Shown here piece after piece: positions 1 through 64,000 of a DNA stretch of 64,000 nt (positions within the stretch are counted from its first letter, which is position 1; each line of letters opens with the position of its first letter). Under the pieces are notes generated by a model that saw nothing but the letters and a program-made list of their open reading frames with translations, was not told the origin of the DNA and did not search any database. This stretch comes from Halomarina salina (lineage in GTDB: Archaea > Halobacteriota > Halobacteria > Halobacteriales > Haloarculaceae). A program made the translations under genes and the position numbers. The stretch spans positions 2,480,001-2,544,000 of the forward strand of contig NZ_JALLGW010000001.1 of NCBI RefSeq assembly GCF_023074835.1. The letters are read 5' to 3'.

Positions 1-303
1 CGCGACGGGCATCTGGGAGTAGCCCTCCGCGCTCATCGTCTCGATGGCCTCTCGAACGCTGTCGTCGGGGGCGACGGCGATGACGGGGGCGTGCATCACG
101 TCCTCGGCCCGGCGAATGCCCCCCTCGGCGGCGTCCATCGCCTCGACGATGCGCCGGAGCGTGGAGAGTCGCGGGTCGACGTCGTCGCCCTCGATACGGG
201 CGATGAGTGGCTGAGAGACCCCCGCGCGGTCGGCGAGTTCGCTCTGGGTCAGCTCCAGCGAGAGACGCCGTTCGCGGAGGTCCTCGGGCGTCGGCAGCTT
301 CAT
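1..303 (-). CDS. HTH (XRE)-CBS domain regulator, truncated by window edge
   Basis: Only the first 101 codons are visible; the gene runs off the left edge. It starts at ATG 303-301. Residues 5-60 form an XRE/Cro-type helix-turn-helix (LTQSELADRAGVSQ at about 19-32). A CBS domain begins near residue 70 (DVMHAPVIAVAPDDSV). In archaea this HTH-plus-CBS architecture is a family of predicted transcription regulators whose CBS pair probably senses an adenine nucleotide; the ligand here is unknown. A TATA-like box on the minus strand lies about 25 bases upstream, so the message is probably leaderless. Confidence 0.85.
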   Translation of the reverse strand, partial: MKLPTPEDLRERRLSLELTQSELADRAGVSQPLIARIEGDDVDPRLSTLRRIVEAMDAAEGGIRRAEDVMHAPVIAVAPDDSVREAIETMSAEGYSQMPVA

Positions 304-320
304 GGTTCGGTGATAACCCG

Positions 321-330
321 AAGTTATACA
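321..330 (-). promoter_or_regulatory. TATA-like box of the HTH-CBS gene
   Basis: Minus-strand TGTATAACTT lies about 23 bases before the ATG at 303. This spacing fits a leaderless archaeal promoter. Confidence 0.55.
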
Positions 331-443
331 AAAGCTTTCGGTCGCGGTGTGACCTCCGGCGAGGCCCCACGACGTCGGATGCACGGGGGCTGGGCCGTGA
401 ACGGGAGGAGCTTTGGGGCTCCACGTGGTTGGTACCGTGTGAC

Positions 444-1160
444 ATGACTTCGGGGGCAGCGGACCGGGGGGGAACCCGCCTGACGCTCGACATCTGGCAT
501 CCGGACTGCTGGACGCTGGAGGTGACCGAGCGGGTAGCGGCGGGACTGCTCGGTCACGGCGTCCACCACGTCGACGGGCGGGCGCAGGGGCGGTTCACCG
601 CCTTCGCGGACTCCTCGGACGACCTCGCAGCGCTCCTCTCGGCCATCGAGGAGTCGCCGCTCACCGACTCCGTCTGGAGCGTCGCCCAGCCACAGACCGT
701 CGACGACGGTGCGCTCGCACCCGGCAGCGCCACGCAGGGGCTGGTCGTCACGTACGACCTCGACAACAGCATCAACGACGCACTCGTCTCGCGGGGGTTC
801 CTCCCCGACGAACCGGTCCGGATGGTCGGCGGCCGCGAGTACTGGACCGTCGTCGTCCACAAGGACCGGGAGGCGGTCCAGCGTGCGCTGGCCGACGTCC
901 GGAGCGAGAAGGAGGCGGAGATACACGTCGACCACATCGCGACGGCGACCGACGGCGTCGGCGGCGGCATCTTCGCGACGGACGACCTCTCCCAGCGCCA
1001 GCGCGAGGTGTTCGAACTCGCCCGCCGCGAGGGCTACTACACCTGGCCGCGCGAGGTGTCGGCGGCCGACCTGGCGACCGAACTCGGCGTCTCGAAGGCG
1101 ACGCTCCTCGAACACCTCCGGAAGGCGGAGGCGAAACTGCTGGGCGAACGACGCGACTGA
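444..1160 (+). CDS. HTH-10 (Bat-type) transcriptional regulator
   Basis: 238 residues. The N-terminal ~165 residues are a haloarchaeal sensor-like domain without recognisable ligand motifs. The C-terminal ~55 residues are the bacterio-opsin-activator helix-turn-helix (LSQRQREVFELARREGYY, then an ATELGVSKATLLEHLRKAE-like recognition segment). ATG 444 is chosen because it follows an AT-richer stretch and begins the conserved part; open frame upstream to 207 looks non-coding. It precedes a permease/peptidase operon read the same way and may control it (inference from position). Related HTH-10 genes lie at 51049 and 56400. Confidence 0.85.
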   Translation: MTSGAADRGGTRLTLDIWHPDCWTLEVTERVAAGLLGHGVHHVDGRAQGRFTAFADSSDDLAALLSAIEESPLTDSVWSVAQPQTVDDGALAPGSATQGLVVTYDLDNSINDALVSRGFLPDEPVRMVGGREYWTVVVHKDREAVQRALADVRSEKEAEIHVDHIATATDGVGGGIFATDDLSQRQREVFELARREGYYTWPREVSAADLATELGVSKATLLEHLRKAEAKLLGERRD

Positions 1161-1247
1161 CGGGGGACCGGCCCGTCGGTGACGGGTCCCACGAGCGCGT
1201 GAGCGACCGATTCTGTCGCGTCAGCATCGACCCATCCATGCTAGGGA

Positions 1248-1257
1248 GGGGAGTTAA
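1248..1257 (+). promoter_or_regulatory. TATA-like box of the permease operon
   Basis: The run GGGAGTTAAC lies about 30 bases before ATG 1283, in the position expected for a near-leaderless archaeal promoter. Confidence 0.5.
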
Positions 1258-1282
1258 CCCCGGTGCTGGTAGGTGGTAACAC

Positions 1283-2773
1283 ATGTCTTCGGGCACCGCG
1301 GACAACAGTCTCGCGCGGAACATGGGGCCGATGGGGGCCATCGCGACGGTGGTCGCCGGCACCCTCGGTGCGGGCCTGTTCGTCACGCTCGGCACCGCCA
1401 GTAGCACGACCGGCCCGAGCGTCATCCTCGTGGTGGCGCTGTCGGGTCTGCTCGCGATGGCCATCGCGACGAACTACAGCTGGATGGCGACCATCTTTCC
1501 GGGGGCGGCCGGGTCGTACACGTACATCTCGCGGACGTTCGGCAGCCGACTGCCGGGGTTCCTCGTCACCTGGTCGAAGTGGCTCGGGTACATGGCGGCG
1601 GACGCAGTCCTCGCCATCGGATTCGGGAGCTACCTCAAGGTGTTCTACCCGAACACGACGCTCCCGTTCGGCGTCGACTTCACCGTCGGCGTCGGCTTCG
1701 CCCTGCTGACGGTCCTCTTCCTCGTCAACCTCGTCGGCACGAAGGGGTACAGCGTCTCGCAGAACGCCATCTTCGCCTTTCTCATCGTCTCCATCCTCGT
1801 GCTCGTCGTCCCCGGCCTGTTCGCCATCGACAGCGCGAACTACCAGCCGTTCTTCACCGGCGGGTTCGACGGGTTCGTCGCCGCCGCCGTCCCGCTGTTC
1901 TACGCCTACATCGGCATCGCAGTCGCGGCACAGATGGGCGCGGAGGTGAAGAACCCCGGTCGCAACCTCCCGCTCGCGATGGTCGGCGGGACGGCCGTCC
2001 TCATCGGCCTGTACATGCTGACGGCGGCGGTCATCTACGGCGTCGTCGGCGACTACACCGTGCTGGCGAACTCCGAGCGCCCGCTCGCCACCGCAGCCGA
2101 GGTGTTCCTCGGCGATATCGGAACCGCAATCGTCGCCATCGGCGGACTGCTCGCGACCGCCTCCAGCGTCCACGCGGTGATGGCCGCGGGCATCAAGATG
2201 CCGTACTCGTGGTCGTGGGACGAGGTGTTCCCGAAGCAGTTCTCCGCCGTCAGCGACCGCTTCCGCACGCCACACTGGTCGCTGCTGACGCTGTACGTCG
2301 TCGCCTCGGCGCTGACGTTCTGGTCGGGGGGTCTCGACCGCGCCATCGCCATCGCGACGTTCAGCTACCTCATCGCGTACCTCACGGTCTCGCTGACCGC
2401 GGGCTACGTCTACGTGAAGCGCCCGGACATCGCCCGGCAGGCGGCGTTCCAGCCGGCCTCGTGGTTCCTCGCGTCGGTGTTCGTCGCCGTGGCCGGTGCG
2501 GCGGGCCTGCTGACGCAGGCGGCGAACTGGACGGCGCTGTTCACCGGGAACTTCGGCGCGCTGACGACGCTCGCCATCTACATCCCGTGGCTGCTGGTCG
2601 GTCTCGGCATCTTCGGGGTCTACTGGAAACTCGGCGAACGCAGGGGGACCGACGTCCAGGCCATCCTCGACACGCTCCCCGGCGTCCCGAGCGACGAGTG
2701 GAACCCGGACATCCGCGACAGCGACCCGGACGCGACGGACGACCGGACGCCCAGTCCGGGGGCGGGTGACTGA
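1283..2773 (+). CDS. APC-superfamily amino-acid permease
   Basis: 496 residues and very hydrophobic, with about 12 membrane segments. The first carries the APC signature (AGTLGAGLFVTLG near residue 30) and the motif around residues 60-75 (AIATNYSWMATIFPGAAGSY) is typical of amino-acid/polyamine/organocation transporters. The C-terminal ~40 residues are acidic and cytoplasmic. The M20 peptidase ATG follows the stop codon by one base, so the two are translated as an operon. This suggests import of an amino acid or small peptide-like compound followed by hydrolysis. The substrate cannot be read from sequence. Confidence 0.85.
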   Translation: MSSGTADNSLARNMGPMGAIATVVAGTLGAGLFVTLGTASSTTGPSVILVVALSGLLAMAIATNYSWMATIFPGAAGSYTYISRTFGSRLPGFLVTWSKWLGYMAADAVLAIGFGSYLKVFYPNTTLPFGVDFTVGVGFALLTVLFLVNLVGTKGYSVSQNAIFAFLIVSILVLVVPGLFAIDSANYQPFFTGGFDGFVAAAVPLFYAYIGIAVAAQMGAEVKNPGRNLPLAMVGGTAVLIGLYMLTAAVIYGVVGDYTVLANSERPLATAAEVFLGDIGTAIVAIGGLLATASSVHAVMAAGIKMPYSWSWDEVFPKQFSAVSDRFRTPHWSLLTLYVVASALTFWSGGLDRAIAIATFSYLIAYLTVSLTAGYVYVKRPDIARQAAFQPASWFLASVFVAVAGAAGLLTQAANWTALFTGNFGALTTLAIYIPWLLVGLGIFGVYWKLGERRGTDVQAILDTLPGVPSDEWNPDIRDSDPDATDDRTPSPGAGD

Positions 2774-2774
2774 G

Positions 2775-3986
2775 ATGAGTCGACCACAGACCGTCGCGGA
2801 CGCCATCGACGACGAGGCGACCGTCGACCTCCTGCAGGACCTCGTCCGCATCCGGAGCCCGTACTTCGAGGAGGCCGAGATAACCGAGTTCGTCTACGAC
2901 TGGCTGGACGAGCGCGACCTCGACCCCGACTACCACCACGTCTCGGAACCGGACATCACGGGCTACGAGGGCGACAACGTCGTCGCACGCCTGGAGGGCA
3001 GCGACCCGGACGCGCCGACGCTCCTGCTGAACGCGCACATGGACACGGTGAAGATCGTCGAGGCGTGGGAGGAGGACCCCTGTTCCGGCCGAATCGAGGA
3101 CGGGAAGCTGTACGGCCAGGGTGCGTGCGACATGAAAGGCGGGCTGGCGGGCATCATGGTCGCGTTCGAGGCGCTCGCCGACGCGGACCTCGCGGGCGAC
3201 GTGCTGTTCACGGCCGTCGTCGACGAGGAGGGGCCGTACGGTCTCGGAGCCGACGCGCTCATCCGAGACGGCTACACCGACGACTGCGACGCGGCCATCG
3301 TCACCGAACCCGGTCCCATCCTCGCGCAGTCCGACGTCGAGAACCCCGCGCTCATCCTCGGCGCTCGCGGCCGGTTCCTCTACGACGTCGAGGTGACCGG
3401 GCTGGCGGCCCACGGCTCACAGCCGCACAAGGGCGTCAACGCCGTCGTCGACGCCGGACGCGTCGCGGAGGCGCTCGACGAACTCGACGTGGACTCGCAC
3501 CCGGACCTGGGCGACGGGTCGGTCTGTCCCATCAGGATAGAGGGCGGGAGTCAGACGCTCTCGGTCCCCGAGTCGGCCCGCGTGATGGTCGACCGGCACG
3601 TCGTCATCGGGGAGACCAAGGAGATGGTACGGGACCAGGCCGAGACGGCCATCGACGACCTGGACCTCGCGAGCGACGTCGAGGTGGGCTTCCGCGAGGC
3701 TCCCGCGGACGACATCTACTACGGCCCGTACGTCACCGACGAGGACCACCCGCTCGTCCGCTCGCTCGACGGCGCGACGAGGGAGGTAGCCGGCGTCGAC
3801 CCGGACGTCGCCTACTTCTCCAGCGTCGGCGACTTCAACTACTTCGGCGACCGTGCGGGCCTGCCGACGGTCATCGTGGGGCCGGACGGCGAGAACATCC
3901 ACGGCGCTGGCGAGTTCGTCTACACCGACGAGGTGGTCGAGGTGGCTCGCATCGTCGCGGCGGCCGCCCACAGCTACACCGGCTGA
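2775..3986 (+). CDS. M20 family metallopeptidase/deacylase (ArgE/DapE-like)
   Basis: 403 residues from ATG 2775; a GTG at 2766 would overlap the permease stop. The metal-binding and catalytic motifs of the M20 family are visible: NAHMDTV (His and Asp), GACDMKGG (bridging Asp), VVDEEG (catalytic Glu then metal Glu) and VTEPGP. A dimerisation domain follows about residues 200-310 (AAHGSQPHKGVNAV). A late metal His is in ENIHGAGEFV. Family enzymes hydrolyse N-acyl amino acids or dipeptides. The gene could be annotated as acetylornithine deacetylase or succinyl-DAP desuccinylase, but pairing with a permease argues for a catabolic role. Confidence 0.85.
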   Translation: MSRPQTVADAIDDEATVDLLQDLVRIRSPYFEEAEITEFVYDWLDERDLDPDYHHVSEPDITGYEGDNVVARLEGSDPDAPTLLLNAHMDTVKIVEAWEEDPCSGRIEDGKLYGQGACDMKGGLAGIMVAFEALADADLAGDVLFTAVVDEEGPYGLGADALIRDGYTDDCDAAIVTEPGPILAQSDVENPALILGARGRFLYDVEVTGLAAHGSQPHKGVNAVVDAGRVAEALDELDVDSHPDLGDGSVCPIRIEGGSQTLSVPESARVMVDRHVVIGETKEMVRDQAETAIDDLDLASDVEVGFREAPADDIYYGPYVTDEDHPLVRSLDGATREVAGVDPDVAYFSSVGDFNYFGDRAGLPTVIVGPDGENIHGAGEFVYTDEVVEVARIVAAAAHSYTG

Positions 3987-4050
3987 GTCGACCGGACCGA
4001 GGAGCGTCGGCGCACGACGGTGCGGCGCGACGTGTCGGCAGTCGAGCGGT

Positions 4051-4407
4051 TCAGTCCTCCTCGTCCTCGATGTCGAACGTCTCGATGACCTTGAGCGGGA
4101 CCTTGGTGAGAGCGCCTCCGATCTCGCTCTTCGCGATGCGCTGGGCGTGCTGTTCGCCCTCGGCGTTGAACACCTTCATCTCCAGGAGGAGCCCGACCAG
4201 TGCGGTGTCGGCGGCGATGAACGCGGAGTCGAACGCCTCGCCGCAGGCCGGGCAGGGCGTCCCGCCGACCTCGACCTCCACGTAGTCCATCTCCTTCTGG
4301 TTCAGGCGTTTGCCCGCTTCGCTCACTGCGACGCCGATGGCGTCGTCGATACCGTCCACGTCGCGAACCAGCCAGGCAGCCTCCATGGCGACCAGATAGT
4401 TGCTCAT
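4051..4407 (-). CDS. DUF555/UPF0212 zinc-ribbon-like protein (paralogue 1)
   Basis: 118 residues from ATG 4407 ([12 protein letters not shown]). An upstream in-frame start at 4476 would add residues not typical of the family. The central [20 protein letters not shown] contains a CxxC pair next to the family's most conserved stretch. The tail is acidic. DUF555 is an archaeal family of unknown biochemical function. A second, clearly related member lies at 48328-48792 in this same window. Confidence 0.85.
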
Positions 4408-4627
4408 ACCCTCCGCTCGGTGGCGACACATTCGGGCCTTGCGATTCGCCGCGCACGACATCTCGAACCGCCGCATAAGTTATGGCGAACGCTCGGTTCA
4501 CTGCAGGGAGGCATACAGATAGTCACGAAATCAGGACAGTTGTAGTTGTGGTGGGTGCAACCGTGGTTGAATCGCTGTACTGCGGTACGGTCGGAGACGA
4601 GTCGAGCCGAGCGGTAGCCACAAAGCG

Positions 4628-4636
4628 TTTATAAGG
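4628..4636 (+). promoter_or_regulatory. TATA box upstream of small membrane protein gene
   Basis: TTTATAAGG about 31-39 bases before ATG 4667 is one of the best TATA matches in the window. Confidence 0.6.
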
Positions 4637-4666
4637 TAACGGAATACCCAGTCGGTGAGGAACCCG

Positions 4667-4840
4667 ATGTTCAGACACCTTCGGTCCCTGCTGTTGTTCG
4701 CCCTGTACCAGTGCTGCCTCCTGGCCGGCATCCTCCTGTTGCCGGTCGCGGTGGTCGCCAACCGAGTCGGCCTGCCGTTCCCGTTCCACCGGGTCGTCGG
4801 TCGGGTCGGGTCCGCGTACGACCGTGCGAGAGGACAGTAA
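4667..4840 (+). CDS. Small single-span membrane protein
   Basis: 57 residues (MFRHLRSLLLFALYQ start). One long hydrophobic segment covers about residues 8-34, followed by a basic tail with two Arg-rich clusters. ATG 4667 is preferred over GTG 4655 because the TATA box at 4628 sits at leaderless or near-leaderless distance. I think similar short proteins occur in other haloarchaea, but no function is known. It precedes psmB in the same direction by 175 bases and is probably a separate unit. Confidence 0.6.
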   Translation: MFRHLRSLLLFALYQCCLLAGILLLPVAVVANRVGLPFPFHRVVGRVGSAYDRARGQ

Positions 4841-5015
4841 GACCGGCTCTCACGAGCCCACAGCGATTCTCGGTTTTTCGACGCCCCTGAGTGACGTCCC
4901 CATCGTGAGTGGCGAGCGTGTCACCGGAGACGAGGCCATCATCGCAACGGGGAAGCGCCGTCCCCGGAGTCCCGTTGGGTAACCTATTTCCGGACACGCC
5001 GGGTAGGCGACGGTA

Positions 5016-5723
5016 ATGTACCGCGAATCCAGCATGGAAGACCGGCGCGACTGGGAACCACCTATCTACAGCCCCGAGGTCGGCGACCTTCCGGAGATGG
5101 AGGAGAAGGACGCAGAGAAAGTGAACCAGACCGGGACGACGACGGTCGGCATCACGACGACCGACGGCGTCGTCATCGCGACGGACATGCGCGCTTCGCT
5201 CGGCGGTCGGTTCGTCTCGAACAAGAACGTCCAGAAGGTCGAGCAGATCCACCCGACGGCCGCCCTGACACTCGTGGGGAGCGTCGGCGGCGCACAGTCG
5301 TTCATCCGCAACCTCCGCGCCGAAGTCGACCTCTACGAGGCACGACGCGGCGAGCAGATGAGTATGCAGGCGCTCTCGACGCTCGCGGGCAACTTCGCCC
5401 GCGGCGGCCCCTTCTTCGCTATCAACCCCATCCTCGGCGGCGTCGACGACGAGGGCCACCACGTCTTCTCCATCGACCCCGCGGGTGGCGTCATGGCCGA
5501 CGACTACACCGTCACCGGGTCGGGCCTGACCGTCGCCTACGGGACGCTCGAACGCGAGTACGAGGACGGTCTCTCGAACGACGAGGCGAAGTCCGTCGCC
5601 GCCAGCGCCGTCAAGGCCGCCGTCGAACGCGACACCGGGTCGGGTAACGGCGTCTTCCTCGCCGAGGTCACCGAGGAGGGTGTCGACATCAACGGCCACA
5701 AGGACTTCGACGAAGTGCTGTAA
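5016..5723 (+). CDS. psmB: Proteasome beta subunit
   Basis: 235 residues. The precursor begins with a 40-residue propeptide ending in a Gly, followed by the catalytic Thr41 (TGTTTVGI). Cleavage at Gly-Thr exposes the N-terminal nucleophile of the 20S proteasome. Downstream motifs MRASLGGRF, MSMQALSTLAGNF, GGVDDEG and GSGNGV are standard for haloarchaeal PsmB. It assembles with PsmA (40587 here) into the cytoplasmic 20S core. The propeptide is acidic and short compared with what I recall for the Haloferax enzyme. Confidence 0.95.
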   Translation: MYRESSMEDRRDWEPPIYSPEVGDLPEMEEKDAEKVNQTGTTTVGITTTDGVVIATDMRASLGGRFVSNKNVQKVEQIHPTAALTLVGSVGGAQSFIRNLRAEVDLYEARRGEQMSMQALSTLAGNFARGGPFFAINPILGGVDDEGHHVFSIDPAGGVMADDYTVTGSGLTVAYGTLEREYEDGLSNDEAKSVAASAVKAAVERDTGSGNGVFLAEVTEEGVDINGHKDFDEVL

Positions 5724-5856
5724 CGGTCGCAACTACTCTCTCGCTTTCCGACCGACGCCTGAGCGACTGCTGTCGCGGTCACTCCGGAGAGTCGGATGCG
5801 AGAGGAGTATCGGAGGGAGCACCTCTTGGTCACCGGCGACCCGACGTGTGAACTGC

Positions 5857-6519
5857 CTACTCGGCGGAAGCAGCGTGTGAGGCCCCTTCGGTACGGAAGG
5901 CGACGAGGTCGAGTTCCTGGTCGTAGTGGACGAGGCCCGCCTCCTCCAGTCGTGGGACGTGGTCGTGGTACAGCGAGAGGTAGACGTCGAGCACCGTCTC
6001 GGGGTCCACCTCGACGATGCTGGTTCCGGCTTCGCTCACCGTGACCTCGTCGGCCACGTCGGGGAGCGATATCTGGTTGTGCTCCTCGACCAGCGCGATC
6101 ATCTCGCGCCGACGGGCGTTCGCCAGCAGTTCGAACCCGTCGTCGGCCGAGTGCGTCCCGCCCTCGTCGACGGTCGAGTGCTCCTCGACGTAGTCGAACA
6201 ACTGCTCGAACGACGCAGGCGGGTCGTAGTCGATGACGCCGTCGCGGGCGTCGACCATCCCCGCATCGACGAGTCGCGGGAGGTGGACGTGGTAGATGAC
6301 CTTCTCGAGCTGCGAGCGCGTGGGGTACTCGCCGGCGAACGCGTCGACAAGCGCGTCGAAGCGCGTCCGGCCGACGCTGGCGAGGTGGTCCAGCAGGCGG
6401 CGGCGCTGGTTGCTCGCGAGGACGGTGTAGAACTCGTCGAGCGACGAACTGGCCGGGGTCGCTCCGTCCGGGAGCGCGGCCAGTGCGAGTACGTCGATGG
6501 AGTGGATGTCGGACGTCAT
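5857..6519 (-). CDS. Tandem winged-helix protein (DUF7344-like, duplicated)
   Basis: 220 residues. Two related winged-helix units are visible. The first (about 25-105) carries EFYTVLASNQRRRLLDHLA and a LPRLVDAGMVDARDGVIDY wing. The second (about 125-208) carries FELLANARRREMIALVEEH and HVPRLEEAGLVHYDQEL. Each unit resembles the single-domain protein at 30635 in this window. The haloarchaeal family is predicted to bind DNA; no ligand site is visible. It is monocistronic, convergent with psmB. Confidence 0.75.
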   Translation of the reverse strand: MTSDIHSIDVLALAALPDGATPASSSLDEFYTVLASNQRRRLLDHLASVGRTRFDALVDAFAGEYPTRSQLEKVIYHVHLPRLVDAGMVDARDGVIDYDPPASFEQLFDYVEEHSTVDEGGTHSADDGFELLANARRREMIALVEEHNQISLPDVADEVTVSEAGTSIVEVDPETVLDVYLSLYHDHVPRLEEAGLVHYDQELDLVAFRTEGASHAASAE

Positions 6520-6677
6520 TGGTCTGTTCCGGTCGCCGTTCGGTCGAGGTGTGGCGAAACCACACCACAGCGCGGGTGCCCGACGCCCGCATGCTCTGTC
6601 TCGCTGCTACAGATGAACAGTTTCGGCTGTACGGCTTTGTAAATGGTCCCTGCGAGTGCTGGCTTATGATTCTTTCG

Positions 6678-7685
6678 TCAACGTCGTGAAAGCGTCAAAC
6701 CACGAACCACGACGGACGGCTCGCCCTCGGTCACACGCCCGACGATTCGGGCGTCCTCGACCTGCTCCACGAACCGCTCGGCATCGTCCGGTGCGAGCGT
6801 CGCGACGAACCCGGTCCCCATATTGAACGTCCGGTGCATCTCCTCGTCGGAGACGTCCCCCTCCGACTGGACGAACTCGAACACCGGCTGTGGGTCGAAC
6901 GGGTCGGTCACGTCGTACCGGTGGTCGCCCATCCGCGTGAGGTTCGTCCACCCGCCGCCCGTGACGTGCGCGGCGGCGTGGGCGTCGCACTCCCGGAGCG
7001 GACCGAGCAGGTCCGTGTAGATGCGGGTCGGTTCGAGCAACACGCCGCCGACGGTCCGCTCCTCGTCCGGCGGAAACGGGTCGGTGTAGTCGTGGTTCTT
7101 CGTCGCGGCCTTGCGCGCCAGCGTGAGGCCGTTCGAGTGGATGCCCGACGACGGCACCCCGACGATGGCGTCGCCCACCTCGGCCTCGCCGGGGAGGAGC
7201 GCGTCCTTCTCGGCGACGCCCGCGCACGCACCGGCCAGGTCCAGCCCCGTCACCACGTCCGGGAGGACGGCCGTCTCCCCGCCGACGAGCGTGATGCCCG
7301 CCTCGGCCGCCCCCGCGTCGAGGCCCGTCCCGATCTGTTCGGCGGTGGCGTCGTCGGGCGCGTCGACGGCGAGGTAGTCGACGAACGCGACGGGGTCGAC
7401 GCCCGCAGCGACGAGGTCGTTGACGTTCATCGCGATGCAGTCGATGCCGATGGTCGAGTAGTCGCCCAGCGCCTCGGCGACGAGCAGTTTCGTCCCGACG
7501 CCGTCGGTGGCCAGCGCGAGGTACCGGTCGCCGATGTCGACGAGCCCGGCGTAGTCGCCCGTCGACCCGCCGATGGCACCGACCAGCGCGGCGGTCGCCG
7601 CCTCGCTGTCGGCGATGTCGACGCCGGCGTCCGAGTAGGTCATCCCCTCCCCGTCGGAGGCGTCTCGGTCCGTATCCTCGGTCAT
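6678..7685 (-). CDS. purM: Phosphoribosylformylglycinamidine cyclo-ligase
   Basis: 335 residues from ATG 7685; an ATG at 7643 (MTYSDAGVDI) is an alternative giving the classic family start. PurM converts FGAM to AIR with ATP in purine synthesis. Diagnostic stretches are LATDGVGTKLLVAE, CIAMNVNDLVAAG, LVGGETAVLPD, GVPSSGIHSNGLTLAR and HVTGGGWTNL. It is not next to purD, which lies at 15769, so the pathway is dispersed. Soluble cytoplasmic dimer in known homologues. Confidence 0.95.
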   Translation of the reverse strand: MTEDTDRDASDGEGMTYSDAGVDIADSEAATAALVGAIGGSTGDYAGLVDIGDRYLALATDGVGTKLLVAEALGDYSTIGIDCIAMNVNDLVAAGVDPVAFVDYLAVDAPDDATAEQIGTGLDAGAAEAGITLVGGETAVLPDVVTGLDLAGACAGVAEKDALLPGEAEVGDAIVGVPSSGIHSNGLTLARKAATKNHDYTDPFPPDEERTVGGVLLEPTRIYTDLLGPLRECDAHAAAHVTGGGWTNLTRMGDHRYDVTDPFDPQPVFEFVQSEGDVSDEEMHRTFNMGTGFVATLAPDDAERFVEQVEDARIVGRVTEGEPSVVVRGLTLSRR

Positions 7686-7752
7686 GGGCGAGAGAGCGAC
7701 GAGCGAACGCAAAAGCGAATCGGTACCGGGGCGACGAGTCGGTTCGACCCGT

Positions 7753-8400
7753 TCAGCCGAAGGCCAGGCCGGGGCCGAGGAGGGCGAGCGCCGCGAGACC
7801 GGCGCAGACCGCGAACGACACGGCGAACACGGCCTTCGACCACGCCAGCACCTTCCGGCCGTCGAGCGGCCCGAACGGAATCATGTTGAACCCGGCGAGC
7901 AGGGCGTTGATGACGACGCCGAGGCCGCCGACGCTCCCGAGCAGCCCGTCGAGGAAGACGAGGGGGAAGAACGCCGCGACGAGCAGGACGTTCGTCACCG
8001 GCCCCGCGAGCGAGATGAGCCCGTTCTGTCGCTTGGTGATGGAGCGGCCGCCGTGGTACACCGCGCCGGGCGCGGCAAACAGGAAGCCGGCGAGTCCCGC
8101 GGCGACGGCGAGCGCGAGCATGCTGTAGTCCGCGCGGAACTCGGCGACCTGGCCGAACCGGATGGCGACGACCTTGTGCGCGAGTTCGTGGAGCAGGAAC
8201 CCCACGCCGACCGTGAGCAGTGAGAGGACGAACGTCCGGGCCGCCTCGCCGACGGGGAACTCACCGCGGAGGAGCCCCGTCGCGAGACCGTTGTCGAGGA
8301 AGAACGTGAACGCGAGGCCGAGCGCCAGCCACGCGACCGTCAGGTCACGCAGTTCGCGGCCGCTGAAGCGGATACCGCCGCCACGCTGGCGTCGGCTCAC
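7753..8400 (-). CDS. Site-2-protease-type membrane metalloprotease (M50)
   Basis: 215 residues. The zinc motif HELAH is at 71-75 within a membrane segment, and the third ligand region NMIPFGPLDGRK carries Asp180, as in S2P/SpoIVFB-like proteases. About six membrane segments are predicted by eye. GTG 8400 is chosen because it overlaps the TGA of the upstream TraB gene in a GTGA, implying translational coupling. A longer frame from 8412 would intrude into TraB. Family members cut substrates within the membrane to release regulators; the substrate is unknown. Coupling with TraB suggests a shared membrane quality-control or signalling role (inference). Confidence 0.85.
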   Translation of the reverse strand: MSRRQRGGGIRFSGRELRDLTVAWLALGLAFTFFLDNGLATGLLRGEFPVGEAARTFVLSLLTVGVGFLLHELAHKVVAIRFGQVAEFRADYSMLALAVAAGLAGFLFAAPGAVYHGGRSITKRQNGLISLAGPVTNVLLVAAFFPLVFLDGLLGSVGGLGVVINALLAGFNMIPFGPLDGRKVLAWSKAVFAVSFAVCAGLAALALLGPGLAFG

Positions 8401-10109
8401 AGGCCGACCCACCCGCGGACGAGGTCCACGCTGTTCTCCGCACCCTGCACCATGAGGTCGACGACACCCGCGACGCTCCCCACGTCCCGTGAGAGGTACG
8501 GGAGGACGACGAACGGGAAGAGGAAACTCGCGATCATGCTCCCGACGTTCGTCAGCGCGACGACGAGGATGAGGCGGAACAGCGGCACCTCACGCATCTG
8601 GGAGACTATCTCACCGATCGGCTGGTCCTCGTCGCCGAGCAGTTCGTTCAGGCGGCCGATGTCGGCCACGTTGACGTCGGCGTAGCGCAGTTCGACGTAG
8701 CCCGCGAACCACCCCGGCGCGAGGAGCGGGTTGACGCTCGTGAGCCACGCGATTGCGCCGCCGACGGCCGCGCTCGGCCAGTGTGCGCCCGCGAGTCGGG
8801 CGAGTCCGAACGCGAAGACGCCGTTGAAGATGAACCACGCGGCGAACAGTTCGAGCAGGAACTGGTCCTGTGCGCCCGCCATCGCCAGCAGGAGGAAGGC
8901 GACGGCGAACCCGACCGTGAACAGGTAGCCGAACAGTTTGTACAGCGAGAACCGACTGCCGGACTCGCGGCCCGTCAGCGACTCCATCGGCGGCAACTGC
9001 TCGGGGTGGTCGAGGTAGTTCTCGATGCCCGCCTGGTGGCCGGCACCGACGACGGCGACGACCCGTTTTCCCGACTCCCGGAGCGAGACGAGGTTGTGTG
9101 CGATGTAGGCGTCGCGCTCGTCGATGAGTGCGGACGCTCCACCGGGCGAGAACTGTCGGAACTCGTCCATCATCACGCTCACCACGTCGGTGTCGGTGAG
9201 CGACTCCATGTCGAGTTCCTCGTACTCGTCGGCACCCATGCCAGCGCCGAGGAGCATCCCGAGCAGCGCACCACCCATCGCGAACACGGCCAGTCCGGCC
9301 CCGACGCCGAGGAGGAGGACGACCGCTCCGCGGCCGAGTCCTTCGAGAGCCGACGCCGAGAGGTTCAGCGCACCGACCTCGACGCCGCCCATCGCCCAGA
9401 GACCGACGCCGAGCGCGAGACCTGCGGCGAGGGCCACCCCCAGCTTCGTCGTGAAATCGTATCGGTCGGGGACCAGGTCGCCGACGAACACGTAGAGGAC
9501 GACGGCGGCGATCACGCCGACGATGAGGCCGCCGACGAGGCCCGCCACCGGGCCGAGCGACGCGGCCAGCGCGTCGAGGCCGAGCGGCCCGCTCAGGAAC
9601 GTCCCCGCGAGCATCCCGACGAAGAGGCCGACGGCCGCACCCGCCATCGCACCGACCTGTCTCGGCGGAGCGATGCTCATCGAGAGTCCGCCGACGAGTT
9701 TCAGCTTCTCGAAGCCGGTCAGTCGCGCCCAGAACCGCTGGATGGTGACCTGGATGTCCCGGTCGACGAGCGCGATGTCGGTGCCGTGTTCCTCCGCCGC
9801 GTCGATGGCAGCCAGCATGTCCGCGCCGGGCTTGATGTCGAACTCCTCGCCCATCTTCGTCTGGACGTAGGAGAGCATCCAGTACGCGAGGAACTGGAAG
9901 ACGGTGTTCCCGCGCAGCAGGTCGCTCGCGTCGAGGTCTTCGGGGCTCTCGCCCTGCATCTGCCGGTAGCGGCCTTCGTCGAGTTCGACGGCGACCACGT
10001 CCGGTTGCTCCTCGGCGATGGCGCGCTCGACGTCGTCGACGCTGTCCGCGGAGACGTGGGCCGTCCCGACGACGTGCACGCTCCCACGCTCCGTGGCCTG
10101 CTCACTCAT
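8397..10109 (-). CDS. TraB/PrgY-family membrane protein
   Basis: 570 residues. The N-terminal ~170 residues are a TraB/TIKI-superfamily domain: VVGTAHVSADS near residue 14, a conserved VAVELDEGRY, and later VVAVVGAGHQAGI. Long Gly/Ala-rich membrane segments fill the middle and the C-terminal half. Bacterial PrgY/TraB reduces pheromone signalling, and TIKI proteins are metallopeptidases; the archaeal substrate is unknown. It is the first gene of a two-gene operon, overlapping the M50 protease by four bases. Confidence 0.85.
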   Translation of the reverse strand: MSEQATERGSVHVVGTAHVSADSVDDVERAIAEEQPDVVAVELDEGRYRQMQGESPEDLDASDLLRGNTVFQFLAYWMLSYVQTKMGEEFDIKPGADMLAAIDAAEEHGTDIALVDRDIQVTIQRFWARLTGFEKLKLVGGLSMSIAPPRQVGAMAGAAVGLFVGMLAGTFLSGPLGLDALAASLGPVAGLVGGLIVGVIAAVVLYVFVGDLVPDRYDFTTKLGVALAAGLALGVGLWAMGGVEVGALNLSASALEGLGRGAVVLLLGVGAGLAVFAMGGALLGMLLGAGMGADEYEELDMESLTDTDVVSVMMDEFRQFSPGGASALIDERDAYIAHNLVSLRESGKRVVAVVGAGHQAGIENYLDHPEQLPPMESLTGRESGSRFSLYKLFGYLFTVGFAVAFLLLAMAGAQDQFLLELFAAWFIFNGVFAFGLARLAGAHWPSAAVGGAIAWLTSVNPLLAPGWFAGYVELRYADVNVADIGRLNELLGDEDQPIGEIVSQMREVPLFRLILVVALTNVGSMIASFLFPFVVLPYLSRDVGSVAGVVDLMVQGAENSVDLVRGWVGL

Positions 10110-10201
10110 TACCAGCGGCTATCCGTTCCTGATTCTTACCCCTGTCGCACTTCGTGAGCGAAAACCGACCGATGCAGTCAGTGAGCGTCCGGGTTCGAGG
10201 A

Positions 10202-10459
10202 CTACGCGTCCTCGACCAGGACCTCACCGTCGGAGTCGACGACGAACTCGTAATCGCGGTAGGCGAAGGAGATGGTCCCTTCGACACGCGGCGTCCCGTC
10301 GGGACGCGGGGCGAAGAGGTCGTTCAGTGCGTCCGGGTCGACGACGTCGTAGACGGGGGGGCGGTCGTCGAACAACTGTTCGAGCGCCCGTCCGAGTGCT
10401 TCGACCGGCGTCCCGTTATCGACACTGTACTCCTCTTCGAACCGCTGTTGTGTACTCAT
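10202..10459 (-). CDS. HalOD1 (halobacterial output domain) protein
   Basis: 85 residues comprising a single HalOD1 domain: variable N-terminus, VDPDALNDLF, then a small beta-rich part (ISFAYRDYEFVVDSDGEVLVED). HalOD1 occurs alone or fused to response-regulator receivers in haloarchaea, where it is proposed to be an output module; no biochemical function is established. The AT-rich upstream stretch to 10510 holds its promoter, shared divergently with the thioesterase gene. A second stand-alone HalOD1 lies at 23794-24054. Confidence 0.8.
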   Translation of the reverse strand: MSTQQRFEEEYSVDNGTPVEALGRALEQLFDDRPPVYDVVDPDALNDLFAPRPDGTPRVEGTISFAYRDYEFVVDSDGEVLVEDA

Positions 10460-10591
10460 TGTTAACCCGACCCGTTCCACCCTCATCTGATGGCTACTGA
10501 TACTTATATGATTCTGTGTGATTCTCAGAATTGAAACTGTGTTCGGAGACAAACCATCGGCGACTATGGGGGACGCCGCCGAGGCGGGCGT

Positions 10592-11071
10592 ATGGCCGCG
10601 ACACTCCTCGACTCGTACACCGAGATGACCGAGATTCTCCTCCCGAACGACACGAACAACCTCGGGCGGGCGCTCGGCGGTGCGGTGTTGAACTGGATGG
10701 ACATCTGCGGTGCGGTGGCGGCGATGCGCTTCGCAGGCGACCAGGTAGTCACCGCGTCCATGGACCACGTCGACTTCATCGCGCCCATCGAACTGGGCGA
10801 GGTGGTCGTCGTCGAGGCGTACGTCTTCGACACCGGCCGGACGAGCATCGACGTGAAGGTCGACGTCCGTGCCGAAGACCCCCGGAGCGAGCGACCGGAC
10901 CGCGACACGACGACCTGTTTCTTCACCTTCGTCGCCCTCGACGAGGAGGGGCGGCCGACGCCGGTCCCCGACCTCGCGTGCGAGTCGGACGCAGAACGCG
11001 CACTGCGCGACCGGGCCGTCGCGGACCGGAAGGAACAGTTGCGAGGCGTCGCCGAGCGACTGGAGGAGTAG
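10592..11071 (+). CDS. Hotdog-fold acyl-CoA thioesterase (YciA/BACH type)
   Basis: 159 residues. The active-site region LLPNDTNNLGRALGGAVLNWMD matches cytosolic acyl-CoA hydrolases, with the conserved Asn-x-x-Gly then Gly-Gly and catalytic Asp. DHVDFIAPIELGEVVVVEAYV is the second beta-strand signature. It hydrolyses acyl-CoA to free acid plus CoA; chain length preference is unknown. It stands alone, divergent from the HalOD1 gene and convergent with cysK. Confidence 0.88.
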   Translation: MAATLLDSYTEMTEILLPNDTNNLGRALGGAVLNWMDICGAVAAMRFAGDQVVTASMDHVDFIAPIELGEVVVVEAYVFDTGRTSIDVKVDVRAEDPRSERPDRDTTTCFFTFVALDEEGRPTPVPDLACESDAERALRDRAVADRKEQLRGVAERLEE

Positions 11072-11099
11072 TGGCCGGGGGCGGAGACGGGGGGTGGAC

Positions 11100-12179
11100 T
11101 CAGTCGTCGAACAGTCCCGTCGAGAGGTAGCGCTCGCCGCTGTCCCAGAACACGGTGACGACGAGCGGTTCGTCGTCGCTCTCTCTCGTCACCTGGGCTC
11201 TACCTTCTCTCGCGCGCTCGTCGTCGCGGTCGGTCTCCTCACGGCCGTCGGCGCGGACCGGCAACCGTTCGGACGGGCGGTCGACGAACGCGGTCCGTCG
11301 GTCACGGGCCGGAGCTCCGTCGGTGGTCTCGCCGTCGCTGCTCGCGGTCCCACGCTCTTCGGCGAGACGCGCGGCGACCCGGCGCGCGGCGACGTTCGAC
11401 GCGCCCGACGACTGGCCCACGAGGATGCCCTCCTCGTGGGCGAGGCGGCGACACTCCTCCTCGGCGACGTCGAGCGAGACGGTCTCGACGGAGTCGACGA
11501 CGTCCAGGTCGAGGTTCGGCGAGACGAACCCCGGTCCCATCCCCTGAAAGGTGTCCTCGCGCGCGTCGCCTCCCGAGAGGACGGTGCTGTCCTCGGGTTC
11601 GACGGCGACGACCTCGACGTCGGGGAACGCCTCGCGCAACCGCCGTCCGATGCCCGAAATCGTGCCACCGGTCCCGACCCCCGCGACGAACGCGTCGGGC
11701 GTGCGACCGTCTAGCTGCTCCAGTAGCTCCGGCCCCGTCGTCTCGTAGTGCGCCTGCGGGTTCGCGCGGTTCTCGAACTGGCGGAACTGGACCGCCCCCT
11801 CGGCTTCGAGTTCGTCGGCCCGGTCGTTCGCGTCGGAGATGTCGCCCTCGACGAGGTCGACTTCGGCTCCGTAGGCGCGGAGGACCGCCCGACGTTCGGG
11901 CGACTTCGAGGCGGGCATGACGATGGTGCAGTCGTACCCCTTCGCCGCGGCGACCATCGCGACGCCGATACCGGTGTTCCCCGAGGTGGCCTCGACCACG
12001 CGGTCGCCGGGGGAGAGGTCGCCCGCACGCTCCGCAGCCTCTACCATCGCCAGCGCCGGGCGGTCCTTCGCGCTGCCCCCCGGATTGCGGGATTCGAGTT
12101 TGGCGGCGACCGTCGCCCCGGGGACACCCGCGACGCGAACCAGCGGCGACCCGAGCGTGTCGAGAACGCTCTCGTCCAT
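11100..12179 (-). CDS. cysK: Cysteine synthase-family PLP enzyme with C-terminal insertion
   Basis: 359 residues. The PLP lysine is Lys38 in RNPGGSAKDRPA; EATSGNTGIG holds the substrate loop, GVGTGGTISGIG the phosphate loop, and the tail PLVVTVFWDSGERYLSTG is a typical haloarchaeal ending. The family makes cysteine from O-acetylserine (or O-phosphoserine) and sulfide. Between about residues 277 and 336 lies a hydrophilic Arg/Asp/Glu-rich stretch that I do not expect in the family, where the helix ending VAARLAEERG normally runs almost straight into PLVVTVFW. Start ATG 12179 is the first Met next to the conserved N-terminus. Confidence 0.85.
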   Translation of the reverse strand: MDESVLDTLGSPLVRVAGVPGATVAAKLESRNPGGSAKDRPALAMVEAAERAGDLSPGDRVVEATSGNTGIGVAMVAAAKGYDCTIVMPASKSPERRAVLRAYGAEVDLVEGDISDANDRADELEAEGAVQFRQFENRANPQAHYETTGPELLEQLDGRTPDAFVAGVGTGGTISGIGRRLREAFPDVEVVAVEPEDSTVLSGGDAREDTFQGMGPGFVSPNLDLDVVDSVETVSLDVAEEECRRLAHEEGILVGQSSGASNVAARRVAARLAEERGTASSDGETTDGAPARDRRTAFVDRPSERLPVRADGREETDRDDERAREGRAQVTRESDDEPLVVTVFWDSGERYLSTGLFDD

Positions 12180-12328
12180 GCCACGACTACCCGACCGACG
12201 AGTAAAGACGTGGCGAAGGGGGTGACGCTCCGTACCATCGAAACGACGAGGAGAGTGCTGCCGCTTTCGATGAGTGGAGAGTCGGTGTCGGTGACACCGG
12301 TAGTAGCCAGAACTGTCGCGCCGAGGAG

Positions 12329-12529
12329 TCAGTCGTCGTCGGCCCGGAGCGTGCCTCCGGACGCGTGGATGGACTCCTCGTCGGCTTCCAGACGGTCGAA
12401 CTCCCTGCCCCCACACGGACACTCCTGTCCGCCGACCGGGAGGATGAGGTTCCCGTCGGTGCCGAGTCGCGCGACGTACGGCTTCTCACAACTTCGACAG
12501 ACCACGATAATGCGGTCGCGCATCGACAT
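12329..12529 (-). CDS. Small zinc-ribbon protein
   Basis: 66 residues. CRSCEKPY and ECPCGGREF supply four Cys suitable for one zinc ribbon; the rest is acidic. The promoter is a leaderless type (minus-strand CTTTATAGGT about 26 bases before the start). Small ribbons of this kind are common in haloarchaea and may contact nucleic acid or proteins; no function can be assigned. Confidence 0.7.
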   Translation of the reverse strand: MSMRDRIIVVCRSCEKPYVARLGTDGNLILPVGGQECPCGGREFDRLEADEESIHASGGTLRADDD

Positions 12530-12550
12530 ATCAACCTCGTCCGCCGGAAC

Positions 12551-12560
12551 ACCTATAAAG
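12551..12560 (-). promoter_or_regulatory. TATA box of the zinc-ribbon gene
   Basis: Minus-strand CTTTATAGGT ends about 22 bases before ATG 12529, a leaderless arrangement. Confidence 0.6.
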
Positions 12561-12628
12561 AGCCACCACTACACGACGGGTTTCGGGCTGGTACTCGGAA
12601 CCGGGCACTGTCGTCTCTCGAACGTTCC

Positions 12629-12636
12629 AATTAAGC
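12629..12636 (+). promoter_or_regulatory. TATA-like box of the thioredoxin-family gene
   Basis: AATTAAGC lies about 28 bases before ATG 12660. Confidence 0.5.
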
Positions 12637-12659
12637 GGACCGGCCCGCTATCGACGGGT

Positions 12660-13043
12660 ATGACCCTGGAGACGATGTCGCCGAACCCGGTGTGGACCGC
12701 CGACGCGTACGAGGAGACGGTCGAGACGCTCCGCGCCAACGACGACGTGACCTACCTCGTGTGGGCCGGCGACTGGTGCAAGGACTGTCGCAAACAGCTT
12801 CCCGACTTCGCCGCCGCGCTCGACGCCGCCGGCGTCCCCGCCGAGCGCATCGAGCAGTACCACGTCGAACGCGAGGACGGTGAGAAGGTCGGCGAGCGCG
12901 TCGAGGAGTACGGAATCGAGTTCATCCCGACCGTCGTCGTCGAGCGAGACGGGGAGGAGCTGTTCCGCTACGTCGAGGACGCCGACGTCCCGCCCGCGGT
13001 GTACGTCGCCCAGCACCTCGAAGAGCCGACGAACTCGACGTAA
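12660..13043 (+). CDS. Thioredoxin-fold protein
   Basis: 127 residues, single thioredoxin domain. The redox motif is WCKDC (Cys40, Cys43) after a hydrophobic strand, and the cis-Pro region is FIPTVVVERDGEELFRY. Cytoplasmic, no signal peptide. It is a plausible thiol-disulfide reductase fed by thioredoxin reductase (trxB at 53430) or by gamma-glutamylcysteine chemistry; the partner is inferred only. The Lys-Asp between the cysteines differs from the Gly-Pro of classical thioredoxins. Confidence 0.85.
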   Translation: MTLETMSPNPVWTADAYEETVETLRANDDVTYLVWAGDWCKDCRKQLPDFAAALDAAGVPAERIEQYHVEREDGEKVGERVEEYGIEFIPTVVVERDGEELFRYVEDADVPPAVYVAQHLEEPTNST

Positions 13044-13105
13044 CCGCAGGACGACACAGGATTTTACTGGCTGGCAGTCCCTACCCCCGACCGAGGTGGC
13101 TCGCG

Positions 13106-13339
13106 ATGCGGCAGGACATCGACACCGGAAGTGACCCCGCCGAACCGTCCGTCGACCGTCTCTCGCGGTACGACCTCGTGCTGCTGGTCGTCCCGCTCGC
13201 CTTCCTCGGCGCGCTCCTGGTGAGTGCGCTCGCCGACGTGTCGACCCAGTCGGCGCTGTCGGGGGCCGCGCTCGTCGGGGCGGCCGTCGTCGCCGACGGC
13301 CTGTTCCGTCGACCGCCGCGCCGACCGACGAGCGTCTGA
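13106..13339 (+). CDS. Small two-span membrane protein
   Basis: 77 residues. Two hydrophobic segments (about 22-43 and 49-66) are flanked by a polar N-terminus and a basic Arg/Pro tail. No family recognised; codon use matches the surrounding genes, which supports it being real. It is convergent with the DUF255 gene, leaving 19 bases between the stop codons. Confidence 0.6.
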   Translation: MRQDIDTGSDPAEPSVDRLSRYDLVLLVVPLAFLGALLVSALADVSTQSALSGAALVGAAVVADGLFRRPPRRPTSV

Positions 13340-13358
13340 TTCGACGGAGACCGGCCGT

Positions 13359-15584
13359 TCACCGGTCGACCGGCCCGTCACGCCACGCCAGCGCGTCCGC
13401 CAGGTCCGACTGCGGCGGCGAGCACGCGAACGACTCGCAGAGGTACGCCGTCGCTCCGCCGGTCGCCTCCCGTCCGGCCCAGATGGGCGGCGTCTCCGCG
13501 ACACCGAGCGTCGAGAGCCAGTCGTCGAGCGCGTCGTCGGCCGCGGGCCGCGGGGCGAGCAGCCGTCGCGGCAGGTACGTCTCGCCGACCTGCTCGCGCC
13601 AGCCCTCGGGCCAGCCGTCGGCCGCGACGGTGAGTTCGACGTGCCCCCCGGCGAACTCGTCCGCGGCCAGCGCGAGCGCCGAGTGCTGGAGCGGGTTCGA
13701 CTGCATCCGCCGCGAGTTCGCCGACAGGGTCGTCTCCGCAACGTCGTCGAACCCCTCGTTAGGCGCGAACGCGTCGAGCGCCAGCAGCAGCGACGCCGCC
13801 ACGCCGGAACTCGACGGCGTCGCGTGGTCGGTCACCTCCTGCGGACGCGCGACCAGTTCCTCGCCACCCGTCGGCGTGAAGTAGAGCGTCCCGCGCTCCT
13901 CGTCGTAGAACCGCTCGACGAGCGCTCGCCCGAGGTCGAGCGCGAACCCGAGATAGTCGGGGTCGGCCGTCGCCTCGTAGGTCGCCAGCGCGCCACGGCC
14001 CAGGAACGCGTAGTCCTCCAGGTAGCCCGGCACGTCGGTCCCGTCGTGGTCCGCCGCGTAGCGCCGCGACAGCGTCCCCGTCTCTGCGTCCCACAGTTCG
14101 TCCCGGACGAAGTCGAGTGCGTCCGCCGCGGTGTCGGCGAACGCGTCGCCGAGCGTCAGCGCGCCGTCGGCGAACGCCCACGTCATCAGCCCGTTCCACC
14201 CCGCCAGCACCTTCTCGTCGCGCGGTGGCCGGGGGCGCTCCTCGCGTGCCTCGAACAGTCGTTCGCGGGCGGTAGTGAGGCCGCGTTCGACCTCCTCCGG
14301 CGTGCGGTCGAACTCCTCGCCGAGCTCGTCGACCGGGGCCGAGACGCCCAGTACCGTCGTCCCGCGCTCGAAGTTGCCCGACTGCGTGACGCCGTAGCGC
14401 TCGCAGAACAGGTCGGCCAGTTCCTCGTCGGCGAGGACTGCGCGGACCTGCTCGGGCGTCCAGACGTAGAACGCGCCCTCCTCGCGTTCGCCGTGGCCCT
14501 CGTCGTCTGCGTCTCCGGCGTCGTCAGGCGCCCCATCCTCCGGCACCACGCTCCCGTCCGCGGACTCACCGCCGCTCGCGTTCGCGGTGCCTTCTGGCAC
14601 CACGCTCTCCGCGTCGAGCGTCGAGTAGAACCCGCCCTCGGGGTGGGTCAGTTCCCGCTCGACGAACTCGAGCGTGTCGCGGGCGGCCTCGGCGTAGCGG
14701 TCCGTCCCCGTGATGCGGTAGCCCTCCAGCATCGCGCGGGTGAGTTCGGCCTGGTCGTACAGCATCTTCTCGAAGTGCGGGACGGCCCACTCCCGGTCGA
14801 CGCAGTATCGGTGGAAGCCGCCACCGAGGTGGTCGTACAGTCCGTGTGACGCCATCGCGTCGAGCGTCTCGTCGAGTACCTCGCGGTAGACGTCGCGCTC
14901 GGTCGCGTCGTGCGCGCGGGCGAGGAGGTGGAGTCGCCCGGGTTGCGGGAACTTCTGACCGGTCCCGAACCCGCCGTACTCGCGGTCGGCCGACCGAACG
15001 GCCGCGGCACCTGCGTCCTCGACGAGGTCCGATTCGGGGACCGCGTCCGGTTCCGGGACGTCCTCCAGTTCGTCCTCGATGGCGCGCGTCCACTGCTCGG
15101 CGCGCTGTTCCATCTCCTCGCGGTCCTCCGGGGTCGACCACGAGTCGGCGATGTCTGTCAGCAGGTCGCGGAACCCCGGCATCCCCCGGCGCGGTTCGGG
15201 CGGGAAGTACGTCCCGACGAAGAACGGCTTCAGGTCGGGGGTGAGCCACACCGACAGCGGCCACCCGGCGTTCCCGCGGACGAGCTGGCAGACGGTGAGG
15301 TAGAGCTGGTCGATGTCGGGCCGCTCCTCCCGGTCGACCTTGACGGGGACGAACTCCTCGTTGAGCACCGCGGCCGTCTCGTCGTCCGAGAACGACTCGT
15401 CGGCCATGACGTGACACCAGTGACACGCCGAGTAGCCGACCGAGAGGAAGATGGGGACGTCGCGCTCCCTGGCGCTCTCCAGGGCGGCGTCGTCCCACGG
15501 CTGCCAGTTCACGGGGTTGTCCGCGTGCTGACGCAGGTACGGACTCGCCGCGTCGGCGAGACGGTTCTCGTCGGTTGGGGTCAT
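13359..15584 (-). CDS. DUF255 thioredoxin-domain/six-hairpin protein (YyaL/SPATA20 family)
   Basis: 741 residues from ATG 15584. An N-terminal thioredoxin-like domain contains SACHWCHVM with Cys54 and Cys57 and the typical ESFSDDETAAVLNEEFVPVKVDREERPD. A long C-terminal (alpha/alpha)-barrel region follows (GGGFHRYCVDREWAVPHFEKML, DEKVLAGWNGLM). The family is conserved from bacteria to animals, but its reaction is not established. A hydrophilic Asp/Glu/Gly-rich insert of about 45 residues lies near residues 335-375, probably a surface loop. Confidence 0.9.
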   Translation of the reverse strand: MTPTDENRLADAASPYLRQHADNPVNWQPWDDAALESARERDVPIFLSVGYSACHWCHVMADESFSDDETAAVLNEEFVPVKVDREERPDIDQLYLTVCQLVRGNAGWPLSVWLTPDLKPFFVGTYFPPEPRRGMPGFRDLLTDIADSWSTPEDREEMEQRAEQWTRAIEDELEDVPEPDAVPESDLVEDAGAAAVRSADREYGGFGTGQKFPQPGRLHLLARAHDATERDVYREVLDETLDAMASHGLYDHLGGGFHRYCVDREWAVPHFEKMLYDQAELTRAMLEGYRITGTDRYAEAARDTLEFVERELTHPEGGFYSTLDAESVVPEGTANASGGESADGSVVPEDGAPDDAGDADDEGHGEREEGAFYVWTPEQVRAVLADEELADLFCERYGVTQSGNFERGTTVLGVSAPVDELGEEFDRTPEEVERGLTTARERLFEAREERPRPPRDEKVLAGWNGLMTWAFADGALTLGDAFADTAADALDFVRDELWDAETGTLSRRYAADHDGTDVPGYLEDYAFLGRGALATYEATADPDYLGFALDLGRALVERFYDEERGTLYFTPTGGEELVARPQEVTDHATPSSSGVAASLLLALDAFAPNEGFDDVAETTLSANSRRMQSNPLQHSALALAADEFAGGHVELTVAADGWPEGWREQVGETYLPRRLLAPRPAADDALDDWLSTLGVAETPPIWAGREATGGATAYLCESFACSPPQSDLADALAWRDGPVDR

Positions 15585-15734
15585 ACCGGTAGTCCACTCG
15601 CCGGCGGTAAATCGGTGTCCGTCGACCACCCACGAGGGTGGTCGAACGTACCCGACGAGGACACCGAGCAGTCGAGTCGGTTGGTACCGAGACACACATC
15701 CGCGTTCGTGGGTAGATTCGCTCGCCGGAAGAAC

Positions 15735-15744
15735 AATCCTTACG
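15735..15744 (+). promoter_or_regulatory. TATA-like box of purD
   Basis: AATCCTTACG lies about 25-34 bases before ATG 15769. Weak but correctly placed for a leaderless message. Confidence 0.45.
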
Positions 15745-15768
15745 TCGGCGTGCCCACCCTCTCCGGGT

Positions 15769-17061
15769 ATGACCCCACAGGAGACCGTGTTGCTCGTCGG
15801 TGGCGGCGGCCGCGAACACGCCATCGCGCGCTCGCTGGCCGACGACTGCACGCTCTACGCCTGCGCGTCGAACCGGAACCCGGGCATCGCGCGCCTCGCG
15901 GAGGCGGTCGAGACGCTCGACGAGACGGACCCCGACGCCGTCGTCGCGTACGCCGAGCAGGTGGGTGCGACGCTCGCCGTCGTCGGCCCGGAGGCTCCGC
16001 TCGCGGCCGGCGTCGTCGACGCACTGGAGGAGGCGGGCGTCTACGCGTTCGGCCCGCGCGCCGAACAGGCCCGCATCGAGACGGACAAGGCGTTCCAGCG
16101 CCGGTTCATGCGCGACCACGACATCCCCGGCTGCCCCGACTTCGAGACGTTCGACGATATCGAGGCCGCCTGCGACTACATCGACGAGTACGACGGCGAC
16201 CTCGCGGTCAAGCCCGCGGGACTGACCGGCGGGAAGGGCGTCCGAGTCACCGGTGACCAGGTGACGAAGGCGGAGGCGAAGGCCCACCTGCGCGAGTCGG
16301 AGTACGACCGCGTCGTCCTCGAAGAGCGACTCGTCGGCGAGGAGTTCACCGTCCAGGCGTTCGTCGCGGACGGCGAGTTCCGCGTCTCGCCCGCAGTCCA
16401 GGACCACAAGCGCGCCTACGAGGGCGACGAGGGCCCGAACACGGGCGGGATGGGGAGTTACACCGACGCCGGGTTCCTCCTCCCGTTCCTCACGGACGAG
16501 GAGTTCGACGAAGCGACGCGCGTCATCGAGGCCACCGTCGACGCCCTCGACGACTACCGTGGCGTCCTCTACGGCCAGTTCATGCTCACCGCCGAGGGCG
16601 TGAAGGTCGTCGAGTTCAACGCCCGCTTCGGCGACCCCGAGGCGATGAACACGCTGCCCGTCCTGGAGACGCCGTTCCTCGACGTGCTGACCGCCGCGCG
16701 CGACGGCGAGTCCCTGCCCGACCTCACGTTCGCCGCCCGCGCGACGGTGTGCAAGTACGCCGTCCCCGAGGGCTACCCCGAGGACCCCGCGGGAGGGACG
16801 AAGGTCACCGTCGACGAGGCGAGCGTCCACCCCGCACTGCTGTTCTACGCCAGCGTCGACGACCGGGAGGAGGGTATCTACACGACCACCTCGCGGTCGT
16901 TCGCCGTCGTCGGCATCGCCGAGACCATCGCCGCTGCGGAGTCACAGGCCGAGGACGCGCTGTCGGCACTCGGCGACGGCCTCCGGGTCCGTCACGACGT
17001 CGGCACCGAGGCACTGGTCCAGCGCCGTCTCGACCACGTCTCGGAACTGCGTGACAGATGA
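15769..17061 (+). CDS. purD: Phosphoribosylamine-glycine ligase (GAR synthetase)
   Basis: 430 residues. It joins phosphoribosylamine and glycine with ATP in purine synthesis. An N-terminal domain (VLLVGGGGREHAIA) is followed by an ATP-grasp domain (AVKPAGLTGGKGVRVTGDQ, then the metal-binding VVEFNARFGDPEA) and a C-terminal domain with an aspartate-rich end. All expected PurD motifs are present and the length is normal. Monocistronic, divergent from the DUF255 gene. Confidence 0.96.
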   Translation: MTPQETVLLVGGGGREHAIARSLADDCTLYACASNRNPGIARLAEAVETLDETDPDAVVAYAEQVGATLAVVGPEAPLAAGVVDALEEAGVYAFGPRAEQARIETDKAFQRRFMRDHDIPGCPDFETFDDIEAACDYIDEYDGDLAVKPAGLTGGKGVRVTGDQVTKAEAKAHLRESEYDRVVLEERLVGEEFTVQAFVADGEFRVSPAVQDHKRAYEGDEGPNTGGMGSYTDAGFLLPFLTDEEFDEATRVIEATVDALDDYRGVLYGQFMLTAEGVKVVEFNARFGDPEAMNTLPVLETPFLDVLTAARDGESLPDLTFAARATVCKYAVPEGYPEDPAGGTKVTVDEASVHPALLFYASVDDREEGIYTTTSRSFAVVGIAETIAAAESQAEDALSALGDGLRVRHDVGTEALVQRRLDHVSELRDR

Positions 17062-17090
17062 TGACAGTCCCGTTTCCTATCAGATGCGCT

Positions 17091-17100
17091 GACTTTTCAC
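17091..17100 (+). promoter_or_regulatory. TATA-like box of the F420-type oxidoreductase gene
   Basis: GACTTTTCAC lies about 22-31 bases before ATG 17122. Confidence 0.4.
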
Positions 17101-17121
17101 TCCTCGACGTATAGCGCGTCC

Positions 17122-17775
17122 ATGGACATCGGAATCGTCGGGGCTGGCCGTCTCGGCGAGACGCTGGCACGACTGTTCGTCGACGCCGGTCACGAGGTGA
17201 TGCTCAGCAACTCGCGGGGGGCGTGGTCGGTCGAAGACCAGACCGACGAACTGGGACGGCACGCTCACCCGGGAGACGTGGAGGAGGCGGTCCTGTCGGG
17301 CGAGGTCGTGGTCCTCGCCCTCCCGTTCCGGAACCGCGAGTCCCTCCCAAGCGGGGACCTGTTCGCCGGGAAGATCGTCGTCGACGCCACCAACCCGTAC
17401 ACCGAGTCGGGCGAGGTGATGGACCTCCCCCGCCCGTCGAGCGAGTACGTGGCCCGGCAGTTCCCCGGCGCGCGCGTCGTCAAGGCGTTCAACACGCTCG
17501 ACTGGGAGACGCTCCGCGACGCCGCGGACCCGACGGGCGACGACCGACCGGACGACGGTCGGGTGGCCGACGACCGCCTCGCCGTGTTCGTCGCCGGCGA
17601 CTACCCGAACGCCAACGAGACCGTCGCCGACCTGGTCGAGGACGTCGGCTTCGCCCCGGTCGAGACGGGGACGCTCGCCGAGGGGAGCACCAGGCAGGAA
17701 CCCGGTGGGGAACTGTACGGCCGACCCATGGCCGCCGGTGACGCGCGGAAGCGCATCCCGGCCGGTCGGAACTGA
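17122..17775 (+). CDS. NADPH-dependent F420-reductase-like oxidoreductase
   Basis: 217 residues. The N-terminal Rossmann fold starts MDIGIVGAGRLGETLARLF and continues with LSNSRGAWSVE, consistent with NADP binding. VVDATNPYTES and GARVVKAFNTLDWETLRD are family signatures (NADP oxidoreductase, coenzyme F420-dependent). It could transfer hydride between F420H2 and NADP, or reduce another substrate. It is followed after 34 bases by an acyltransferase with its own promoter-like T-run. Confidence 0.85.
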   Translation: MDIGIVGAGRLGETLARLFVDAGHEVMLSNSRGAWSVEDQTDELGRHAHPGDVEEAVLSGEVVVLALPFRNRESLPSGDLFAGKIVVDATNPYTESGEVMDLPRPSSEYVARQFPGARVVKAFNTLDWETLRDAADPTGDDRPDDGRVADDRLAVFVAGDYPNANETVADLVEDVGFAPVETGTLAEGSTRQEPGGELYGRPMAAGDARKRIPAGRN

Positions 17776-17809
17776 CCTGCTTTTTGTCGGCCGCGGTCCA
17801 ATCGCCCGT

Positions 17810-18334
17810 GTGCCCGCTCCAGACGACGCCGACCACCGCCACGACCGGACGACGAGACACCCGACGCCCGGGCCGCTCAACTCCCTCCAGCACTGGCGAG
17901 AGGCGAAGTCGGTCCCGCGCGTCGTCTACAACTTCGTCCTCGTCGTCGTCGCGCGCCTCGCACCGTTCCTCTCGTGGAAGGCGTGGGCTCTCCGGCGAAT
18001 CGGCGTCAGCGTCGGCGAGGGCGTCTCGTGGGGCCTCGAGGCCACGCCCGACGTGTTCTGGCCGGAACTCATCACGCTGGAGGACCACTGCATCGTGGGG
18101 TACGACTCCGTGTTGCTCTGCCACGAGTTCCTGCAGGACGAGTATCGCACCGGCGAGATCGTGGTCGGCGAACGGGCGATGGTCGGCGCGAAGGCCGTCG
18201 TCCTGCCCGGCGTCCGTATCGGCGCTGGAGCACAGGTCGCGGCCAACTCGCTCGTCGTCGAGGACGTGCCGCCCGGCGCGACGGTGGCTGGCGTCCCCGC
18301 GGAAGTGGTCAAGGAGGGAGACGGCCAGGAGTGA
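17810..18334 (+). CDS. Left-handed beta-helix acyltransferase
   Basis: 174 residues from GTG 17810, preceded by a CTTTTTGTC box about 28 bases away. Hexapeptide repeats are clear in the C-terminal half (VVGERAMVGAKAVVLPGVRIGAGAQVAANSLV with the terminal PPGATVAGVPAEVV). Residues 35-70 are hydrophobic (YNFVLVVVARLAPFLSWKAW) and may associate with membrane. The family acetylates or succinylates sugars or small molecules; the acceptor is not identifiable. Confidence 0.85.
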   Translation: MPAPDDADHRHDRTTRHPTPGPLNSLQHWREAKSVPRVVYNFVLVVVARLAPFLSWKAWALRRIGVSVGEGVSWGLEATPDVFWPELITLEDHCIVGYDSVLLCHEFLQDEYRTGEIVVGERAMVGAKAVVLPGVRIGAGAQVAANSLVVEDVPPGATVAGVPAEVVKEGDGQE

Positions 18335-18362
18335 GCGTCCCGGGACCGTCGAATCGGTTCGC

Positions 18363-19142
18363 TCAGCGGACGCGGATGATGCCCGACCGGAAGACGAGGT
18401 CGTTCGGTACGACGAACTCCTCGCCGTCGTTCTCGACCGTCGTGACGAACACGTCCACCTCGGAGACGATGCCGCGGTGGCCCGCGACCTCCACCTCGTC
18501 GCCGATGCCATACGGCTGACTCAACAGGAGGTAGATGCCCGCCGTGGCTGCGGCGAGGACGTCCTTCAGCGCGAGGCCGCCGAAGACGATGACGGCCAGC
18601 AGGTAACCGCCGAGCAGGACGTACAGTGCACCCGCCGCGAGGCCCAGTTGCGCGAGCGCGATGATGCCCGCGACGTAGTAGATGCTGTACTTGACGAGTT
18701 TCGGGATGAGGTTGACCTCGGTGAACTTGACGTTCTCCAGACGCTCCTGGAGCGTCACCTCCGCCTTGTCACCGAGGACCAGTCCCGCGATGACGATGAG
18801 TATCGCGGCGAACACCGACGGGATGATGCCGGCGAACGCGAACAGCGAGAGGTCCGTCTCGATGGTCCCCGCGACGCTGAGCGCGCTGGCGACCGTCGCG
18901 ATGTAGATGAACAGCGTGACCAGCGTCGCGATGAGTCCGACCGTCGACGTGCCGATGCGCTGTGCGGTGCGCTCGAAGCGCGTCCCCTCGACGGCCCGCG
19001 GGAGGCCGATGGCGACCATGAACCGTCGGGCGTACCGGCCGACCAGGAACCCGAGGATGAGCCCGACGACGAGAATGAGAATCGCACCGACGGAGTTCGA
19101 GACGGCGTCCAGGACGTCCTCGGCGAACCGCTCGACTTGCAT
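18363..19142 (-). CDS. MscS-family small-conductance mechanosensitive channel
   Basis: 259 residues. About five membrane segments occupy residues 15-205. The MscS beta domain follows (QPYGIGDEVEVAGHRGIVSEVDVFVTTVENDGEEFVVPND), and the protein ends directly after it, so the C-terminal alpha/beta cage of classical MscS is missing. The gene lies one base after dacZ, so they form one transcription unit. This fits a role in osmotic adjustment tied to cyclic di-AMP, which in bacteria controls ion transport (inference). Confidence 0.85.
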   Translation of the reverse strand: MQVERFAEDVLDAVSNSVGAILILVVGLILGFLVGRYARRFMVAIGLPRAVEGTRFERTAQRIGTSTVGLIATLVTLFIYIATVASALSVAGTIETDLSLFAFAGIIPSVFAAILIVIAGLVLGDKAEVTLQERLENVKFTEVNLIPKLVKYSIYYVAGIIALAQLGLAAGALYVLLGGYLLAVIVFGGLALKDVLAAATAGIYLLLSQPYGIGDEVEVAGHRGIVSEVDVFVTTVENDGEEFVVPNDLVFRSGIIRVR

Positions 19143-19143
19143 C

Positions 19144-19959
19144 TCAGTAGTCCTCCGGGTCGAGTTCGAGGACGATCTCACCGCCCGCGAACGCCCGGAC
19201 GAGAGCGTCGCTCTCGGAGAGGACGATGGAGATAGCGTTGGTGTCCCGCGAGATGGCCGCGGCCGCCATGTGACGCGTGCCGAGGCCCTTGGGGATGTCG
19301 ACGCCCTCCGCGCCGGGTTCGAGGTAGCGGTACGCCGAGACGATCTTCCCCGAGTCCGAGATGACGAACGCGCCGTCCAGCCGCGAGAACTCCTTCAGCA
19401 TCACGTTGACGATGGGGTCGCCGACGTGGACGTGGGACTTCTCGAACGGGTTGTACGACAGCGAGCGGGACTTGTTCATCACCTTGCCCGCGTCGCCGAC
19501 CACGAACAGCGCACCGACGGGTTTCCCCTTCTGCCCCTTCTTCCCGAGTTCGATGACCACTTCGAGGACGGCGCGGATGACCGACGGATCCGCCCGCGAG
19601 TCGGTGAACAGCGAGTAGACGCCCGACCGGACGAACTCGCTCGTGTTGACCCGCGTCATCGTGTCGATGGTGTCGTCGAACAGCTTCGTCGCGCAGGCGA
19701 CGATGGCCCCCTCGTCGACGTACTCCCGTTCCATCCCGCCTTCGAGACCGAACCGGATGCGGTCCCGGACGTCCTCGAACTCAAGCGGTAACTCGACGTA
19801 CTGGTCCGCGTTCACCGCGTTCTCGGACGAGACGACCACCACCGGTGGAGCATCCTCTGTCGTCGCGAACTCGTCGTAGAGGGAGGCGGTCGGCGAGAAG
19901 AGAAACACCGCATCGACGTCACCGGCGATATCGTCGTATAGGTCGCCCAGCGCTGACAT
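19144..19959 (-). CDS. dacZ: Diadenylate cyclase (archaeal DacZ type)
   Basis: 271 residues. The C-terminal DAC (DisA_N) domain contains the catalytic SRLDGAFVISDSG (Asp-Gly-Ala 195-197) and GLGTRHMAAAAISRDTNA (Arg-His 229-230). It makes cyclic di-AMP from two ATP. The N-terminal ~115 residues are a pyruvate-kinase-like alpha/beta domain typical of archaeal DacZ. It is cytoplasmic and the first gene of an operon with an MscS channel. In Haloferax volcanii dacZ is reported to control c-di-AMP levels and osmotic response. Confidence 0.92.
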   Translation of the reverse strand: MSALGDLYDDIAGDVDAVFLFSPTASLYDEFATTEDAPPVVVVSSENAVNADQYVELPLEFEDVRDRIRFGLEGGMEREYVDEGAIVACATKLFDDTIDTMTRVNTSEFVRSGVYSLFTDSRADPSVIRAVLEVVIELGKKGQKGKPVGALFVVGDAGKVMNKSRSLSYNPFEKSHVHVGDPIVNVMLKEFSRLDGAFVISDSGKIVSAYRYLEPGAEGVDIPKGLGTRHMAAAAISRDTNAISIVLSESDALVRAFAGGEIVLELDPEDY

Positions 19960-20100
19960 GATTGCACCCTCTTCCCATGACCGCAAAAGCCTTTCCGAGT
20001 GTCTGACGCGAGGCGGACAGCGGGACGACGAGGGGGAACAGGAGGCAGACAGCCCCACACGTACTCGAACGGTCACTTCATCTTACTTTGTAAGTCGGGT

Positions 20101-20155
20101 CGTGGGACCGGATTCGAACCTCGCTCGCTCACCGTCGTTCGCTCCCTGCTTCGAA
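20101..20155 (-). repeat. Truncated tRNA-Leu 3' end repeat, copy A
   Basis: The first 20 bases (20101-20120) match exactly the T-arm and acceptor end of the tRNA-Leu at 21503-21587, in the same orientation. The whole 55-base block matches copy B (21404-21458) with four mismatches. D-arm and anticodon arm are missing, so it is not a tRNA gene. It looks like an attachment-site remnant left by integration at tRNA-Leu. Confidence 0.7.
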
Positions 20156-20374
20156 CCCTCTGCGACGCATTCGCTCGTCACGTCCGGTCCTCGCTGAGTG
20201 CGTGGGAGCTGTTCTGGGAGTCGAAACCGCTATACGGGCTGGGGAGGTCCCGGACGAGCGCTCCGGTGATTGTCGAACGACTGGTGGTGGCGGCTCTGCT
20301 GGCGCTGACGGTCTGCAGAGCATTACCCGTGGGTTTCTGGAGCTATTCCCGGAGGCTGTGTTCCTACGGGAACC

Positions 20375-20405
20375 CTGGGCGAGGACCTTCCGGTCTCTCG
20401 CCCAG
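20375..20405. other. Strong hairpin in gene-free DNA
   Basis: CTGGGCGAG-GACC then a TTCC loop, then GGTC-T-CTCGCCCAG: 13 base pairs with one bulged T. A weaker outer pairing (GGGTT with AACCC) lies just to its left. It could be part of a non-coding RNA or a transposon-derived end. Confidence 0.55.
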
Positions 20406-20701
20406 CCCATCCTCGGAGATTCGGCCCAGTCGTTCGGGCATCCACCGCCGAACGTGTCGAAGTCGATGTTTCGTGGCGCCCGCCGACCAGGTAATCCCGG
20501 CTCTCACTCGGTGAACGAGTGGCCGAAGCCTTCACGAGGGAGTCCAGTGCGCAACGACACACCAGTTTCCAGGCAGCCCCGCCCGCGGCCCCTCCCTGGG
20601 TGATGAGGAACTCTCGGCGAGGACTGTTCTCGAAGCAGTCAGGGGTCCGACTGTCGCAAGCCGTGCTGGTTTCAGCGCCTGAACACGCAACTCTAGTGTT
20701 C

Positions 20702-21064
20702 ATGACTGATTGGCGCTCCGTCGGCATCGGGTTCGGTTTTCAGGTAGTGTTCGGAGTACTCGCCTTCGCTCTTCCAGGCATCGGGACCGTGTTCGCTGGG
20801 TTTCTCGCCGGCCTTATCTCGGCCTACCTCACGAATAACGGTGCCAGCGTCGGTGCGTGGCACTCGTTCCTCTCCGGCGCTCTGGGTGGGATTATCGTTG
20901 CGACGCTCGCAGGTGTCGCTATCACCCTCCTCGGGTTCGCGCTCGGTTCATCGGGACTCGGAGCACTGTTCGGCGGGGGTGTCGTGACCATCGGGGTCCT
21001 GATCGCGCTCCTGACCGCGATTCCGAGTGCGGTCGGTGGCGCAATCGGTGGGTACGTCAACTGA
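20702..21064 (+). CDS. DUF5518-like membrane protein
   Basis: 120 residues with about four Gly/Ala-rich hydrophobic segments. ATG 20702 begins the membrane protein proper (MTDWRSVGIGFGFQVVFG); the upstream open frame does not look coding. Codon use is less GC-biased than neighbours (many codons ending in T or A), which suits acquired DNA. DUF5518 proteins are haloarchaeal and of unknown function. It sits between two tRNA-derived repeats next to tRNA-Leu, so it is probably cargo of a small island. Confidence 0.7.
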   Translation: MTDWRSVGIGFGFQVVFGVLAFALPGIGTVFAGFLAGLISAYLTNNGASVGAWHSFLSGALGGIIVATLAGVAITLLGFALGSSGLGALFGGGVVTIGVLIALLTAIPSAVGGAIGGYVN

Positions 21065-21502
21065 GAACGCTCATGTGGGCGCGCGGTTCCGGGCGCTGGA
21101 CGGCGGCCGTTGGCCCCGGGAGCTAGCTCGGGCCTGCGCCCTCATCACGCGCGTCGGACCCTCGTACGTCTCCCGATACTCGCGTTTCTTCAACTAGCGT
21201 TCCAATGCGGGCGACGTACGGTCCGTGAGACTCACCGACCAGTTGTCTCGGTTCTTGCTCGACCCCGCTGGGGGAATCCGTCGCACATCGTCGTCCGTTT
21301 CGACCCATGACATATTGACGCGGTCGACCTCGGTCGGACGTAGCCCGTTCCATACGTACTCCGTCAGCGAGAAAACCGCACGACGAGACGGAGTCGAGGA
21401 GTGCGTGGGACCGGCTTCGAACCTCGGTCGCTCACTTTCGTTCGCTCCCTGCTTCGAATCCGCCCGGACGATTTTCGCGCTCGCCGTCGCTCGCGCCGAA
21501 GA
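21065..21502. other. Gene-free stretch between the DUF5518-like gene and tRNA-Leu
   Basis: No supported ORF. It holds repeat copy B and otherwise unfeatured sequence of mixed composition. The frame reading through here on the plus strand into MOSC antisense is an artefact of the tRNA-derived repeats. Confidence 0.55.
21404..21458 (-). repeat. Truncated tRNA-Leu 3' end repeat, copy B
   Basis: Bases 21403-21423 match the 3' end of the intact tRNA-Leu with a single mismatch. The following ~35 bases are shared with copy A, including the string TCGTTCGCTCCCTGCTTCGAA less one end base. It lies 80 bases beyond the 3' end of the tRNA in the same orientation, as expected for tandem attachment-site relics. 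Confidence 0.7.
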
Positions 21503-21587
21503 TGCGTGGGACCGGATTCGAACCGGCGGACTCCTGAGAGACAGCGTCCTAAGCGCTGCGCCGTTGGCCTGGCTTGGCTACCCACGC
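21503..21587 (-). tRNA. tRNA-Leu (anticodon UAG)
   Basis: 85 bases, no intron. The acceptor stem is GCGUGGG/CCCACGC with discriminator A. The anticodon arm is CAGCG-CUUAGGA-CGCUG, with UAG at loop positions 34-36, decoding CUA (Leu). A long variable arm (CUC-UCAG-GAG), as expected for leucine tRNA, and the T-arm GCCGG-UUCGAAU-CCGGU are present. CCA is not encoded. Its 3' end is duplicated in truncated form at 21403 and 20101. Confidence 0.95.
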
Positions 21588-21637
21588 GCACCCGAACGTT
21601 CCACCAACGCCGAGACAAAGCTTTCGTTCGAAGCGCG

Positions 21638-22150
21638 TCAGCCCTGCCGATCCCGAATCGACTCCGCGAGCCCCTCCCCGTCGAACACGGGACCGAGCAC
21701 CTCTACCTCGTCACCTACTGCGACCGACCCGTCCTCGACGACGTCGGCACAGATACCGCCGCGCCCCTCCGTCAACGCCCGCGTGACGCCCTCCTCGTCG
21801 GCGACCGCCTCCACGTGGGCACAGGGTGGCCGTGGCCGCGTCCCCTCGAACGTCGCGTCACCGACGCGGAACCGCTGGCCGAGCAGGTCGTGGACGTCGA
21901 CGTCCCGTACCACGACGTTCCGCCGGTGCCGTCCGTCGGTGAGGTCGATGTCGTACTCCTCGAGGATGTGGTCGAGCGCTTCGCTCTCGACGAACGTTAT
22001 CTGGCAGACGTCGTAGGGAGAGTAGTAGCCCGTCCCGAGGCAGTACCGGTCGCCCTCGATGCCACACCCCGCGAGACAGCGAATCGACTGGTGGGACTCC
22101 ATCGGTGCCGAGTCCTCCGGCGCGGTCCAGAGTCGTTCGACCCGTGACAT
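21638..22150 (-). CDS. MOSC domain protein
   Basis: 170 residues, a single MOSC (molybdenum cofactor sulfurase C-terminal) domain. Visible signatures are GCGIEGDRYCLGTGYYS, RRNVVVRDVDVHDLLGQRFRVGD and the conserved-Cys region TRPRPPCAHVE. MOSC proteins bind or transfer sulfur to Mo cofactor or related ligands; the stand-alone form is functionally open. Start ATG 22150 is the first Met after a stop-free but non-coding-looking extension. moaC, another Mo-cofactor gene, is in the window at 44803. Confidence 0.85.
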   Translation of the reverse strand: MSRVERLWTAPEDSAPMESHQSIRCLAGCGIEGDRYCLGTGYYSPYDVCQITFVESEALDHILEEYDIDLTDGRHRRNVVVRDVDVHDLLGQRFRVGDATFEGTRPRPPCAHVEAVADEEGVTRALTEGRGGICADVVEDGSVAVGDEVEVLGPVFDGEGLAESIRDRQG

Positions 22151-22232
22151 GGGTGGGGTACGACCGGACGAGGCAAAGTCGTTGCTCGTCACAGCCCGCA
22201 AGCACTTTGTCGTCCTACCGCAGAGTGAGCGT

Positions 22233-22541
22233 ATGTACAGCGCCCGAGACCACGTCGAGAACGAACAGTGGCTGGCGGACATCGACGCCGCCGGTGACCG
22301 ACTCGACCTCGGGAGTGCGGCCCGGTCGCGCGCGGTCGACCTGTTCCTCTCGACTGTCCCCGAGGAGGAGCGCTCGAAGAGCGCGTCACTGGCCGCCGCG
22401 CTCTACGTCGGTGCGCTCATCGAGGGCGACCGGCGGTCACAGGGCGACGTCGCCGAGGCCGTCGGCGTCTCGCGACTCTCCGTCCAGCAGAAGTGGAAGG
22501 ACCTCATCGAGGAAGCCGGACTGCGAAAACCGAGCTGGTGA
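22233..22541 (+). CDS. Stand-alone TFB-like cyclin-fold protein
   Basis: 102 residues. Residues 30-98 resemble one cyclin repeat of transcription factor B: SRAVDLFLSTVPEEERSKSASLAAALYVGALIEG, then QGDVAEAVGVSRLSVQQKWKDL, the helix-turn-helix end of the repeat. There is no zinc ribbon or first repeat, so it cannot act as full TFB. It may be a DNA-binding regulator or TFB antagonist (inference). The complete TFB is at 49771-50742. Confidence 0.75.
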   Translation: MYSARDHVENEQWLADIDAAGDRLDLGSAARSRAVDLFLSTVPEEERSKSASLAAALYVGALIEGDRRSQGDVAEAVGVSRLSVQQKWKDLIEEAGLRKPSW

Positions 22542-22592
22542 GGCGGTCGTCCGACGCCGACTCCTGTCCGGCCCGGATAGCACCCGGAGCCG

Positions 22593-23087
22593 TCACTGCT
22601 CGCGTTTCGCTGGTCGGGGGCTCGCCTCGGGAGTCAGATTGCCGTGTTCGTCGATTTCGCCGCGAACGATGCGCGTCGAGGAGATACGGTCGCCGTCCTC
22701 GGCCGGGACGTGGTCGACGACGACTATCTCGAGCGTGTCGAGCCCCTCCTCTTGACGGAGTTGGTTGACCCGTTCGCCGCCCTTCACGGTCTCCGGCGAG
22801 ACGATGAGGTAGTCGAATCGCGGCTCCGTCGCGACCCCGGTCGGTTCGACGAGTTCGTGGATCTCGAACTCCCGGTCGTACTCGTCGGCGAACCGTTCGA
22901 GCTCCGAGCGGAGCGCTCGCTCCCGTTCGTCGTACGGCTTGACGTAGCGCTCCTCGTTGCGCGTCTTCGGGGCGAGCGTGTCGCTCGTCAGTCCGACGGT
23001 GACGTCACCCAGTTCGAAGGCGCGTTCGAACAGGGCTCGGTGGCCGTCGTGCACCGGGTCGAACGTTCCCCCAAGCGCAACCTGCAT
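22593..23087 (-). CDS. coaD: Phosphopantetheine adenylyltransferase (archaeal type)
   Basis: 164 residues. The nucleotidyltransferase signature GGTFDPVHDGHRALF holds the HxGH motif; the second nucleotide motif is DRISSTRIVRGEID. The enzyme adenylates 4'-phosphopantetheine with ATP to dephospho-CoA in coenzyme A synthesis. The GLTSDTLAPKTRNEERYVKPY stretch is typical of the archaeal/eukaryotic branch. Single gene, 45 bases from the winged-helix gene upstream. Confidence 0.93.
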   Translation of the reverse strand: MQVALGGTFDPVHDGHRALFERAFELGDVTVGLTSDTLAPKTRNEERYVKPYDERERALRSELERFADEYDREFEIHELVEPTGVATEPRFDYLIVSPETVKGGERVNQLRQEEGLDTLEIVVVDHVPAEDGDRISSTRIVRGEIDEHGNLTPEASPRPAKREQ

Positions 23088-23132
23088 ACACCCGAGGACG
23101 GTGGGGCGTGGCTTATGCCTTCGGCTCTCTAC

Positions 23133-23645
23133 TCAGTCGTCCGACTCGGCCCCAGCACTCCCCCCGGTCGCCGTCTCGTCGACGGTGATGGTGATCGGGT
23201 CGGCGTCGTCGCTCGACCGGTCTGCGAGCTGGTCGTCGAGGTTGAACACGGTGTTCAGCCCCTCCTGTACGTCGCCGACCACGTCGGTGACGAGGTCCGC
23301 CGGTGGAATCGCGACGTACTCGTAGGGGTTGTTCCCCGCACCGGCCGACTCGCGTTTGCTGCGGGTCACTTTCTCCTCGCCGTTCAGTTCGGCGAGCGCC
23401 TCGCGGACGGTACTCGGATAGAGACCCGTCCCCTCGGCGATCTCGTCGCTCGTCGAGTGTGGCCGTTCACGGAGATAGATGTATATCCGTGCCCGCGTCT
23501 CCGTGTCGAGAATCCACGTCAGTAGTTCGACCAGCCCCTCGTCGAGGCGCTCGACACCGCGGTCCGCTCCCTCACCCAGACGTTCACGGACGGACCCTTC
23601 GTCGGCCTCTGCCCCGCCATCGTCATGCGTGTCATCCAGAGACAT
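23133..23645 (-). CDS. Winged-helix transcriptional regulator
   Basis: 170 residues. An acidic N-terminus (about 35 residues) precedes a winged helix: LLTWILDTETRARIYIYLRERPHSTSDEIAEGTGLYPSTVREALAELNGEEKV. The C-terminal third is acidic and probably disordered. The haloarchaeal family binds DNA by prediction; the target is unknown. Transcribed towards coaD on the same strand, so the two may be co-transcribed. Confidence 0.8.
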   Translation of the reverse strand: MSLDDTHDDGGAEADEGSVRERLGEGADRGVERLDEGLVELLTWILDTETRARIYIYLRERPHSTSDEIAEGTGLYPSTVREALAELNGEEKVTRSKRESAGAGNNPYEYVAIPPADLVTDVVGDVQEGLNTVFNLDDQLADRSSDDADPITITVDETATGGSAGAESDD

Positions 23646-23793
23646 TCGATGTACTGGAAGCCAAGGATTTGTCAGGTAAAAGCCTTACTTCGTCGCGTTG
23701 CCCCCGTGAGCGCGTCGTTGTGGGGGGCGATGGGGCGCCTGTGAGGAGGCGGCCGACCGACGAGAGGTATCGAACGTGACCGCTGGAGACCCG

Positions 23794-24054
23794 TCAGTCG
23801 TAGAGTGTGAGTCGCGGGCTCTCGGCGGGGTCCACGTCGGCGGCGGTGACGGTCCCGTCGGCAGCCACGGTGATGCGGTGGCCCCACGCGTCGAACGTCA
23901 CCGTTCCGCTCGTCGTCTCGAACAGTGCGTCCAGCGCGTCCGGGTCGACGAACTCCGCGAGCGGCGGCGAGAGCGTCAACGGCGAGGTCTGCTCGCGCTC
24001 TGCGACCGTCTCGACGACGCGGACGCTGGGGGTTGTGTTCGGAGACGAACTCAT
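23794..24054 (-). CDS. HalOD1 (halobacterial output domain) protein, second copy
   Basis: 86 residues. Core FVDPDALDALFETTSGTVTFDAWG and the small beta strand region ITVAADGTVTAADVDP match the HalOD1 protein at 10202. The start is ATG 24054, preceded on the minus strand by a TTTATTCATATCAG box about 20-35 bases upstream. Function unknown; probably a small signalling or protein-binding module. Confidence 0.75.
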   Translation of the reverse strand: MSSSPNTTPSVRVVETVAEREQTSPLTLSPPLAEFVDPDALDALFETTSGTVTFDAWGHRITVAADGTVTAADVDPAESPRLTLYD

Positions 24055-24145
24055 TACTACTGAAGCGGGGACTGATATGAATAAAGGTGTCGCCGCCGAT
24101 GAAAGACCGGTTTTGTACCCCGAAACGGTTCGAGACGGTCTCGTA

Positions 24146-25234
24146 TCAGAGACGGAGGGCGCCACAGACCGCGTCGAGGCCCCCCGATTCCCGGAGGCGA
24201 CGCTGGGCGGTCGCACCGTCCTCTGCGTCGAGCACTTCACGGATGCCCGTCACGCCGAGTCGGTCGCACTCCGCGTCGACGGCGTCGGCGAGCGAGACGG
24301 TCGACTCGCAGTCGCGGTCGATGAACGAGGCGTCCCGGCCCCACCGCGTCGCCCGCCACTTGTTCTCGTCCAGCGTCTCGCGACGGTGGTCGCTCAGGTG
24401 CGACCACGGGTCGGGGTGGTCCTCGTAGCGTTCGGCGTAGTCGACGACCAGCGCACGGACGTACTCCGCGAACGCGAGGACGCGCCACTCCTCGCACTGG
24501 GCGTCGGGCGTCCGGACCTCGACGGTGCCGTGGCCGGTGTGGGGCCGCACGTCGTACCAGAGTTCACCGCGATCGCTGATGGAGTCGGTCTCGACCATCA
24601 GGCGTTCGAGCCGCTGGTAGTCCTCGAACGAGCCGAACGTCGTCGGCATCCCCGTGTTCGGCAGGTTCTCGAAGACGACCGAGCGGGCCGACGCCAGGCC
24701 GGTGTCGAACCCGTTCCAGTACGGCGAGTTCACGGAGAGGGCGAGCAGCAGTGGAAGGTGCCAGCGCAGTCGGTTCGACACCCACGTCGCCTTCTCGGCG
24801 TCGTCGACGCCGACGTGGACGTGCAGGCCCGCGGTCGTGTTCCGGTGCTGCGGATACTGGATGCGGTCGAGTTGCGCGCGGTAGCGCTCCTTGTCGGCGT
24901 GTTCGAGTTCGCGCCAGTGGGCCGCCGGGTGCAGGCCCGCCGCGGCGATGCCGAACCCGTGGCGCTCGGCGTGGTCGACCAGCGCTGCTCTGACCTCGGC
25001 GAGGGCCTCCGCCGCGTCGTCCAGCCCCGCTAACGTGGGCGTCTGCGTCTCGATGACGCACTTGAACAGTTCGTGGTCCAGTCGGCCGTCCAGAATCTCG
25101 GGTGGGTCCGACTCGTAGACGAGTTCGTCGGTACCCGACGTGGGGCGACCCTCGGCGTCGACGACGAAGAACTCCTCCTCGATGCCGAGCGTCCCCATCC
25201 GGTCGAACGCGTCGGCGGACCCCAACTCCTCCAT
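24146..25234 (-). CDS. gshA: Glutamate-cysteine ligase (GCS2 family)
   Basis: 362 residues. The start [26 protein letters not shown] carries the GCS2 signature Gly-x-Glu-Glu-Glu. Further motifs are [29 protein letters not shown], and [17 protein letters not shown]. It joins glutamate and cysteine using ATP. Haloarchaea use gamma-glutamylcysteine instead of glutathione, so this is the key low-molecular-weight thiol enzyme. Length fits the haloarchaeal enzyme. ATG 25234 is taken rather than the long upstream open frame, which has no family match. Confidence 0.9.
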
Positions 25235-25278
25235 AGGACTCCTGCCCGCGGCGGCGAGTAAACGCTTGCCTTCTTGCG

Positions 25279-26118
25279 CTACGCTGCGAGGAACGGTCGG
25301 ACGGCCCGCACGAACCCGTCGGCGTCCTCGCGGGGCGACCAGTGACCCACGCCGGGAAGGACGCGCACCTCGGCGTCGGCGAGCGTGGCCGCACGGACCG
25401 CCCACTCGACGGGCACCACGGGGTCACGCTCACCGTGGACGAACAGCGTCGGTACCGACAGGTCGGGGAGGCGGTCGAGGAAGTTCGTCCGCAGACCGCC
25501 GAGACCGACTTCGTGGCGCTGGAACGCGGCGAACGCCTCCCCGGCCTCCGGGCGTCGTGTCGCCGCGCGGACGTCCGCGAGCAGGTCGTCCGTCGGGCCT
25601 CCCGGTCCGACGATGCCCCGGATGGCTGCCGCGAGCAGTCGGTCGCTGCGTCGCAGGAGCCACCAGAGCCCCCCGAGCAGTCCGGGGACTCCGACCATCG
25701 CGGCGCCGAGTCTCCCTCCCGGGACCGACCCACCGAGGCCGTAGCTGTCGACGGCGACCAGTCGCTCGACGCGGTCGGGGTGACCGAACACGAACGAGAG
25801 CGCGACGCCACCACCCATCGAGATGCCGACGAGGGTCGCGCTGTCGATGCCGAGCGCCTCGTAGAAGCGGGCGAGCACCTCGGCGTAGTACTCGACCGTC
25901 GGCGTCCCTTCGGGCGCGTCGCTCTCGCCGTACCCCGGCCAGTCCGGGACGTAGACGCGGAACTCGTCGGTGAACGCGGGCGCGACGGTCCGCCACGAGA
26001 GCCGCCCCTCGTCGATACCGCCGCCGTGCAGGAACACGAGTGGGTCGCCCGTTCCCGCGACCTGGTAGGACAGTCGAAGCCCGTCGAGATCCACGAACTC
26101 CCGGTCGAACGAGTCCAT
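25279..26118 (-). CDS. Alpha/beta-fold hydrolase
   Basis: 279 residues. Oxyanion region [15 protein letters not shown], nucleophile elbow [11 protein letters not shown] (Ser at the elbow), Asp in [14 protein letters not shown] and His in [10 protein letters not shown] complete the catalytic triad. The lid region (about 135-180) is Gly/Leu-rich. Likely an esterase, lipase-like or ring-cleavage hydrolase; the substrate cannot be predicted. It lies 44 bases upstream of gshA on the same strand. Confidence 0.87.
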
Positions 26119-26192
26119 ACCGGGGCGAGCGTCGGCGCGGAGAAGTCGGTTCTGGTCGGCGGAGTCGACGCGAGCGTCCCCTCGGTAGCCAC

Positions 26193-26723
26193 TCAGCCGC
26201 CGAACTCCTCCTCGGTGACGCGGACGACGAGCGTCTCGTCCACGTCGCGCAGGTCGTACTCCGGTAGCTGTCGGCCCGTGCGGGCGACGAACATCGGTTC
26301 GACCAGCCGGGGGAGCGACGCGGTGACCTGGGAACCATCTTCACCCTCCTCGTTCGGTTGGCCCTCCGAATCGCTCGCGGTCTCGTCCGGTCGTTCCACG
26401 CCGTACACCTTGAGGTAGCGGTCGGACTCCTCGGGTCTCACGTCGCCGTCGCGGATGGCGCGCGCGAGGTCGCGCGAGAGCCACTCGCCTTCGCTGATGG
26501 AGGGTTCGTGGACGAGCGTCGTGTCGACGAACCGGACCAGGTACCACGAGAGGTCGTTGACGAACGAGACGGCCGCCCCCAGACTGATGGTCTCCACGGC
26601 GACGCTGTTCTCGAACGGCTGGTCCAGGCTGTACGTCGTCAGCGCGTCGCGTGCCGTCTCGCGGGAGAGCAACTCGTATCGGAGGTCGCAGTCCGGTTCC
26701 CCGACGAGACAGACCGTGGTCAT
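26193..26723 (-). CDS. Haloarchaeal DUF5804-like protein
   Basis: 176 residues from ATG 26723 (MTTVCLVGEPDCDLRYELL). The N-terminal 60 residues are the conserved part (SVAVETISLGAAVSFVNDLSWYLVRFVD). An acidic linker (about 115-135) precedes a C-terminal beta-rich part ending in VTEEEFGG. I recognise it as a haloarchaea-restricted family of unknown function. The upstream minus-strand run CTATTTACATAC near 26790 may be its promoter. Confidence 0.7.
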   Translation of the reverse strand: MTTVCLVGEPDCDLRYELLSRETARDALTTYSLDQPFENSVAVETISLGAAVSFVNDLSWYLVRFVDTTLVHEPSISEGEWLSRDLARAIRDGDVRPEESDRYLKVYGVERPDETASDSEGQPNEEGEDGSQVTASLPRLVEPMFVARTGRQLPEYDLRDVDETLVVRVTEEEFGG

Positions 26724-27134
26724 GGGGGAACTGTCGGCAGGTGTGGCAAGTCGGTTTCGCTCCGAACCGCCCTCACTAGGCGAAGTATGTAAATAGGGCG
26801 GACTCTTGAACTCATACGACACCCAAGCAGTCCCCGTGGAACCGCCCAGTCAGGTCGTTCCGAACATGTCTCACCCAAAGGGACTGTAGCGCGTGTCGGT
26901 CTCATGTGCACGCGGCGGGCACTTCCCCGCCGTGTTGAGACTCCTACCGACCGTGGAGCGGTAGCTTCGCCGACGCGTCGTCGACTGCGCGCGTGACCGT
27001 CGAGCGCTGGGTAACGGGAGGATTCTCCGAGTCCGTCGCGAAGCGCCTCGCTACCGTAGCAGGAAGTGTATCGACGAACAGTGTGGACAGCGCCGTAGCG
27101 CACGAGTCGTCACGCCGCAGAACGGAGTCCGTCC
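26724..27134. other. Gene-free stretch with stacked hairpins
   Basis: No supported ORF. The left end holds the DUF5804-like gene's promoter region. Between about 26899 and 26964 two hairpins stand back to back: CGGCGGG (26913-26919) with CCCGCCG (26926-26932), enclosed by an outer GTCTCA/TGAGAC pair, then CTACCG (26944-26949) with CGGTAG (26959-26964). This resembles either a structured non-coding RNA or the relict end of an IS200/IS605-like element; I cannot decide from sequence alone. Confidence 0.6.
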
Positions 27135-28340
27135 TCAGAAGGTCGACAGTTCGCCGTCGATAACGCGCTCGGTGATACCGGTCACGTCGGCGAGTTCCCG
27201 GTCCACGATGGCGGTCACCTCCTCCTCGATGTCGGCCACCGAGACGCCGTCTTCGGTGACGATGGTGGCGTCGGCGACGTGCGGGTCGTCGATCGGCTGC
27301 CCGATCTGGCTCAGGAGGCGAACGCGAATCTCGCGGATGCCCTCGACCTCCTCGACGACGGCGCGGGCGATTTCGGTCGAGAGCAGGTTGTATATCTTCC
27401 CGATGTGGTTGACGGGGTTCTTCCCGGAGGTCGCCTCCATGCTCATCGAGCGGTTCGGCGTGATGAGGCCGTTCGCACGGTTGCCGCGGCCGACCGAGCC
27501 GTCGTCGCCCATCTCCGAGGAGGTGCCGGTGTGGGTGAGGTAGATAGCGCCGCTGTCGTAGTCGTCGGCGGTGTTGACGTGGACCGACACCTCGCGGTCC
27601 GTGTACTCGGTCGCGAGGTCGTGGACGTACTCGCGGACGTTCCGGACGGCCTCGCGGTACTCGTCGAGACCGTCGACGTACGTGTCGACCAGCGCCGTGG
27701 CGACGGTGACGTCGATGTGGTCGCTCTCGCGTTTGCCCATCACCTTGATGTCCTCGCCGAGTTCGGGGTGGTCGTCGCTGTACTCGCCGTTGAGTCGTCG
27801 CTCGGTGTCGAGGACGATCTCCTCGGTCTCGGTCAGCGGGGCGTGGCCGACGCCGAAGGAGGTGTCGTTCGCGCTCGGGACCGTGCGCTCCTCCTCGCCG
27901 AACACGTCCTGGAGGTCGCCCGACCCCTCGCCGAGGCGGATGTCGACGACGATGTCGGTTCCGAACTCCAGTTCGGGGAAGTTCTCTCCGACGTACTCGC
28001 GGGCGGCGCGCAGCGCGATTGTTTCGGTGGGTATCTTCTGCCCATCGTACTCCTGGGTGGCCCGACCCACGATGAGGACGTAGATGGGTTCGAGGACCTC
28101 ACCGCCACCGTACGCGGGCGCAGCACTCCCCGCGACGAGTTGCGTCTCGTCGGTGTTGTAGTGCAGCACCTTCCCCACGCGGTCGAGGTAGGTCTGTGCG
28201 AGCGCCTGCGAGACGTGCTCTGCGATACCGTCGCAGATGGAGTCGGGATGCCCCAGCCCCTTTCGCTCGACGATCTCGACCTCCTGGTCCTCTACCGCGA
28301 GACCCGCCACAGGCTCGACACGAATGTTCCGGTCACTCAT
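27135..28340 (-). CDS. mat: S-adenosylmethionine synthetase (archaeal type)
   Basis: 401 residues starting [19 protein letters not shown]. It makes SAM from methionine and ATP. The archaeal MAT family is distinct from bacterial MetK; diagnostic stretches are [70 protein letters not shown] and [20 protein letters not shown]. The AT-rich stretch 28341-28440 upstream contains its promoter. Normal family length. Confidence 0.95.
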
Positions 28341-28471
28341 TGTCCCGGCTTCTCCGTGGCCGGTAGAATAACTTACGGAAACTCTCGCCCGCCGAATAAT
28401 TACTTCGGGGAATCTTTTGGTGTATATTGCCACCAATCGAGGGCTCCCCGTCTCAGTCGTCGTGCAGCAGT

Positions 28472-29059
28472 TCAGTCGCCGTCCAGCAGCAGTTCCAGGT
28501 AGGAGGTCCGGATGCCGTCGTCGGGGTCCAGCCCCAGTCGTCGGACGACCTCGAAACACCGGTCGCGTGCGGCGTCGATGGCCTCGCTCTCCAGTTCCAC
28601 CTCGACGAACTCGCCGAGTCCCGTCACGTCGTCGAGGACGACGGTGACCTCGCCTACCGTGTACTCCTCGCGGCGTTTCTCGACCGTCGCGGCGGGTTCG
28701 AACCCGAGCGCGTCGAGGACGTCCGCGAGCGTCTCGCCGTCGTCGACGCCCGTCTCGTGCTCGACGCGGGTCTTCGAGGCGTCGTCGACGAGCGGCCCCT
28801 TGTACGTGACGCGCGCTTCGGTCGCGTCGTTCTCCGACTCACCCCGACTGCTGGTCGCGTCGTCGGGGCCGTTCCCCCCGTCGACCTGCGTCACCCGTCG
28901 GATGCGCAACGCCTCGTCGGTCGTCGCGAACTCGCGGTGGGGGGCATCGTAGTAGCTGTCGACCTGCTCGACGGTCCGTTCGTGGTCCGCGTCGAGGCTG
29001 TCGAGTCGTTCGCGGAGCGGCGCGTGGTCCGCCCGGAGTTTCACCTCCACCTCGTACAT
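28472..29059 (-). CDS. CYTH-domain protein (CyaB/thiamine-triphosphatase superfamily)
   Basis: 195 residues. The N-terminal MYEVEVKLRA carries the ExExK motif of CYTH triphosphate-tunnel enzymes. Downstream basic and acidic strands (ALRIRRV, ARVTYKGP, KTRVEHETGV, EKRREEYTV, LGEFVEVELE) match the tunnel. Such enzymes act on triphosphates with divalent metal; archaeal members have been called class IV adenylate cyclases, but the activity here is unknown. A hydrophilic loop of about 20 residues (60-85) is inserted. Confidence 0.88.
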   Translation of the reverse strand: MYEVEVKLRADHAPLRERLDSLDADHERTVEQVDSYYDAPHREFATTDEALRIRRVTQVDGGNGPDDATSSRGESENDATEARVTYKGPLVDDASKTRVEHETGVDDGETLADVLDALGFEPAATVEKRREEYTVGEVTVVLDDVTGLGEFVEVELESEAIDAARDRCFEVVRRLGLDPDDGIRTSYLELLLDGD

Positions 29060-29206
29060 ACCGGTACGGCGCGTGCCGCCGTGAAAAACCAGCCACATCC
29101 CAGGCGACCACGTCCTGCCCCGCGAGCAGTGGCCGGAGACGGAGACACACTCCGGGACGGACGTATCACCGTGCCACTCCCTCCCAGTCGTCCGGGAGAA
29201 GCGTGG

Positions 29207-29216
29207 TTATTAAGCG
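29207..29216 (+). promoter_or_regulatory. TATA-like box of the FKBP gene
   Basis: TTATTAAGCG lies about 25-33 bases before ATG 29240. Confidence 0.55.
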
Positions 29217-29239
29217 TGCGACGGGAGGACTGGTTCGGT

Positions 29240-30244
29240 ATGAGCGACGAGCAAGAGCAGACCGAGGCCGAGGAGGTCGACGCAGAAGCCGAAGCGACCG
29301 AGGAGGAGACCGAGACCGAATCCGAGGCCGAGGGGCTCCAGGACGGAGATTTCGTCGAACTCGCGTACACCGCCCGCACCGTCGAGGAGGGGCAGCTAGT
29401 GGACACGACGGACCCCGACGTCGCGGAGGAGGAGGGCGTCGGCGACCAGGGCACGTTCGAACCGCGAACCATCGTGCTCGGTGCCGGTCACATCTTCGAG
29501 GGCGTCGAAGCGGACATCATCGGCGAGGAGGTCGGCCACTCGGGCAGCGTCACCATCTCCGCCGAGGAGGCGTTCGGCGAGTACGACCAGGAGCAGGTCA
29601 AGACGGTCAGCGCCGACAAGATTCCCGAGGACGACCGCTACCCCGGTGCGCAGGTCACCATCGACGGCGAGCAGGGCTACCTCGAGACCATCATCGGCGG
29701 CCGCGCCCGCGTCGACTACAACCACCCGCTCGCTGGCGAGGCCATCGAGTACGACTACGAGGTGCTCGACACCGTCGAGGACCGGACCGAGCAGGCGGAG
29801 GGTCTGCTGGGGATGTTCCTCGACGTCGACCTCGAGATGTACATCCAGACCGACGAGGTCGAGGAGGAGCAACTCGTCGAGAGCGACGAGGAGGAGAGCG
29901 AGGCCGCCGACGAGGACGAGGAGGACGCCGAACCCGAGTACGAGACGGTCACCGTCGAGAAGGAGACGCTGTACATCGAGTCGACGCCACAGCTCTCGTT
30001 CAACCAGCAGTGGATGATGCAGAAGCAGCAGATCGCTCAGCAACTGATGGACCGGACGGGCATCGACCGCGTCATCATCCAGGAGACCATCGACGGGTCG
30101 GGCATGGGTATGCCCGGCATGATGGGCGGCATGGGCGGTATGGGTGGCATGGGCGGTGCCGAGGGTGAGGAGGACCTCGAAGCCGCACTCGAAGAGGCAG
30201 ACGTCGACGCCGAGGATATCGTCGACGAACTGGACGAGGAGTAG
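29240..30244 (+). CDS. FKBP/SlyD-type peptidyl-prolyl isomerase with Gly-Met tail
   Basis: 334 residues. An acidic N-terminus (1-34) precedes an FKBP domain split by an IF-like insert (DFVELAYTARTVEEGQLVDTT, VLGAGHIFEGVEADIIGEEVG, NHPLAGEAIEYDYEVLD). A C-terminal domain follows (LSFNQQWMMQKQQIAQQLMDRTGI). Residues 287-306 are a Gly/Met repeat (GMGM..GMMGGMGGMGGMGG) before an acidic end (EEADVDAEDIVDELDEE). Such enzymes fold proteins by cis-trans proline isomerisation. The tail resembles that of Hsp60-type chaperonins. A tandem-hairpin element starts one base after the stop codon. Confidence 0.9.
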   Translation: MSDEQEQTEAEEVDAEAEATEEETETESEAEGLQDGDFVELAYTARTVEEGQLVDTTDPDVAEEEGVGDQGTFEPRTIVLGAGHIFEGVEADIIGEEVGHSGSVTISAEEAFGEYDQEQVKTVSADKIPEDDRYPGAQVTIDGEQGYLETIIGGRARVDYNHPLAGEAIEYDYEVLDTVEDRTEQAEGLLGMFLDVDLEMYIQTDEVEEEQLVESDEEESEAADEDEEDAEPEYETVTVEKETLYIESTPQLSFNQQWMMQKQQIAQQLMDRTGIDRVIIQETIDGSGMGMPGMMGGMGGMGGMGGAEGEEDLEAALEEADVDAEDIVDELDEE

Positions 30245-30245
30245 C

Positions 30246-30437
30246 GAGGACGACCGAAGGGAGTCCTCGGAGAATCCGAGCGGTGACCGCAGGGAACCGC
30301 GAGGAGTAGAGCGATTCGGAGCGAGCGGGAGCGAGCAAGAATCTCTGTTTTTCGAACGGAGAGCGAAGCGACCCGTGGGGTGTAGCGAGACGCGAGCGTC
30401 TCGAAGAATTCGAGCGGCGAACGGAGTGAGCCGCGAG
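30246..30437 (+). repeat. Tandem-hairpin 3' element (units 1 and 2)
   Basis: Unit 1 (30246-30304) stacks three inverted repeats: GAGGAC/GTCCTC, CTCGG-agaat-CCGAG and GCGGT/ACCGC. Unit 2 (30386-30437) has the same plan: CGAGACGC/GCGTCTCG, CTCGAA-gaa-TTCGAG, GCGGC/GCCGC. Both end in CCGCGAGG. A T-run (ctgttttt near 30347) lies between them. Unit 1 starts one base after the FKBP stop codon, like the copy at 48794. Confidence 0.7.
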
Positions 30438-30634
30438 GGGAAGGGAAGCCGAGCGACGACTGTTCTCCCAGATTCCAGACGCCGGGAGTCGGTTCTCTGT
30501 GGGCGCTCGAAGCCCCAGTCGTTCTGTCGAAGGTCGTCTCTCGGCCTCGAAACGCGGCCAGCTAGAGTGGAGTCGGTAGTTCGGTCGCACGCCCCCGCGA
30601 TGCGACCGGGCAGTTCCGTCCGTCCCGTGGTGTC
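30438..30634. other. Gene-free stretch after the tandem-hairpin element
   Basis: Together with the element before it, this makes about 390 bases without a gene between the FKBP gene and a convergent winged-helix gene. I see no ORF with haloarchaeal codon bias and no other structure beyond purine-rich GAGCGA-type words. Confidence 0.5.
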
Positions 30635-30979
30635 TCAGGCCGACGTCTCTTCGAGTGATCTCGTCTCGGAGTGGTCGTTCGCGCGTTCGACCTGCGTGGG
30701 AACGACCTCCGAACGCGTCTCGTCGAACTCGACGAGGCCCGCGGCGTCGAGTTTCGGGAGGTGGACGTGACGGAGCGTCGCCTCTACGCTCTCGGGGTCC
30801 ACCGGCCCACCGTCGAGAAGTTCGCGTGCGATGACCTGGCTGGCGAGGTCGTCGACACTCACCGTCCCCGTCACCCCCCGGAGGTACGAGAGCACGTGAC
30901 GCCGACGCTCGTTCGCCATCAGTTCGAACGCGGCCCCCTCGCGCTCCGCACCCGTTGACACCTGTTGTCTCGTAACCAT
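30635..30979 (-). CDS. Single winged-helix protein (DUF7344-like)
   Basis: 114 residues from ATG 30979; an earlier ATG at 31030 adds an unlikely Trp/Phe-rich lead. Core AFELMANERRRHVLSYLRGVTGTVSVDDLASQVIARE and LRHVHLPKLDAAGLVEFDETRSEV resembles each half of the tandem protein at 5857. Predicted DNA-binding, haloarchaeal; the target is unknown. Acidic C-terminal tail. Confidence 0.75.
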   Translation of the reverse strand: MVTRQQVSTGAEREGAAFELMANERRRHVLSYLRGVTGTVSVDDLASQVIARELLDGGPVDPESVEATLRHVHLPKLDAAGLVEFDETRSEVVPTQVERANDHSETRSLEETSA

Positions 30980-31314
30980 CTGACTCGTCAGAGTCGCTAC
31001 GGGGACAAAACCCCACCAGAGCGTTGTCACCGATTTCGCTCCGTTGCAGACCGTTTCACATCGCCGCCGTCCGGTGGTTCGAACGTATCAGTACGAAACA
31101 GTGACCCTCCCGTAATGGTACCTTTAGCAGACGCCGACGAGGCCGTCGGCGTAGAAAGTTCTCTGGAATCGTCACGACGGGTAGCCGCCCAGTGGCCGTC
31201 TACCCCCCGAAATAGCCAGTATCGGTGTCGAAGTACGGGAGAATCGGTCTCGCTGCACTGTTTCAGGCAGCCTCACCCTGCATCGTGTCAACGGGAACCT
31301 AACGAGCGGGTCGG
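30980..31314. other. Gene-free stretch between winged-helix and RecA-like genes
   Basis: I see no supported gene. A frame starting near 31115 (MVPLADADEAVG) loses coding character after about 20 codons. One inverted repeat, CGCCGAC with GTCGGCG (about 31132-31151), is present. Composition is less GC-biased than coding DNA. It could contain a decayed gene start. Confidence 0.5.
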
Positions 31315-31941
31315 TCAGGCGATGTCTCGGCTCGTGTCGATGGCGACCTCTTCGGACAGCTCCAGTTTGACGACCTCGTTGAGCGACCGGCCGCCACGGA
31401 ACTTCGGCACCGTGAGTCGGTTCTCGACGGAGTCGGCCCCGACGTGGGTCGTCAGGTCGAACACCACGTCGGCCATGTAGCGCGTCGTGTCGCGCCCTTT
31501 CGGGATGTCCTCCCCGGCGAGGCAGTGGAGAATCGCCAGTCCACCGGTGTTCGACATGTGGTTCTGCATCTCGTTGAGGAAGTTCCGGTAGCGGTCGTAG
31601 TCCTCGCGTTCGAGGACGTCGACCGGGTCGATGATGAGGTTCGACGCCTCGGGGAGTGCGCTGACCAGTTTCGCCGCGTTGTCGATGGGGGCGTCCCCCG
31701 TGATGTGTCGCACCGTCGGGTCACCGGTTCGTGCCGGTGACGCCTCGATACTCTCCTGCACAGCCGTCTCGGTCCGTCCCAGCGAGATGTAGAGCGACCC
31801 CCGCATCGCCGTCAGTTCGTTGAGGAAGAGTTCGGATTGACTCGCGGGGCGGGCACAGAGGGCGATGGTACTGCCTGCCGGAATCCCTCCTCCGAGCTTC
31901 CGGTCCAGTACGTCGACGCCGGTCTCTAGCCGCTTCACCAT
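31315..31941 (-). CDS. RecA/KaiC-like protein lacking the Walker A lysine
   Basis: 208 residues. The start MVKRLETGVDVLDRKLGGGIPAGS is that of KaiC/Rad55-like P-loop proteins, but where GxxxxGK[ST] is expected the sequence reads ALCARPASQSEL, so the nucleotide-binding lysine is absent. A Walker-B-like strand (NLIIDPVDVL) remains. Haloarchaea carry related 'Htr-like' RecA-superfamily proteins that I recall also lack the motif. Probably a non-ATPase scaffold or regulator. It is encoded 24 bases after a MinD-like ATPase gene and is likely co-transcribed with it. Confidence 0.75.
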   Translation of the reverse strand: MVKRLETGVDVLDRKLGGGIPAGSTIALCARPASQSELFLNELTAMRGSLYISLGRTETAVQESIEASPARTGDPTVRHITGDAPIDNAAKLVSALPEASNLIIDPVDVLEREDYDRYRNFLNEMQNHMSNTGGLAILHCLAGEDIPKGRDTTRYMADVVFDLTTHVGADSVENRLTVPKFRGGRSLNEVVKLELSEEVAIDTSRDIA

Positions 31942-31965
31942 GCGAATGAACTCTTCCCGTGACGG

Positions 31966-32577
31966 TTAACAGTTTCGGAGAGTTACTATTTCTGATAATT
32001 CTGTGTGTCGGCTCGTCACGCCGACCGCGTCGAGCGGGTCACAGGCGTCTGGGACGGCCACCACAGGCGTCGGGAGGAGCCGTTCGACCGCGTGCGGTGG
32101 TTCGTCGCACCCGCTGAGAACCGTCGCCGTCGGCGGCGCACCGAGCGTCCGAGCGAGGGCGACGGTCTTCGACGCGTCGCGGAGACTGGCGGGGTCGGCC
32201 GTCGACACGACGACCGACCGGTCGGCCGCCCGTAACGGGACCGCCGCCGGTCGTCCCGACCCTGCAGGACAGTCCAGTACGACGCGCTCGCGGCGGCCGG
32301 CGACCCCCTCGACCAGTCTGCGGGCCTCCGTCCGGTCGCGCGGTGCGGTGAGGATGCGGACGGACGTGCTGTGCGGGTCCTGCCGAGAGGCTGTCGCGTC
32401 GGGGTCGGTAACGTCCGAACGAACGGTGTCGACCCCGGCAGTTCGCGCGAGGTCCGGGAGGTCACGGTCGGTGTCGACCACGAGTACCTCTTCGCCACGC
32501 CGACCCAGCGCACGCGCGACGCCCAGCGCCGTCGTCGTCTTGCCGACCCCACCCTTGCCTCCCGTGACGGCGAGCAT
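31966..32577 (-). CDS. MinD/ParA-like P-loop ATPase
   Basis: 203 residues. The deviant Walker A motif GGKGGVGKTTTA at residues 6-17 is characteristic of the SIMIBI MinD/ParA group; VVDTDRDLPDLAR and VVLDCPAGSGRP supply switch and Walker B parts. The protein is shorter than cell-division MinD (about 260 residues) and has no obvious C-terminal amphipathic membrane helix. It is followed by a degenerate RecA-like gene. It may position a complex or act as an iron-sulfur or signalling ATPase; unresolved. Confidence 0.85.
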   Translation of the reverse strand: MLAVTGGKGGVGKTTTALGVARALGRRGEEVLVVDTDRDLPDLARTAGVDTVRSDVTDPDATASRQDPHSTSVRILTAPRDRTEARRLVEGVAGRRERVVLDCPAGSGRPAAVPLRAADRSVVVSTADPASLRDASKTVALARTLGAPPTATVLSGCDEPPHAVERLLPTPVVAVPDACDPLDAVGVTSRHTELSEIVTLRNC

Positions 32578-32717
32578 ACCGCGACTGGTCCCGGCATCCC
32601 GTTTGAACCCTCGTCGTGTCCCCGGCCCCGAAGCGTCGGGGACGACTCAACGTCGACCGATAGCCCCGGAGTGGTGGGTCGGGAGATTCAAGACAGTGCC
32701 GCCACCTCCCTCGAACG

Positions 32718-33641
32718 ATGCGGCACGACCACCTCATCACCGCCACGCAGCTCTCGCGGGACGACATCGAAACCGTCCTCGACCGTGCCGCCGAGATAGC
32801 CGACGACCCGCCCGAGCGTGACGCGGTCCTCGGCCTCCTGTTCTTCGAACCGAGCACGCGGACGAAGATGAGCTTCGACGCCGCGATGAAACGCCTCGGC
32901 GGGACCACCGTCGACATGGGCAGCGTCGACTCCTCGTCGGTCAAGAAAGGGGAGACGCTCGCGGACACCGTCCGCGTCGTCGAGGGGTACGCCGACGCGC
33001 TCGTCCTGCGACACCCGAGCGAGGGCGCGGCGGAGATGGCGAGCCGGTTCGTCGACGTCCCACTGGTGAACGCGGGCGACGGGGCGGGCCAGCACCCGTC
33101 CCAGACGCTGCTCGACCTCTACACCATCCGGGAGAACGCGGGACTGGACGACCTCACCGTGGGCATCATGGGCGACCTGAAGTACGGCCGGACGGTCCAC
33201 TCGCTGGCCAGCGCTCTGACGAACTTCGACGCCCGCCAGCACTTCATCAGCCCCGAGTCGCTCCAGTTGCCCCGGAGCGTCCGCTTCGACCTGCACCAGG
33301 AGGGCGCACAGGTGCGCGAGCACACGGACCTCGAGGCTATCCTCCCGGAACTCGACGTGCTGTACGTTACCCGTATCCAGCGCGAGCGGTTCCCCGACGA
33401 CAACGAGTACCGCGCCGTCGCCGGCCAGTACCGAATCACCCCGGAGACCCTGGAGGCGGCGAAAGAGGACCTCGTGTTGATGCACCCCCTCCCGCGCGTC
33501 GACGAGATAGCACCCGAGGTCGACGACCTGCCGCAAGCGACGTACTTCGAACAGGCACACAACGGCGTCCCGGTTCGGATGGCGCTGCTGGACATGCTGC
33601 TGGAGAACGCCGACGGCGGGACGGGAGGTGCATCGCCATGA
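32718..33641 (+). CDS. pyrB: Aspartate carbamoyltransferase catalytic subunit
   Basis: 307 residues. The carbamoyl-phosphate site is [15 protein letters not shown]; further active-site stretches are [47 protein letters not shown] and HPLPRVDEI. It catalyses the first committed step of pyrimidine synthesis. The stop codon overlaps the ATG of pyrI (ATGA, 33638-33641), so the two subunits are translationally coupled and form the allosteric ATCase holoenzyme. Confidence 0.97.
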
Positions 33642-34093
33642 GCGACCAGGAACTCCGGGTCAGCAAGATTCGCAGCGGGACCGTCATCGACCACGTTCCC
33701 GGCGGCCAGGCGCTCCGCGTGCTGGCCATCCTCGGCATCGACGGGACCGGTGGCGAGACGGTCTCCGTCGCGATGAACGTCCCGAGCGACGCGATGGGCG
33801 CGAAGGACATCGTGAAGGTCGAGGACCGCGAGCTGAGTCAGGCCGAGGTGGACGTCATCTCGCTCATCGCCCCGGAGGCGACCATCAACATCGTCCGCGA
33901 CTTCGACGTGATCGAGAAGAACCGCGTCGTGCGCCCGGACAGCGTCGTCGGCGTCCTGCAGTGCCCGAACGCGAACTGCATCACCACCGAGCGAGAACCC
34001 GTCCAGAGCGAGTTCACGGTGCTCTCCGAGGGCGTCCGCTGTGTCTACTGCGACACGCTCCTCCGGGAGGACATCGCAGAGCACATCGGGTAG
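33638..34093 (+). CDS. pyrI: Aspartate carbamoyltransferase regulatory subunit
   Basis: 151 residues. The N-terminal nucleotide-binding domain begins [24 protein letters not shown], and the C-terminal zinc domain has four Cys (CPNANC and CVYC, the first Cys of the latter pair preceded by GVR). It binds CTP/ATP and contacts PyrB. Normal length. Presence with PyrB shows the allosteric form of ATCase. Confidence 0.96.
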
Positions 34094-34124
34094 CGTTTTC
34101 TCGCTCGCGTCCCCACGGTCGAGT

Positions 34125-34286
34125 ATGCGTCTGCCCTCCCCATCGGACCTCGTCGTCGTCTCCGTGCTGACCGCGTTCGTCGCGCTGACCGGCCACCTCC
34201 TCGCGGGCCTGTTCGCCGCGCTGTTCCTCCGCCGTGACACGCGAGAGTGGCTCCGCGAACGCGTCGGTCGAGGAGAACAGCTTTAA
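34125..34286 (+). CDS. Small single-span membrane protein
   Basis: 53 residues: a short polar start, one hydrophobic span (VVVSVLTAFVALTGHLLAGL), then a basic tail (RRDTREWLRERVGRGEQL). ATG 34125 is 31 bases after pyrI and preceded by GCGTTTTCTCG about 20-30 bases away, so it may have its own promoter. No family recognised. Confidence 0.5.
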   Translation: MRLPSPSDLVVVSVLTAFVALTGHLLAGLFAALFLRRDTREWLRERVGRGEQL

Positions 34287-34290
34287 CCCC
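34281..34290 (+). promoter_or_regulatory. TATA-like box of a 23-residue microprotein gene
   Basis: CTTTAACCCC overlaps the stop codon of the preceding small gene and lies about 27 bases before ATG 34308, ideal for a leaderless transcript. Confidence 0.55.
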
Positions 34291-34307
34291 GGACTCTAAC
34301 CTGTCTG

Positions 34308-34379
34308 ATGATGTCCCGCAAGGTACTGATGCTCGTCGCACTGGTCGCAGTCGCCGTCGCGTTCTTCGCACGACGATAG
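34308..34379 (+). CDS. 23-residue single-span microprotein
   Basis: The sequence is Met-Met-Ser-Arg-Lys, then a hydrophobic run (VLMLVALVAVAVAFF), then Ala-Arg-Arg: a minimal membrane span with positive charges on both ends. It starts at ATG 34308 or the adjacent ATG 34311. A TATA-like box lies at leaderless distance. Codons are strongly GC-ending (ctg, gtc, gcc). Too short for automatic gene callers. Function unknown. Confidence 0.45.
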   Translation: MMSRKVLMLVALVAVAVAFFARR

Positions 34380-34495
34380 CTCCGGCCGGACCCGGACAGC
34401 ACGCCGAACGCCGTCGACCCGCGCGGGCACGGACCCGCGGGTCGTGGTCCCCATCTTTCCGAACCCTTACGCCCGAGCGACTGCCACCGTCGGGT

Positions 34496-35347
34496 ATGTA
34501 CGGCGTCGTCACCCGCAACGCTCCCGAACTGGAGTGGTCGGAGTTCGACCGCGCGTTCTTCGAGGCCAAGGACGTCTCCGGCCGCGCCGCCGACCCCGAG
34601 TCGGAGGCGGTGAACATGGTGTCCTGCTTCGCCGACAACGCCGCCGCGCGGGGGAACCCGGACCTCGTCCCGGTCGACGACGAGGGCAACCGCGCGACCC
34701 GCGAGCAGCCGTACTTCGACTGGTCGTACGTCTGCCCGACTAACCCCGACTACCGCGAGGGCCTGCTGGAGACCATCGCCGACTGCGCGGCCGTCTCGCC
34801 CGACGTACGACTCGACGACGTGGGGTTCCCCCGGCAGGAGTACTGCCGTTGCGACCGTTGCGAACGGTTGTTCGCCGAGAGCGAGTACGAGAACCGCTTC
34901 GACTGGCGGGCGTCGGTCATCGAGGCGTTCGTCGCCGAGGCGCGCGAGCGCGTCCCCGGTCGCCTCTATCTGACGCTGTACCCCGACCCGTATCCGGGTC
35001 ACGTCCGCGAGCGGACCGGCGTCGACCCGCAGGCGCTCGACGAGTACGTCGACGAGTTCGTCGTCCCCATCTACGACATGGCGTACTCGACGACCTACTG
35101 GCTGGAGATACTCGCCCAGGGGTTCGTCGACGAACTGGTGACGCCCTTCTCCATCGAACTGTACGCGGTGAACGTCGACCCCGACGACCTCGGGAAGGCC
35201 GCCGAGGTGGCCGGCGCGTACGCGAAGGACGTGCTGTTCGGCTACGACGCCTCGAACGCGCGGGCGACGCTCCGCCGGTTCGAGGCGGACGCGCGCGAGG
35301 GAAAGCGGTTCGAACCGGACCAGGAGACCCTGTCGGACGACGAGTAA
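34496..35347 (+). CDS. Conserved haloarchaeal protein, probably glycosidase-like TIM barrel
   Basis: 283 residues. Starts MYGVVTRNAPELEWSEFDRAFFEAKD. Stretches such as YVCPTNPDYREGLLETIAD, VRLDDVGFPRQEYCRCDRCERLF and VVPIYDMAYSTTYWLEIL recall putative glycosyl-hydrolase-like (GHL) barrels in which the Asp-Asp and following region are catalytic. The CRCDRC cysteine pair could bind metal. No signal peptide. No enzyme activity can be assigned. A CCTTACG box precedes the ATG by about 29 bases. Confidence 0.65.
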   Translation: MYGVVTRNAPELEWSEFDRAFFEAKDVSGRAADPESEAVNMVSCFADNAAARGNPDLVPVDDEGNRATREQPYFDWSYVCPTNPDYREGLLETIADCAAVSPDVRLDDVGFPRQEYCRCDRCERLFAESEYENRFDWRASVIEAFVAEARERVPGRLYLTLYPDPYPGHVRERTGVDPQALDEYVDEFVVPIYDMAYSTTYWLEILAQGFVDELVTPFSIELYAVNVDPDDLGKAAEVAGAYAKDVLFGYDASNARATLRRFEADAREGKRFEPDQETLSDDE

Positions 35348-35370
35348 CCGCCGAACGGCCCCAGCGGAAC

Positions 35371-35380
35371 GGTTATGCGA
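35371..35380 (+). promoter_or_regulatory. TATA-like box of the thiolase-DUF35 operon
   Basis: GGTTATGCGA about 23-32 bases before ATG 35403. Confidence 0.5.
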
Positions 35381-35402
35381 CAGCCGTGACGACCGCTACC
35401 AC

Positions 35403-36572
35403 ATGTCAGCACCGCGCATCGCGTCGGTGGGCTGTTCGACTATCGGCCGCACCGACCTCACGGGCCGTGACCTGTTCTCACAGGCGCTCGCGGAGGCGTT
35501 CGAGGGGCTCCCGGACCCCGCCGAGGTGGTCGACGCGCTCTACGTCGGCAACCAGTCGGAGACGTACGAACACCAGATAATGTACGGGACACTGCTCGCC
35601 GAGTGGGCGGGCCTGCGGAACGTCCCGGCCGAACGCGTCGAGGGCTGCGCCGCGGCGGGAGCGCTGGCGCTCCGCCACGCCGTCGAGGACGTTCGTCGTG
35701 GAACCCACGACGCGGTCCTCGCCTGCGGCGTCGAGAAGATGACCGCCGGCGGAACGTCGGGTGCGACGGACGCGCTCTCGGCGGCGTTCGACCGGGCGCT
35801 CGAACAGCGCTCGGGCATCACCGCCCCGAGCCAGTACGCCCTGCTCGCACAGCGGTACCTCCACGAACACGACGCGACCGAGGAGGAGTTCGCCCGCATC
35901 GCGGTGAAGAACCACCGCAACGCGACGGCCAACCCACGTGCGCAGTACCAGCAGGAGGTCGACGTCGAGACGGTCCTCGACTCGTCGTACGTCGCGCCGC
36001 CGCTGAAACTGTTCGATTGCGCGCCGGTGAGCGACGGCGCGGCGGTCGCACTCGTGACGACCCCCGAACTGGCCGACGAACTCGCGCCGGCCGACGAGCA
36101 GGTCGTCGCTGCCGGGACGGGCGCGGCCGCGAACAACATCTCAGTCGCCGAACGGGACCTGACGTTCGTGGAGGGCGCGAACGTCGCGTCCGGGACGGCC
36201 TACGAGGAGGCCGGCGTTGAGGCGAGCGACGTCGACGTGGCGGAGGTCCACGACGCGTTCACCGTCTGCGAGGCGCTGCTCGCGGAGTCCGTCGGGTTCG
36301 CGCCGCGCGGTCGGGGTATCGAGAGTCCGCTCCCACCCGAGGAGCGCAGCGAGGGCTGGACCGACGTCCACCTCTCGACGAGCGGCGGGCTGAAGGCCCG
36401 CGGCCACCCCATCGGCGCGACGGGTATCGCGCAGGCCGTCGAGGCCTACGAGCAGTTGACCGGGCGAGCGGGCGACCGACAGGTCGAGGGGGCCGACACC
36501 GCACTGCTCGTCAACGAGGGCGGCGTCGCGGACGCGGTGACCGTCTCGCACGTCCTCCGGAGGGCAGCATGA
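35403..36572 (+). CDS. Thiolase family protein (acetyl-CoA acetyltransferase/SCPx-like)
   Basis: 389 residues. Nucleophile Cys82 in VEGCAAAGALAL, His283 in VHDAFT and His335 in ARGHPIGATG are in place. The C-terminal Cys-x-Gly of classical thiolases is replaced by VNEGG, as in SCPx-like archaeal thiolases. It probably condenses or cleaves acyl-CoA. It overlaps the DUF35 gene by four bases (ATGA), the usual archaeal pairing in which DUF35 bridges thiolase to a partner such as HMG-CoA synthase; no synthase gene is nearby. Confidence 0.9.
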   Translation: MSAPRIASVGCSTIGRTDLTGRDLFSQALAEAFEGLPDPAEVVDALYVGNQSETYEHQIMYGTLLAEWAGLRNVPAERVEGCAAAGALALRHAVEDVRRGTHDAVLACGVEKMTAGGTSGATDALSAAFDRALEQRSGITAPSQYALLAQRYLHEHDATEEEFARIAVKNHRNATANPRAQYQQEVDVETVLDSSYVAPPLKLFDCAPVSDGAAVALVTTPELADELAPADEQVVAAGTGAAANNISVAERDLTFVEGANVASGTAYEEAGVEASDVDVAEVHDAFTVCEALLAESVGFAPRGRGIESPLPPEERSEGWTDVHLSTSGGLKARGHPIGATGIAQAVEAYEQLTGRAGDRQVEGADTALLVNEGGVADAVTVSHVLRRAA

Positions 36573-37027
36573 CGAGCAGTGACCAGCGCGGGCCGCTCGC
36601 CCCGGAGGACGTGACCGCCGACAGCCCGTTCACGCTACCCGGGTTCTTCGACGCGCTGGCGGCGGACACGCTGTACGGCGCGGTGTGCGAGGAGTGCGAC
36701 AACGCGATGGTGCCGCCGCGACCGGCCTGCTACGCCTGTGGCTCGCGGTCGGTGGTCGCCACGGAACAGCCGCGGTCCGGCCACGTCGTCTCCTACACAG
36801 AGGTCAGGACCGCGCCGCCGGCGTTCGCGGACCGCGCGCCGTACAGCGTCGCCGTGGTCGAACTCGACTCGGGGGCGAGGCTCACCGGTCGCGTCGACGC
36901 GGCGTACGAGGACCTCGCCGTCGACCAGCCCGTCGAACTCGTCGTCCGCGAACCGACGGACGAGGAGCGGGCGGCCGCGCTCTCCTACGAGGCCGACTGG
37001 CCGGTCCACGTCTTCGAGGTGCGGTGA
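36569..37027 (+). CDS. DUF35 OB-fold acyl-CoA-associated protein
   Basis: 152 residues. An N-terminal helix is followed by a rubredoxin-like zinc ribbon (CEECDNAMVPPRPACYACGS, four Cys) and an OB-fold domain (GHVVSYTEVRTAPPAFADRAPYSVAVVELDSG). DUF35 proteins form complexes with thiolases and are thought to channel acyl-CoA. Translationally coupled to the thiolase gene upstream. Confidence 0.92.
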   Translation: MTSSDQRGPLAPEDVTADSPFTLPGFFDALAADTLYGAVCEECDNAMVPPRPACYACGSRSVVATEQPRSGHVVSYTEVRTAPPAFADRAPYSVAVVELDSGARLTGRVDAAYEDLAVDQPVELVVREPTDEERAAALSYEADWPVHVFEVR

Positions 37028-37075
37028 GCGCCGAGCGGTTTCCGACAGCAGACGAGGCTACGGGGAGAGCGCCGT

Positions 37076-37630
37076 TCAGAACGCCTCTGCCCGCCACGCC
37101 AGCAGGTCCTCTCGGTCCCGCGTGTCGGGGGGGAGCTCCTCGAACCAGCGCGCCTCGCTGATCTCGCTGTCCGGGTCGGCGACCTCCGGTTCGTGACTCT
37201 CGGCCCGGGCCGCGAACACCGGGAGCACGCCGGTCATGTCGTACTCGCCGTCGGTGACGGTGAGTCGGGTGAGCATCGCCAGTCCGTCGTAGGTCACGTC
37301 GACGCCCGCTTCCTCGCGCAGTTCGCGGCGGGCGGCGGCGCGGTAGCTCTCTTGGTGCTCGACGCAGCCGCCGGGGAGGACCCACAGGCCGACCCCCTCG
37401 TGGCGGACGAGCAGCAGTTCCTCGGAGTCGCGATAGACGATAGTGTGTGCACCGAACGGTGCGCCACAGTCACGGCTCCGGTCGGCGAGCGTCCGGAAGC
37501 GCCCCCGCGAGACGCGCTCGGTCCGCTCGAACCGGAGGAACCCGTCGTGTCGCTCCCGCAGGTCGTGGAGTGCTCGCTCGGCCTGCTGGTCGGCCTTCTC
37601 GGCGACGAACCAGCGGTCGTCGAAGGTCAT
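37076..37630 (-). CDS. Nudix hydrolase
   Basis: 184 residues from ATG 37630 (MTFDDRWFVAEKAD). The Nudix box GxxxxxExxxxxxxREUxEExG is complete (GCVEHQE, RELREEAG, residues about 103-126). The protein hydrolyses a nucleoside diphosphate linked to another group, with Mg2+. The N-terminal helix (about 10-55) is typical of haloarchaeal relatives. Substrate unknown. An earlier frame start near 37783 would extend into the upstream intergenic DNA and is rejected. Confidence 0.9.
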   Translation of the reverse strand: MTFDDRWFVAEKADQQAERALHDLRERHDGFLRFERTERVSRGRFRTLADRSRDCGAPFGAHTIVYRDSEELLLVRHEGVGLWVLPGGCVEHQESYRAAARRELREEAGVDVTYDGLAMLTRLTVTDGEYDMTGVLPVFAARAESHEPEVADPDSEISEARWFEELPPDTRDREDLLAWRAEAF

Positions 37631-37781
37631 AGCGGCGGTCGGCGGCGGCGGCGCGCGAACGAGTCGGTCATTCGGGAGGGTACGCCGACCGACCTGAAGA
37701 GTCTTGGGCGCGACCCGTTCGAGGAGCCGAGGGCTGCCCCGAATCACGGTCTTTTTGCCCGCTGACGGGGTATCGACGGCC

Positions 37782-38009
37782 ATGGCATTCGACGAAGACG
37801 ACCGAGTCGTCCTCCACGACCAGCACTCCGACTACGACGGCGAGACGGGCACCATCACGCAGAAGGTGGAGACCATGTTCGGCGACGCCACCTACACCGT
37901 GAGCTTCGAGGACGGGCAGGAACAGGGCCTCTCCGAGGATATGCTCGAAGCCGCAGACGGCGACACCGACAGCGACTCGGACGGCGACTCCGACACCGAC
38001 GAGGAGTAA
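37782..38009 (+). CDS. Small acidic SH3-like protein (DUF1918-like)
   Basis: 75 residues. Residues 1-55 form a small beta barrel by appearance (DDRVVLHDQHSDYDGETGTITQ, TYTVSFEDGQEQGL), similar to DUF1918 and haloarchaeal relatives. The tail is a run of Asp/Ser/Thr. A CTTTTTGC box is about 30 bases before ATG 37782. Five bases separate it from the next gene. Confidence 0.65.
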   Translation: MAFDEDDRVVLHDQHSDYDGETGTITQKVETMFGDATYTVSFEDGQEQGLSEDMLEAADGDTDSDSDGDSDTDEE

Positions 38010-38014
38010 CGTCC

Positions 38015-38440
38015 GTGTCGAGCGTCCCGTTCCACTACGTCGACGTGCAGGCGTTCTGCTACGCGACGGAAGACGAGGTGCGCGTCGAGCGGGCGCTCCG
38101 GACGTTCCTCCCCGACGAGTTCCCCCTCGAACGCACGGAGAACACGGGGTTCCACGGCGACCCCATCGTCGTCCTCTCCGCGAGAGTCGAGAACGCCGAC
38201 GAGGTGCGACACGTCCTCTCCGCACTCGCCGAACTGGACGACATCGACGGCGTGCTCTCCGAACTCGACCAGCGCGTCACCGAGAACTGCGAACTCTACC
38301 TCTACCTCGACAAACAGGCGGCCCTCTCCGGGGGCGTCTCGCTCGGGTCGGGGCTCTCGGTCCGGGGGAAGGTCGAGGCCTACCCGGCGAAGAAGGAGTC
38401 CGCCATCGAGAACGTCCGCGAGTCGTTCGCGGAGCTGTGA
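38015..38440 (+). CDS. RNA-binding protein of the COG1325 (exosome-associated) family
   Basis: 141 residues from GTG 38015. The start SSVPFHYVDVQAFCYATEDEVRVERAL and the ending SVRGKVEAYPAKKESAIENVRESF are typical of the archaeal RNA-binding family usually encoded just before RNase P component 3. The fold resembles ribosomal protein L5. It fits the RNA processing superoperon that follows, although 302 bases separate it from rnp3 here. Confidence 0.85.
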   Translation: MSSVPFHYVDVQAFCYATEDEVRVERALRTFLPDEFPLERTENTGFHGDPIVVLSARVENADEVRHVLSALAELDDIDGVLSELDQRVTENCELYLYLDKQAALSGGVSLGSGLSVRGKVEAYPAKKESAIENVRESFAEL

Positions 38441-38742
38441 CTCCCTGAAAGGCCGCCGTACGGTGTGTAAGGGCTGTACTTACAGGTTGAGCTGTGGCGA
38501 ATCGTGCTGTTAACTATGGCCGTCCACCCGTAGCGACGTGTGACCACGGCGTTCGGTTCGGAACGGAGCGATCGTGGTCACAGCGCAGACGGGTCACACC
38601 ACCGGTTCGGTGACGGGTCGCCTGGTCGCACGCGACCCGACCCCGTTTCCTGTCATGGAGTCGGGCCCGTTCCCACCTGGGGACCGTCCGTCTCTTCGTC
38701 GAACCCGGAACGGTCAACAGTGACGACGCTGTACCACGCGGC
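38441..38742. other. Gene-free stretch with nested hairpin upstream of rnp3
   Basis: No supported ORF. A perfect 10-base inverted repeat TGTGACCACG (38539-38548) / CGTGGTCACA (38573-38582) encloses an inner CGTTC...GAACG pair. A smaller GTAAG/CTTAC pair lies at about 38467-38483. These fall in the leader region of the rnp3 operon and could be a structured RNA or regulatory site. Confidence 0.6.
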
Positions 38743-39441
38743 GTGTACGAAGCCGTCACTCCCCGACCCGACGGGGCGAGCACCGTCGCCCGGTCGGCGC
38801 TGACCGCCGCCGAGCAGGGGTACGACGGCATCGTCGTCCGTCCACCGGTGGCCGCCAACCCCGACTACGACGCGAGCGACATCGGCGACCGGTACGACGT
38901 CGACGTGGTCGACGGCTGCGAGGTTCGAGCGGATGGCCGGTCGGAGGCCGCCGGAGCGGTGCAGTCCCAGCGCGAGGTCCGGACCGTCGTCTGCGTCCGC
39001 GGCGGCGCGCTCAACCGGTTCGCCGTCGAGGACGAACGCGTCGACGTACTGACCCGCCCGATGTGCGACGGCGACGTCAACCACGTCCTGGCACGAGCCG
39101 CCGCGGAGAACGGGGTTCGGCTGGAGTTCGCGTTCGGCCGCGTCCTGCGCACGGACGGGGGCGAGCGCGTGCAGGCACTCCGAGGCCTCCGGAAACTGCG
39201 CGAGATGGTCGAGCAGTACGACGCGCCGTTCGTGGTGAGCGCCGGTGCCACGAGCCACCTCCACCTGCGAGCGCCCCGCGAACTCGTCGCGCTGGGCGAA
39301 CTCGTCGGGTTCTCCGCAGAGCAGGTCGAGTCGGGGCTCGCGGAGTGGGGGCGACTCGCCGAGCGAAACCGGGAGCGGATGTCCGATTCCTTCATTGAAC
39401 CCGGCGTCCGACGTGGCAGGTATGAAGAAGACCATCGATGA
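38743..39441 (+). CDS. rnp3: Ribonuclease P protein component 3 (Rpp30-like)
   Basis: 232 residues from GTG 38743 (MYEAVTPRPDG). A TIM-barrel member of the PHP-like Rpp30 family; recognised stretches are GYDGIVVR, VEDERVDVLTRP, NGVRLEFAFGRVLRTDGGERVQALRGLRKLREMV and FVVSAGATSHLHLRAPRELVAL. Part of RNase P, which matures tRNA 5' ends. It overlaps the following methyltransferase gene by 20 bases. First gene of the archaeal superoperon here. Confidence 0.9.
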   Translation: MYEAVTPRPDGASTVARSALTAAEQGYDGIVVRPPVAANPDYDASDIGDRYDVDVVDGCEVRADGRSEAAGAVQSQREVRTVVCVRGGALNRFAVEDERVDVLTRPMCDGDVNHVLARAAAENGVRLEFAFGRVLRTDGGERVQALRGLRKLREMVEQYDAPFVVSAGATSHLHLRAPRELVALGELVGFSAEQVESGLAEWGRLAERNRERMSDSFIEPGVRRGRYEEDHR

Positions 39442-40063
39442 ACACGCCGCGCGGTTCGACTCCATCGCCGGCGAGTACGACGACACCCAGAACGACACCG
39501 ACGAGTACCGCGCCTGCGTCTCGCTGGTCGTCGAGCACGCCGACCCCGGCCCCGAGGACGTGGTCCTCGACATCGGCTGTGGGACGGGCGCTATCGGCCT
39601 CTCGCTCGCCGGGTCGGCGAAGCGCGTCCTCGGCCGCGACGTGAGCGAGGGGATGATGGAACAGGCCCGCGAGAAGGCGGCCGACGCCGGAATCGAGAAC
39701 TTCGAGGTCGAGTACGGGACGTTCCGCGACCCGAACGTCGACCACGATGCTCCCGTCGACATCGTCGTCTCGAACTTCGCGATGCACCACCTCTCGGACG
39801 AGGAGAAACGGGAGGCCATCCACGCGATCGCCGACCTCGCTCCCCGGCGGTTCGTGCTGGGCGACGTGATGTTCTTCGGCGACCCCGACCCCGAGAACCC
39901 GCTGTACAGCCCGGAGGTCGACGACCCGGCGACCGTCGGGATGCTCGCGGACGCGTTCACCGACGCCGGGTTCACGCTCACGGCCGTCGAGATGGTCCAC
40001 GAGCAGTTCGGCGTGCTGGTCGCCGAGCGCTCGCCGAACTCCGAGCGCGTCGCCGAGGAGTAG
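39422..40063 (+). CDS. SAM-dependent methyltransferase
   Basis: 213 residues from ATG 39422, inside the end of rnp3. Motif I is VVLDIGCGTGAIGLSLAG; VVSNFAMHHLSDEEKREAI is motif II/post-II. Class I Rossmann methyltransferase; substrate unknown. This type sits between rnp3 and rnp2 in haloarchaeal genomes, suggesting an RNA- or translation-related target (inference). Confidence 0.88.
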   Translation: MKKTIDEHAARFDSIAGEYDDTQNDTDEYRACVSLVVEHADPGPEDVVLDIGCGTGAIGLSLAGSAKRVLGRDVSEGMMEQAREKAADAGIENFEVEYGTFRDPNVDHDAPVDIVVSNFAMHHLSDEEKREAIHAIADLAPRRFVLGDVMFFGDPDPENPLYSPEVDDPATVGMLADAFTDAGFTLTAVEMVHEQFGVLVAERSPNSERVAEE

Positions 40064-40098
40064 TCACCCCCGACCACCCACTCACGAGACGCCACCGA

Positions 40099-40575
40099 AT
40101 GAAACACCTCCCCAAACACGTCCGACCGCGCTGGCGCTACCTCGGGGTCGGCCTCGAAGGGTGGCCCGACGCCAGCGTCGACCGCCGGGCGTTCCAGCGC
40201 GAACTCTGGTACGCCGCACAGAATCTCGTCGGCGACGTGGGCAGCGCCGACGTCGACTGCTCCGTCTACGGGTTCGCGTTCGAGGACGGCGTCGGCGACG
40301 CGGTGGTCCGGGTCAGGCGGGGCGAGGTCGACCGCGCCCGTGCGGTACTGGCCTGCGTCGACGCGGTGGACGGCCACCCGCTCCGGGTCACGGTCCGTGG
40401 AGTCAGCGGGACAGTCCGGGCCTGCGAAGAAAGCTATATACGCCGCCCACTGGAATCGACAGACGAGAAACGCGTCGTGTTCGAGGATTCGGACCGTCCC
40501 GCGTTCGTCCGTGACGGACGAACCGACGTGCGGGTCGGGGACGAGTTCGTCGGCGCGACGGATTACGACTGCTAA
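40099..40575 (+). CDS. rnp2: Ribonuclease P protein component 2 (Pop5-like)
   Basis: 158 residues. MKHLPKHVRPRWRYLGVGLE is a typical Pop5/Rnp2 start; FQRELWYAAQNLVGDVG and FEDGVGDAVVRVRRGEV form the RRM-like core. The C-terminal ~45 residues (from about 112) are a polar extension. Ends 11 bases before psmA. A TATA-like string (AAGCTATATACG, 40431-40442) lies inside this gene and could drive psmA separately. Confidence 0.88.
   Translation: MKHLPKHVRPRWRYLGVGLEGWPDASVDRRAFQRELWYAAQNLVGDVGSADVDCSVYGFAFEDGVGDAVVRVRRGEVDRARAVLACVDAVDGHPLRVTVRGVSGTVRACEESYIRRPLESTDEKRVVFEDSDRPAFVRDGRTDVRVGDEFVGATDYDC
40431..40442 (+). promoter_or_regulatory. Possible internal promoter for psmA within rnp2
   Basis: AAGCTATATACG is an unusually good TATA match for a GC-rich coding sequence. 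It would give a psmA leader of about 125 bases. Speculative. Confidence 0.3.
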
Positions 40576-40586
40576 GCTCCACCACA

Positions 40587-41357
40587 ATGCAAGGTCAGAA
40601 TCAACAGCAGGCGTACGACCGCGGGATCACCATCTTCTCCCCGGACGGACGTCTCTATCAGGTCGAGTACGCCCGCGAGGCGGTCAAACGCGGGACGGCG
40701 AGCATCGGGGTCCGAACGAACGACGGCGTCGTCCTCGTCGTCGACAAGCGCATCCGCTCGCCGCTGCTCGAAGGCACGAGCGTCGAGAAACTGCACAAGG
40801 TCGACGACCACGTCGGCATCGCCAGCGCGGGCCACGTCGCCGACGCCCGTCAGCTCATCGACTACGCGCGTCGGCAGGCGCAGGTCGAACAGCTCCGCTA
40901 CGGCGAACCCATCGGCGTCGAACCGCTGACGAAGATGGTCGTCGACAACATCCAGCAGTACACGCAGGTCGGTGGCGCGCGCCCGTTCGGCGTCGCGCTC
41001 ATCATCGGCGGCATCGAGGACGGCGAACCGCGCCTCTACGAGACGGACCCGTCGGGCACGCCGTACGAGTGGAAGGCGCTCGCCGTCGGCGGCAACCGCA
41101 ACGACATCGAGGACTACCTGCAGGAGCAGTACACCGAGGAGATGGACCTCGACGCGGGCATCGGCCTCGCGCTCGAAGCCCTCGAGTCGGTCAACGAGGA
41201 GGGTCTCCAGGCCCAGGGCCTCGGCGTCGCCACCGTGGACGTCGAGACGGAACAGTTCCGTGAACTCCCGGTCGACGAGGTGGCCACCCATCTGGAGGAA
41301 CACGACCTGCTCGCCGAGGACGAACCGGACGACGGCGACGACGAACCGTCCGAGTAG
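40587..41357 (+). CDS. psmA: Proteasome alpha subunit
   Basis: 256 residues. The N-terminal gate region and signature are AYDRGITIFSPDGRLYQVEYAREAVKRG; further alpha-type stretches are GVVLVVDKRI, HVGIASAGHVADARQLIDYAR and RPFGVALIIGG. It forms the outer rings of the 20S proteasome with PsmB (5016). The acidic C-terminal tail is longer than the core. Located in the rnp3-rnp2-psmA-SBDS superoperon. Confidence 0.96.
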   Translation: MQGQNQQQAYDRGITIFSPDGRLYQVEYAREAVKRGTASIGVRTNDGVVLVVDKRIRSPLLEGTSVEKLHKVDDHVGIASAGHVADARQLIDYARRQAQVEQLRYGEPIGVEPLTKMVVDNIQQYTQVGGARPFGVALIIGGIEDGEPRLYETDPSGTPYEWKALAVGGNRNDIEDYLQEQYTEEMDLDAGIGLALEALESVNEEGLQAQGLGVATVDVETEQFRELPVDEVATHLEEHDLLAEDEPDDGDDEPSE

Positions 41358-41483
41358 GCGACCCGTCCCGCGGACGCACGGTTCTTCACCCGTCTTCCGA
41401 CCGTCCAGCGACGCGACCGGTCGCGTAGCGTTTCTCTACGCAGTCGGGAAACACACTTGAACCGGCGTGCGGTACGTACCGGC

Positions 41484-42209
41484 ATGATTTCACTGGACGA
41501 AGCGGTGACGGCCCGACTCGAATCCCACGGGGCGCGCTTCGAGGTGCTCATCGACCCGGACGCCGCGCTGGCGATGAAACGGGGCGAGTTCGACGGCGAA
41601 CTGGAGGACGTCATCGCCGCCGAGGACGTGTTCGAGGACGCGTCGCGGGGGGACCGACCGGCGGAGTCGGACCTCGAGGACGTGTTCGACACGACGGACC
41701 CGATGACCATCATCCCGCAGGTGGTCGAGCGAGGGGAGATACAGATAACCGCCGAGCAACGCCGCGAGATGCAGGAGCAGAAACGGCGACAGCTCGTGAA
41801 CACCATCGCCCGCAACGCGGTCAACCCGCAGATGGACGACGCGCCGCACCCGCCCGAGCGCATCGAGCGAGCGCTGGAGGAGGCGCGGTTCAAGGTCGAC
41901 CCGATGGAACCCGTCGAGAACCAGGTCGACGACGCCCTCGACGTCCTCCGACCCATCCTGCCCATCCGGTTCGACGAGATGACCGTCGCCGTCCGCCTCC
42001 CGGCCGACTACGCCGGGAGCGGGCAGGCACGCGTCCGGCAGTTCGGCGACCTGGAGCGCGAGGAGTGGCAGAACGACGGCGGCTGGGTCGGCGTCGTCAC
42101 GTTCCCCGCGGGCATCCAGAACGAGTTCTACGACCTCGTCAACGAGGTCTCGTCGGGGGAGGCGGAGACGCGCGTCGTCAAGGACGAGGACGAACTCTCG
42201 ACGCGCTGA
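41484..42209 (+). CDS. SBDS/Sdo1-like ribosome maturation factor
   Basis: 241 residues starting MISLDEAVTARLESHGARFEVLIDPD. The three SBDS domains are recognisable: an N-terminal FYSH domain (to about 85), a helical middle (AEQRREMQEQKRRQLVNTIARNAVNPQ) and a C-terminal ferredoxin-like part (LPIRFDEMTVAVRLPADYAGSG). SBDS removes the anti-association factor aIF6 from 50S subunits in known systems. Gene lies 126 bases after psmA, as in many archaea. Confidence 0.93.
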   Translation: MISLDEAVTARLESHGARFEVLIDPDAALAMKRGEFDGELEDVIAAEDVFEDASRGDRPAESDLEDVFDTTDPMTIIPQVVERGEIQITAEQRREMQEQKRRQLVNTIARNAVNPQMDDAPHPPERIERALEEARFKVDPMEPVENQVDDALDVLRPILPIRFDEMTVAVRLPADYAGSGQARVRQFGDLEREEWQNDGGWVGVVTFPAGIQNEFYDLVNEVSSGEAETRVVKDEDELSTR

Positions 42210-42338
42210 CCGCTCGGCTACCCCACGACGCCGGTTCCTCTCGACGCTCTGTTACGAGAGCTACGGCAACCGCTCTCAGTCGCGCTGTCGTGGTGCCGAA
42301 GAGTGAGAATCGAGCGGGCGACCCGTGTGTCCCGTGAG

Positions 42339-42659
42339 TTATCCGAGTTTGAACCCGGCGAGGAAGCCGGCCGCGAACCCGCCCGAGATGGAGACGGTCG
42401 AGAGGATGGACATCATGAAGTCCGGCGGCTGGTTCGAGGCGGCCGCGTCGCTCGCGCCGATGAGGCCGCCCGAGACGGCCTCCCAGTCGACCGAGAGGAT
42501 GCCCTCCGATTCGAGGAACTTGAACAGCGCGAGCTGTACGCCGACCAGTACCGCGATGACCTTCGCTATCTTCTTGGCTGCGAACCCCATGACGCCGCCG
42601 ATGACGCCGCCGGTGCCGAGGTCCAGTCCCAGTTGTGTCACGTCGATTCCCGGTGCCAT
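42339..42659 (-). CDS. FUN14-family membrane protein
   Basis: 106 residues. Three hydrophobic segments separated by Gly-rich turns (GGVIGGVMGFAAKKIAKVIAVLVGVQLALFKFLES; ILSTVSISGGFAAGFLAGFKLG) fit the FUN14 family. The eukaryotic relative is a mitophagy receptor; archaeal function unknown. Leaderless promoter: minus-strand AGGTTTATCA about 27 bases before ATG 42659. Confidence 0.82.
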   Translation of the reverse strand: MAPGIDVTQLGLDLGTGGVIGGVMGFAAKKIAKVIAVLVGVQLALFKFLESEGILSVDWEAVSGGLIGASDAAASNQPPDFMMSILSTVSISGGFAAGFLAGFKLG

Positions 42660-42680
42660 ATGAGTGTCACGGAAAGCGAC

Positions 42681-42690
42681 TGATAAACCT
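42681..42690 (-). promoter_or_regulatory. TATA box of the FUN14 gene
   Basis: Minus-strand AGGTTTATCA ends about 22 bases before ATG 42659. Confidence 0.6.
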
Positions 42691-42740
42691 CTTGCGACTA
42701 GTTGTGTAGCCCGCGTGACGAACGGGAGGCTGCCCATACG

Positions 42741-42748
42741 TTAAATAG
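42741..42748 (+). promoter_or_regulatory. TATA box of hflX
   Basis: TTAAATAG about 24-31 bases before the GTG at 42772. Confidence 0.6.
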
Positions 42749-42771
42749 ACGCCAACCGTATCGGGCGACGA

Positions 42772-44088
42772 GTGACTGCCACAGACAGCGACCCCGCGCT
42801 GGCCGTCATCGCCGCACGTGCAGACGCGGGAGCGGCCGACACGGAGGAGATTCGAGACCTCGCGGCAGCGGCGGGCCTCACCGTCGCTGGCGAGGTGACC
42901 CAGACGCGCAAGGAGGACCCGGCGCTCTGTCTCGGGGAGGGGAAGGTCGAGGAACTCGCGGCGGTGGTCGCCAGCGAAGGCGCGGGCGTCGTCGTCTTCG
43001 ACAACCGCCTCGGTCCCTACCAGACGTACAACCTCGGGAACGAACTCCCAGAGGGCGTCGAGGTGAAAGACCGCTTCCGGCTCATCCTCGACATCTTCGG
43101 CCAGCGCGCCCAGACGAAGAAAGCGCAGTTGCAGGTCGAACTCGCGGAGTTGCGCTACGAACTCCCGCGCGTCGAGGCGAAGGTATCGCTCGCGCGACGC
43201 GACGAGCGCCCTGGGTTCATGGGCCTCGGGGAGTACGACGAGTCCCGCGAGCAGGACATCAAGGCGCGCATCTCGCGCATCCGTGACGAACTCCAGCGCA
43301 TCGAGGAGGACGAGGAACACCGCCGGGAGCAGCGCCGCGAGTCCGGGTTCGACCTCGTCGCGCTGGCGGGCTACACGAACGCCGGGAAGTCGACGCTGCT
43401 CCGGCGTCTCGCGGCGGACCTCGACGTCGACGAGAACGACGACCTCCACCCCGACCTGGACACGACCGCCGAGTCACGGGACAAACTGTTCACGACCCTC
43501 GGGACGACGACCCGCCGGGCGGACATGGACCGGCGGAACGTCCTCGTCACGGACACGGTCGGGTTCGTCTCGGACCTGCCCCACTGGCTGGTCGAGTCGT
43601 TCAAGTCCACGCTGGACGCCGTCTACCGGGCCGACCTCGTCCTGCTCGTCGTCGACGTCTCCGAACCGGTCGAGGACATCCGGCAGAAACTGGTGACCAG
43701 CCACGACACCCTCTACGAGCGCAACGAGGCACCCATCGTCACCGTCCTGAACAAGGTGGACAAGGTGCCCGAGGAGGAGGTCGAACGCAAGCGCGAGGCG
43801 CTGGCCGCCCTCGCTCCCGACCCGGTCGCCGTGAGCGGGAAGGAGGGCACCGACGTCGACACGCTGCTGGGTCGAATCGAGACGGACCTCCCGCCGTACG
43901 ACCGCGAGCGACTCGTCCTCCCGATGAACGACGAGGCGATGAGCCTCGTCTCGTGGATCCACGACCACGCCTACGTCCGGGACGTCGACTACGCCGACGA
44001 GGTGGTCGTCGACTTCGAGGCCCGTCCCTCCATCGTCGAGCGAGCGCGGGCGAAGGCGAGCGACCTGCCGGTCCCGGCCGAGTCCTGA
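42772..44088 (+). CDS. hflX: GTPase HflX
   Basis: 438 residues from GTG 42772. The HflX-specific N-terminal domain (CLGEGKVEELAAVVA, FDNRLGPYQTYNLGNEL, RFRLILDIFGQRAQTKKAQLQVELAELRYELPR) precedes the GTPase: G1 GYTNAGKSTL, G3 DTVGFVSDLPHWLVESF, G4 NKVDK. HflX binds the 50S subunit and splits stalled ribosomes in bacteria; archaeal HflX also associates with ribosomes. A coiled region (about 140-190) includes the exposed loop ARRDERPGFMGLGEYDES. Confidence 0.95.
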   Translation: MTATDSDPALAVIAARADAGAADTEEIRDLAAAAGLTVAGEVTQTRKEDPALCLGEGKVEELAAVVASEGAGVVVFDNRLGPYQTYNLGNELPEGVEVKDRFRLILDIFGQRAQTKKAQLQVELAELRYELPRVEAKVSLARRDERPGFMGLGEYDESREQDIKARISRIRDELQRIEEDEEHRREQRRESGFDLVALAGYTNAGKSTLLRRLAADLDVDENDDLHPDLDTTAESRDKLFTTLGTTTRRADMDRRNVLVTDTVGFVSDLPHWLVESFKSTLDAVYRADLVLLVVDVSEPVEDIRQKLVTSHDTLYERNEAPIVTVLNKVDKVPEEEVERKREALAALAPDPVAVSGKEGTDVDTLLGRIETDLPPYDRERLVLPMNDEAMSLVSWIHDHAYVRDVDYADEVVVDFEARPSIVERARAKASDLPVPAES

Positions 44089-44168
44089 GTCACTACCATC
44101 CGCTCTCCGCCACGATGCGCTGCACCCGACCCCCGAGAGCTATCGGTGTCGCTCCCGACTCGTCGGGT

Positions 44169-44756
44169 GTGCCCTATGCCGTGCGACCGACCGAGGCCGA
44201 ACTGAGCGAGGCCCGCGCGCTCGTCGGCGTCGCCATCGACGCCTGCGAGCGGGTCGAGACCGTCGAGACGCCGCTCCGCGTCGCCCTCGGCTGGACCGAC
44301 AGCGAGGCGGTCGCCGAGGAACGGATGGGCGTCGACGGGACGACGTTCCCCGATGGAGAGGTAGAACTGGCGTTCAACGCGGCCACCGCCGGGTGGGACG
44401 ACGCCATCGGGCCGGTCGCCGCCCAGCAGTACGGCCGCGTCGCGTTCGGCGACCGCGTCGACGTGGCGTTCCGCTGGCAGCGACTGCTCCGCGAGGCGTA
44501 CGCGGACCGGTTGGCGACGGAGACGCACCCCGACGGACCGTACCCGTGGCGGGCGAGCGACGACGCGGCGCTCTCGGAACGCTGGGGGGCGATTCGCGAG
44601 GAGCTCGGCGAGCGCGACGACCTACCTGCCGACCGCGCCACGACGGGCGTGGCGTCGAGAATCGGCGAGGAGTTGCTCGACGAACGCGACCGCTCTGCAC
44701 TGTTGGACCTCGACTGTGGAGCGGTACGCGAGGCGGGCGACGCGGCCCTGCACTGA
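44169..44756 (+). CDS. Haloarchaeal protein of unknown function
   Basis: 195 residues from GTG 44169 (MPYAVRPTEAELSEARALVG); an ATG at 44115 would add a Pro-rich, unlikely lead. Stretches such as LRVALGWTDSEAVAEERMGVDGTTFPDGEVELAFN suggest a globular domain. The segment GPVAAQQYGRVAF followed by a helix LLREAYADRLATE sits where DUF2268-type putative metalloproteases have their HExxH; if related, the metal site is lost here. Low confidence on any family. Acidic, no signal or membrane span. Confidence 0.6.
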   Translation: MPYAVRPTEAELSEARALVGVAIDACERVETVETPLRVALGWTDSEAVAEERMGVDGTTFPDGEVELAFNAATAGWDDAIGPVAAQQYGRVAFGDRVDVAFRWQRLLREAYADRLATETHPDGPYPWRASDDAALSERWGAIREELGERDDLPADRATTGVASRIGEELLDERDRSALLDLDCGAVREAGDAALH

Positions 44757-44802
44757 GCGCGTCGCCCCCTCCGAGTGCTTTCTCCCTTCCCGAGTGCGTC
44801 GC

Positions 44803-45306
44803 CTACACCGTGCGCTTCTCCTTCGAGACGACACGGACGTTCTCGATACTGGTGCCGGGGTACTGGCCGTCGTCGTCCTTCTCGGCCGCTTTCACCATGT
44901 CCCAGACGACGTTGAGACCGGTCGTCACGCCCTCCAGCGCCTCCATCTCACAGCCGGTCTTGCCCGTCGTCTCCACTGCCACCTCCACCGAGACGCGGTC
45001 TTCTCCCACCTCGAACTCGGTGTCGACGTTAGTGATGGGTATCTGGTGGCACATCGGGATGGTCTCCCAGGTGTGTTTCACCGCCTGGACCGCGCCGACG
45101 CGGGCCGTCGCCAGCACGTCGCCCTTCGACAGCGCGTCGTCGCGGATGGCGTCGACCGTCGAGGGAGAGAGTCGAATCTCACCCGCGGCGACCGCCCGGC
45201 GTGCGGTGTCGGGTTTCGACCCGACGTCGACCATCTGGACCTCGCCCGACTCGTCGGTGTGGGTCAGGTCGTCGCTCGGGTCGATGTCCTCGTCGCGCTC
45301 GTTCAT
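44803..45306 (-). CDS. moaC: Cyclic pyranopterin monophosphate synthase
   Basis: 167 residues. VQMVDVGSKPDTARRAVAAGEIRL is the N-terminal signature; active-site residues are in PMCHQIPIT and VETTGKTGCEMEALEGV. MoaC forms the pterin ring of molybdopterin in the second half of the first step of Mo-cofactor synthesis. It overlaps the upstream nnr gene by four bases (ATGA), so the two are co-translated. Confidence 0.95.
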   Translation of the reverse strand: MNERDEDIDPSDDLTHTDESGEVQMVDVGSKPDTARRAVAAGEIRLSPSTVDAIRDDALSKGDVLATARVGAVQAVKHTWETIPMCHQIPITNVDTEFEVGEDRVSVEVAVETTGKTGCEMEALEGVTTGLNVVWDMVKAAEKDDDGQYPGTSIENVRVVSKEKRTV

Positions 45307-46751
45307 CCCTCGTCCTCGTCACTGCCCCAGATGGCCCGTGGGACGACGTCGAGCAGGTCCGAGGCGAGCAGTCCCGCGCCCGGTGCGGTCTCCTCGGCGA
45401 CCAGTTCGCCCGCGCTCCCGTTGACGAACGTAGCGACGCACGCCGCCTCGAACGGGTCGAGCGAGGCGAGCATCGCGGCGGTGATGCCCGCCAGGGTGTC
45501 GCCCGTCCCGCCGACGGTCATCCCCGGCGTTCCGGCCCGGCAGACGCGGGTCCGGTCGCCGTCCGACACCACGTCGGTCTTCGCCTTCGCGAGGACGACG
45601 TGCCCCAGTTCGTCCGCCAGCGACTCGACCGCCTCCTCGTTGCCGCGGAAGTCGTCGACCTCCTCGCCGCCCAGTTCGACGAACTCGTGGCTGTTCGGGG
45701 TCAGTACGAGGTCGGCGTCGGTGTCCACCTCGGGGACGACCTCGAGCGCGTCGGCGTCGACGACGGCCCGGCCCTCGAACGTATCGAGGAACTGACGGGC
45801 GGCCTCGACCGTCTCGTCGGCGCTCCCCAGGCCGGGGCCGATCACCACCACGTCCTCGTGGTCGTGGGCCGTCTCGACGAGGTCCGGGACGTGGTCGGGT
45901 TCGAGTCGCTCGCCCTCGTAGGGCTGGACGATGAGGTCCTCGGCGTACCCCTGGACGGGCGTCTTCACCGACTCCGGGACGGCGACGAACGAGAGGTCCG
46001 CGCCCGCCCGGAGCGCACCCTGCGCGGCGAGCGCCGGCGCACCCGTGTACGGCCCGCCACCGACGACGAACACCCGGCCGTTGTCGCCCTTCTTGCCGCC
46101 GCCGCTCTGGACGCGCAGCAGGTCGCCGCGCTCGACGAACCGCTCGGCCGCGGCCGGGATGCCGATGTCGGCGACGGTGACGCCGTCGAGGTCCGACAGC
46201 CCCGGTTTCTGGTCGTGGAACGTGACGACCCGGTCGGCGTCGACGGCCGGGTCCGCCCGGTCGCCGGTGTCCGCGTCGACGCCGGTGGGGACGTCGACGG
46301 CGACGACGGTGGCGTTCGTCTCGCCGACGGCTTCGACCGCACTGCGTTCCGGCTCTCGTGGGTCGCCGGTGACGCCGGTTCCGAGCATCGCGTCGACGAC
46401 GACGTCGGGGTCGCCGAGGTCCAGCGTCCGTGAGTCGCGGACCTCGCGGGCGTCGGCGTCGCACTCGACGAGTGCGTCCCAGTTCTCGCGGGCGATGCGC
46501 GTGGAGACGGTCTCGGCGCGTCCGAGCAGGTGGACGGTCACGTCGTAGTCGCTCAGGAAGCGCGCGGCGACGAGGCCGTCGCCGCCGTTGTTGCCCCGCC
46601 CGGCGACGATTGCGACGCTCGCGCCGGGGTCGGCCACCTCGCGGACGACGCGGGCGACGGCGTTACCGCTCGACTCCATCAACTGCTTCCGGGGGACGCC
46701 GAGGGCCGCCGCGTTCTCGTCGACGACGGCCATCTCGTCGGCGGAAATCAT
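45303..46751 (-). CDS. nnr: Bifunctional NAD(P)H-hydrate repair enzyme (epimerase/dehydratase)
   Basis: 482 residues. The N-terminal YjeF_N epimerase domain has VAIVAGRGNNGGDGLVAARFL and DAMLGTGVTGDPREPE. The C-terminal ribokinase-like dehydratase has KKGDNGRVFVVGGGPYTGAP, LVLTPNSHEF and VGGTGDTLAGITAAMLA. It repairs damaged NADH/NADPH hydrates. Overlaps moaC by four bases. Single fused polypeptide as in many archaea. Confidence 0.94.
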   Translation of the reverse strand: MISADEMAVVDENAAALGVPRKQLMESSGNAVARVVREVADPGASVAIVAGRGNNGGDGLVAARFLSDYDVTVHLLGRAETVSTRIARENWDALVECDADAREVRDSRTLDLGDPDVVVDAMLGTGVTGDPREPERSAVEAVGETNATVVAVDVPTGVDADTGDRADPAVDADRVVTFHDQKPGLSDLDGVTVADIGIPAAAERFVERGDLLRVQSGGGKKGDNGRVFVVGGGPYTGAPALAAQGALRAGADLSFVAVPESVKTPVQGYAEDLIVQPYEGERLEPDHVPDLVETAHDHEDVVVIGPGLGSADETVEAARQFLDTFEGRAVVDADALEVVPEVDTDADLVLTPNSHEFVELGGEEVDDFRGNEEAVESLADELGHVVLAKAKTDVVSDGDRTRVCRAGTPGMTVGGTGDTLAGITAAMLASLDPFEAACVATFVNGSAGELVAEETAPGAGLLASDLLDVVPRAIWGSDEDEG

Positions 46752-46832
46752 ACCGGCAGCGACTCGCGGAGGGAGGTTAAACGTGCGGGCAGCGTGCGGC
46801 AGGCGAGCGAGTCGGTGGCCCCCGTACTCCGA

Positions 46833-47144
46833 CTACCGACGGACCTCGAACCCCTCGATACCCTCCGGCGACTCCGCCTCGGCGTCCACCCCATCGACGA
46901 TAGCCATCTCGGGGCCGTCCTGGCACCACGTCAGCAGGTCGTCGACGGCCGCTTCTGGGCCCTCGAACACCGCTTCGACCCGGCCGTCGTCGAGGTTCTG
47001 CACCCAGCCGTCGACGCCGCGTTCGGTCGCCGCTCGACGGGTGGACGCGCGGTAGGTCACCCCCTGCACGCGCCCGCTGATGAAGACGTGACGGCGTACC
47101 CTGTCTCCGGTACTCGGGTCGTCGGACGTCGCTTCGTCGGCCAT
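46833..47144 (-). CDS. acyP: Acylphosphatase
   Basis: 103 residues from ATG 47144; a GTG two codons upstream is possible. The conserved active site is HVFISGRVQGVTYRASTRRAA with the catalytic Arg before the Gly-Val-x-Tyr element, and GWVQNLDDGRVEAVFEG supplies the Asn. Hydrolyses acyl phosphates. An unusual Tyr replaces the common Phe at GVTYR. The extra N-terminal 15 residues are acidic. Confidence 0.9.
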   Translation of the reverse strand: MADEATSDDPSTGDRVRRHVFISGRVQGVTYRASTRRAATERGVDGWVQNLDDGRVEAVFEGPEAAVDDLLTWCQDGPEMAIVDGVDAEAESPEGIEGFEVRR

Positions 47145-47332
47145 GGTCACACGGTACTGGTCCCACCCTCAAGAACGATGCGTCGCGCTCCGTACGTCAC
47201 TGTCCCACAACCGGTCCGCTCCAGTGGACGACCTGGTCGGGAGTTCGGGGGACCCCCGAGCGTCGACTCCTACCCGCTCGTCGACTCACGACACCGTCCG
47301 GGGGACCCGCTCGTTTTCGCCTGTCTCCCCGA

Positions 47333-48247
47333 TTACGCTGCGCCGTCGGTCCGGAGGTGGAAGAACACGTACGTCTGTACGTAGCCAGCGTACTCGCCGC
47401 CGAACTGCTCGCGGATTGCTCGGGAGGTGTCGGCGTAGTTCCCTCGTTCGCAACGGGGGTAGTGGTCGGCGATGGCGGTCCGAATCCAGGTGTCGAGCGG
47501 CACGGCTTCGAGGAAGTCGAGCGAGAACAGCGCCACGCAGTCCGCCACCTTCTCGCCGACGCCGACGAACTGGGTGAGGAACTCCCGTGCGTCCTCGTAG
47601 TCGAGATTCCGCGCCGACTCGGGGTGGGCCTCGCCGGTCGCCACCATCTCGGCGGTCCGCTGGACGTAGGGCGCGCGGTAGCCGAGGCTGAGGTCCCGCA
47701 GTTCGGCCTCCGTGGCCCCCGCTAGCTGGTCGGCGGTCGGGAACGCGTGGTAGGTCCGACCGTCGAACTCGACGGGCGTCCCGTACTCGCGGGCGAGGCG
47801 CTCTTGCATCCCGTGGATGCGCGAGACGCGCATCTGGGCCGAACAGATGAACGAGACGAGGCAGGGGAACGTCGGGTCGCGAACGAGTCGCATCCCGCGG
47901 TACCGCTCGAAGGCCGCGTCGAGCAGTGGGTCGTCGGGCGTCGCCGCCACGATTGCGTCCAGATCGTCGTCGAGTCGCAGCAGGCGGACGAGGTGGTCGT
48001 GGGCGTCGACGGTCGACTCCCACTCCAGGTAGCCGTCGGACTGGCGGGCGCGGACTACCACCGGAGCGCCCCCGGTGTCGGTCTCCGGGAGGACCGTCGT
48101 GTACCATGCATCGCCCCCGTGGGCGGGCGTGTCCTCGTACATCCGGTCGTCCTCGCGGGACCAGACGTAGCTCTGCCCGCTCTCGACGGTCGCCTGCAGG
48201 TCGAATCCCCCCGGAAGTGACACGAGTGGTATCTCGCCCGTCTCCAT
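47333..48247 (-). CDS. ogg: 8-oxoguanine DNA glycosylase (OGG1-type)
   Basis: 304 residues starting METGEIPLVSLPGGFDLQATVESGQSYVW (the N-terminal TBP-like domain). The helix-hairpin-helix glycosylase has FVGVGEKVADCVALFSLDFLEAVPLDTWI with Lys233 and Asp252, the catalytic pair of OGG1/AlkA-type enzymes. FPCLVSFICSAQMRVSRIHGM is the other conserved stretch. Excises oxidised guanine from DNA and cleaves the strand. Longer than the archaeal AGOG type. Confidence 0.92.
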   Translation of the reverse strand: METGEIPLVSLPGGFDLQATVESGQSYVWSREDDRMYEDTPAHGGDAWYTTVLPETDTGGAPVVVRARQSDGYLEWESTVDAHDHLVRLLRLDDDLDAIVAATPDDPLLDAAFERYRGMRLVRDPTFPCLVSFICSAQMRVSRIHGMQERLAREYGTPVEFDGRTYHAFPTADQLAGATEAELRDLSLGYRAPYVQRTAEMVATGEAHPESARNLDYEDAREFLTQFVGVGEKVADCVALFSLDFLEAVPLDTWIRTAIADHYPRCERGNYADTSRAIREQFGGEYAGYVQTYVFFHLRTDGAA

Positions 48248-48327
48248 CGTCCGGAGTTGGTGAGGCTCCCTGTTGGCGGTTTCGAAGGCGGGCGAAGGTT
48301 CTTGACAACACGCCGGCAATGTATGCT

Positions 48328-48792
48328 ATGGATTGTCGTGTCTTCGTCGAGGCGGCCGTGCCGGTGTACGACGTGGGGACGGCCGACGAAGCCGTCCGGA
48401 TAGCGATTTCGAAGACCGGCGATATGCTGAACCCGGACCTCAACTACGTCGAGATATCGATGGGCGAGCGCCACTGTCCGCACTGCGAGGAGGAACTCGA
48501 ACCGGCGTTCGTCGCTGCCGACGAGGGGCTCGTCTCGCTCGAACTCGAGATGACCGTGTTCAACGTTCAGGACGAGCAACACGCCTCCCGAATCGCCCGC
48601 AAGGAGATCGGACAGCGGATGCGCAACATCCCGCTCGAAGTACTCCGTGTCGACGTCGTCGAGAGCGACGACGAGAACGGAGACGGCGAGGACGACGAGG
48701 GCGACGACACGTCGGCGACTGACGAACCGACCGACGGGGTTGCGGACGGCGGTGACATGGTTCCGGGCGTCGAGGAACTCATCGAGGAGTGA
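48328..48792 (+). CDS. DUF555/UPF0212 protein (paralogue 2)
   Basis: 154 residues from ATG 48328 (MDCRVFVEAAVPVYDVG); an ATG three codons upstream is possible. The core IAISKTGDMLNPDLNYVEISMGERHCPHCEEELEPAFVAADEGLVSLELEMTVFN matches paralogue 1 (4051), including the CxxC. The C-terminal ~45 residues are an extra acidic tail not present in paralogue 1. Function unknown; zinc or protein binding likely. A tandem-hairpin element begins one base after the stop codon. Confidence 0.85.
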   Translation: MDCRVFVEAAVPVYDVGTADEAVRIAISKTGDMLNPDLNYVEISMGERHCPHCEEELEPAFVAADEGLVSLELEMTVFNVQDEQHASRIARKEIGQRMRNIPLEVLRVDVVESDDENGDGEDDEGDDTSATDEPTDGVADGGDMVPGVEELIEE

Positions 48793-48793
48793 C

Positions 48794-48850
48794 GAGGGCG
48801 AACGGGAAAGCCCTCGAAGAATCCGAGGGGGAACGGAGTGGCCCGCGAGG
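48794..48850 (+). repeat. Tandem-hairpin 3' element (unit 3)
   Basis: GAGGGC...GCCCTC, then CTCG-aagaatc-CGAG, then a GGAACGGAGTG spacer and CCGCGAGG. The order and joints match units 1 and 2 at 30246-30437. It begins one base after the TGA of the DUF555 gene. Confidence 0.7.
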
Positions 48851-49029
48851 AGAAGCGCGGGTCGGAACGAGCGCCAGCGAGCGAGCATCGCCGACAACTG
48901 AGCGGCGCGCGATTGTACGCACAGTGAGCCACGCACCCGTCACGGCACTGGTCGCTGGAACTGCTACGGACGTCCCTGGAGCGTCGTCACTCGGGAGTGC
49001 AGGTCTGCGTAGGGGACCGCTTCGAGAAG
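48851..49029. other. Short gene-free stretch
   Basis: Between the tandem-hairpin element and the UPF0058 gene. A further inverted repeat CCGCG...CGCGG (about 48843-48867) borders the element; nothing else seen. Confidence 0.4.
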
Positions 49030-49263
49030 CTAGTCGGCCGCGGCCGAGACTGGCTGTTCGTCGACGGTCATCTCGCCGGTGATGCCGTCAGCGAGGGCGA
49101 ACACTGCACGTTTGTGCTCGGTCTTCGACTTGTGGATCGATGTCGGTCGGACGCCGAGTTCGTCGTAGTGGTCGTGTTCGACGTCGGTCCCGTTAGACGC
49201 TTCGTAGTGGTTGCGTACCTGTGCAAGCAGGCCGTGAAGGTGGATGAGTTCCTGCTTTTTCAT
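49030..49263 (-). CDS. UPF0058 family protein
   Basis: 77 residues. Starts MKKQELIHLHGLLAQVRNHYE; PTSIHKSKTEHKRAVFALADG is the conserved second half. The family is archaeal, small and helical, without known function. Its promoter is a strong minus-strand AATACTATAT about 31 bases before the ATG. Confidence 0.85.
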   Translation of the reverse strand: MKKQELIHLHGLLAQVRNHYEASNGTDVEHDHYDELGVRPTSIHKSKTEHKRAVFALADGITGEMTVDEQPVSAAAD

Positions 49264-49290
49264 GCTCAACGCGGGATAACGACTGGGAGC

Positions 49291-49300
49291 ATATAGTATT
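49291..49300 (-). promoter_or_regulatory. TATA box of the UPF0058 gene
   Basis: Minus-strand AATACTATAT at 28-37 bases before ATG 49263. Confidence 0.6.
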
Positions 49301-49430
49301 ACCCTGAGTACCGTTAGCACGTTCCTCGAATAGAGGGCCTCTCACCCCCGTCAGACACCTTTTCAGAATGAACACTCTCTCCGTCGACAATGCGGAAATT
49401 CACGTTCGAAGGCGGGTGAGAACGAACCGG

Positions 49431-49613
49431 TCAGCCGAGTTGTTTCAACGTCTCCAGGTCGTGCTCGGTACGGGTGAACTCGGCCGTCCGACGGGTCGCG
49501 TGGCAGTTCGGACAGTGGAACATGTCGGTGTGGTCGGGGAGGTCGCGGGGAGCCGCTTCCCACTGTTTCCCACATTCGGGACAGAGGAGTCTCACGTACG
49601 TTTCCGTCGGCAT
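49431..49613 (-). CDS. Small zinc-ribbon protein
   Basis: 60 residues: RLLCPECGKQWEAAPRDLPDHTDMFHCPNCHATRR gives two CxxC pairs for one zinc, followed by an acidic helix (TRTEHDLETLKQL). Possibly a nucleic-acid or protein contact module; haloarchaeal. Start ATG 49613. Confidence 0.72.
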   Translation of the reverse strand: MPTETYVRLLCPECGKQWEAAPRDLPDHTDMFHCPNCHATRRTAEFTRTEHDLETLKQLG

Positions 49614-49770
49614 ACCACTCCGTGCGTCGGCGGGTCACAAAAACGTTGACCTCGAAGGGACGGTCTAGAACCTGCCTGCCTCGTCGAGGGTATCGTCACT
49701 CGGGAGGTGGCGTCGGAAAAAACGGTCACCGAAGTCGAGTCGAAGCGTCGCGGCGTGCGCCAGTCCTCGC

Positions 49771-50742
49771 TCAGGCGGTCGGCACGTCCGCCGCTTCGAG
49801 GAGTTCCTTGTACCGGTTGCGGATGGTGACCTCGGAGATGTTGGCGACGTCGCTCACCTGCGACTGGGTCACCTTCTCGTTGGACAGGAGCGCGGCCGCG
49901 TAGATGGCGGCCGCCGCCAGGCCGACCGGCGACTTCCCGCTGAGGAGACCGCCCTCGCGAGCACCCTGCAGGAGGTCGCGGGCGCGACGCTCGGACTCGT
50001 CGGAGAGGTCGAGGTCGCTGGCGAACCGCGGCACGTAGCTCTCGGGGTCCGCTGGCTTGATCTCCAGGTTCAGCTGCCGGATGATGTACCGGTACGTCCG
50101 GGTCAGCTCCATCTTGTCGATGCGCGAGACCATCGTCACCTCGTCGAGGCTGCGCGGCGTGCCGGCCTGTCGGGCCGACGCGTACAGCGCAGCCGTCGCG
50201 ACGCCCTCGATGGAGCGGCCGGGGAGTAGGTCCTCGTTGAGCGCGCGTCGGTAGATGACGCTCGCGGTCTCCCGGACGTTCTCGGGGAGGCCGAGGGCGC
50301 TCGCCATGCGGTCGATCTCGCCGAGCGCCTGCTTGAGGTTGCGCTCCTTGGAGTCGCGGGTGCGGAACCGCTCGTTCCACGTGCGGAGGCGCTGCATCTT
50401 CGCACGCTGACGACTGGACAGGGAGTTCCCGTAGGCGTCCTTGTCCTGCCAGCCGATGTTGGTCGACAGGCCGTTGTCGTGCATCATGTTCGTCGTCGGC
50501 GCACCGACGCGGGACTTGCTGTCCTTCTCGCCGGCGTCGAACGCGCGCCACTCCGGGCCGCGGTCGACGGCGTCCTCCTCGACGACGAGGCCACAGTCCT
50601 GACAGACCGTCTCGCCGTGCTCGCTGTCGTTCACGAGGCGGCCGCTGCACTCGGGGCAGGTCCGTACGGACTCCTGCTCGGACTGCTCGGCTTCCGCCTC
50701 GCCCATCTCCTCCGTGTACGTTCGTATGGTTGTATCGCTCAT
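49771..50742 (-). CDS. tfb: Transcription initiation factor TFB
   Basis: 323 residues from ATG 50742 (MSDTTIRTYTEEMG). The N-terminal zinc ribbon (RTCPECSGRLVNDSEHGETVCQDCGLVVEED) is followed by the B-reader/linker (GLSTNIGWQDKDAYGNSLSSRQRAKMQRLRTWNERFR) and two cyclin repeats (SIEGVATAALYASARQAGTPRSLDEV and KSPVGLAAAAIYAAALLSNEKVTQSQVSDVANISEVTIRNRYKEL). It recruits RNA polymerase to TBP-bound promoters. Haloarchaea have several TFBs; this is one complete copy. TATA box (minus) at 50828-50838. Confidence 0.96.
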   Translation of the reverse strand: MSDTTIRTYTEEMGEAEAEQSEQESVRTCPECSGRLVNDSEHGETVCQDCGLVVEEDAVDRGPEWRAFDAGEKDSKSRVGAPTTNMMHDNGLSTNIGWQDKDAYGNSLSSRQRAKMQRLRTWNERFRTRDSKERNLKQALGEIDRMASALGLPENVRETASVIYRRALNEDLLPGRSIEGVATAALYASARQAGTPRSLDEVTMVSRIDKMELTRTYRYIIRQLNLEIKPADPESYVPRFASDLDLSDESERRARDLLQGAREGGLLSGKSPVGLAAAAIYAAALLSNEKVTQSQVSDVANISEVTIRNRYKELLEAADVPTA

Positions 50743-51048
50743 GATAGGGACTGGTGCACGCCACGTCCCGAGCGGTGGGACCGTCGCTCGTGGGTGGCGC
50801 GTCTTAACCATTAGTTAGTCCGCAAACCATATAAACCTTTTGCAGGTAGTGGACGTGAAATCGGCGTATCTGACTCTAACTCGTCGGGTATCGTGAAATA
50901 CGGCTGGGCGGGTTGCGTGGGAACGTACATGATAAACCCATCGTCCGTCGTTACACCGGGCGAGGGGACCAACGTTTATGTACGAGACCCATGTCACCTT
51001 GAACAAGAAACCGCGCTCGACCTTCGGTCCTGTGCTGGACACCCACCT
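50743..51048. other. Divergent intergenic region between tfb and an HTH-10 regulator
   Basis: About 306 bases with no gene. The left part holds the tfb promoter (minus-strand AAAGGTTTATATGG near 50826-50839). The right part holds a plus-strand TTTATG box near 50973-50985, giving a leader of about 45-60 bases for the HTH-10 gene. Two transcription-related genes share this divergent region. Confidence 0.6.
50826..50839 (-). promoter_or_regulatory. TATA box of tfb
   Basis: Minus-strand TTTATATGG is the best TATA match in the region; start codon is about 90 bases away, giving a leader of about 60 bases. Confidence 0.6.
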
Positions 51049-51729
51049 ATGACAACTATCGCAGAACTCGGACTCCCGGCCGAATCGTTCGCTCTCGATG
51101 AGGCGTTCACGGAGTGTCCCGGCCTCCGTATCGACGTCCTCCAGGGAGTCGCGCACAATACGACCGGTCTCTCGAACCTCGTCTGGGTCGAGACGGACGA
51201 CATCGACGCGGCCGACGCCGCCCTGAAGAACGACAGCACCGTCTCCAACGTGGAGAAACTCGGAGACATCGACGGCAAGTGGCTCTACACCATCGGCTGG
51301 AAGACCCCGGTCTCCGTCGCGCTCGCGGTCCTGCTGGAGGACGCGACGATGCTCGGTGCCTCTGGCGACGGCGACGGCTGGTCGTTCCGCGTGCTGTTCC
51401 CGAAACGCAACGCGCTCTCCATCGCGGCGAGCGTCTTCGAAGAGTACGACGTCAACCTCCGTATCGAACGCATCTACGAACTCGGCACGGGCGGCGAACA
51501 CGGCGAGTACGACCTCACCGAGGAACAGCGAGAAGCGCTCGAAGTGGCGCTCGAGAACGGCTACTTCAAGGTTCCCCGCGACACCACCCTCGGCTCCATC
51601 GCGGACGACCTCGGAATCTCCCACCAGGCGCTGTCCGAACGCCTCCGTCGCGCCAACGAGATTCTCGCCGAAGTGGCGATTCAGCCCCCCGCCAGCGCGG
51701 AAGAGCCGGAGCTCAAGACCGACGACTGA
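51049..51729 (+). CDS. HTH-10 (Bat-type) transcriptional regulator
   Basis: 226 residues. The N-terminal ~155 residues are sensor-like (VWVETDDIDAADAALKNDSTVSNVEKL). The C-terminal HTH-10 is LTEEQREALEVALENGYFKVPRDTTLGSIADDLGISHQALSERLRRANEIL. ATG 51049 is chosen; upstream frame to 50893 is not typical. Divergently transcribed from tfb with a shared intergenic region. Function unknown; Bat-type proteins regulate stress or phototrophy genes in some haloarchaea. Confidence 0.88.
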   Translation: MTTIAELGLPAESFALDEAFTECPGLRIDVLQGVAHNTTGLSNLVWVETDDIDAADAALKNDSTVSNVEKLGDIDGKWLYTIGWKTPVSVALAVLLEDATMLGASGDGDGWSFRVLFPKRNALSIAASVFEEYDVNLRIERIYELGTGGEHGEYDLTEEQREALEVALENGYFKVPRDTTLGSIADDLGISHQALSERLRRANEILAEVAIQPPASAEEPELKTDD

Positions 51730-51819
51730 GACGAGACGGACGAGACTGACGGCACAGCGGCACGATACACGACGGACCGACGCCGTCGGTTCGAGACGGT
51801 CGGGGTCCGACCGTGAACG

Positions 51820-52104
51820 TTAGACCGTGAACAGGTGGCCCTCCTCCGGAACGTCGAACACCCCGATTCGAGCGCCAGCGTCGAGCCACGCGTGGCCGTA
51901 GGAGAACGAGGCGAGCGCGTTCACCCAGTCGTCCTCCTCGCGGAAGTGCCGCCCGTCGGCGAGGTACGACGACGCCATCTCCTCGCACTCCATCGCCGCG
52001 TCGTACAGCGGACTTCCCTCCGGAGGGGCGACGGTCGCCGCGTCGAGCGCCTCGCTCAGCAGTCGCTCGTAACGGTCTGTCTTCTCGTGCAGGTCTGCGG
52101 GCAT
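51820..52104 (-). CDS. DUF357 family protein
   Basis: 94 residues. MPADLHEKTDRYERLLSEALDAATVAPPEGSPLYDAAMECEEMASSYLADGRHF matches the archaeal DUF357 helical family; NALASFSYGHAWLDAGARIG is the conserved second part. Function unknown. The family is widespread in archaea and often near RNA- or translation-related genes. Confidence 0.85.
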   Translation of the reverse strand: MPADLHEKTDRYERLLSEALDAATVAPPEGSPLYDAAMECEEMASSYLADGRHFREEDDWVNALASFSYGHAWLDAGARIGVFDVPEEGHLFTV

Positions 52105-52189
52105 ACGGGTCGCTCGGTGGCCACCGGCAAGACGACACCGACTCGGCGTCTGTGACCGAGTACACCGACTCCTGTGGCGGCGGGCCGAC

Positions 52190-53287
52190 TCAGAGGGCGG
52201 CGAGCAGCGCGTCCACCTCGTCGGCGGTGTTGTAGACGTGGACCGACGCCCGGACGTCGCCCGACGGGAGCGACCGGATGTAGAGGTCCTCGGCCGCCAG
52301 TCGCTCGACGAGTTCCTCGGGGTCCTCGTCGTCTGCCGAGAACGCCACCAGCCCGGACTCCGGGTTGCGCGGGCCGAGGACCCTGTCGCCCAGTCCGTCG
52401 GCGAGTCGCCCCGCCAGGTCGTGGATTCGTCCCTCGACACGCTCGGTGCCGAGTTCCTCGTGGAGGTCCATCGCCGCCACCGCTCCGGCGTAGGGACCGA
52501 CGTTCGTCGTCCCCACCTCGAAGCGCGCCGCGTCGGACTTCAGTTCGGGGTCGGGGCTCGACACCTCCTCGACGCTCCGGTAGCCGACCTGTACGGGTGC
52601 GGTGTCGACGTCCTCCCGGACGTAGAGGAAGCCCGCTCCCCACGGTCCGAGGAGCCACTTGTGACACGCGCCGACGACGTACTCCGCGTTCCACGCGTCC
52701 AGGTCGACGTGCGTCTGGCCGACCGACTGGACCGCGTCGACGAGCACCTCGGCCCCGTGGTCGTGAGCGATATCGACGAGGTCGGCCACGGGCCAGCGCG
52801 TGCCGTGGGTCCAGGTGATGGAGGTGAAGCAGACGAGACGGGCGTCGGCGACCGCCTCGGCGTACGCCTCGCGGTCGACCCGTCCGTCCTCTGTCTCGAG
52901 AACGCGCACGTCGACGCCCTGCTCGCGGAGGTTCCACCACGGCAGGATGCCCGCCGAGTGTTCGAGGTCGGTGCGGACGACGACGTCGCCCGGTTCCCAG
53001 TCGATGCTCGCGGCCACTCGCGCGATGCCGTCGGCCGTCGAGTGAGTCAGCGCGAGTTCGGACGGCGACGCGTCGAAGAACGAGGCGAACCGCTCGCGGG
53101 TCTCCTCGAACGCGTCGAACGCGACCGGGTAACAGCCGTCACCGGTCGGCGCTTCCGTCTCGTGTCTCCGCACCGCCGCACAGGTCGCGTCGAGCACGCG
53201 CCTCGGCGACGGTCCCGACGCCCCAGCGTTGAAGTAGCTACCACCGTCGAGCGCCGGAATCGACGCCCTGAGTTCCTCGGGGGTCAC
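52190..53287 (-). CDS. Class V aminotransferase (cysteine-desulfurase-like PLP enzyme)
   Basis: 365 residues. PLP-lysine is Lys210 in VVGACHKWLLGPWGAGFLYV; DAVQSVGQTHVDL supplies the cofactor Asp, and TTNVGPYAGAVAAM continues the fold. Could be a cysteine desulfurase, selenocysteine-lyase-like or another class V aminotransferase; the catalytic loop Cys of SufS is not obvious, so desulfurase activity is uncertain. Confidence 0.85.
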   Translation of the reverse strand: MTPEELRASIPALDGGSYFNAGASGPSPRRVLDATCAAVRRHETEAPTGDGCYPVAFDAFEETRERFASFFDASPSELALTHSTADGIARVAASIDWEPGDVVVRTDLEHSAGILPWWNLREQGVDVRVLETEDGRVDREAYAEAVADARLVCFTSITWTHGTRWPVADLVDIAHDHGAEVLVDAVQSVGQTHVDLDAWNAEYVVGACHKWLLGPWGAGFLYVREDVDTAPVQVGYRSVEEVSSPDPELKSDAARFEVGTTNVGPYAGAVAAMDLHEELGTERVEGRIHDLAGRLADGLGDRVLGPRNPESGLVAFSADDEDPEELVERLAAEDLYIRSLPSGDVRASVHVYNTADEVDALLAAL

Positions 53288-53429
53288 GGTCGTCCTGCGT
53301 GGCCCGGTGGCCTGAAGCTTCTGCTGGGGCCGTCGGGGGACTGTGGGAGCGCACGGACCGGTCGGCAGACTGACGCGACGGTCGCACTCGTGCGCAAGCT
53401 ACAACACCGAACCGTCGGTATATCCTCCA

Positions 53430-54476
53430 ATGACCGATTCGACCCATCGACGGCTCATCATCGCCGGGTCCGGCATCGCTGGCCTGTCGGCGGCCATCTA
53501 CGCGGCCCGCTCGAACAACGACCCGCTGGTGTTCGAGGGGACCGAACCCGGCGGCCAACTCACGCTGACGACCGACGTGGCGAACTACCCCGGCTTCCCC
53601 GACGGCATCGGCGGCCCCGAACTCGTCCAGAACATGAAGGAGCAGGCGACGCAGTTCGGCGCGGAGGTCGAACACGGCGTCGTCGAGAGCGTCGTTCGTT
53701 CGAACGACGCGTTCCACGTCACGATGAAGAACGGCGACGAGTACACCGCCGACGCGTTCATCGCGGCGTCGGGAGCGAGCGCACGCACGCTCGGCGTCCC
53801 CGGCGAGGACCTGCTGATGGGCTACGGCGTCTCGACATGTGCGACCTGCGACGGCGCGTTCTTCCGCGACGAGGACATGCTCGTCGTCGGCGGTGGCGAC
53901 GCCGCGATGGAGGAGGCGACGTTCCTCACGAAGTTCGCCGACACCGTCTACATCGCCCACCGCCGCGAGGAGTTCCGCGCCGAGGACTACTGGATAGACC
54001 GCGTGATGGAGCAGGTCGAGGCGGGCGACATCGAGATACTGCGCAACACCGAGGTCATGGAGATCCACGGCTCGCCCGAGGAGGGCGTCTCGCACGTCAC
54101 GCTCGTCGAGAACGAGTCGGGCCACCCGAGCGACAATCTGGAGGACCCCGACACCGAGCAGTACGACTTCGACGTGGGCGCGGTGTTCCTCGCCATCGGC
54201 CACACGCCCAACACCGACTACCTGGCCGACACGGGCGTCGAACTCGACGACCGGGGCTACCTCTACACCCACGGCGGCCGCGACGGCGGCCAGACCGCCA
54301 CCGACGTCCCCGGCATCTTCGGCGCGGGCGACGTGGTCGACCACCACTACCAGCAGGCCGCCACCGCGGGCGGGATGGGCGTGAAGGCCGCCCTCGACGC
54401 CGACGACTACCTCGAAGAGCTGGGTCGGGCCGGGAACGAAGGGAAGGAGACGGTCGAAGCGAGCAGCGACGACTGA
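53430..54476 (+). CDS. trxB: Thioredoxin reductase
   Basis: 348 residues. FAD-binding start RLIIAGSGIAGLSAAIYAARSN, redox-active CATCDG (Cys137, Cys140), NADPH motif VVGGGDAAMEEATFL and the FAD-end motif TDVPGIFGAGDVVDHHYQQAATAGGMGV. It transfers electrons from NADPH to thioredoxin-like proteins such as the one at 12660 (inference). The C-terminal ~25 residues are an acidic tail. Confidence 0.92.
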   Translation: MTDSTHRRLIIAGSGIAGLSAAIYAARSNNDPLVFEGTEPGGQLTLTTDVANYPGFPDGIGGPELVQNMKEQATQFGAEVEHGVVESVVRSNDAFHVTMKNGDEYTADAFIAASGASARTLGVPGEDLLMGYGVSTCATCDGAFFRDEDMLVVGGGDAAMEEATFLTKFADTVYIAHRREEFRAEDYWIDRVMEQVEAGDIEILRNTEVMEIHGSPEEGVSHVTLVENESGHPSDNLEDPDTEQYDFDVGAVFLAIGHTPNTDYLADTGVELDDRGYLYTHGGRDGGQTATDVPGIFGAGDVVDHHYQQAATAGGMGVKAALDADDYLEELGRAGNEGKETVEASSDD

Positions 54477-54491
54477 CTCGGAGTTCGCCAG

Positions 54492-55862
54492 TCAGAGGTA
54501 GTCGAAGTCGCTCCCGCTCCCCGCGAACCCGGCGCGTTCGTGCGCCCACTCGAACGGTTCGCCGTCCTTCTCGGCGAGGAACTCGACGATTTTCTCGCCG
54601 ACGTTCCCGCCGTACAGTTCCGGCCCGGAGCCGAGTCGCTCGCGGACCGAGTCGGTCTCGTAGACGTACTCGACCGTCTCGAACATCGACTCGCCGTCGC
54701 TCGGGGGGACCAGCAGGTTGCTGTTGGCCTCGAACACGGTCTCCGGGCGGTCGGTGTTGAACCGCGCGGTGAGACAGTGGGCCTCGTCGATGTGGTTCAG
54801 TTCCTCCTGCATACTGCCGGAATCGGTAAGTTCGGCGAAGCACTGCCCCGAGCGCAGGAACTCGTAGACGTGCGCGTGGCGCTTCCAGAGCCCCGTGAAC
54901 AGGAAGTTCTCGCGTTCGTCGTCGAGTCGGAGCAGTCTCTCCCGGAGACCGTAGTTCTCCAGAGCCTGTCGCGTCGCGGTGAGTTCGAGGAAGTTGACGT
55001 TGTAGTCCGCCTCGACCAGTCGGACCACGCAGTCGACGATGGCGCGGAACCGGTCGGGCAGCAGGTTCGCCCGGCGGTGGACGTCGACGCGAATCCAGTC
55101 GTCGCGTTCTTCGAGGACGGGATAGACGTCGAAGACGGACTCCTCGCCGACGTCGCTCTTCATCTCGATGGCGTCGACGACGCTGTTCCCGACGACGGGG
55201 ATGCGCTCGTCGTCGCCGACGGACTCGGGGTAGCCCTCGTTCACGAGGTGCTCGCGGTTGAGCGCGGTCGGCGCGAGGTGGTACATCGCGGCCGCACTCC
55301 CGACGAACGTGTCGTACTGCTCGGGGAACGGTTCGGCGCGGTTGAGCGACCAGTCCCCGTCCCACTGCTGCTCGACGAACGCGGCCGGGTCGCCGTGGGC
55401 CGAGAAGTCGGGGGCCATCGAGCGCAGGCCGGCCTCGTTGTGCGCGACCATCTGGTTGGTGGCGAACAGCCACGCCTGCGGGACGATACCGGCGGCGAGC
55501 GTGTCGCCGTGGACGATGGGGAGGACGGTCGTGTCGGGGTACTCGCGGTCGAGGTGCTGCGCGAACGCCTTTATCTCGGTCATCAGCGACGCGGTCTTCT
55601 CGCTGAGGTCGCCGCGGACCCCCAGGTCGACCGCGATGTGGTCTTCGAGGTCGTACTCGACGAGGCCGTGACCGAGGACGTCGTCGTAGTGCTGGCCGGT
55701 GTGGAGGACGAAACACGGGACATCGCGTTCGCGAGCGGCGGCGACGACGGGGGCCTGCTTGTAGAAGTCGGGTTTGGTCGCGGTTACGACCGCGAGGACG
55801 TGGTCGCCCGCCTCCATCTGCCGGGCGAGGCGGTCCCCGTACACCTGCTGGTTCGTGTCCAT
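54492..55862 (-). CDS. wecB: UDP-N-acetylglucosamine 2-epimerase family protein
   Basis: 456 residues from ATG 55862 (MDTNQQVYGDRLARQ). The epimerase core is visible: VVTATKPDFYKQAPVVAAARERDVPCFVLHTGQHYDDVL, VLPIVHGDTLAAGIV, VAHNEAGLRS, DDWIRVDVHRRANL and ELTDSGSMQEEL. It would interconvert UDP-GlcNAc and UDP-ManNAc for surface glycans. It is about 80 residues longer than bacterial WecB, including a Trp-rich segment (AAFVEQQWDGDWSLNRAEPF) not typical of the short form. No other glycan genes are adjacent. Confidence 0.85.
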   Translation of the reverse strand: MDTNQQVYGDRLARQMEAGDHVLAVVTATKPDFYKQAPVVAAARERDVPCFVLHTGQHYDDVLGHGLVEYDLEDHIAVDLGVRGDLSEKTASLMTEIKAFAQHLDREYPDTTVLPIVHGDTLAAGIVPQAWLFATNQMVAHNEAGLRSMAPDFSAHGDPAAFVEQQWDGDWSLNRAEPFPEQYDTFVGSAAAMYHLAPTALNREHLVNEGYPESVGDDERIPVVGNSVVDAIEMKSDVGEESVFDVYPVLEERDDWIRVDVHRRANLLPDRFRAIVDCVVRLVEADYNVNFLELTATRQALENYGLRERLLRLDDERENFLFTGLWKRHAHVYEFLRSGQCFAELTDSGSMQEELNHIDEAHCLTARFNTDRPETVFEANSNLLVPPSDGESMFETVEYVYETDSVRERLGSGPELYGGNVGEKIVEFLAEKDGEPFEWAHERAGFAGSGSDFDYL

Positions 55863-55978
55863 ATCCCGACCACTCACAGTTCCGTGAAAGGTGCTTCCGT
55901 CGGCGAGCGAGGCGGACGCACCGGACGCGAGCGGCGCGGAACGCACACCGCTTTACGTCTCGACCACGACGAGAGCGT

Positions 55979-56266
55979 ATGTCGAACTCGGAGACGATGG
56001 ACGTGCGTATCGAGACGCCCGACGGCGAGGACGAAGTGACGCTCCCCACCGGCCTGCTCGACATGCTGGCCGAGGAGGGCGAGTCGGCGGCCGACGTGGT
56101 CGGCGACCTCGCACTCATGTCCTGCGCTCAGCGCGTCCACGCCGCGGTCCACCACGGCCACGGCGAGGCGGACCCGGAACTGGAGGCCGTCGAGGAGACG
56201 ACCCTCGACCTGTTCGAGGAGCGCTTCGGCATGACGTTCGGCGAGGCGACCGGCCACGACCACTGA
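55979..56266 (+). CDS. Small acidic haloarchaeal protein
   Basis: 95 residues, entirely acidic and soluble: MDVRIETPDGEDEVTLPTGLLDMLAEEG, then a His-rich stretch VHAAVHHGHGEADP and a His ending GHDH. A CTTTACG box is about 28 bases before ATG 55979. I think this is a haloarchaea-restricted family (DUF7545-like); function unknown. The His clusters could bind metal. Confidence 0.65.
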   Translation: MSNSETMDVRIETPDGEDEVTLPTGLLDMLAEEGESAADVVGDLALMSCAQRVHAAVHHGHGEADPELEAVEETTLDLFEERFGMTFGEATGHDH

Positions 56267-56399
56267 GTCGGTAGCCGCCCCCGAGCGATCTTTCGAGGCG
56301 ACCGGCGACGGACGCGAGTTCCGGAGGGCTTCGACTCCCCACCGCGACGGTTCTATGGGACCCCCAACGCTATCTACCAGTGTTCCGACACCACTGTCC

Positions 56400-57065
56400 A
56401 TGGGACTCCTCGCCGAATTCCACCTCTCTTCCGACCACCTCCCGCTGGTCCCGGTCGCCACCGTCGTTCCGGAGACGACGCTCGAACTCGACCAGGGCCA
56501 GCCACGCTCTTCGGGGACGCCGACGCTGATTCTCCGTGCGACGGGCGAGGACGCCGACGCGCTGGAGGCGGCCCTCGACGACTCCCGGTTCGTCGGCGAG
56601 TACTCGCGCATCGGCCGGGACGGGGCGACCCGCCAGTACCAGTTGCGACCGGCCGGTGAGGGCCCCGAGTCCCTCGACGAACTGGCAGTGAACCGGTCCG
56701 TCGTCGAGCGCATCGTCGTCGTCGAGGACGGCTGGCTGGAGCGCTGCCGGTTCGCCGACCGCGAGGAGTTCGCCGCGTACCGAGCGTTCTGCCGCGAGCA
56801 CGACATCGGCTTCACGCTCCGACGACTCCACGACGACGAGGCCGAGCGACCGTCGGAACGGATGACCGACCGTCAGCGCGAGGCCCTGCTGACGGCCTAC
56901 GAGATGGGCTACTTCGACATCCCTCGGACCGCCTCGATGGCCGACGTCGCCGAGTCGCTGGGTATCACCGCACCCTCGCTCTCCGAGCGCCTCCGGCGTG
57001 CGTACGTCCACCTCGTCGAGGACCACCTCCGTTCGAACCCCGACTTGATGGGCCTAACTGGTTAG
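56400..57065 (+). CDS. HTH-10 (Bat-type) transcriptional regulator
   Basis: 221 residues from ATG 56400 (MGLLAEFHLSSDHLPLVP). The N-terminal ~150 residues are a sensor-like domain. The C-terminal HTH-10 reads MTDRQREALLTAYEMGYFDIPRTASMADVAESLGITAPSLSERLRRAY. Directly followed by the ABC exporter operon (37 bases), which it may regulate (inference). Confidence 0.88.
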   Translation: MGLLAEFHLSSDHLPLVPVATVVPETTLELDQGQPRSSGTPTLILRATGEDADALEAALDDSRFVGEYSRIGRDGATRQYQLRPAGEGPESLDELAVNRSVVERIVVVEDGWLERCRFADREEFAAYRAFCREHDIGFTLRRLHDDEAERPSERMTDRQREALLTAYEMGYFDIPRTASMADVAESLGITAPSLSERLRRAYVHLVEDHLRSNPDLMGLTG

Positions 57066-57070
57066 AGTAC

Positions 57071-57080
57071 GGCCTATGCG
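57071..57080 (+). promoter_or_regulatory. TATA-like box of the ABC exporter operon
   Basis: GGCCTATGCG about 23-32 bases before the GTG at 57103. Confidence 0.45.
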
Positions 57081-57102
57081 GGTGCCGCCGTAACGCTCCC
57101 GC

Positions 57103-58263
57103 GTGACAGTCAGCGACGCGAGCGACGGGCGGCGCGACGAACGCGACGGCGACCCGGTCGAGAACGGACGGGACGGTGAACCGGTCGAGGATGGAGGAGT
57201 CTCGACGGACGCTCTGGCTATCGACGCGCGCGGGGTCGAACTGACGTACTCCGACGGGACGGAGGCCGTGAAGGGGGTGGACATCGCCATCCCCGAGGGC
57301 GAGTTCTTCGGCTTCCTCGGCGCGAACGGTGCGGGCAAGACGACGACCATCAAGACGCTCGTCACCCTCCTCCACCCGACCGGGGGGTCGGTGACCGTCA
57401 ACGGCTTCGACGTGGTCTCCGAGCAGCGCTCGGTCCGGGAGTCCATCGGCTACATGGCCCAGGAGACGAGCGTCGACCCGGAGCTCACGGCCCGCGAGAA
57501 CATCCGGTTCGCCTGCGAGGCGTACGGCGTTCCGAAGGCCGACCGGTCGGGACGCATCGACGAACTGCTCGACCTCGTCGACCTCGCTGACGTCGCCGAC
57601 AAGACCGCGAAGGACTTCTCTGGCGGGATGAAGAAGCGCCTCGACGTCGCGACGGTGCTGGTCCACCGCCCGCCGCTCGTCTTCCTCGACGAACCGACGA
57701 CGGGCCTGGACCCGAAGGCGCGGAATCGCCTCTGGGACTACTTCGAACGCATCAACGAGGAGGGCACGACGGTGTTCCTCACCACGCAGTACCTCGAAGA
57801 GGCCGACCAGCTCTGTGACCGCATCTCGGTCATCATGGACGGGCGCATCGAGGCGACGGGGTCGCCCGCGGAACTCAAGTCCCGCGTCGGGGGCGACGTC
57901 CTCGACATCGAACTCGACGACCCCGACGAACCGACCGTCGAGCGCGCTCGCGAGGTCGCCGAGTCCTCGGAGCTGTTCGACGAGTCGGCGACCGTCTCGA
58001 CCACCGACGAGGGTATCAGCGTGACCTCCGCCTCGGCGCGCCGCCACGGCACGGACCTGCTGGTCGCCCTCCGGGACGCGGGCCTCACCGTCGTCGGGTT
58101 CAACGTCCGCTCGCCGACGCTCGACGACGTGTTCCTCGCCATCACCGACGCGGACGCTGGCGCGGAGACGGCGGGTGACGAGGCCACCGAGACGGGCGGA
58201 AGCGGGACGAGCGACGACGACGCGACGGACGCGCCGCCCGCCGAGACGGAGGTGTCGCGATGA
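57103..58263 (+). CDS. ABC-2 type transporter ATP-binding protein
   Basis: 386 residues from GTG 57103. After a 45-residue acidic lead, the nucleotide-binding domain has Walker A LGANGAGKTTTIK, the DrrA-like signature FSGGMKKRLDVA, Walker B PPLVFLDEPTTGLD and the His-replacement switch TTQYLEEA. DrrA/daunorubicin-type exporter subfamily. The C-terminal ~50 residues are acidic. Overlaps the permease by four bases (ATGA). Probably exports drugs or lipids. Confidence 0.93.
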   Translation: MTVSDASDGRRDERDGDPVENGRDGEPVEDGGVSTDALAIDARGVELTYSDGTEAVKGVDIAIPEGEFFGFLGANGAGKTTTIKTLVTLLHPTGGSVTVNGFDVVSEQRSVRESIGYMAQETSVDPELTARENIRFACEAYGVPKADRSGRIDELLDLVDLADVADKTAKDFSGGMKKRLDVATVLVHRPPLVFLDEPTTGLDPKARNRLWDYFERINEEGTTVFLTTQYLEEADQLCDRISVIMDGRIEATGSPAELKSRVGGDVLDIELDDPDEPTVERAREVAESSELFDESATVSTTDEGISVTSASARRHGTDLLVALRDAGLTVVGFNVRSPTLDDVFLAITDADAGAETAGDEATETGGSGTSDDDATDAPPAETEVSR

Positions 58264-59171
58264 GCACCCCCGGAGAGGAGCGGACGGCGACGAGCGTCGG
58301 CCAGAAGACCGACGCCAACGGGTTCGTCTCGGACGTCTGGATCAACCTCAAGCGGTGGGTGCTGAAGACCGTCCGGAACCCGTTCGTGGTGGTCGTCTCG
58401 CTGCTCAACCCGGTCGTGTTCCTCGTCCTGTTCACCGAGGTGTTCGGCCAGATTACGGGCGGAGCCATCAGCCAGTCGCTCGGCAGCGACGTCAGCTACA
58501 CGACCTACCTCGTCCCGGCCATCGTCATCCAGGTGTCGCTCATCGCGGCGACGACCTCGGGTATCGGCCTCGTCAACGACATCGAGAACGGCATGTTCGA
58601 GAAGGTGCTCGTCACGCCGATGAACCGGGCGGCGGTGTTCCTCGGGAAGTCGCTCTCGGAGGTGCTGCGCATCGTCGCCCAGATATGCATCATCCTCGTG
58701 CTGGGGTACGCGCTGCTGTGGATAGACGGTGGCGGCGCCCCCGAGGCGTACGTTGCGACGGGACTGCTCGGCGCGGTCGGCATCGTCGCCGTCGGCATCC
58801 TCTTCTCCATCTGGTTCACCGCGTTCTCGAACATCATGGCGCTCCTCACGCGCGACGAGGAGTCGACCATCATCGCGGTCAACATGCTCCAGTTCCCGCT
58901 GCTGTTCCTCTCCAGTGCGTTCCTGCCCATCGAGATCCTCCCGGAGTGGGTGCAGGTCGTCGCCACGCTCAACCCCATCACCTACGGCATCGACGCCGCG
59001 CGGGCGCTGATGCTCGGCGAGGACGTGATGACGGTCGTCGAGGTGACCGCGTTCGGCGGCATCTGGGACACGCTCGTCCCCGCGATAGCCGTCCTCGCCG
59101 TCCTCGACCTCGTTCTGGGTGCGGCGGCCGTCTACATGCTCAACCAGGCGTCGAGCTCCGCCGTGCAGTAG
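58260..59171 (+). CDS. ABC-2 type transporter permease
   Basis: 303 residues with about six membrane segments (for example VVVSLLNPVVFLVLFTEVFG and ALLWIDGGGAPEAYVATGLLG). Start ATG 58260 overlaps the stop of the ATPase gene. The PMNRAAVFLGKSLSEVLR-type loop and ATLNPITYGIDAARALML match DrrB-type permeases. Partner of the ATPase at 57103; substrate unknown. Confidence 0.93.
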   Translation: MSTPGEERTATSVGQKTDANGFVSDVWINLKRWVLKTVRNPFVVVVSLLNPVVFLVLFTEVFGQITGGAISQSLGSDVSYTTYLVPAIVIQVSLIAATTSGIGLVNDIENGMFEKVLVTPMNRAAVFLGKSLSEVLRIVAQICIILVLGYALLWIDGGGAPEAYVATGLLGAVGIVAVGILFSIWFTAFSNIMALLTRDEESTIIAVNMLQFPLLFLSSAFLPIEILPEWVQVVATLNPITYGIDAARALMLGEDVMTVVEVTAFGGIWDTLVPAIAVLAVLDLVLGAAAVYMLNQASSSAVQ

Positions 59172-59241
59172 TCGCGTCGTCCACGGTCGTTCTCGAAGGG
59201 GGCCGGCGATTTTCGTTCCACTCGCGCTCCTGTACCCCTGT

Positions 59242-60882
59242 TCAGTCGGCCTCGCCGACCATCTCGGTGAACGTGACGATGTCGTCGTCGGTCCCGGCGA
59301 CGATGAGTTCGTCGTCGGGGTCGAGTCTGAAGTCGGGACCCAGTTCGGAGACGAGGTCCCCGTTGCGTTCGACGGCGACGACGGTACACCCGGTCCGGGC
59401 GCGGATGTCGGCCTCGCCGAGCGTCCGGTTGGCCAGGTCGCCCGGTCCCGTGCGGATGAGTTCGACCTGCTGGTCGAAGGTGATGACCTCCTCGTCGAGG
59501 ATGGTCGAGGCGAGCATCCGTCCGCTGACGGTCCCCAGCGAGAGGACGTAGTCCGCACCCGCCCGGTAGAGTTTGCGGACGCTCTCCTGGGACTCGGCGC
59601 GGGCGACGATCTCGACCTCCGGATTCAGCTCGCGGACGACGAGCGTGGCGAACACGGTCTGCGTGTCGTCGGGCAACGAGAGGATGACGGTCCCGGCCGC
59701 CTCGATCCCCGCCTCGCGGAGCACGTCGACGTCGGTCACGTCGCCGGTCACGTCGGCCTCCTTCTCGGGGTCGGTGTCGACGGTGACCTGTGGGAGGCCG
59801 ATTCCTGCATCGTCGATGGCCCTGACGACGGTCTCGCCGACGACGCCCAGTCCCGCGACGACGACGTGGCCGTGTCGGCGGCGGCGCTGTTCGGAGCGGG
59901 TGAGCCGTTTCAGCTCCTCCAGCTGGGACTCGTGGCCCGCGACGAGCAGGATGGTCTGCTCGTCGATGAGCGTGTTCGGCGACGGCGGCGAGACGAACTC
60001 GCCGCGGAACCACGCGCCGATGACGTTCGCACCCGTCTGCTCGCGGATACCGCTGTCCGCGACCTGCACGCCGTCGAGTTCGCTGCCCGACTGCACGGGG
60101 AGTTCCACGACGTCGAACCCGTCCCCGATCTCGATGGCGTCGTCGAGGTCCGAGGAGACGCCCGACGTGACCTTCGTCGCGAGGCTCTCGCCGACCAGCT
60201 GGCGGGGTGAGAAGACGTCGCTCGCCCCGGCGAGCCGGTGGTACTCCTTCAGCGGTGGCTCCTCGACGAACGTGATGACGGGCGTGTCACAGACCTGCGT
60301 GGCCGTGAGCGTCACCGAGGCGTTGGTCGCGTCGTCGACGTCGGCCACGAGCGCCCGGGCGTATTCGAGGTTCACGTCGTCCCGGTACGTCTCGACGCTC
60401 TCGGGTTCGCCGTGGACGACGGTGGTGTCGGACTCGTAGATGTCGGCCGCCCGGTCCCGGTCCGGTTCGACGACAACGTACGGGATGCCGCGAGCGTCGA
60501 GTTCCCGGATAAGCGCCTCGCCGCGAGCCGTGTACCCGGCGATGACGACGTGGTCACCGAGGTCGACGCTCGTCGGTGCGGCCGTCGACAGCGCCTCCTC
60601 GAACAGCGGGAAGACGAGCGTCGGCAGGGCGAGGAAGATGAGGAACACGCCGGTGAGGTCCATCACGATGACCAGCACGTTCATCTGCCAGCTCGACCAC
60701 GGTGCGTCGGAGCCGAACCCGGTCGTCGTGAACGTCTCGACGACGACCTGCAGCGAGTGGAGGAAGGAGATCCGGTCGGCCTCGAACGCCCCCATCCCGT
60801 AGTCGTAGACGACGGCGTACAGGAGCATGACGACGAAGAGAACGGCCATGTACCGGACCGTCCGGCGCATCCACTTGTCCAT
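59242..60882 (-). CDS. Potassium channel-like protein with two RCK modules
   Basis: 546 residues. Two membrane spans (about 11-28 and 65-90) flank a pore loop with selectivity filter TTGFG (53-57). Two successive RCK units follow: TrkA_N (HVVIAGYTARGEALIREL) plus TrkA_C, then TrkA_N (HVVVAGLGVVGETVVRAI) plus TrkA_C. Kch/MthK-like architecture, with both RCK domains on one chain rather than as separate subunits. Regulates K+ in response to a cytoplasmic ligand (inferred). Confidence 0.88.
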   Translation of the reverse strand: MDKWMRRTVRYMAVLFVVMLLYAVVYDYGMGAFEADRISFLHSLQVVVETFTTTGFGSDAPWSSWQMNVLVIVMDLTGVFLIFLALPTLVFPLFEEALSTAAPTSVDLGDHVVIAGYTARGEALIRELDARGIPYVVVEPDRDRAADIYESDTTVVHGEPESVETYRDDVNLEYARALVADVDDATNASVTLTATQVCDTPVITFVEEPPLKEYHRLAGASDVFSPRQLVGESLATKVTSGVSSDLDDAIEIGDGFDVVELPVQSGSELDGVQVADSGIREQTGANVIGAWFRGEFVSPPSPNTLIDEQTILLVAGHESQLEELKRLTRSEQRRRRHGHVVVAGLGVVGETVVRAIDDAGIGLPQVTVDTDPEKEADVTGDVTDVDVLREAGIEAAGTVILSLPDDTQTVFATLVVRELNPEVEIVARAESQESVRKLYRAGADYVLSLGTVSGRMLASTILDEEVITFDQQVELIRTGPGDLANRTLGEADIRARTGCTVVAVERNGDLVSELGPDFRLDPDDELIVAGTDDDIVTFTEMVGEAD

Positions 60883-60970
60883 CGGGAGGTACTGCCCGTG
60901 TGGAGGACAAAACCGTTGGGAACTCGGCGCGAGCACGCTGTCGCCGAGCGGACAGACCGCACGACGGAAC

Positions 60971-60980
60971 GCTTAACCCA
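60971..60980 (+). promoter_or_regulatory. TATA-like box of the acylase operon
   Basis: GCTTAACCCA about 21-30 bases before ATG 61001. Confidence 0.5.
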
Positions 60981-61000
60981 CCTCCTGTTCCCGATGCTGT

Positions 61001-63445
61001 ATGTCACGAAATTACGTGCAGATGGCGGCCGCGGTGGTCGCCGTCGTCCTCCTCGTCGTCGCGGGGGTGCTCGGCGGGAGCTACCTCTCGCTGGCGGCCC
61101 CGTTCAGCGGCGGCGCGTGGACCGGTGTCTCCGACAGCGGCTCCGGTCTCGGCAGTACGGTCGGCGACGCCGTGAACGGCGAGACGACCGTCGAGAACCC
61201 CTACGGCGAGGCGACCGTCGCGTACGACGACGACGGCGTCCCGCACATCGAGGCGTCGAACGAAGAGGCGCTCTACTACGCCGTCGGCTACGTCCAGGCC
61301 AGGGACCGACTGTGGGAGATGGACCTCCAGCGTCGCCTGATGGGCGGGACGCTCTCCGCCGCCGTCGGCGACGCGGCCGTCGAGTCCGACCGGTTCCACC
61401 GCGAGATGGACTTCCGCGGTGCGGCCGAAGCGTCGTGGCAGTCCGTGGAGGACTCCGGGTACGGCCCGCTCGTCGAGGCGTTCACCGGCGGCGTCAACCG
61501 CTACATGGACACCGAACCGCTCCCGGTCGAGTTCCGACTGAACGACTACGAACCGGAGCGGTGGACGCCCGTGGCGACGCTGCTCATCGACAAGCAGATA
61601 TCCTGGTCGCTGTCGGGGGACTTCCGCGACCTGGAGGGGAGTGTCCTCGACGCGAAACTCGGCGCGAACGCGACGAGCCAGCTCTACCCCGACCAGCTGG
61701 CGCACGACAGCCCCGTCCTCCGGACCGAGTGGAACGCGACGACCGCGAACGGGTCGAACGCGTCCGCCCTCGCCGACTACGACGCGCTGTACGACTCCCT
61801 CCGTGACTTCCAGCGCGAACCGGGCATCGGGTCGAACAACTGGGTCGTCTCGGGGAACCAGACCGCGAGCGGGCGACCGCTGCTCGCCAACGACCCGCAC
61901 CTCTCCCTCACCGTCCCGCCGGTGTGGTACGAGATGCACCTGACGGTCACGGGCGACGACGGCTACGACGTGCGTGGCGTGACGTTCCCCGGCGTCCCGA
62001 GCGTCATCATCGGACAGAACCGGGACGTCGCGTGGGGCGTGACGAACGTCGGCGCGGACGTCACCGACCTCTACCGCTACGAGACGCCCTCGAACGACAC
62101 GTACGTCTACGAGGGCGAGACGCGCGAGTTCGAGACCGAACGGCAGACCATCGAGGTGAAAGGGGGTGACGACGTCGACGTGACGGTCAGGAAGTCGGTC
62201 CACGGCCCGTACCTCGAACGCGAGACGCCCGACGGCCCCGTCGGCGTCGCCGTCGCGTGGACCGGCCTGACGGGCACGAAGGAGGCGCTGGCCATCCACG
62301 ACTTCAACCGGGCGTCGAGCGTCGAGGAGATGGAGGAGGCCGCGCGGAACTTCGACTCGCCGACCCAGAACCTCGTGGCGATGGACCGTGATGGCGGGAC
62401 GCTCTACCGTGCCACCGGGAAGTACCCGTACCGCTACACGAACGGCTCCGTCGTCCGCGGTGACCGCGTGTTCGACGGGAGCGCTGGCGAGGGCGAGTGG
62501 CGCGGGTTCACGCCGTACGGCCAGTCGTCGTGGGAGGGGTTCGTCCCGTACGAGCAGGTGCCGCACGTCCAGAACGCCGACTACGTCGCCACCGCGAACC
62601 AGCGGACCGCCGACGAACCGGGGTTCTACCTCTCGACGAGCAGTCGGTACGCCGACCCGTACCGCGGGGCGCGCATCTACGAACTGCTCGACCGACGCGC
62701 GGAGTCGGACGAACCGATGGACAGCGAGTACATGCAGACCATCCAGCGGGACGTCTACTCGACGGCCGCGGAGGGGTTCGTCCCCGGCATCCTGGACTCG
62801 CGAAAGTCCATGAACGAGGACACCCGTGAGTGGGCGGACTCGCTGGAGTCGTGGGACTACAACATGACCGCCGACTCCGAGGCGGCGCTGGCGTTCGCGC
62901 TGTTCCGCCAGGAGGTCCGCAACGCGACGTTCTACGACGAGTATCACCCGAAGGGCCTCGACGAGGGCTACTACCCGCACCTCTACGTCGTCCAGACGCT
63001 CCCGGCCGACAGCGAGTGGTTCGACGACGTCCGCACCGCCGACCGGGAGACGCGCGCCGACGTCTACGCCGAGGCGATGGCGCGAGCGGAGGCCCGCGCC
63101 GAGGAGGAGGGCTGGGAGACGTACGGCGACTACAACCGACTGGACCTGAACCACCCGTTCCCGGTCGGGTACCTCGACTACCCCTCGCGGGCGATGGACG
63201 GGTCGCCGTTCACCGTGTTCAACTTCCGCGTCGAGGGGTCGATGCAGGCCGGGTCGAGCTGGCGCATGGTCTCGACGTGGGGGAGCGACTCGCTCGGCGT
63301 CATCCCTGGCGGGCAGTCGGGCAACCCGTTCTCGCCGCACTACCACGACCAGCTCGACGAGTGGGCCGAGGGCGAGTACAAGCCGATGACGTTCGACGCG
63401 CCCGGTGGCGTCGACATCCGATTCGTGGAGGGGAGCGATGAGTGA
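61001..63445 (+). CDS. Penicillin acylase-family Ntn hydrolase, exported
   Basis: 814 residues. An N-terminal membrane segment (AAAVVAVVLLVVAGVLGG) acts as signal or anchor. The precursor would be cleaved before the nucleophile Ser278 in GIGSNNWVVSG, giving the N-terminal nucleophile Ser of the beta chain, as in penicillin G acylase; ASGRPLLANDPHLSL follows. The large C-terminal part is typical of the family. Such enzymes hydrolyse amide side chains of penicillins, acyl-homoserine lactones or peptides; the natural substrate here is unknown. Its stop region overlaps a small membrane gene by eight bases. Confidence 0.9.
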   Translation: MSRNYVQMAAAVVAVVLLVVAGVLGGSYLSLAAPFSGGAWTGVSDSGSGLGSTVGDAVNGETTVENPYGEATVAYDDDGVPHIEASNEEALYYAVGYVQARDRLWEMDLQRRLMGGTLSAAVGDAAVESDRFHREMDFRGAAEASWQSVEDSGYGPLVEAFTGGVNRYMDTEPLPVEFRLNDYEPERWTPVATLLIDKQISWSLSGDFRDLEGSVLDAKLGANATSQLYPDQLAHDSPVLRTEWNATTANGSNASALADYDALYDSLRDFQREPGIGSNNWVVSGNQTASGRPLLANDPHLSLTVPPVWYEMHLTVTGDDGYDVRGVTFPGVPSVIIGQNRDVAWGVTNVGADVTDLYRYETPSNDTYVYEGETREFETERQTIEVKGGDDVDVTVRKSVHGPYLERETPDGPVGVAVAWTGLTGTKEALAIHDFNRASSVEEMEEAARNFDSPTQNLVAMDRDGGTLYRATGKYPYRYTNGSVVRGDRVFDGSAGEGEWRGFTPYGQSSWEGFVPYEQVPHVQNADYVATANQRTADEPGFYLSTSSRYADPYRGARIYELLDRRAESDEPMDSEYMQTIQRDVYSTAAEGFVPGILDSRKSMNEDTREWADSLESWDYNMTADSEAALAFALFRQEVRNATFYDEYHPKGLDEGYYPHLYVVQTLPADSEWFDDVRTADRETRADVYAEAMARAEARAEEEGWETYGDYNRLDLNHPFPVGYLDYPSRAMDGSPFTVFNFRVEGSMQAGSSWRMVSTWGSDSLGVIPGGQSGNPFSPHYHDQLDEWAEGEYKPMTFDAPGGVDIRFVEGSDE

Positions 63446-63785
63446 CGCCGCACGGACCGGGCGCATCCGCGACGCGCTCCGAAGCGGGCGGTACTCCGAC
63501 GTGCTCGTCGTCGTCACGTTCGTCGTCGCGCTAGCGCTCACGGCCGTCCACTGGGTGGGCCTCGCCGTCGGCGGGGCGCTGCTCGGAGTCCTCGCGCCCT
63601 CGTTCTGGCGGGCCGTCCAGTACGGCCTCTACCTCGGCATCACGGTGCTCGCGGCGTTCCTCGTCTACCTGTGGCTGTTCGGGGCGCTCGGGGAGTTCGC
63701 CGGGGCGGGGCAGTTGACGTGGCTCGCCATCGCGGTGGCGCTGCTGGTACCGCCGCTCGCGGCGACGGTGCGGGCGTTCGGCTGA
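63438..63785 (+). CDS. Small three-span membrane protein
   Basis: 115 residues. A polar N-terminus (about 18 residues) is followed by three or four hydrophobic segments (VVVTFVVALALTAVHWVGLAV, GLYLGITVLAAFLVYLWLF, LTWLAIAVALLVPPLAA). ATG 63438 overlaps the acylase stop by eight bases, so co-translation is likely. Possibly a membrane partner of the acylase (inference only). Confidence 0.75.
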   Translation: MSDAARTGRIRDALRSGRYSDVLVVVTFVVALALTAVHWVGLAVGGALLGVLAPSFWRAVQYGLYLGITVLAAFLVYLWLFGALGEFAGAGQLTWLAIAVALLVPPLAATVRAFG

Positions 63786-63899
63786 CTGTAGCGGCCGATT
63801 CCTCGCACGCTCGTCGCCTCGACCCCCGGCCGTCACAGGTAGCAGTGGGAACCCCCGGTGTCAGTACTGTTTTCTCGGCGCCACTGCTGCGGTCGGGTA

Positions 63900-64000
63900 T
63901 GCAACCCGACCTCTCTGCGCTCGACGCGTTCCTCGACGACCGCGGCGCGGACGGCTACCTCGTCTTCGCCGACGCCGAGGACTCGACACAGCGCTACGTC
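63900..64000 (+). CDS. M24 metallopeptidase (Xaa-Pro peptidase-like), partial
   Basis: Only 33 complete codons are visible before the window ends. MQPDLSALDAFLDDRGADGYLVFADAEDSTQRYV is the creatinase/prolidase N-terminal domain start typical of haloarchaeal M24 peptidases. Metal-binding residues lie beyond the edge. Confidence 0.7.

Follow-up and report, generated by a model that had tools for sequence, protein, structure and literature searches.

Cognate tRNA-tail units behind haloarchaeal tRNA genes, probable RtT-like structured RNAs, and their occurrence at tRNA-Leu(UAG) of Halomarina salina

Next to the tRNA-Leu(UAG) gene in the 64,000-nucleotide stretch of Halomarina salina DNA analysed here (the window), two truncated copies of the tRNA 3' end had been read in an earlier note as the footprint of integration and excision. 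We consider it likely that each is instead the end of a tRNA-tail unit, and that these units, a family found in haloarchaea, are RtT-like structured RNAs that are cotranscribed with the tRNA and that spread and are turned over by recombination. Indeed, the same copies, together with the same hairpins, were found behind 20 of the 43 tRNA genes of this genome and also behind tRNAs of many haloarchaeal families, whereas the tRNA copy left by a genuine element at tRNA-Arg(GCG) is longer (~45 nt) and has no such hairpins. The blocks turned out to be a common dispersed repeat unconnected to integration, which is the very case that the earlier note had named as fatal to its reading.

Anatomy and folding of the units

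The description of the blocks themselves held up. Starting at 20101 and 21404 and lying 1303 nt apart, they share 87% identity across 67 nt, with 4 mismatches among the first 55, and both start with the T-loop-to-acceptor end of tRNA-Leu(UAG) in the orientation of the tRNA. The locus is laid out as follows (window coordinates):

21503..21587, minus strand: intact tRNA-Leu(UAG), host gene of the units (ARAGORN; Rfam RF00005, 49 bits)
21402..21502, minus strand: unit B, tRNA-proximal, consisting of hairpin Y, hairpin X and the tRNA tail copy
21474..21500, minus strand: hairpin Y of unit B (folding; tandem-GA detector)
21477-21496, minus strand: tandem-GA core of hairpin Y of unit B, GCGC-GA-GC-GACG-GC-GA-GCGC
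21453..21464, minus strand: antisense T-arm of hairpin X, unit B, GGCGGATTCGAA (folding)
21422..21452, minus strand: ladder core of hairpin X, unit B, GCAGGGAGCGAACGAAAGTGAGCGACCGAGG (folding), common to units of other tRNAs
21402..21421, minus strand: tail copy of the tRNA-Leu 3' end, unit B, 1 mismatch
20150..20161, minus strand: antisense T-arm of hairpin X, unit A, AGAGGGTTCGAA
20119..20149, minus strand: ladder core of hairpin X, unit A
20099..20118, minus strand: tail copy of the tRNA-Leu 3' end, unit A, 2 mismatches at the extreme end
19144..19959, minus strand: dacZ (diadenylate cyclase), conserved neighbour (Pfam DACZ_N and DAC; synteny)
21638..22147, minus strand: MOSC-domain protein, conserved neighbour (Pfam)

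The adjacency of the MOSC gene and tRNA-Leu(UAG) is kept in several haloarchaeal genera. The window also encodes, at 22236-22541 on the plus strand, a 101-aa small protein with a match to a single TFIIB-type repeat (PF00382).

A unit lies immediately behind a tRNA gene, on the tRNA strand, and runs from a T-rich start through hairpin Y and hairpin X to the tail, over a length of 99 to 225 nt (median about 120, mostly ~100-135). The tail repeats the final ~20 nt of the tRNA itself, and all copies lie downstream of the tRNA and on its strand. Hairpin Y ends in a tandem-GA motif, which is composed of a stem, GA, two pairs, a 3-5-nt loop, two pairs, GA and a stem. In hairpin X, the outer stem pairs an antisense T-arm (e.g., GAGGGATTCGAA) with the sense T-arm of the tail (TTCGAATCCCTC), and the interior is either a ladder, CAGG-GA-GC-GA-AC-nnn-GT-GA-GC-GA-CCG, or a longer GC-rich hairpin.

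A strict tandem-GA detector found the motif on the sense strand of 34 of 54 units and on the antisense strand of only 1 (shuffle mean, 1.5), and the density of tandem-GA hairpins was 5.7 per kb in units versus 0.08 in the flanks. Compared with shuffled sequences, the minimum free energy had a z-score of -2.97 on the sense strand, -1.87 on the antisense strand and -1.37 in the flanks of unit-less tRNAs. A structure on the antisense strand was therefore rejected, its z-score being weaker and tandem GA being nearly absent there; the sense-only tandem GA and the stronger sense folding argue that the structure forms on the tRNA strand, the simplest case being an RNA read through from the tRNA gene. 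Covariation links the antisense arm to the T-loop base (G-C 18, A-T 16, G-T 4, A-C 4) and to the T-stem, for which the observed value was reached by 1 of 5000 permutations. Among orthologous units, 13 double-sided pair changes were counted, against a permuted mean of 4.0 and a maximum of 10. Since broken pairs outnumbered the compensatory ones (51 versus 13) and the antisense-strand fold gave similar counts, conservation is clear in overall shape and modest in pair counts.

Distribution and turnover of cognate tails

All 43 tRNA genes of this genome were searched with their own last 20 nt, allowing up to 3 mismatches, over 6 kb on each side. The tRNA strand downstream of the genes yielded 28 matches, of which many were exact and 26 lay no farther than 1 kb away, far more than chance would give; the three control sides, namely downstream on the opposite strand and upstream on either strand, yielded none. 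The copies within 1 kb are the ones that mark 20 of the 43 tRNA genes; in the congener G007, copies were found at 22 of 42. Tails of other tRNAs (with six or more differences) gave no match in 1528 tests in this genome and 1458 in G007, and for all 54 copies the nearest tRNA was the own tRNA. Where the tail differs between the two species, the first copy follows the own species' tRNA in 7 of 7 cases. In genome G045, two Gly tRNAs that differ only around the T-loop are each accompanied by an exact copy of their own form.

Copies were present at 59 of 137 haloarchaeal tRNAs from 14 genomes (those of this genome and G007 plus 52 tRNAs from 12 other haloarchaeal genomes) and at 0 of 46 tRNAs from 26 non-haloarchaeal genomes of the same phylum (Fisher, p about 7e-10). 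Within the own genome, block A matched six places, two at tRNA-Leu, two at tRNA-Arg(UCG) and the others at tRNA-Val(UAC) and tRNA-Met; counting relatives from many haloarchaeal families, 30 of 59 genomes had matches. ARAGORN placed a tRNA near most of the fetched block A loci, usually within 200 nt, and the distal part of each repeat matched that adjacent tRNA and not tRNA-Leu. In IMG/VR, the exact X motif matched once, by chance, in a protein gene of an unrelated phage-like contig, and viral carriers were dropped as a candidate. A simple age gradient, with more tail mismatches at greater distance, was also dropped, the increase in distal copies being a nonsignificant trend (p=0.12). About half of the tRNAs have no recognisable unit, and neighbouring species differ; no single unit is therefore likely to be essential.

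A comparison of this genome with G007 showed entire units that are present in one species and missing from the other, the junctions at the tRNA 3' end being clean. For Ser(gga), Leu(caa), Glu(ttc), Arg(ccg) and Asp, what follows the unit in one species can be aligned with what follows the tRNA in the other, offset by the length of the unit, and Leu(gag) has the same pattern in the opposite direction. In this comparison of two congeners, the clean junctions could reflect either an insertion beside the tRNA or a deletion between the direct repeats. The X cores are near-identical between unrelated tRNAs while the arms differ, as in Val(gac) and Arg(cct), whose cores agree at 94% over 49 nt; such exchange of cores may be bounded by the universal TTCGAA of the T-loop. 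A different change was seen at tRNA-Arg(UCG) (L074/L139), where the tail of the fourth unit is not cognate and forms a perfect inverted repeat of the unit's own antisense arm (GGTACCTTTGGATTCGAATC ... GATTCGAATCCAAAGGTACC), the pattern expected from hairpin-templated correction.

Some protein genes, too, are followed by sense-strand clusters of tandem-GA hairpins, between which a short piece of the gene end (GAGGAGTAG) is repeated; this suggests a broader occurrence of such hairpins as 3'-end elements in these genomes. In the window, four tandem-GA hairpins (30245-30433, plus strand) stand directly behind a plus-strand gene ending ...GACGAGGAGTAG, and 55 nt into the 3' region CGAGGAGTAG appears again. 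Locus L215 (about 18116-18376) has clusters of this kind with copies of GAGGAGTAG, and shared hairpin sequence occurs in L215 (2845-2892) and L220 (7063-7270).

Integrative elements and competing explanations

The proposal of a decayed island was largely borne out for the 1.2 kb between the window's two units, which is a decayed integrative element with cargo, separate from the units:

20208..21401, no strand: 1.2-kb integrative-element remnant between unit B and unit A (flanking 17-bp direct repeat; integrase fragment inside)
21197..21367, minus strand: integrase pseudogene fragment, 57 aa and then a stop (62% identity, E=3e-21, to the intact integrase of congener G002)
20702..21064, plus strand: DUF5518 membrane protein (PF17647), cargo of the remnant (family match)
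21394..21410, no strand: right copy of the 17-bp direct repeat, overlapping tail B
20191..20207, no strand: left copy of the 17-bp direct repeat, including a truncated third tail, TCCCACGCA (about 20198-20207)

The membrane protein that had been noticed between the blocks is the sole ORF there with a family match. The statement that no integrase is present was not fully accurate, as it missed the stop-interrupted fragment. Pfam did not detect this fragment on its own; in G002, the intact integrase next to tRNA-Leu(UAG) is a Pfam Phage_integrase (E=1.3e-18). The two direct repeats are identical at 15 of 17 positions and include the tRNA's last nine bases. Comparison of the locus with relatives, as had been suggested, revealed an integration hotspot, since the occupancy of the tRNA-dacZ gap varies: in G007 the gap is about 640 bp and has no unit, in G038 only two tail copies lie between the tRNA and dacZ, and in G002 it holds a 4-kb insert with the intact integrase. 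The integrase remnant, the direct repeats at the tRNA and the variable occupancy in relatives all identify 20208-21401 as a decayed integrative element. Because unit B sits between the tRNA and the remnant, either unit B arrived later or the element used tail B. In G002, the integrative element at tRNA-Leu(UAG) (L067, G002:C4:20900-26000) has a 52-nt tRNA fragment as its distal boundary.

What a genuine element leaves behind could be seen at tRNA-Arg(GCG), where a 14-kb, integrase-bearing element (L231, G000:C1:429306-449305) has the ~45-nt tRNA copy at its distal end, and neither an antisense arm, a tandem-GA hairpin, Y nor X was found beside this copy. Beyond the element lies a normal unit, orthologous to the one directly behind the same tRNA in G007; the element was therefore inserted between the tRNA and a pre-existing unit. 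A second island, 5.6 kb with an integrase-family match at tRNA-Ala(CGC) (L220, G000:C1 about 166500-172138), has a distal tRNA tail copy with 1 mismatch and no hairpin X.

It is very improbable, in our judgement, that integrase elements left the blocks at the tRNA 3' end as attL-type scars, with the hairpins as remains of element ends. tRNA 3' ends are indeed the usual integration sites in archaea (PMC8371274), and the hotspot with its integrase remnant in the window and its intact element in G002 agrees with that reading. Archaeal tRNA-targeting elements, which use tyrosine recombinases, resemble the units in that they use the tRNA 3' end and leave direct repeats there, and they also occupy tRNA-Leu(UAG), decayed in the window and intact in G002; unlike the units, however, they carry an integrase and kilobase cargo and, where seen in this genome, leave a tRNA copy that is longer and lacks both hairpins. 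The real Arg(GCG) element also sits on the tRNA side of a unit shared with G007, and the repeats of the units do not resemble its repeat. Moreover, the units are mostly ~100 nt, free of cargo and present at 20 tRNAs, no integrase lies within those short units of 99-225 nt, the hairpin motif is common to different tRNAs and families, and the viral contig scan yielded only the chance match in a gene. The att-scar reading of the blocks was rejected on the genome-wide tail survey and the Arg(GCG) element taken together. An attC- or integron-like reading (ssDNA hairpins with proximal insertion) was set aside as well, given the tRNA-specific tails and the lack of a linked integron integrase.

If the units were instead selfish, REP- or MITE-like hairpins, that is, non-autonomous single-stranded or circular DNA moved in trans by a transposase or recombinase with a preference for gene 3' ends, one would expect near-identical X cores on locus-specific arms, species-specific presence or absence with clean junctions, and related tandem-GA clusters behind protein genes, all of which were found. 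Nevertheless, we regard this explanation as rather unlikely: cognate tails are not expected from simple transposition between tRNAs, we know of no transposase associated with the haloarchaeal units, and gene conversion bounded by the T-loop TTCGAA could account for the exchange of cores. Movement as DNA and a life as RNA are compatible and do not exclude each other. Less likely still is a neutral by-product of replication, in which template switching or slippage at the T-loop palindrome would give rise to tail duplications and inverted arms and hairpin-templated correction would keep them complementary. Such a process would fit the construction of the arms on TTCGAA, the conversion of the distal Arg(tcg) tail to a perfect inverted repeat of its own arm and the direct repeats, which support precise loss, but it leaves unexplained the sense-only tandem-GA hairpins, the two-hairpin order at many tRNAs and the restriction to haloarchaea.

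Relation to E. coli RtT, proposed mechanism and significance

The closest likeness to the haloarchaeal units is found in the E. coli RtT or tyrT repeats (RF00391; rttR), which are tandem units 3' of a tRNA, on its strand, each ending in the tRNA 3' end. Rfam RtT matches the E. coli tyrT locus four times, and its consensus structure pairs an antisense arm (GGGGAAGGAU) with the sense tail (AUCCUUCCCC) around an inner tandem-GA hairpin (CTCGAGCGCCAGCGAGAG); the repeats include CTC-GA-GC-GCCA-GC-GA-GAG. In MG1655, tandem units behind tyrV each end in the tRNA-Tyr 3' end, and three units have one tandem-GA hairpin each on the sense strand and none on the antisense strand. The haloarchaeal units share the position behind the tRNA, the cognate 3'-end tail and the antisense arm with an inner tandem-GA hairpin. 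In contrast, RtT is confined to one tRNA locus with ~178-bp units annotated with a small ORF (tpr), whereas the haloarchaeal units occur at about half of a genome's tRNA loci, are shorter for the most part and have the extra hairpin Y directly behind the tRNA. The RtT covariance model gave no match at E<=1 in four unit-bearing loci of the own genome and none in the window stretch, and in Rfam scans only tRNA was above threshold in that stretch and no unit family appeared in the four loci. Having the same layout but no match to the RtT model, the haloarchaeal units are called RtT-like here and are not filed as members of RtT.

REP/BIME and other dispersed bacterial hairpin repeats are short, extragenic and found near gene 3' ends. 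The haloarchaeal units are likewise short, dispersed, extragenic, hairpin-forming and close to gene 3' ends, but they differ in carrying a cognate copy of the upstream tRNA's end and in their fixed place behind the tRNA.

As RtT-like RNAs, the units would be transcribed together with the upstream tRNA and would adopt their folds in the transcript. By analogy with E. coli RtT, tRNA 3' processing would then cut at both the end of the tRNA and the tail copy and so free an RNA of ~100 nt, which may have a function of its own. New units would be added next to the tRNA, and the resulting direct repeats of ~20 nt would permit loss and homogenisation by recombination. The short T-stretches behind the tRNAs and the two RNA 3' ends behind a tRNA-Pro of Haloferax volcanii (PMC7237163) are compatible with read-through, as a fit rather than a proof.

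More tentatively, and at somewhat less than even confidence, the units may represent a cross-domain class of tRNA-appended structured RNAs, genome-wide in haloarchaea, which tRNA 3' processing would release to serve as small RNAs or as tRNA-processing mimics and which would spread by core exchange between tRNAs, with a wider form marking some protein-gene 3' ends. Until now, such a class was known from one E. coli locus only. tRNA-like elements have reportedly been described in Haloarcula in an earlier paper, and the priority of the description of the units is uncertain. In the open-licence literature we did not find a description of such units; only the prophage-type partial tRNAs of Haloquadratum were found (PMC3119063).

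Partial tRNA copies near tRNA genes are routinely taken as integration scars. Since many of those in haloarchaea belong to a regular system of units, island annotation that is based on such repeats will be misled. RtT of E. coli, long an isolated oddity, can now be compared with a system that has many units in each genome, and Haloferax, being genetically tractable, is a host in which RNA production from the units, effects on tRNA processing and movement may be tested.
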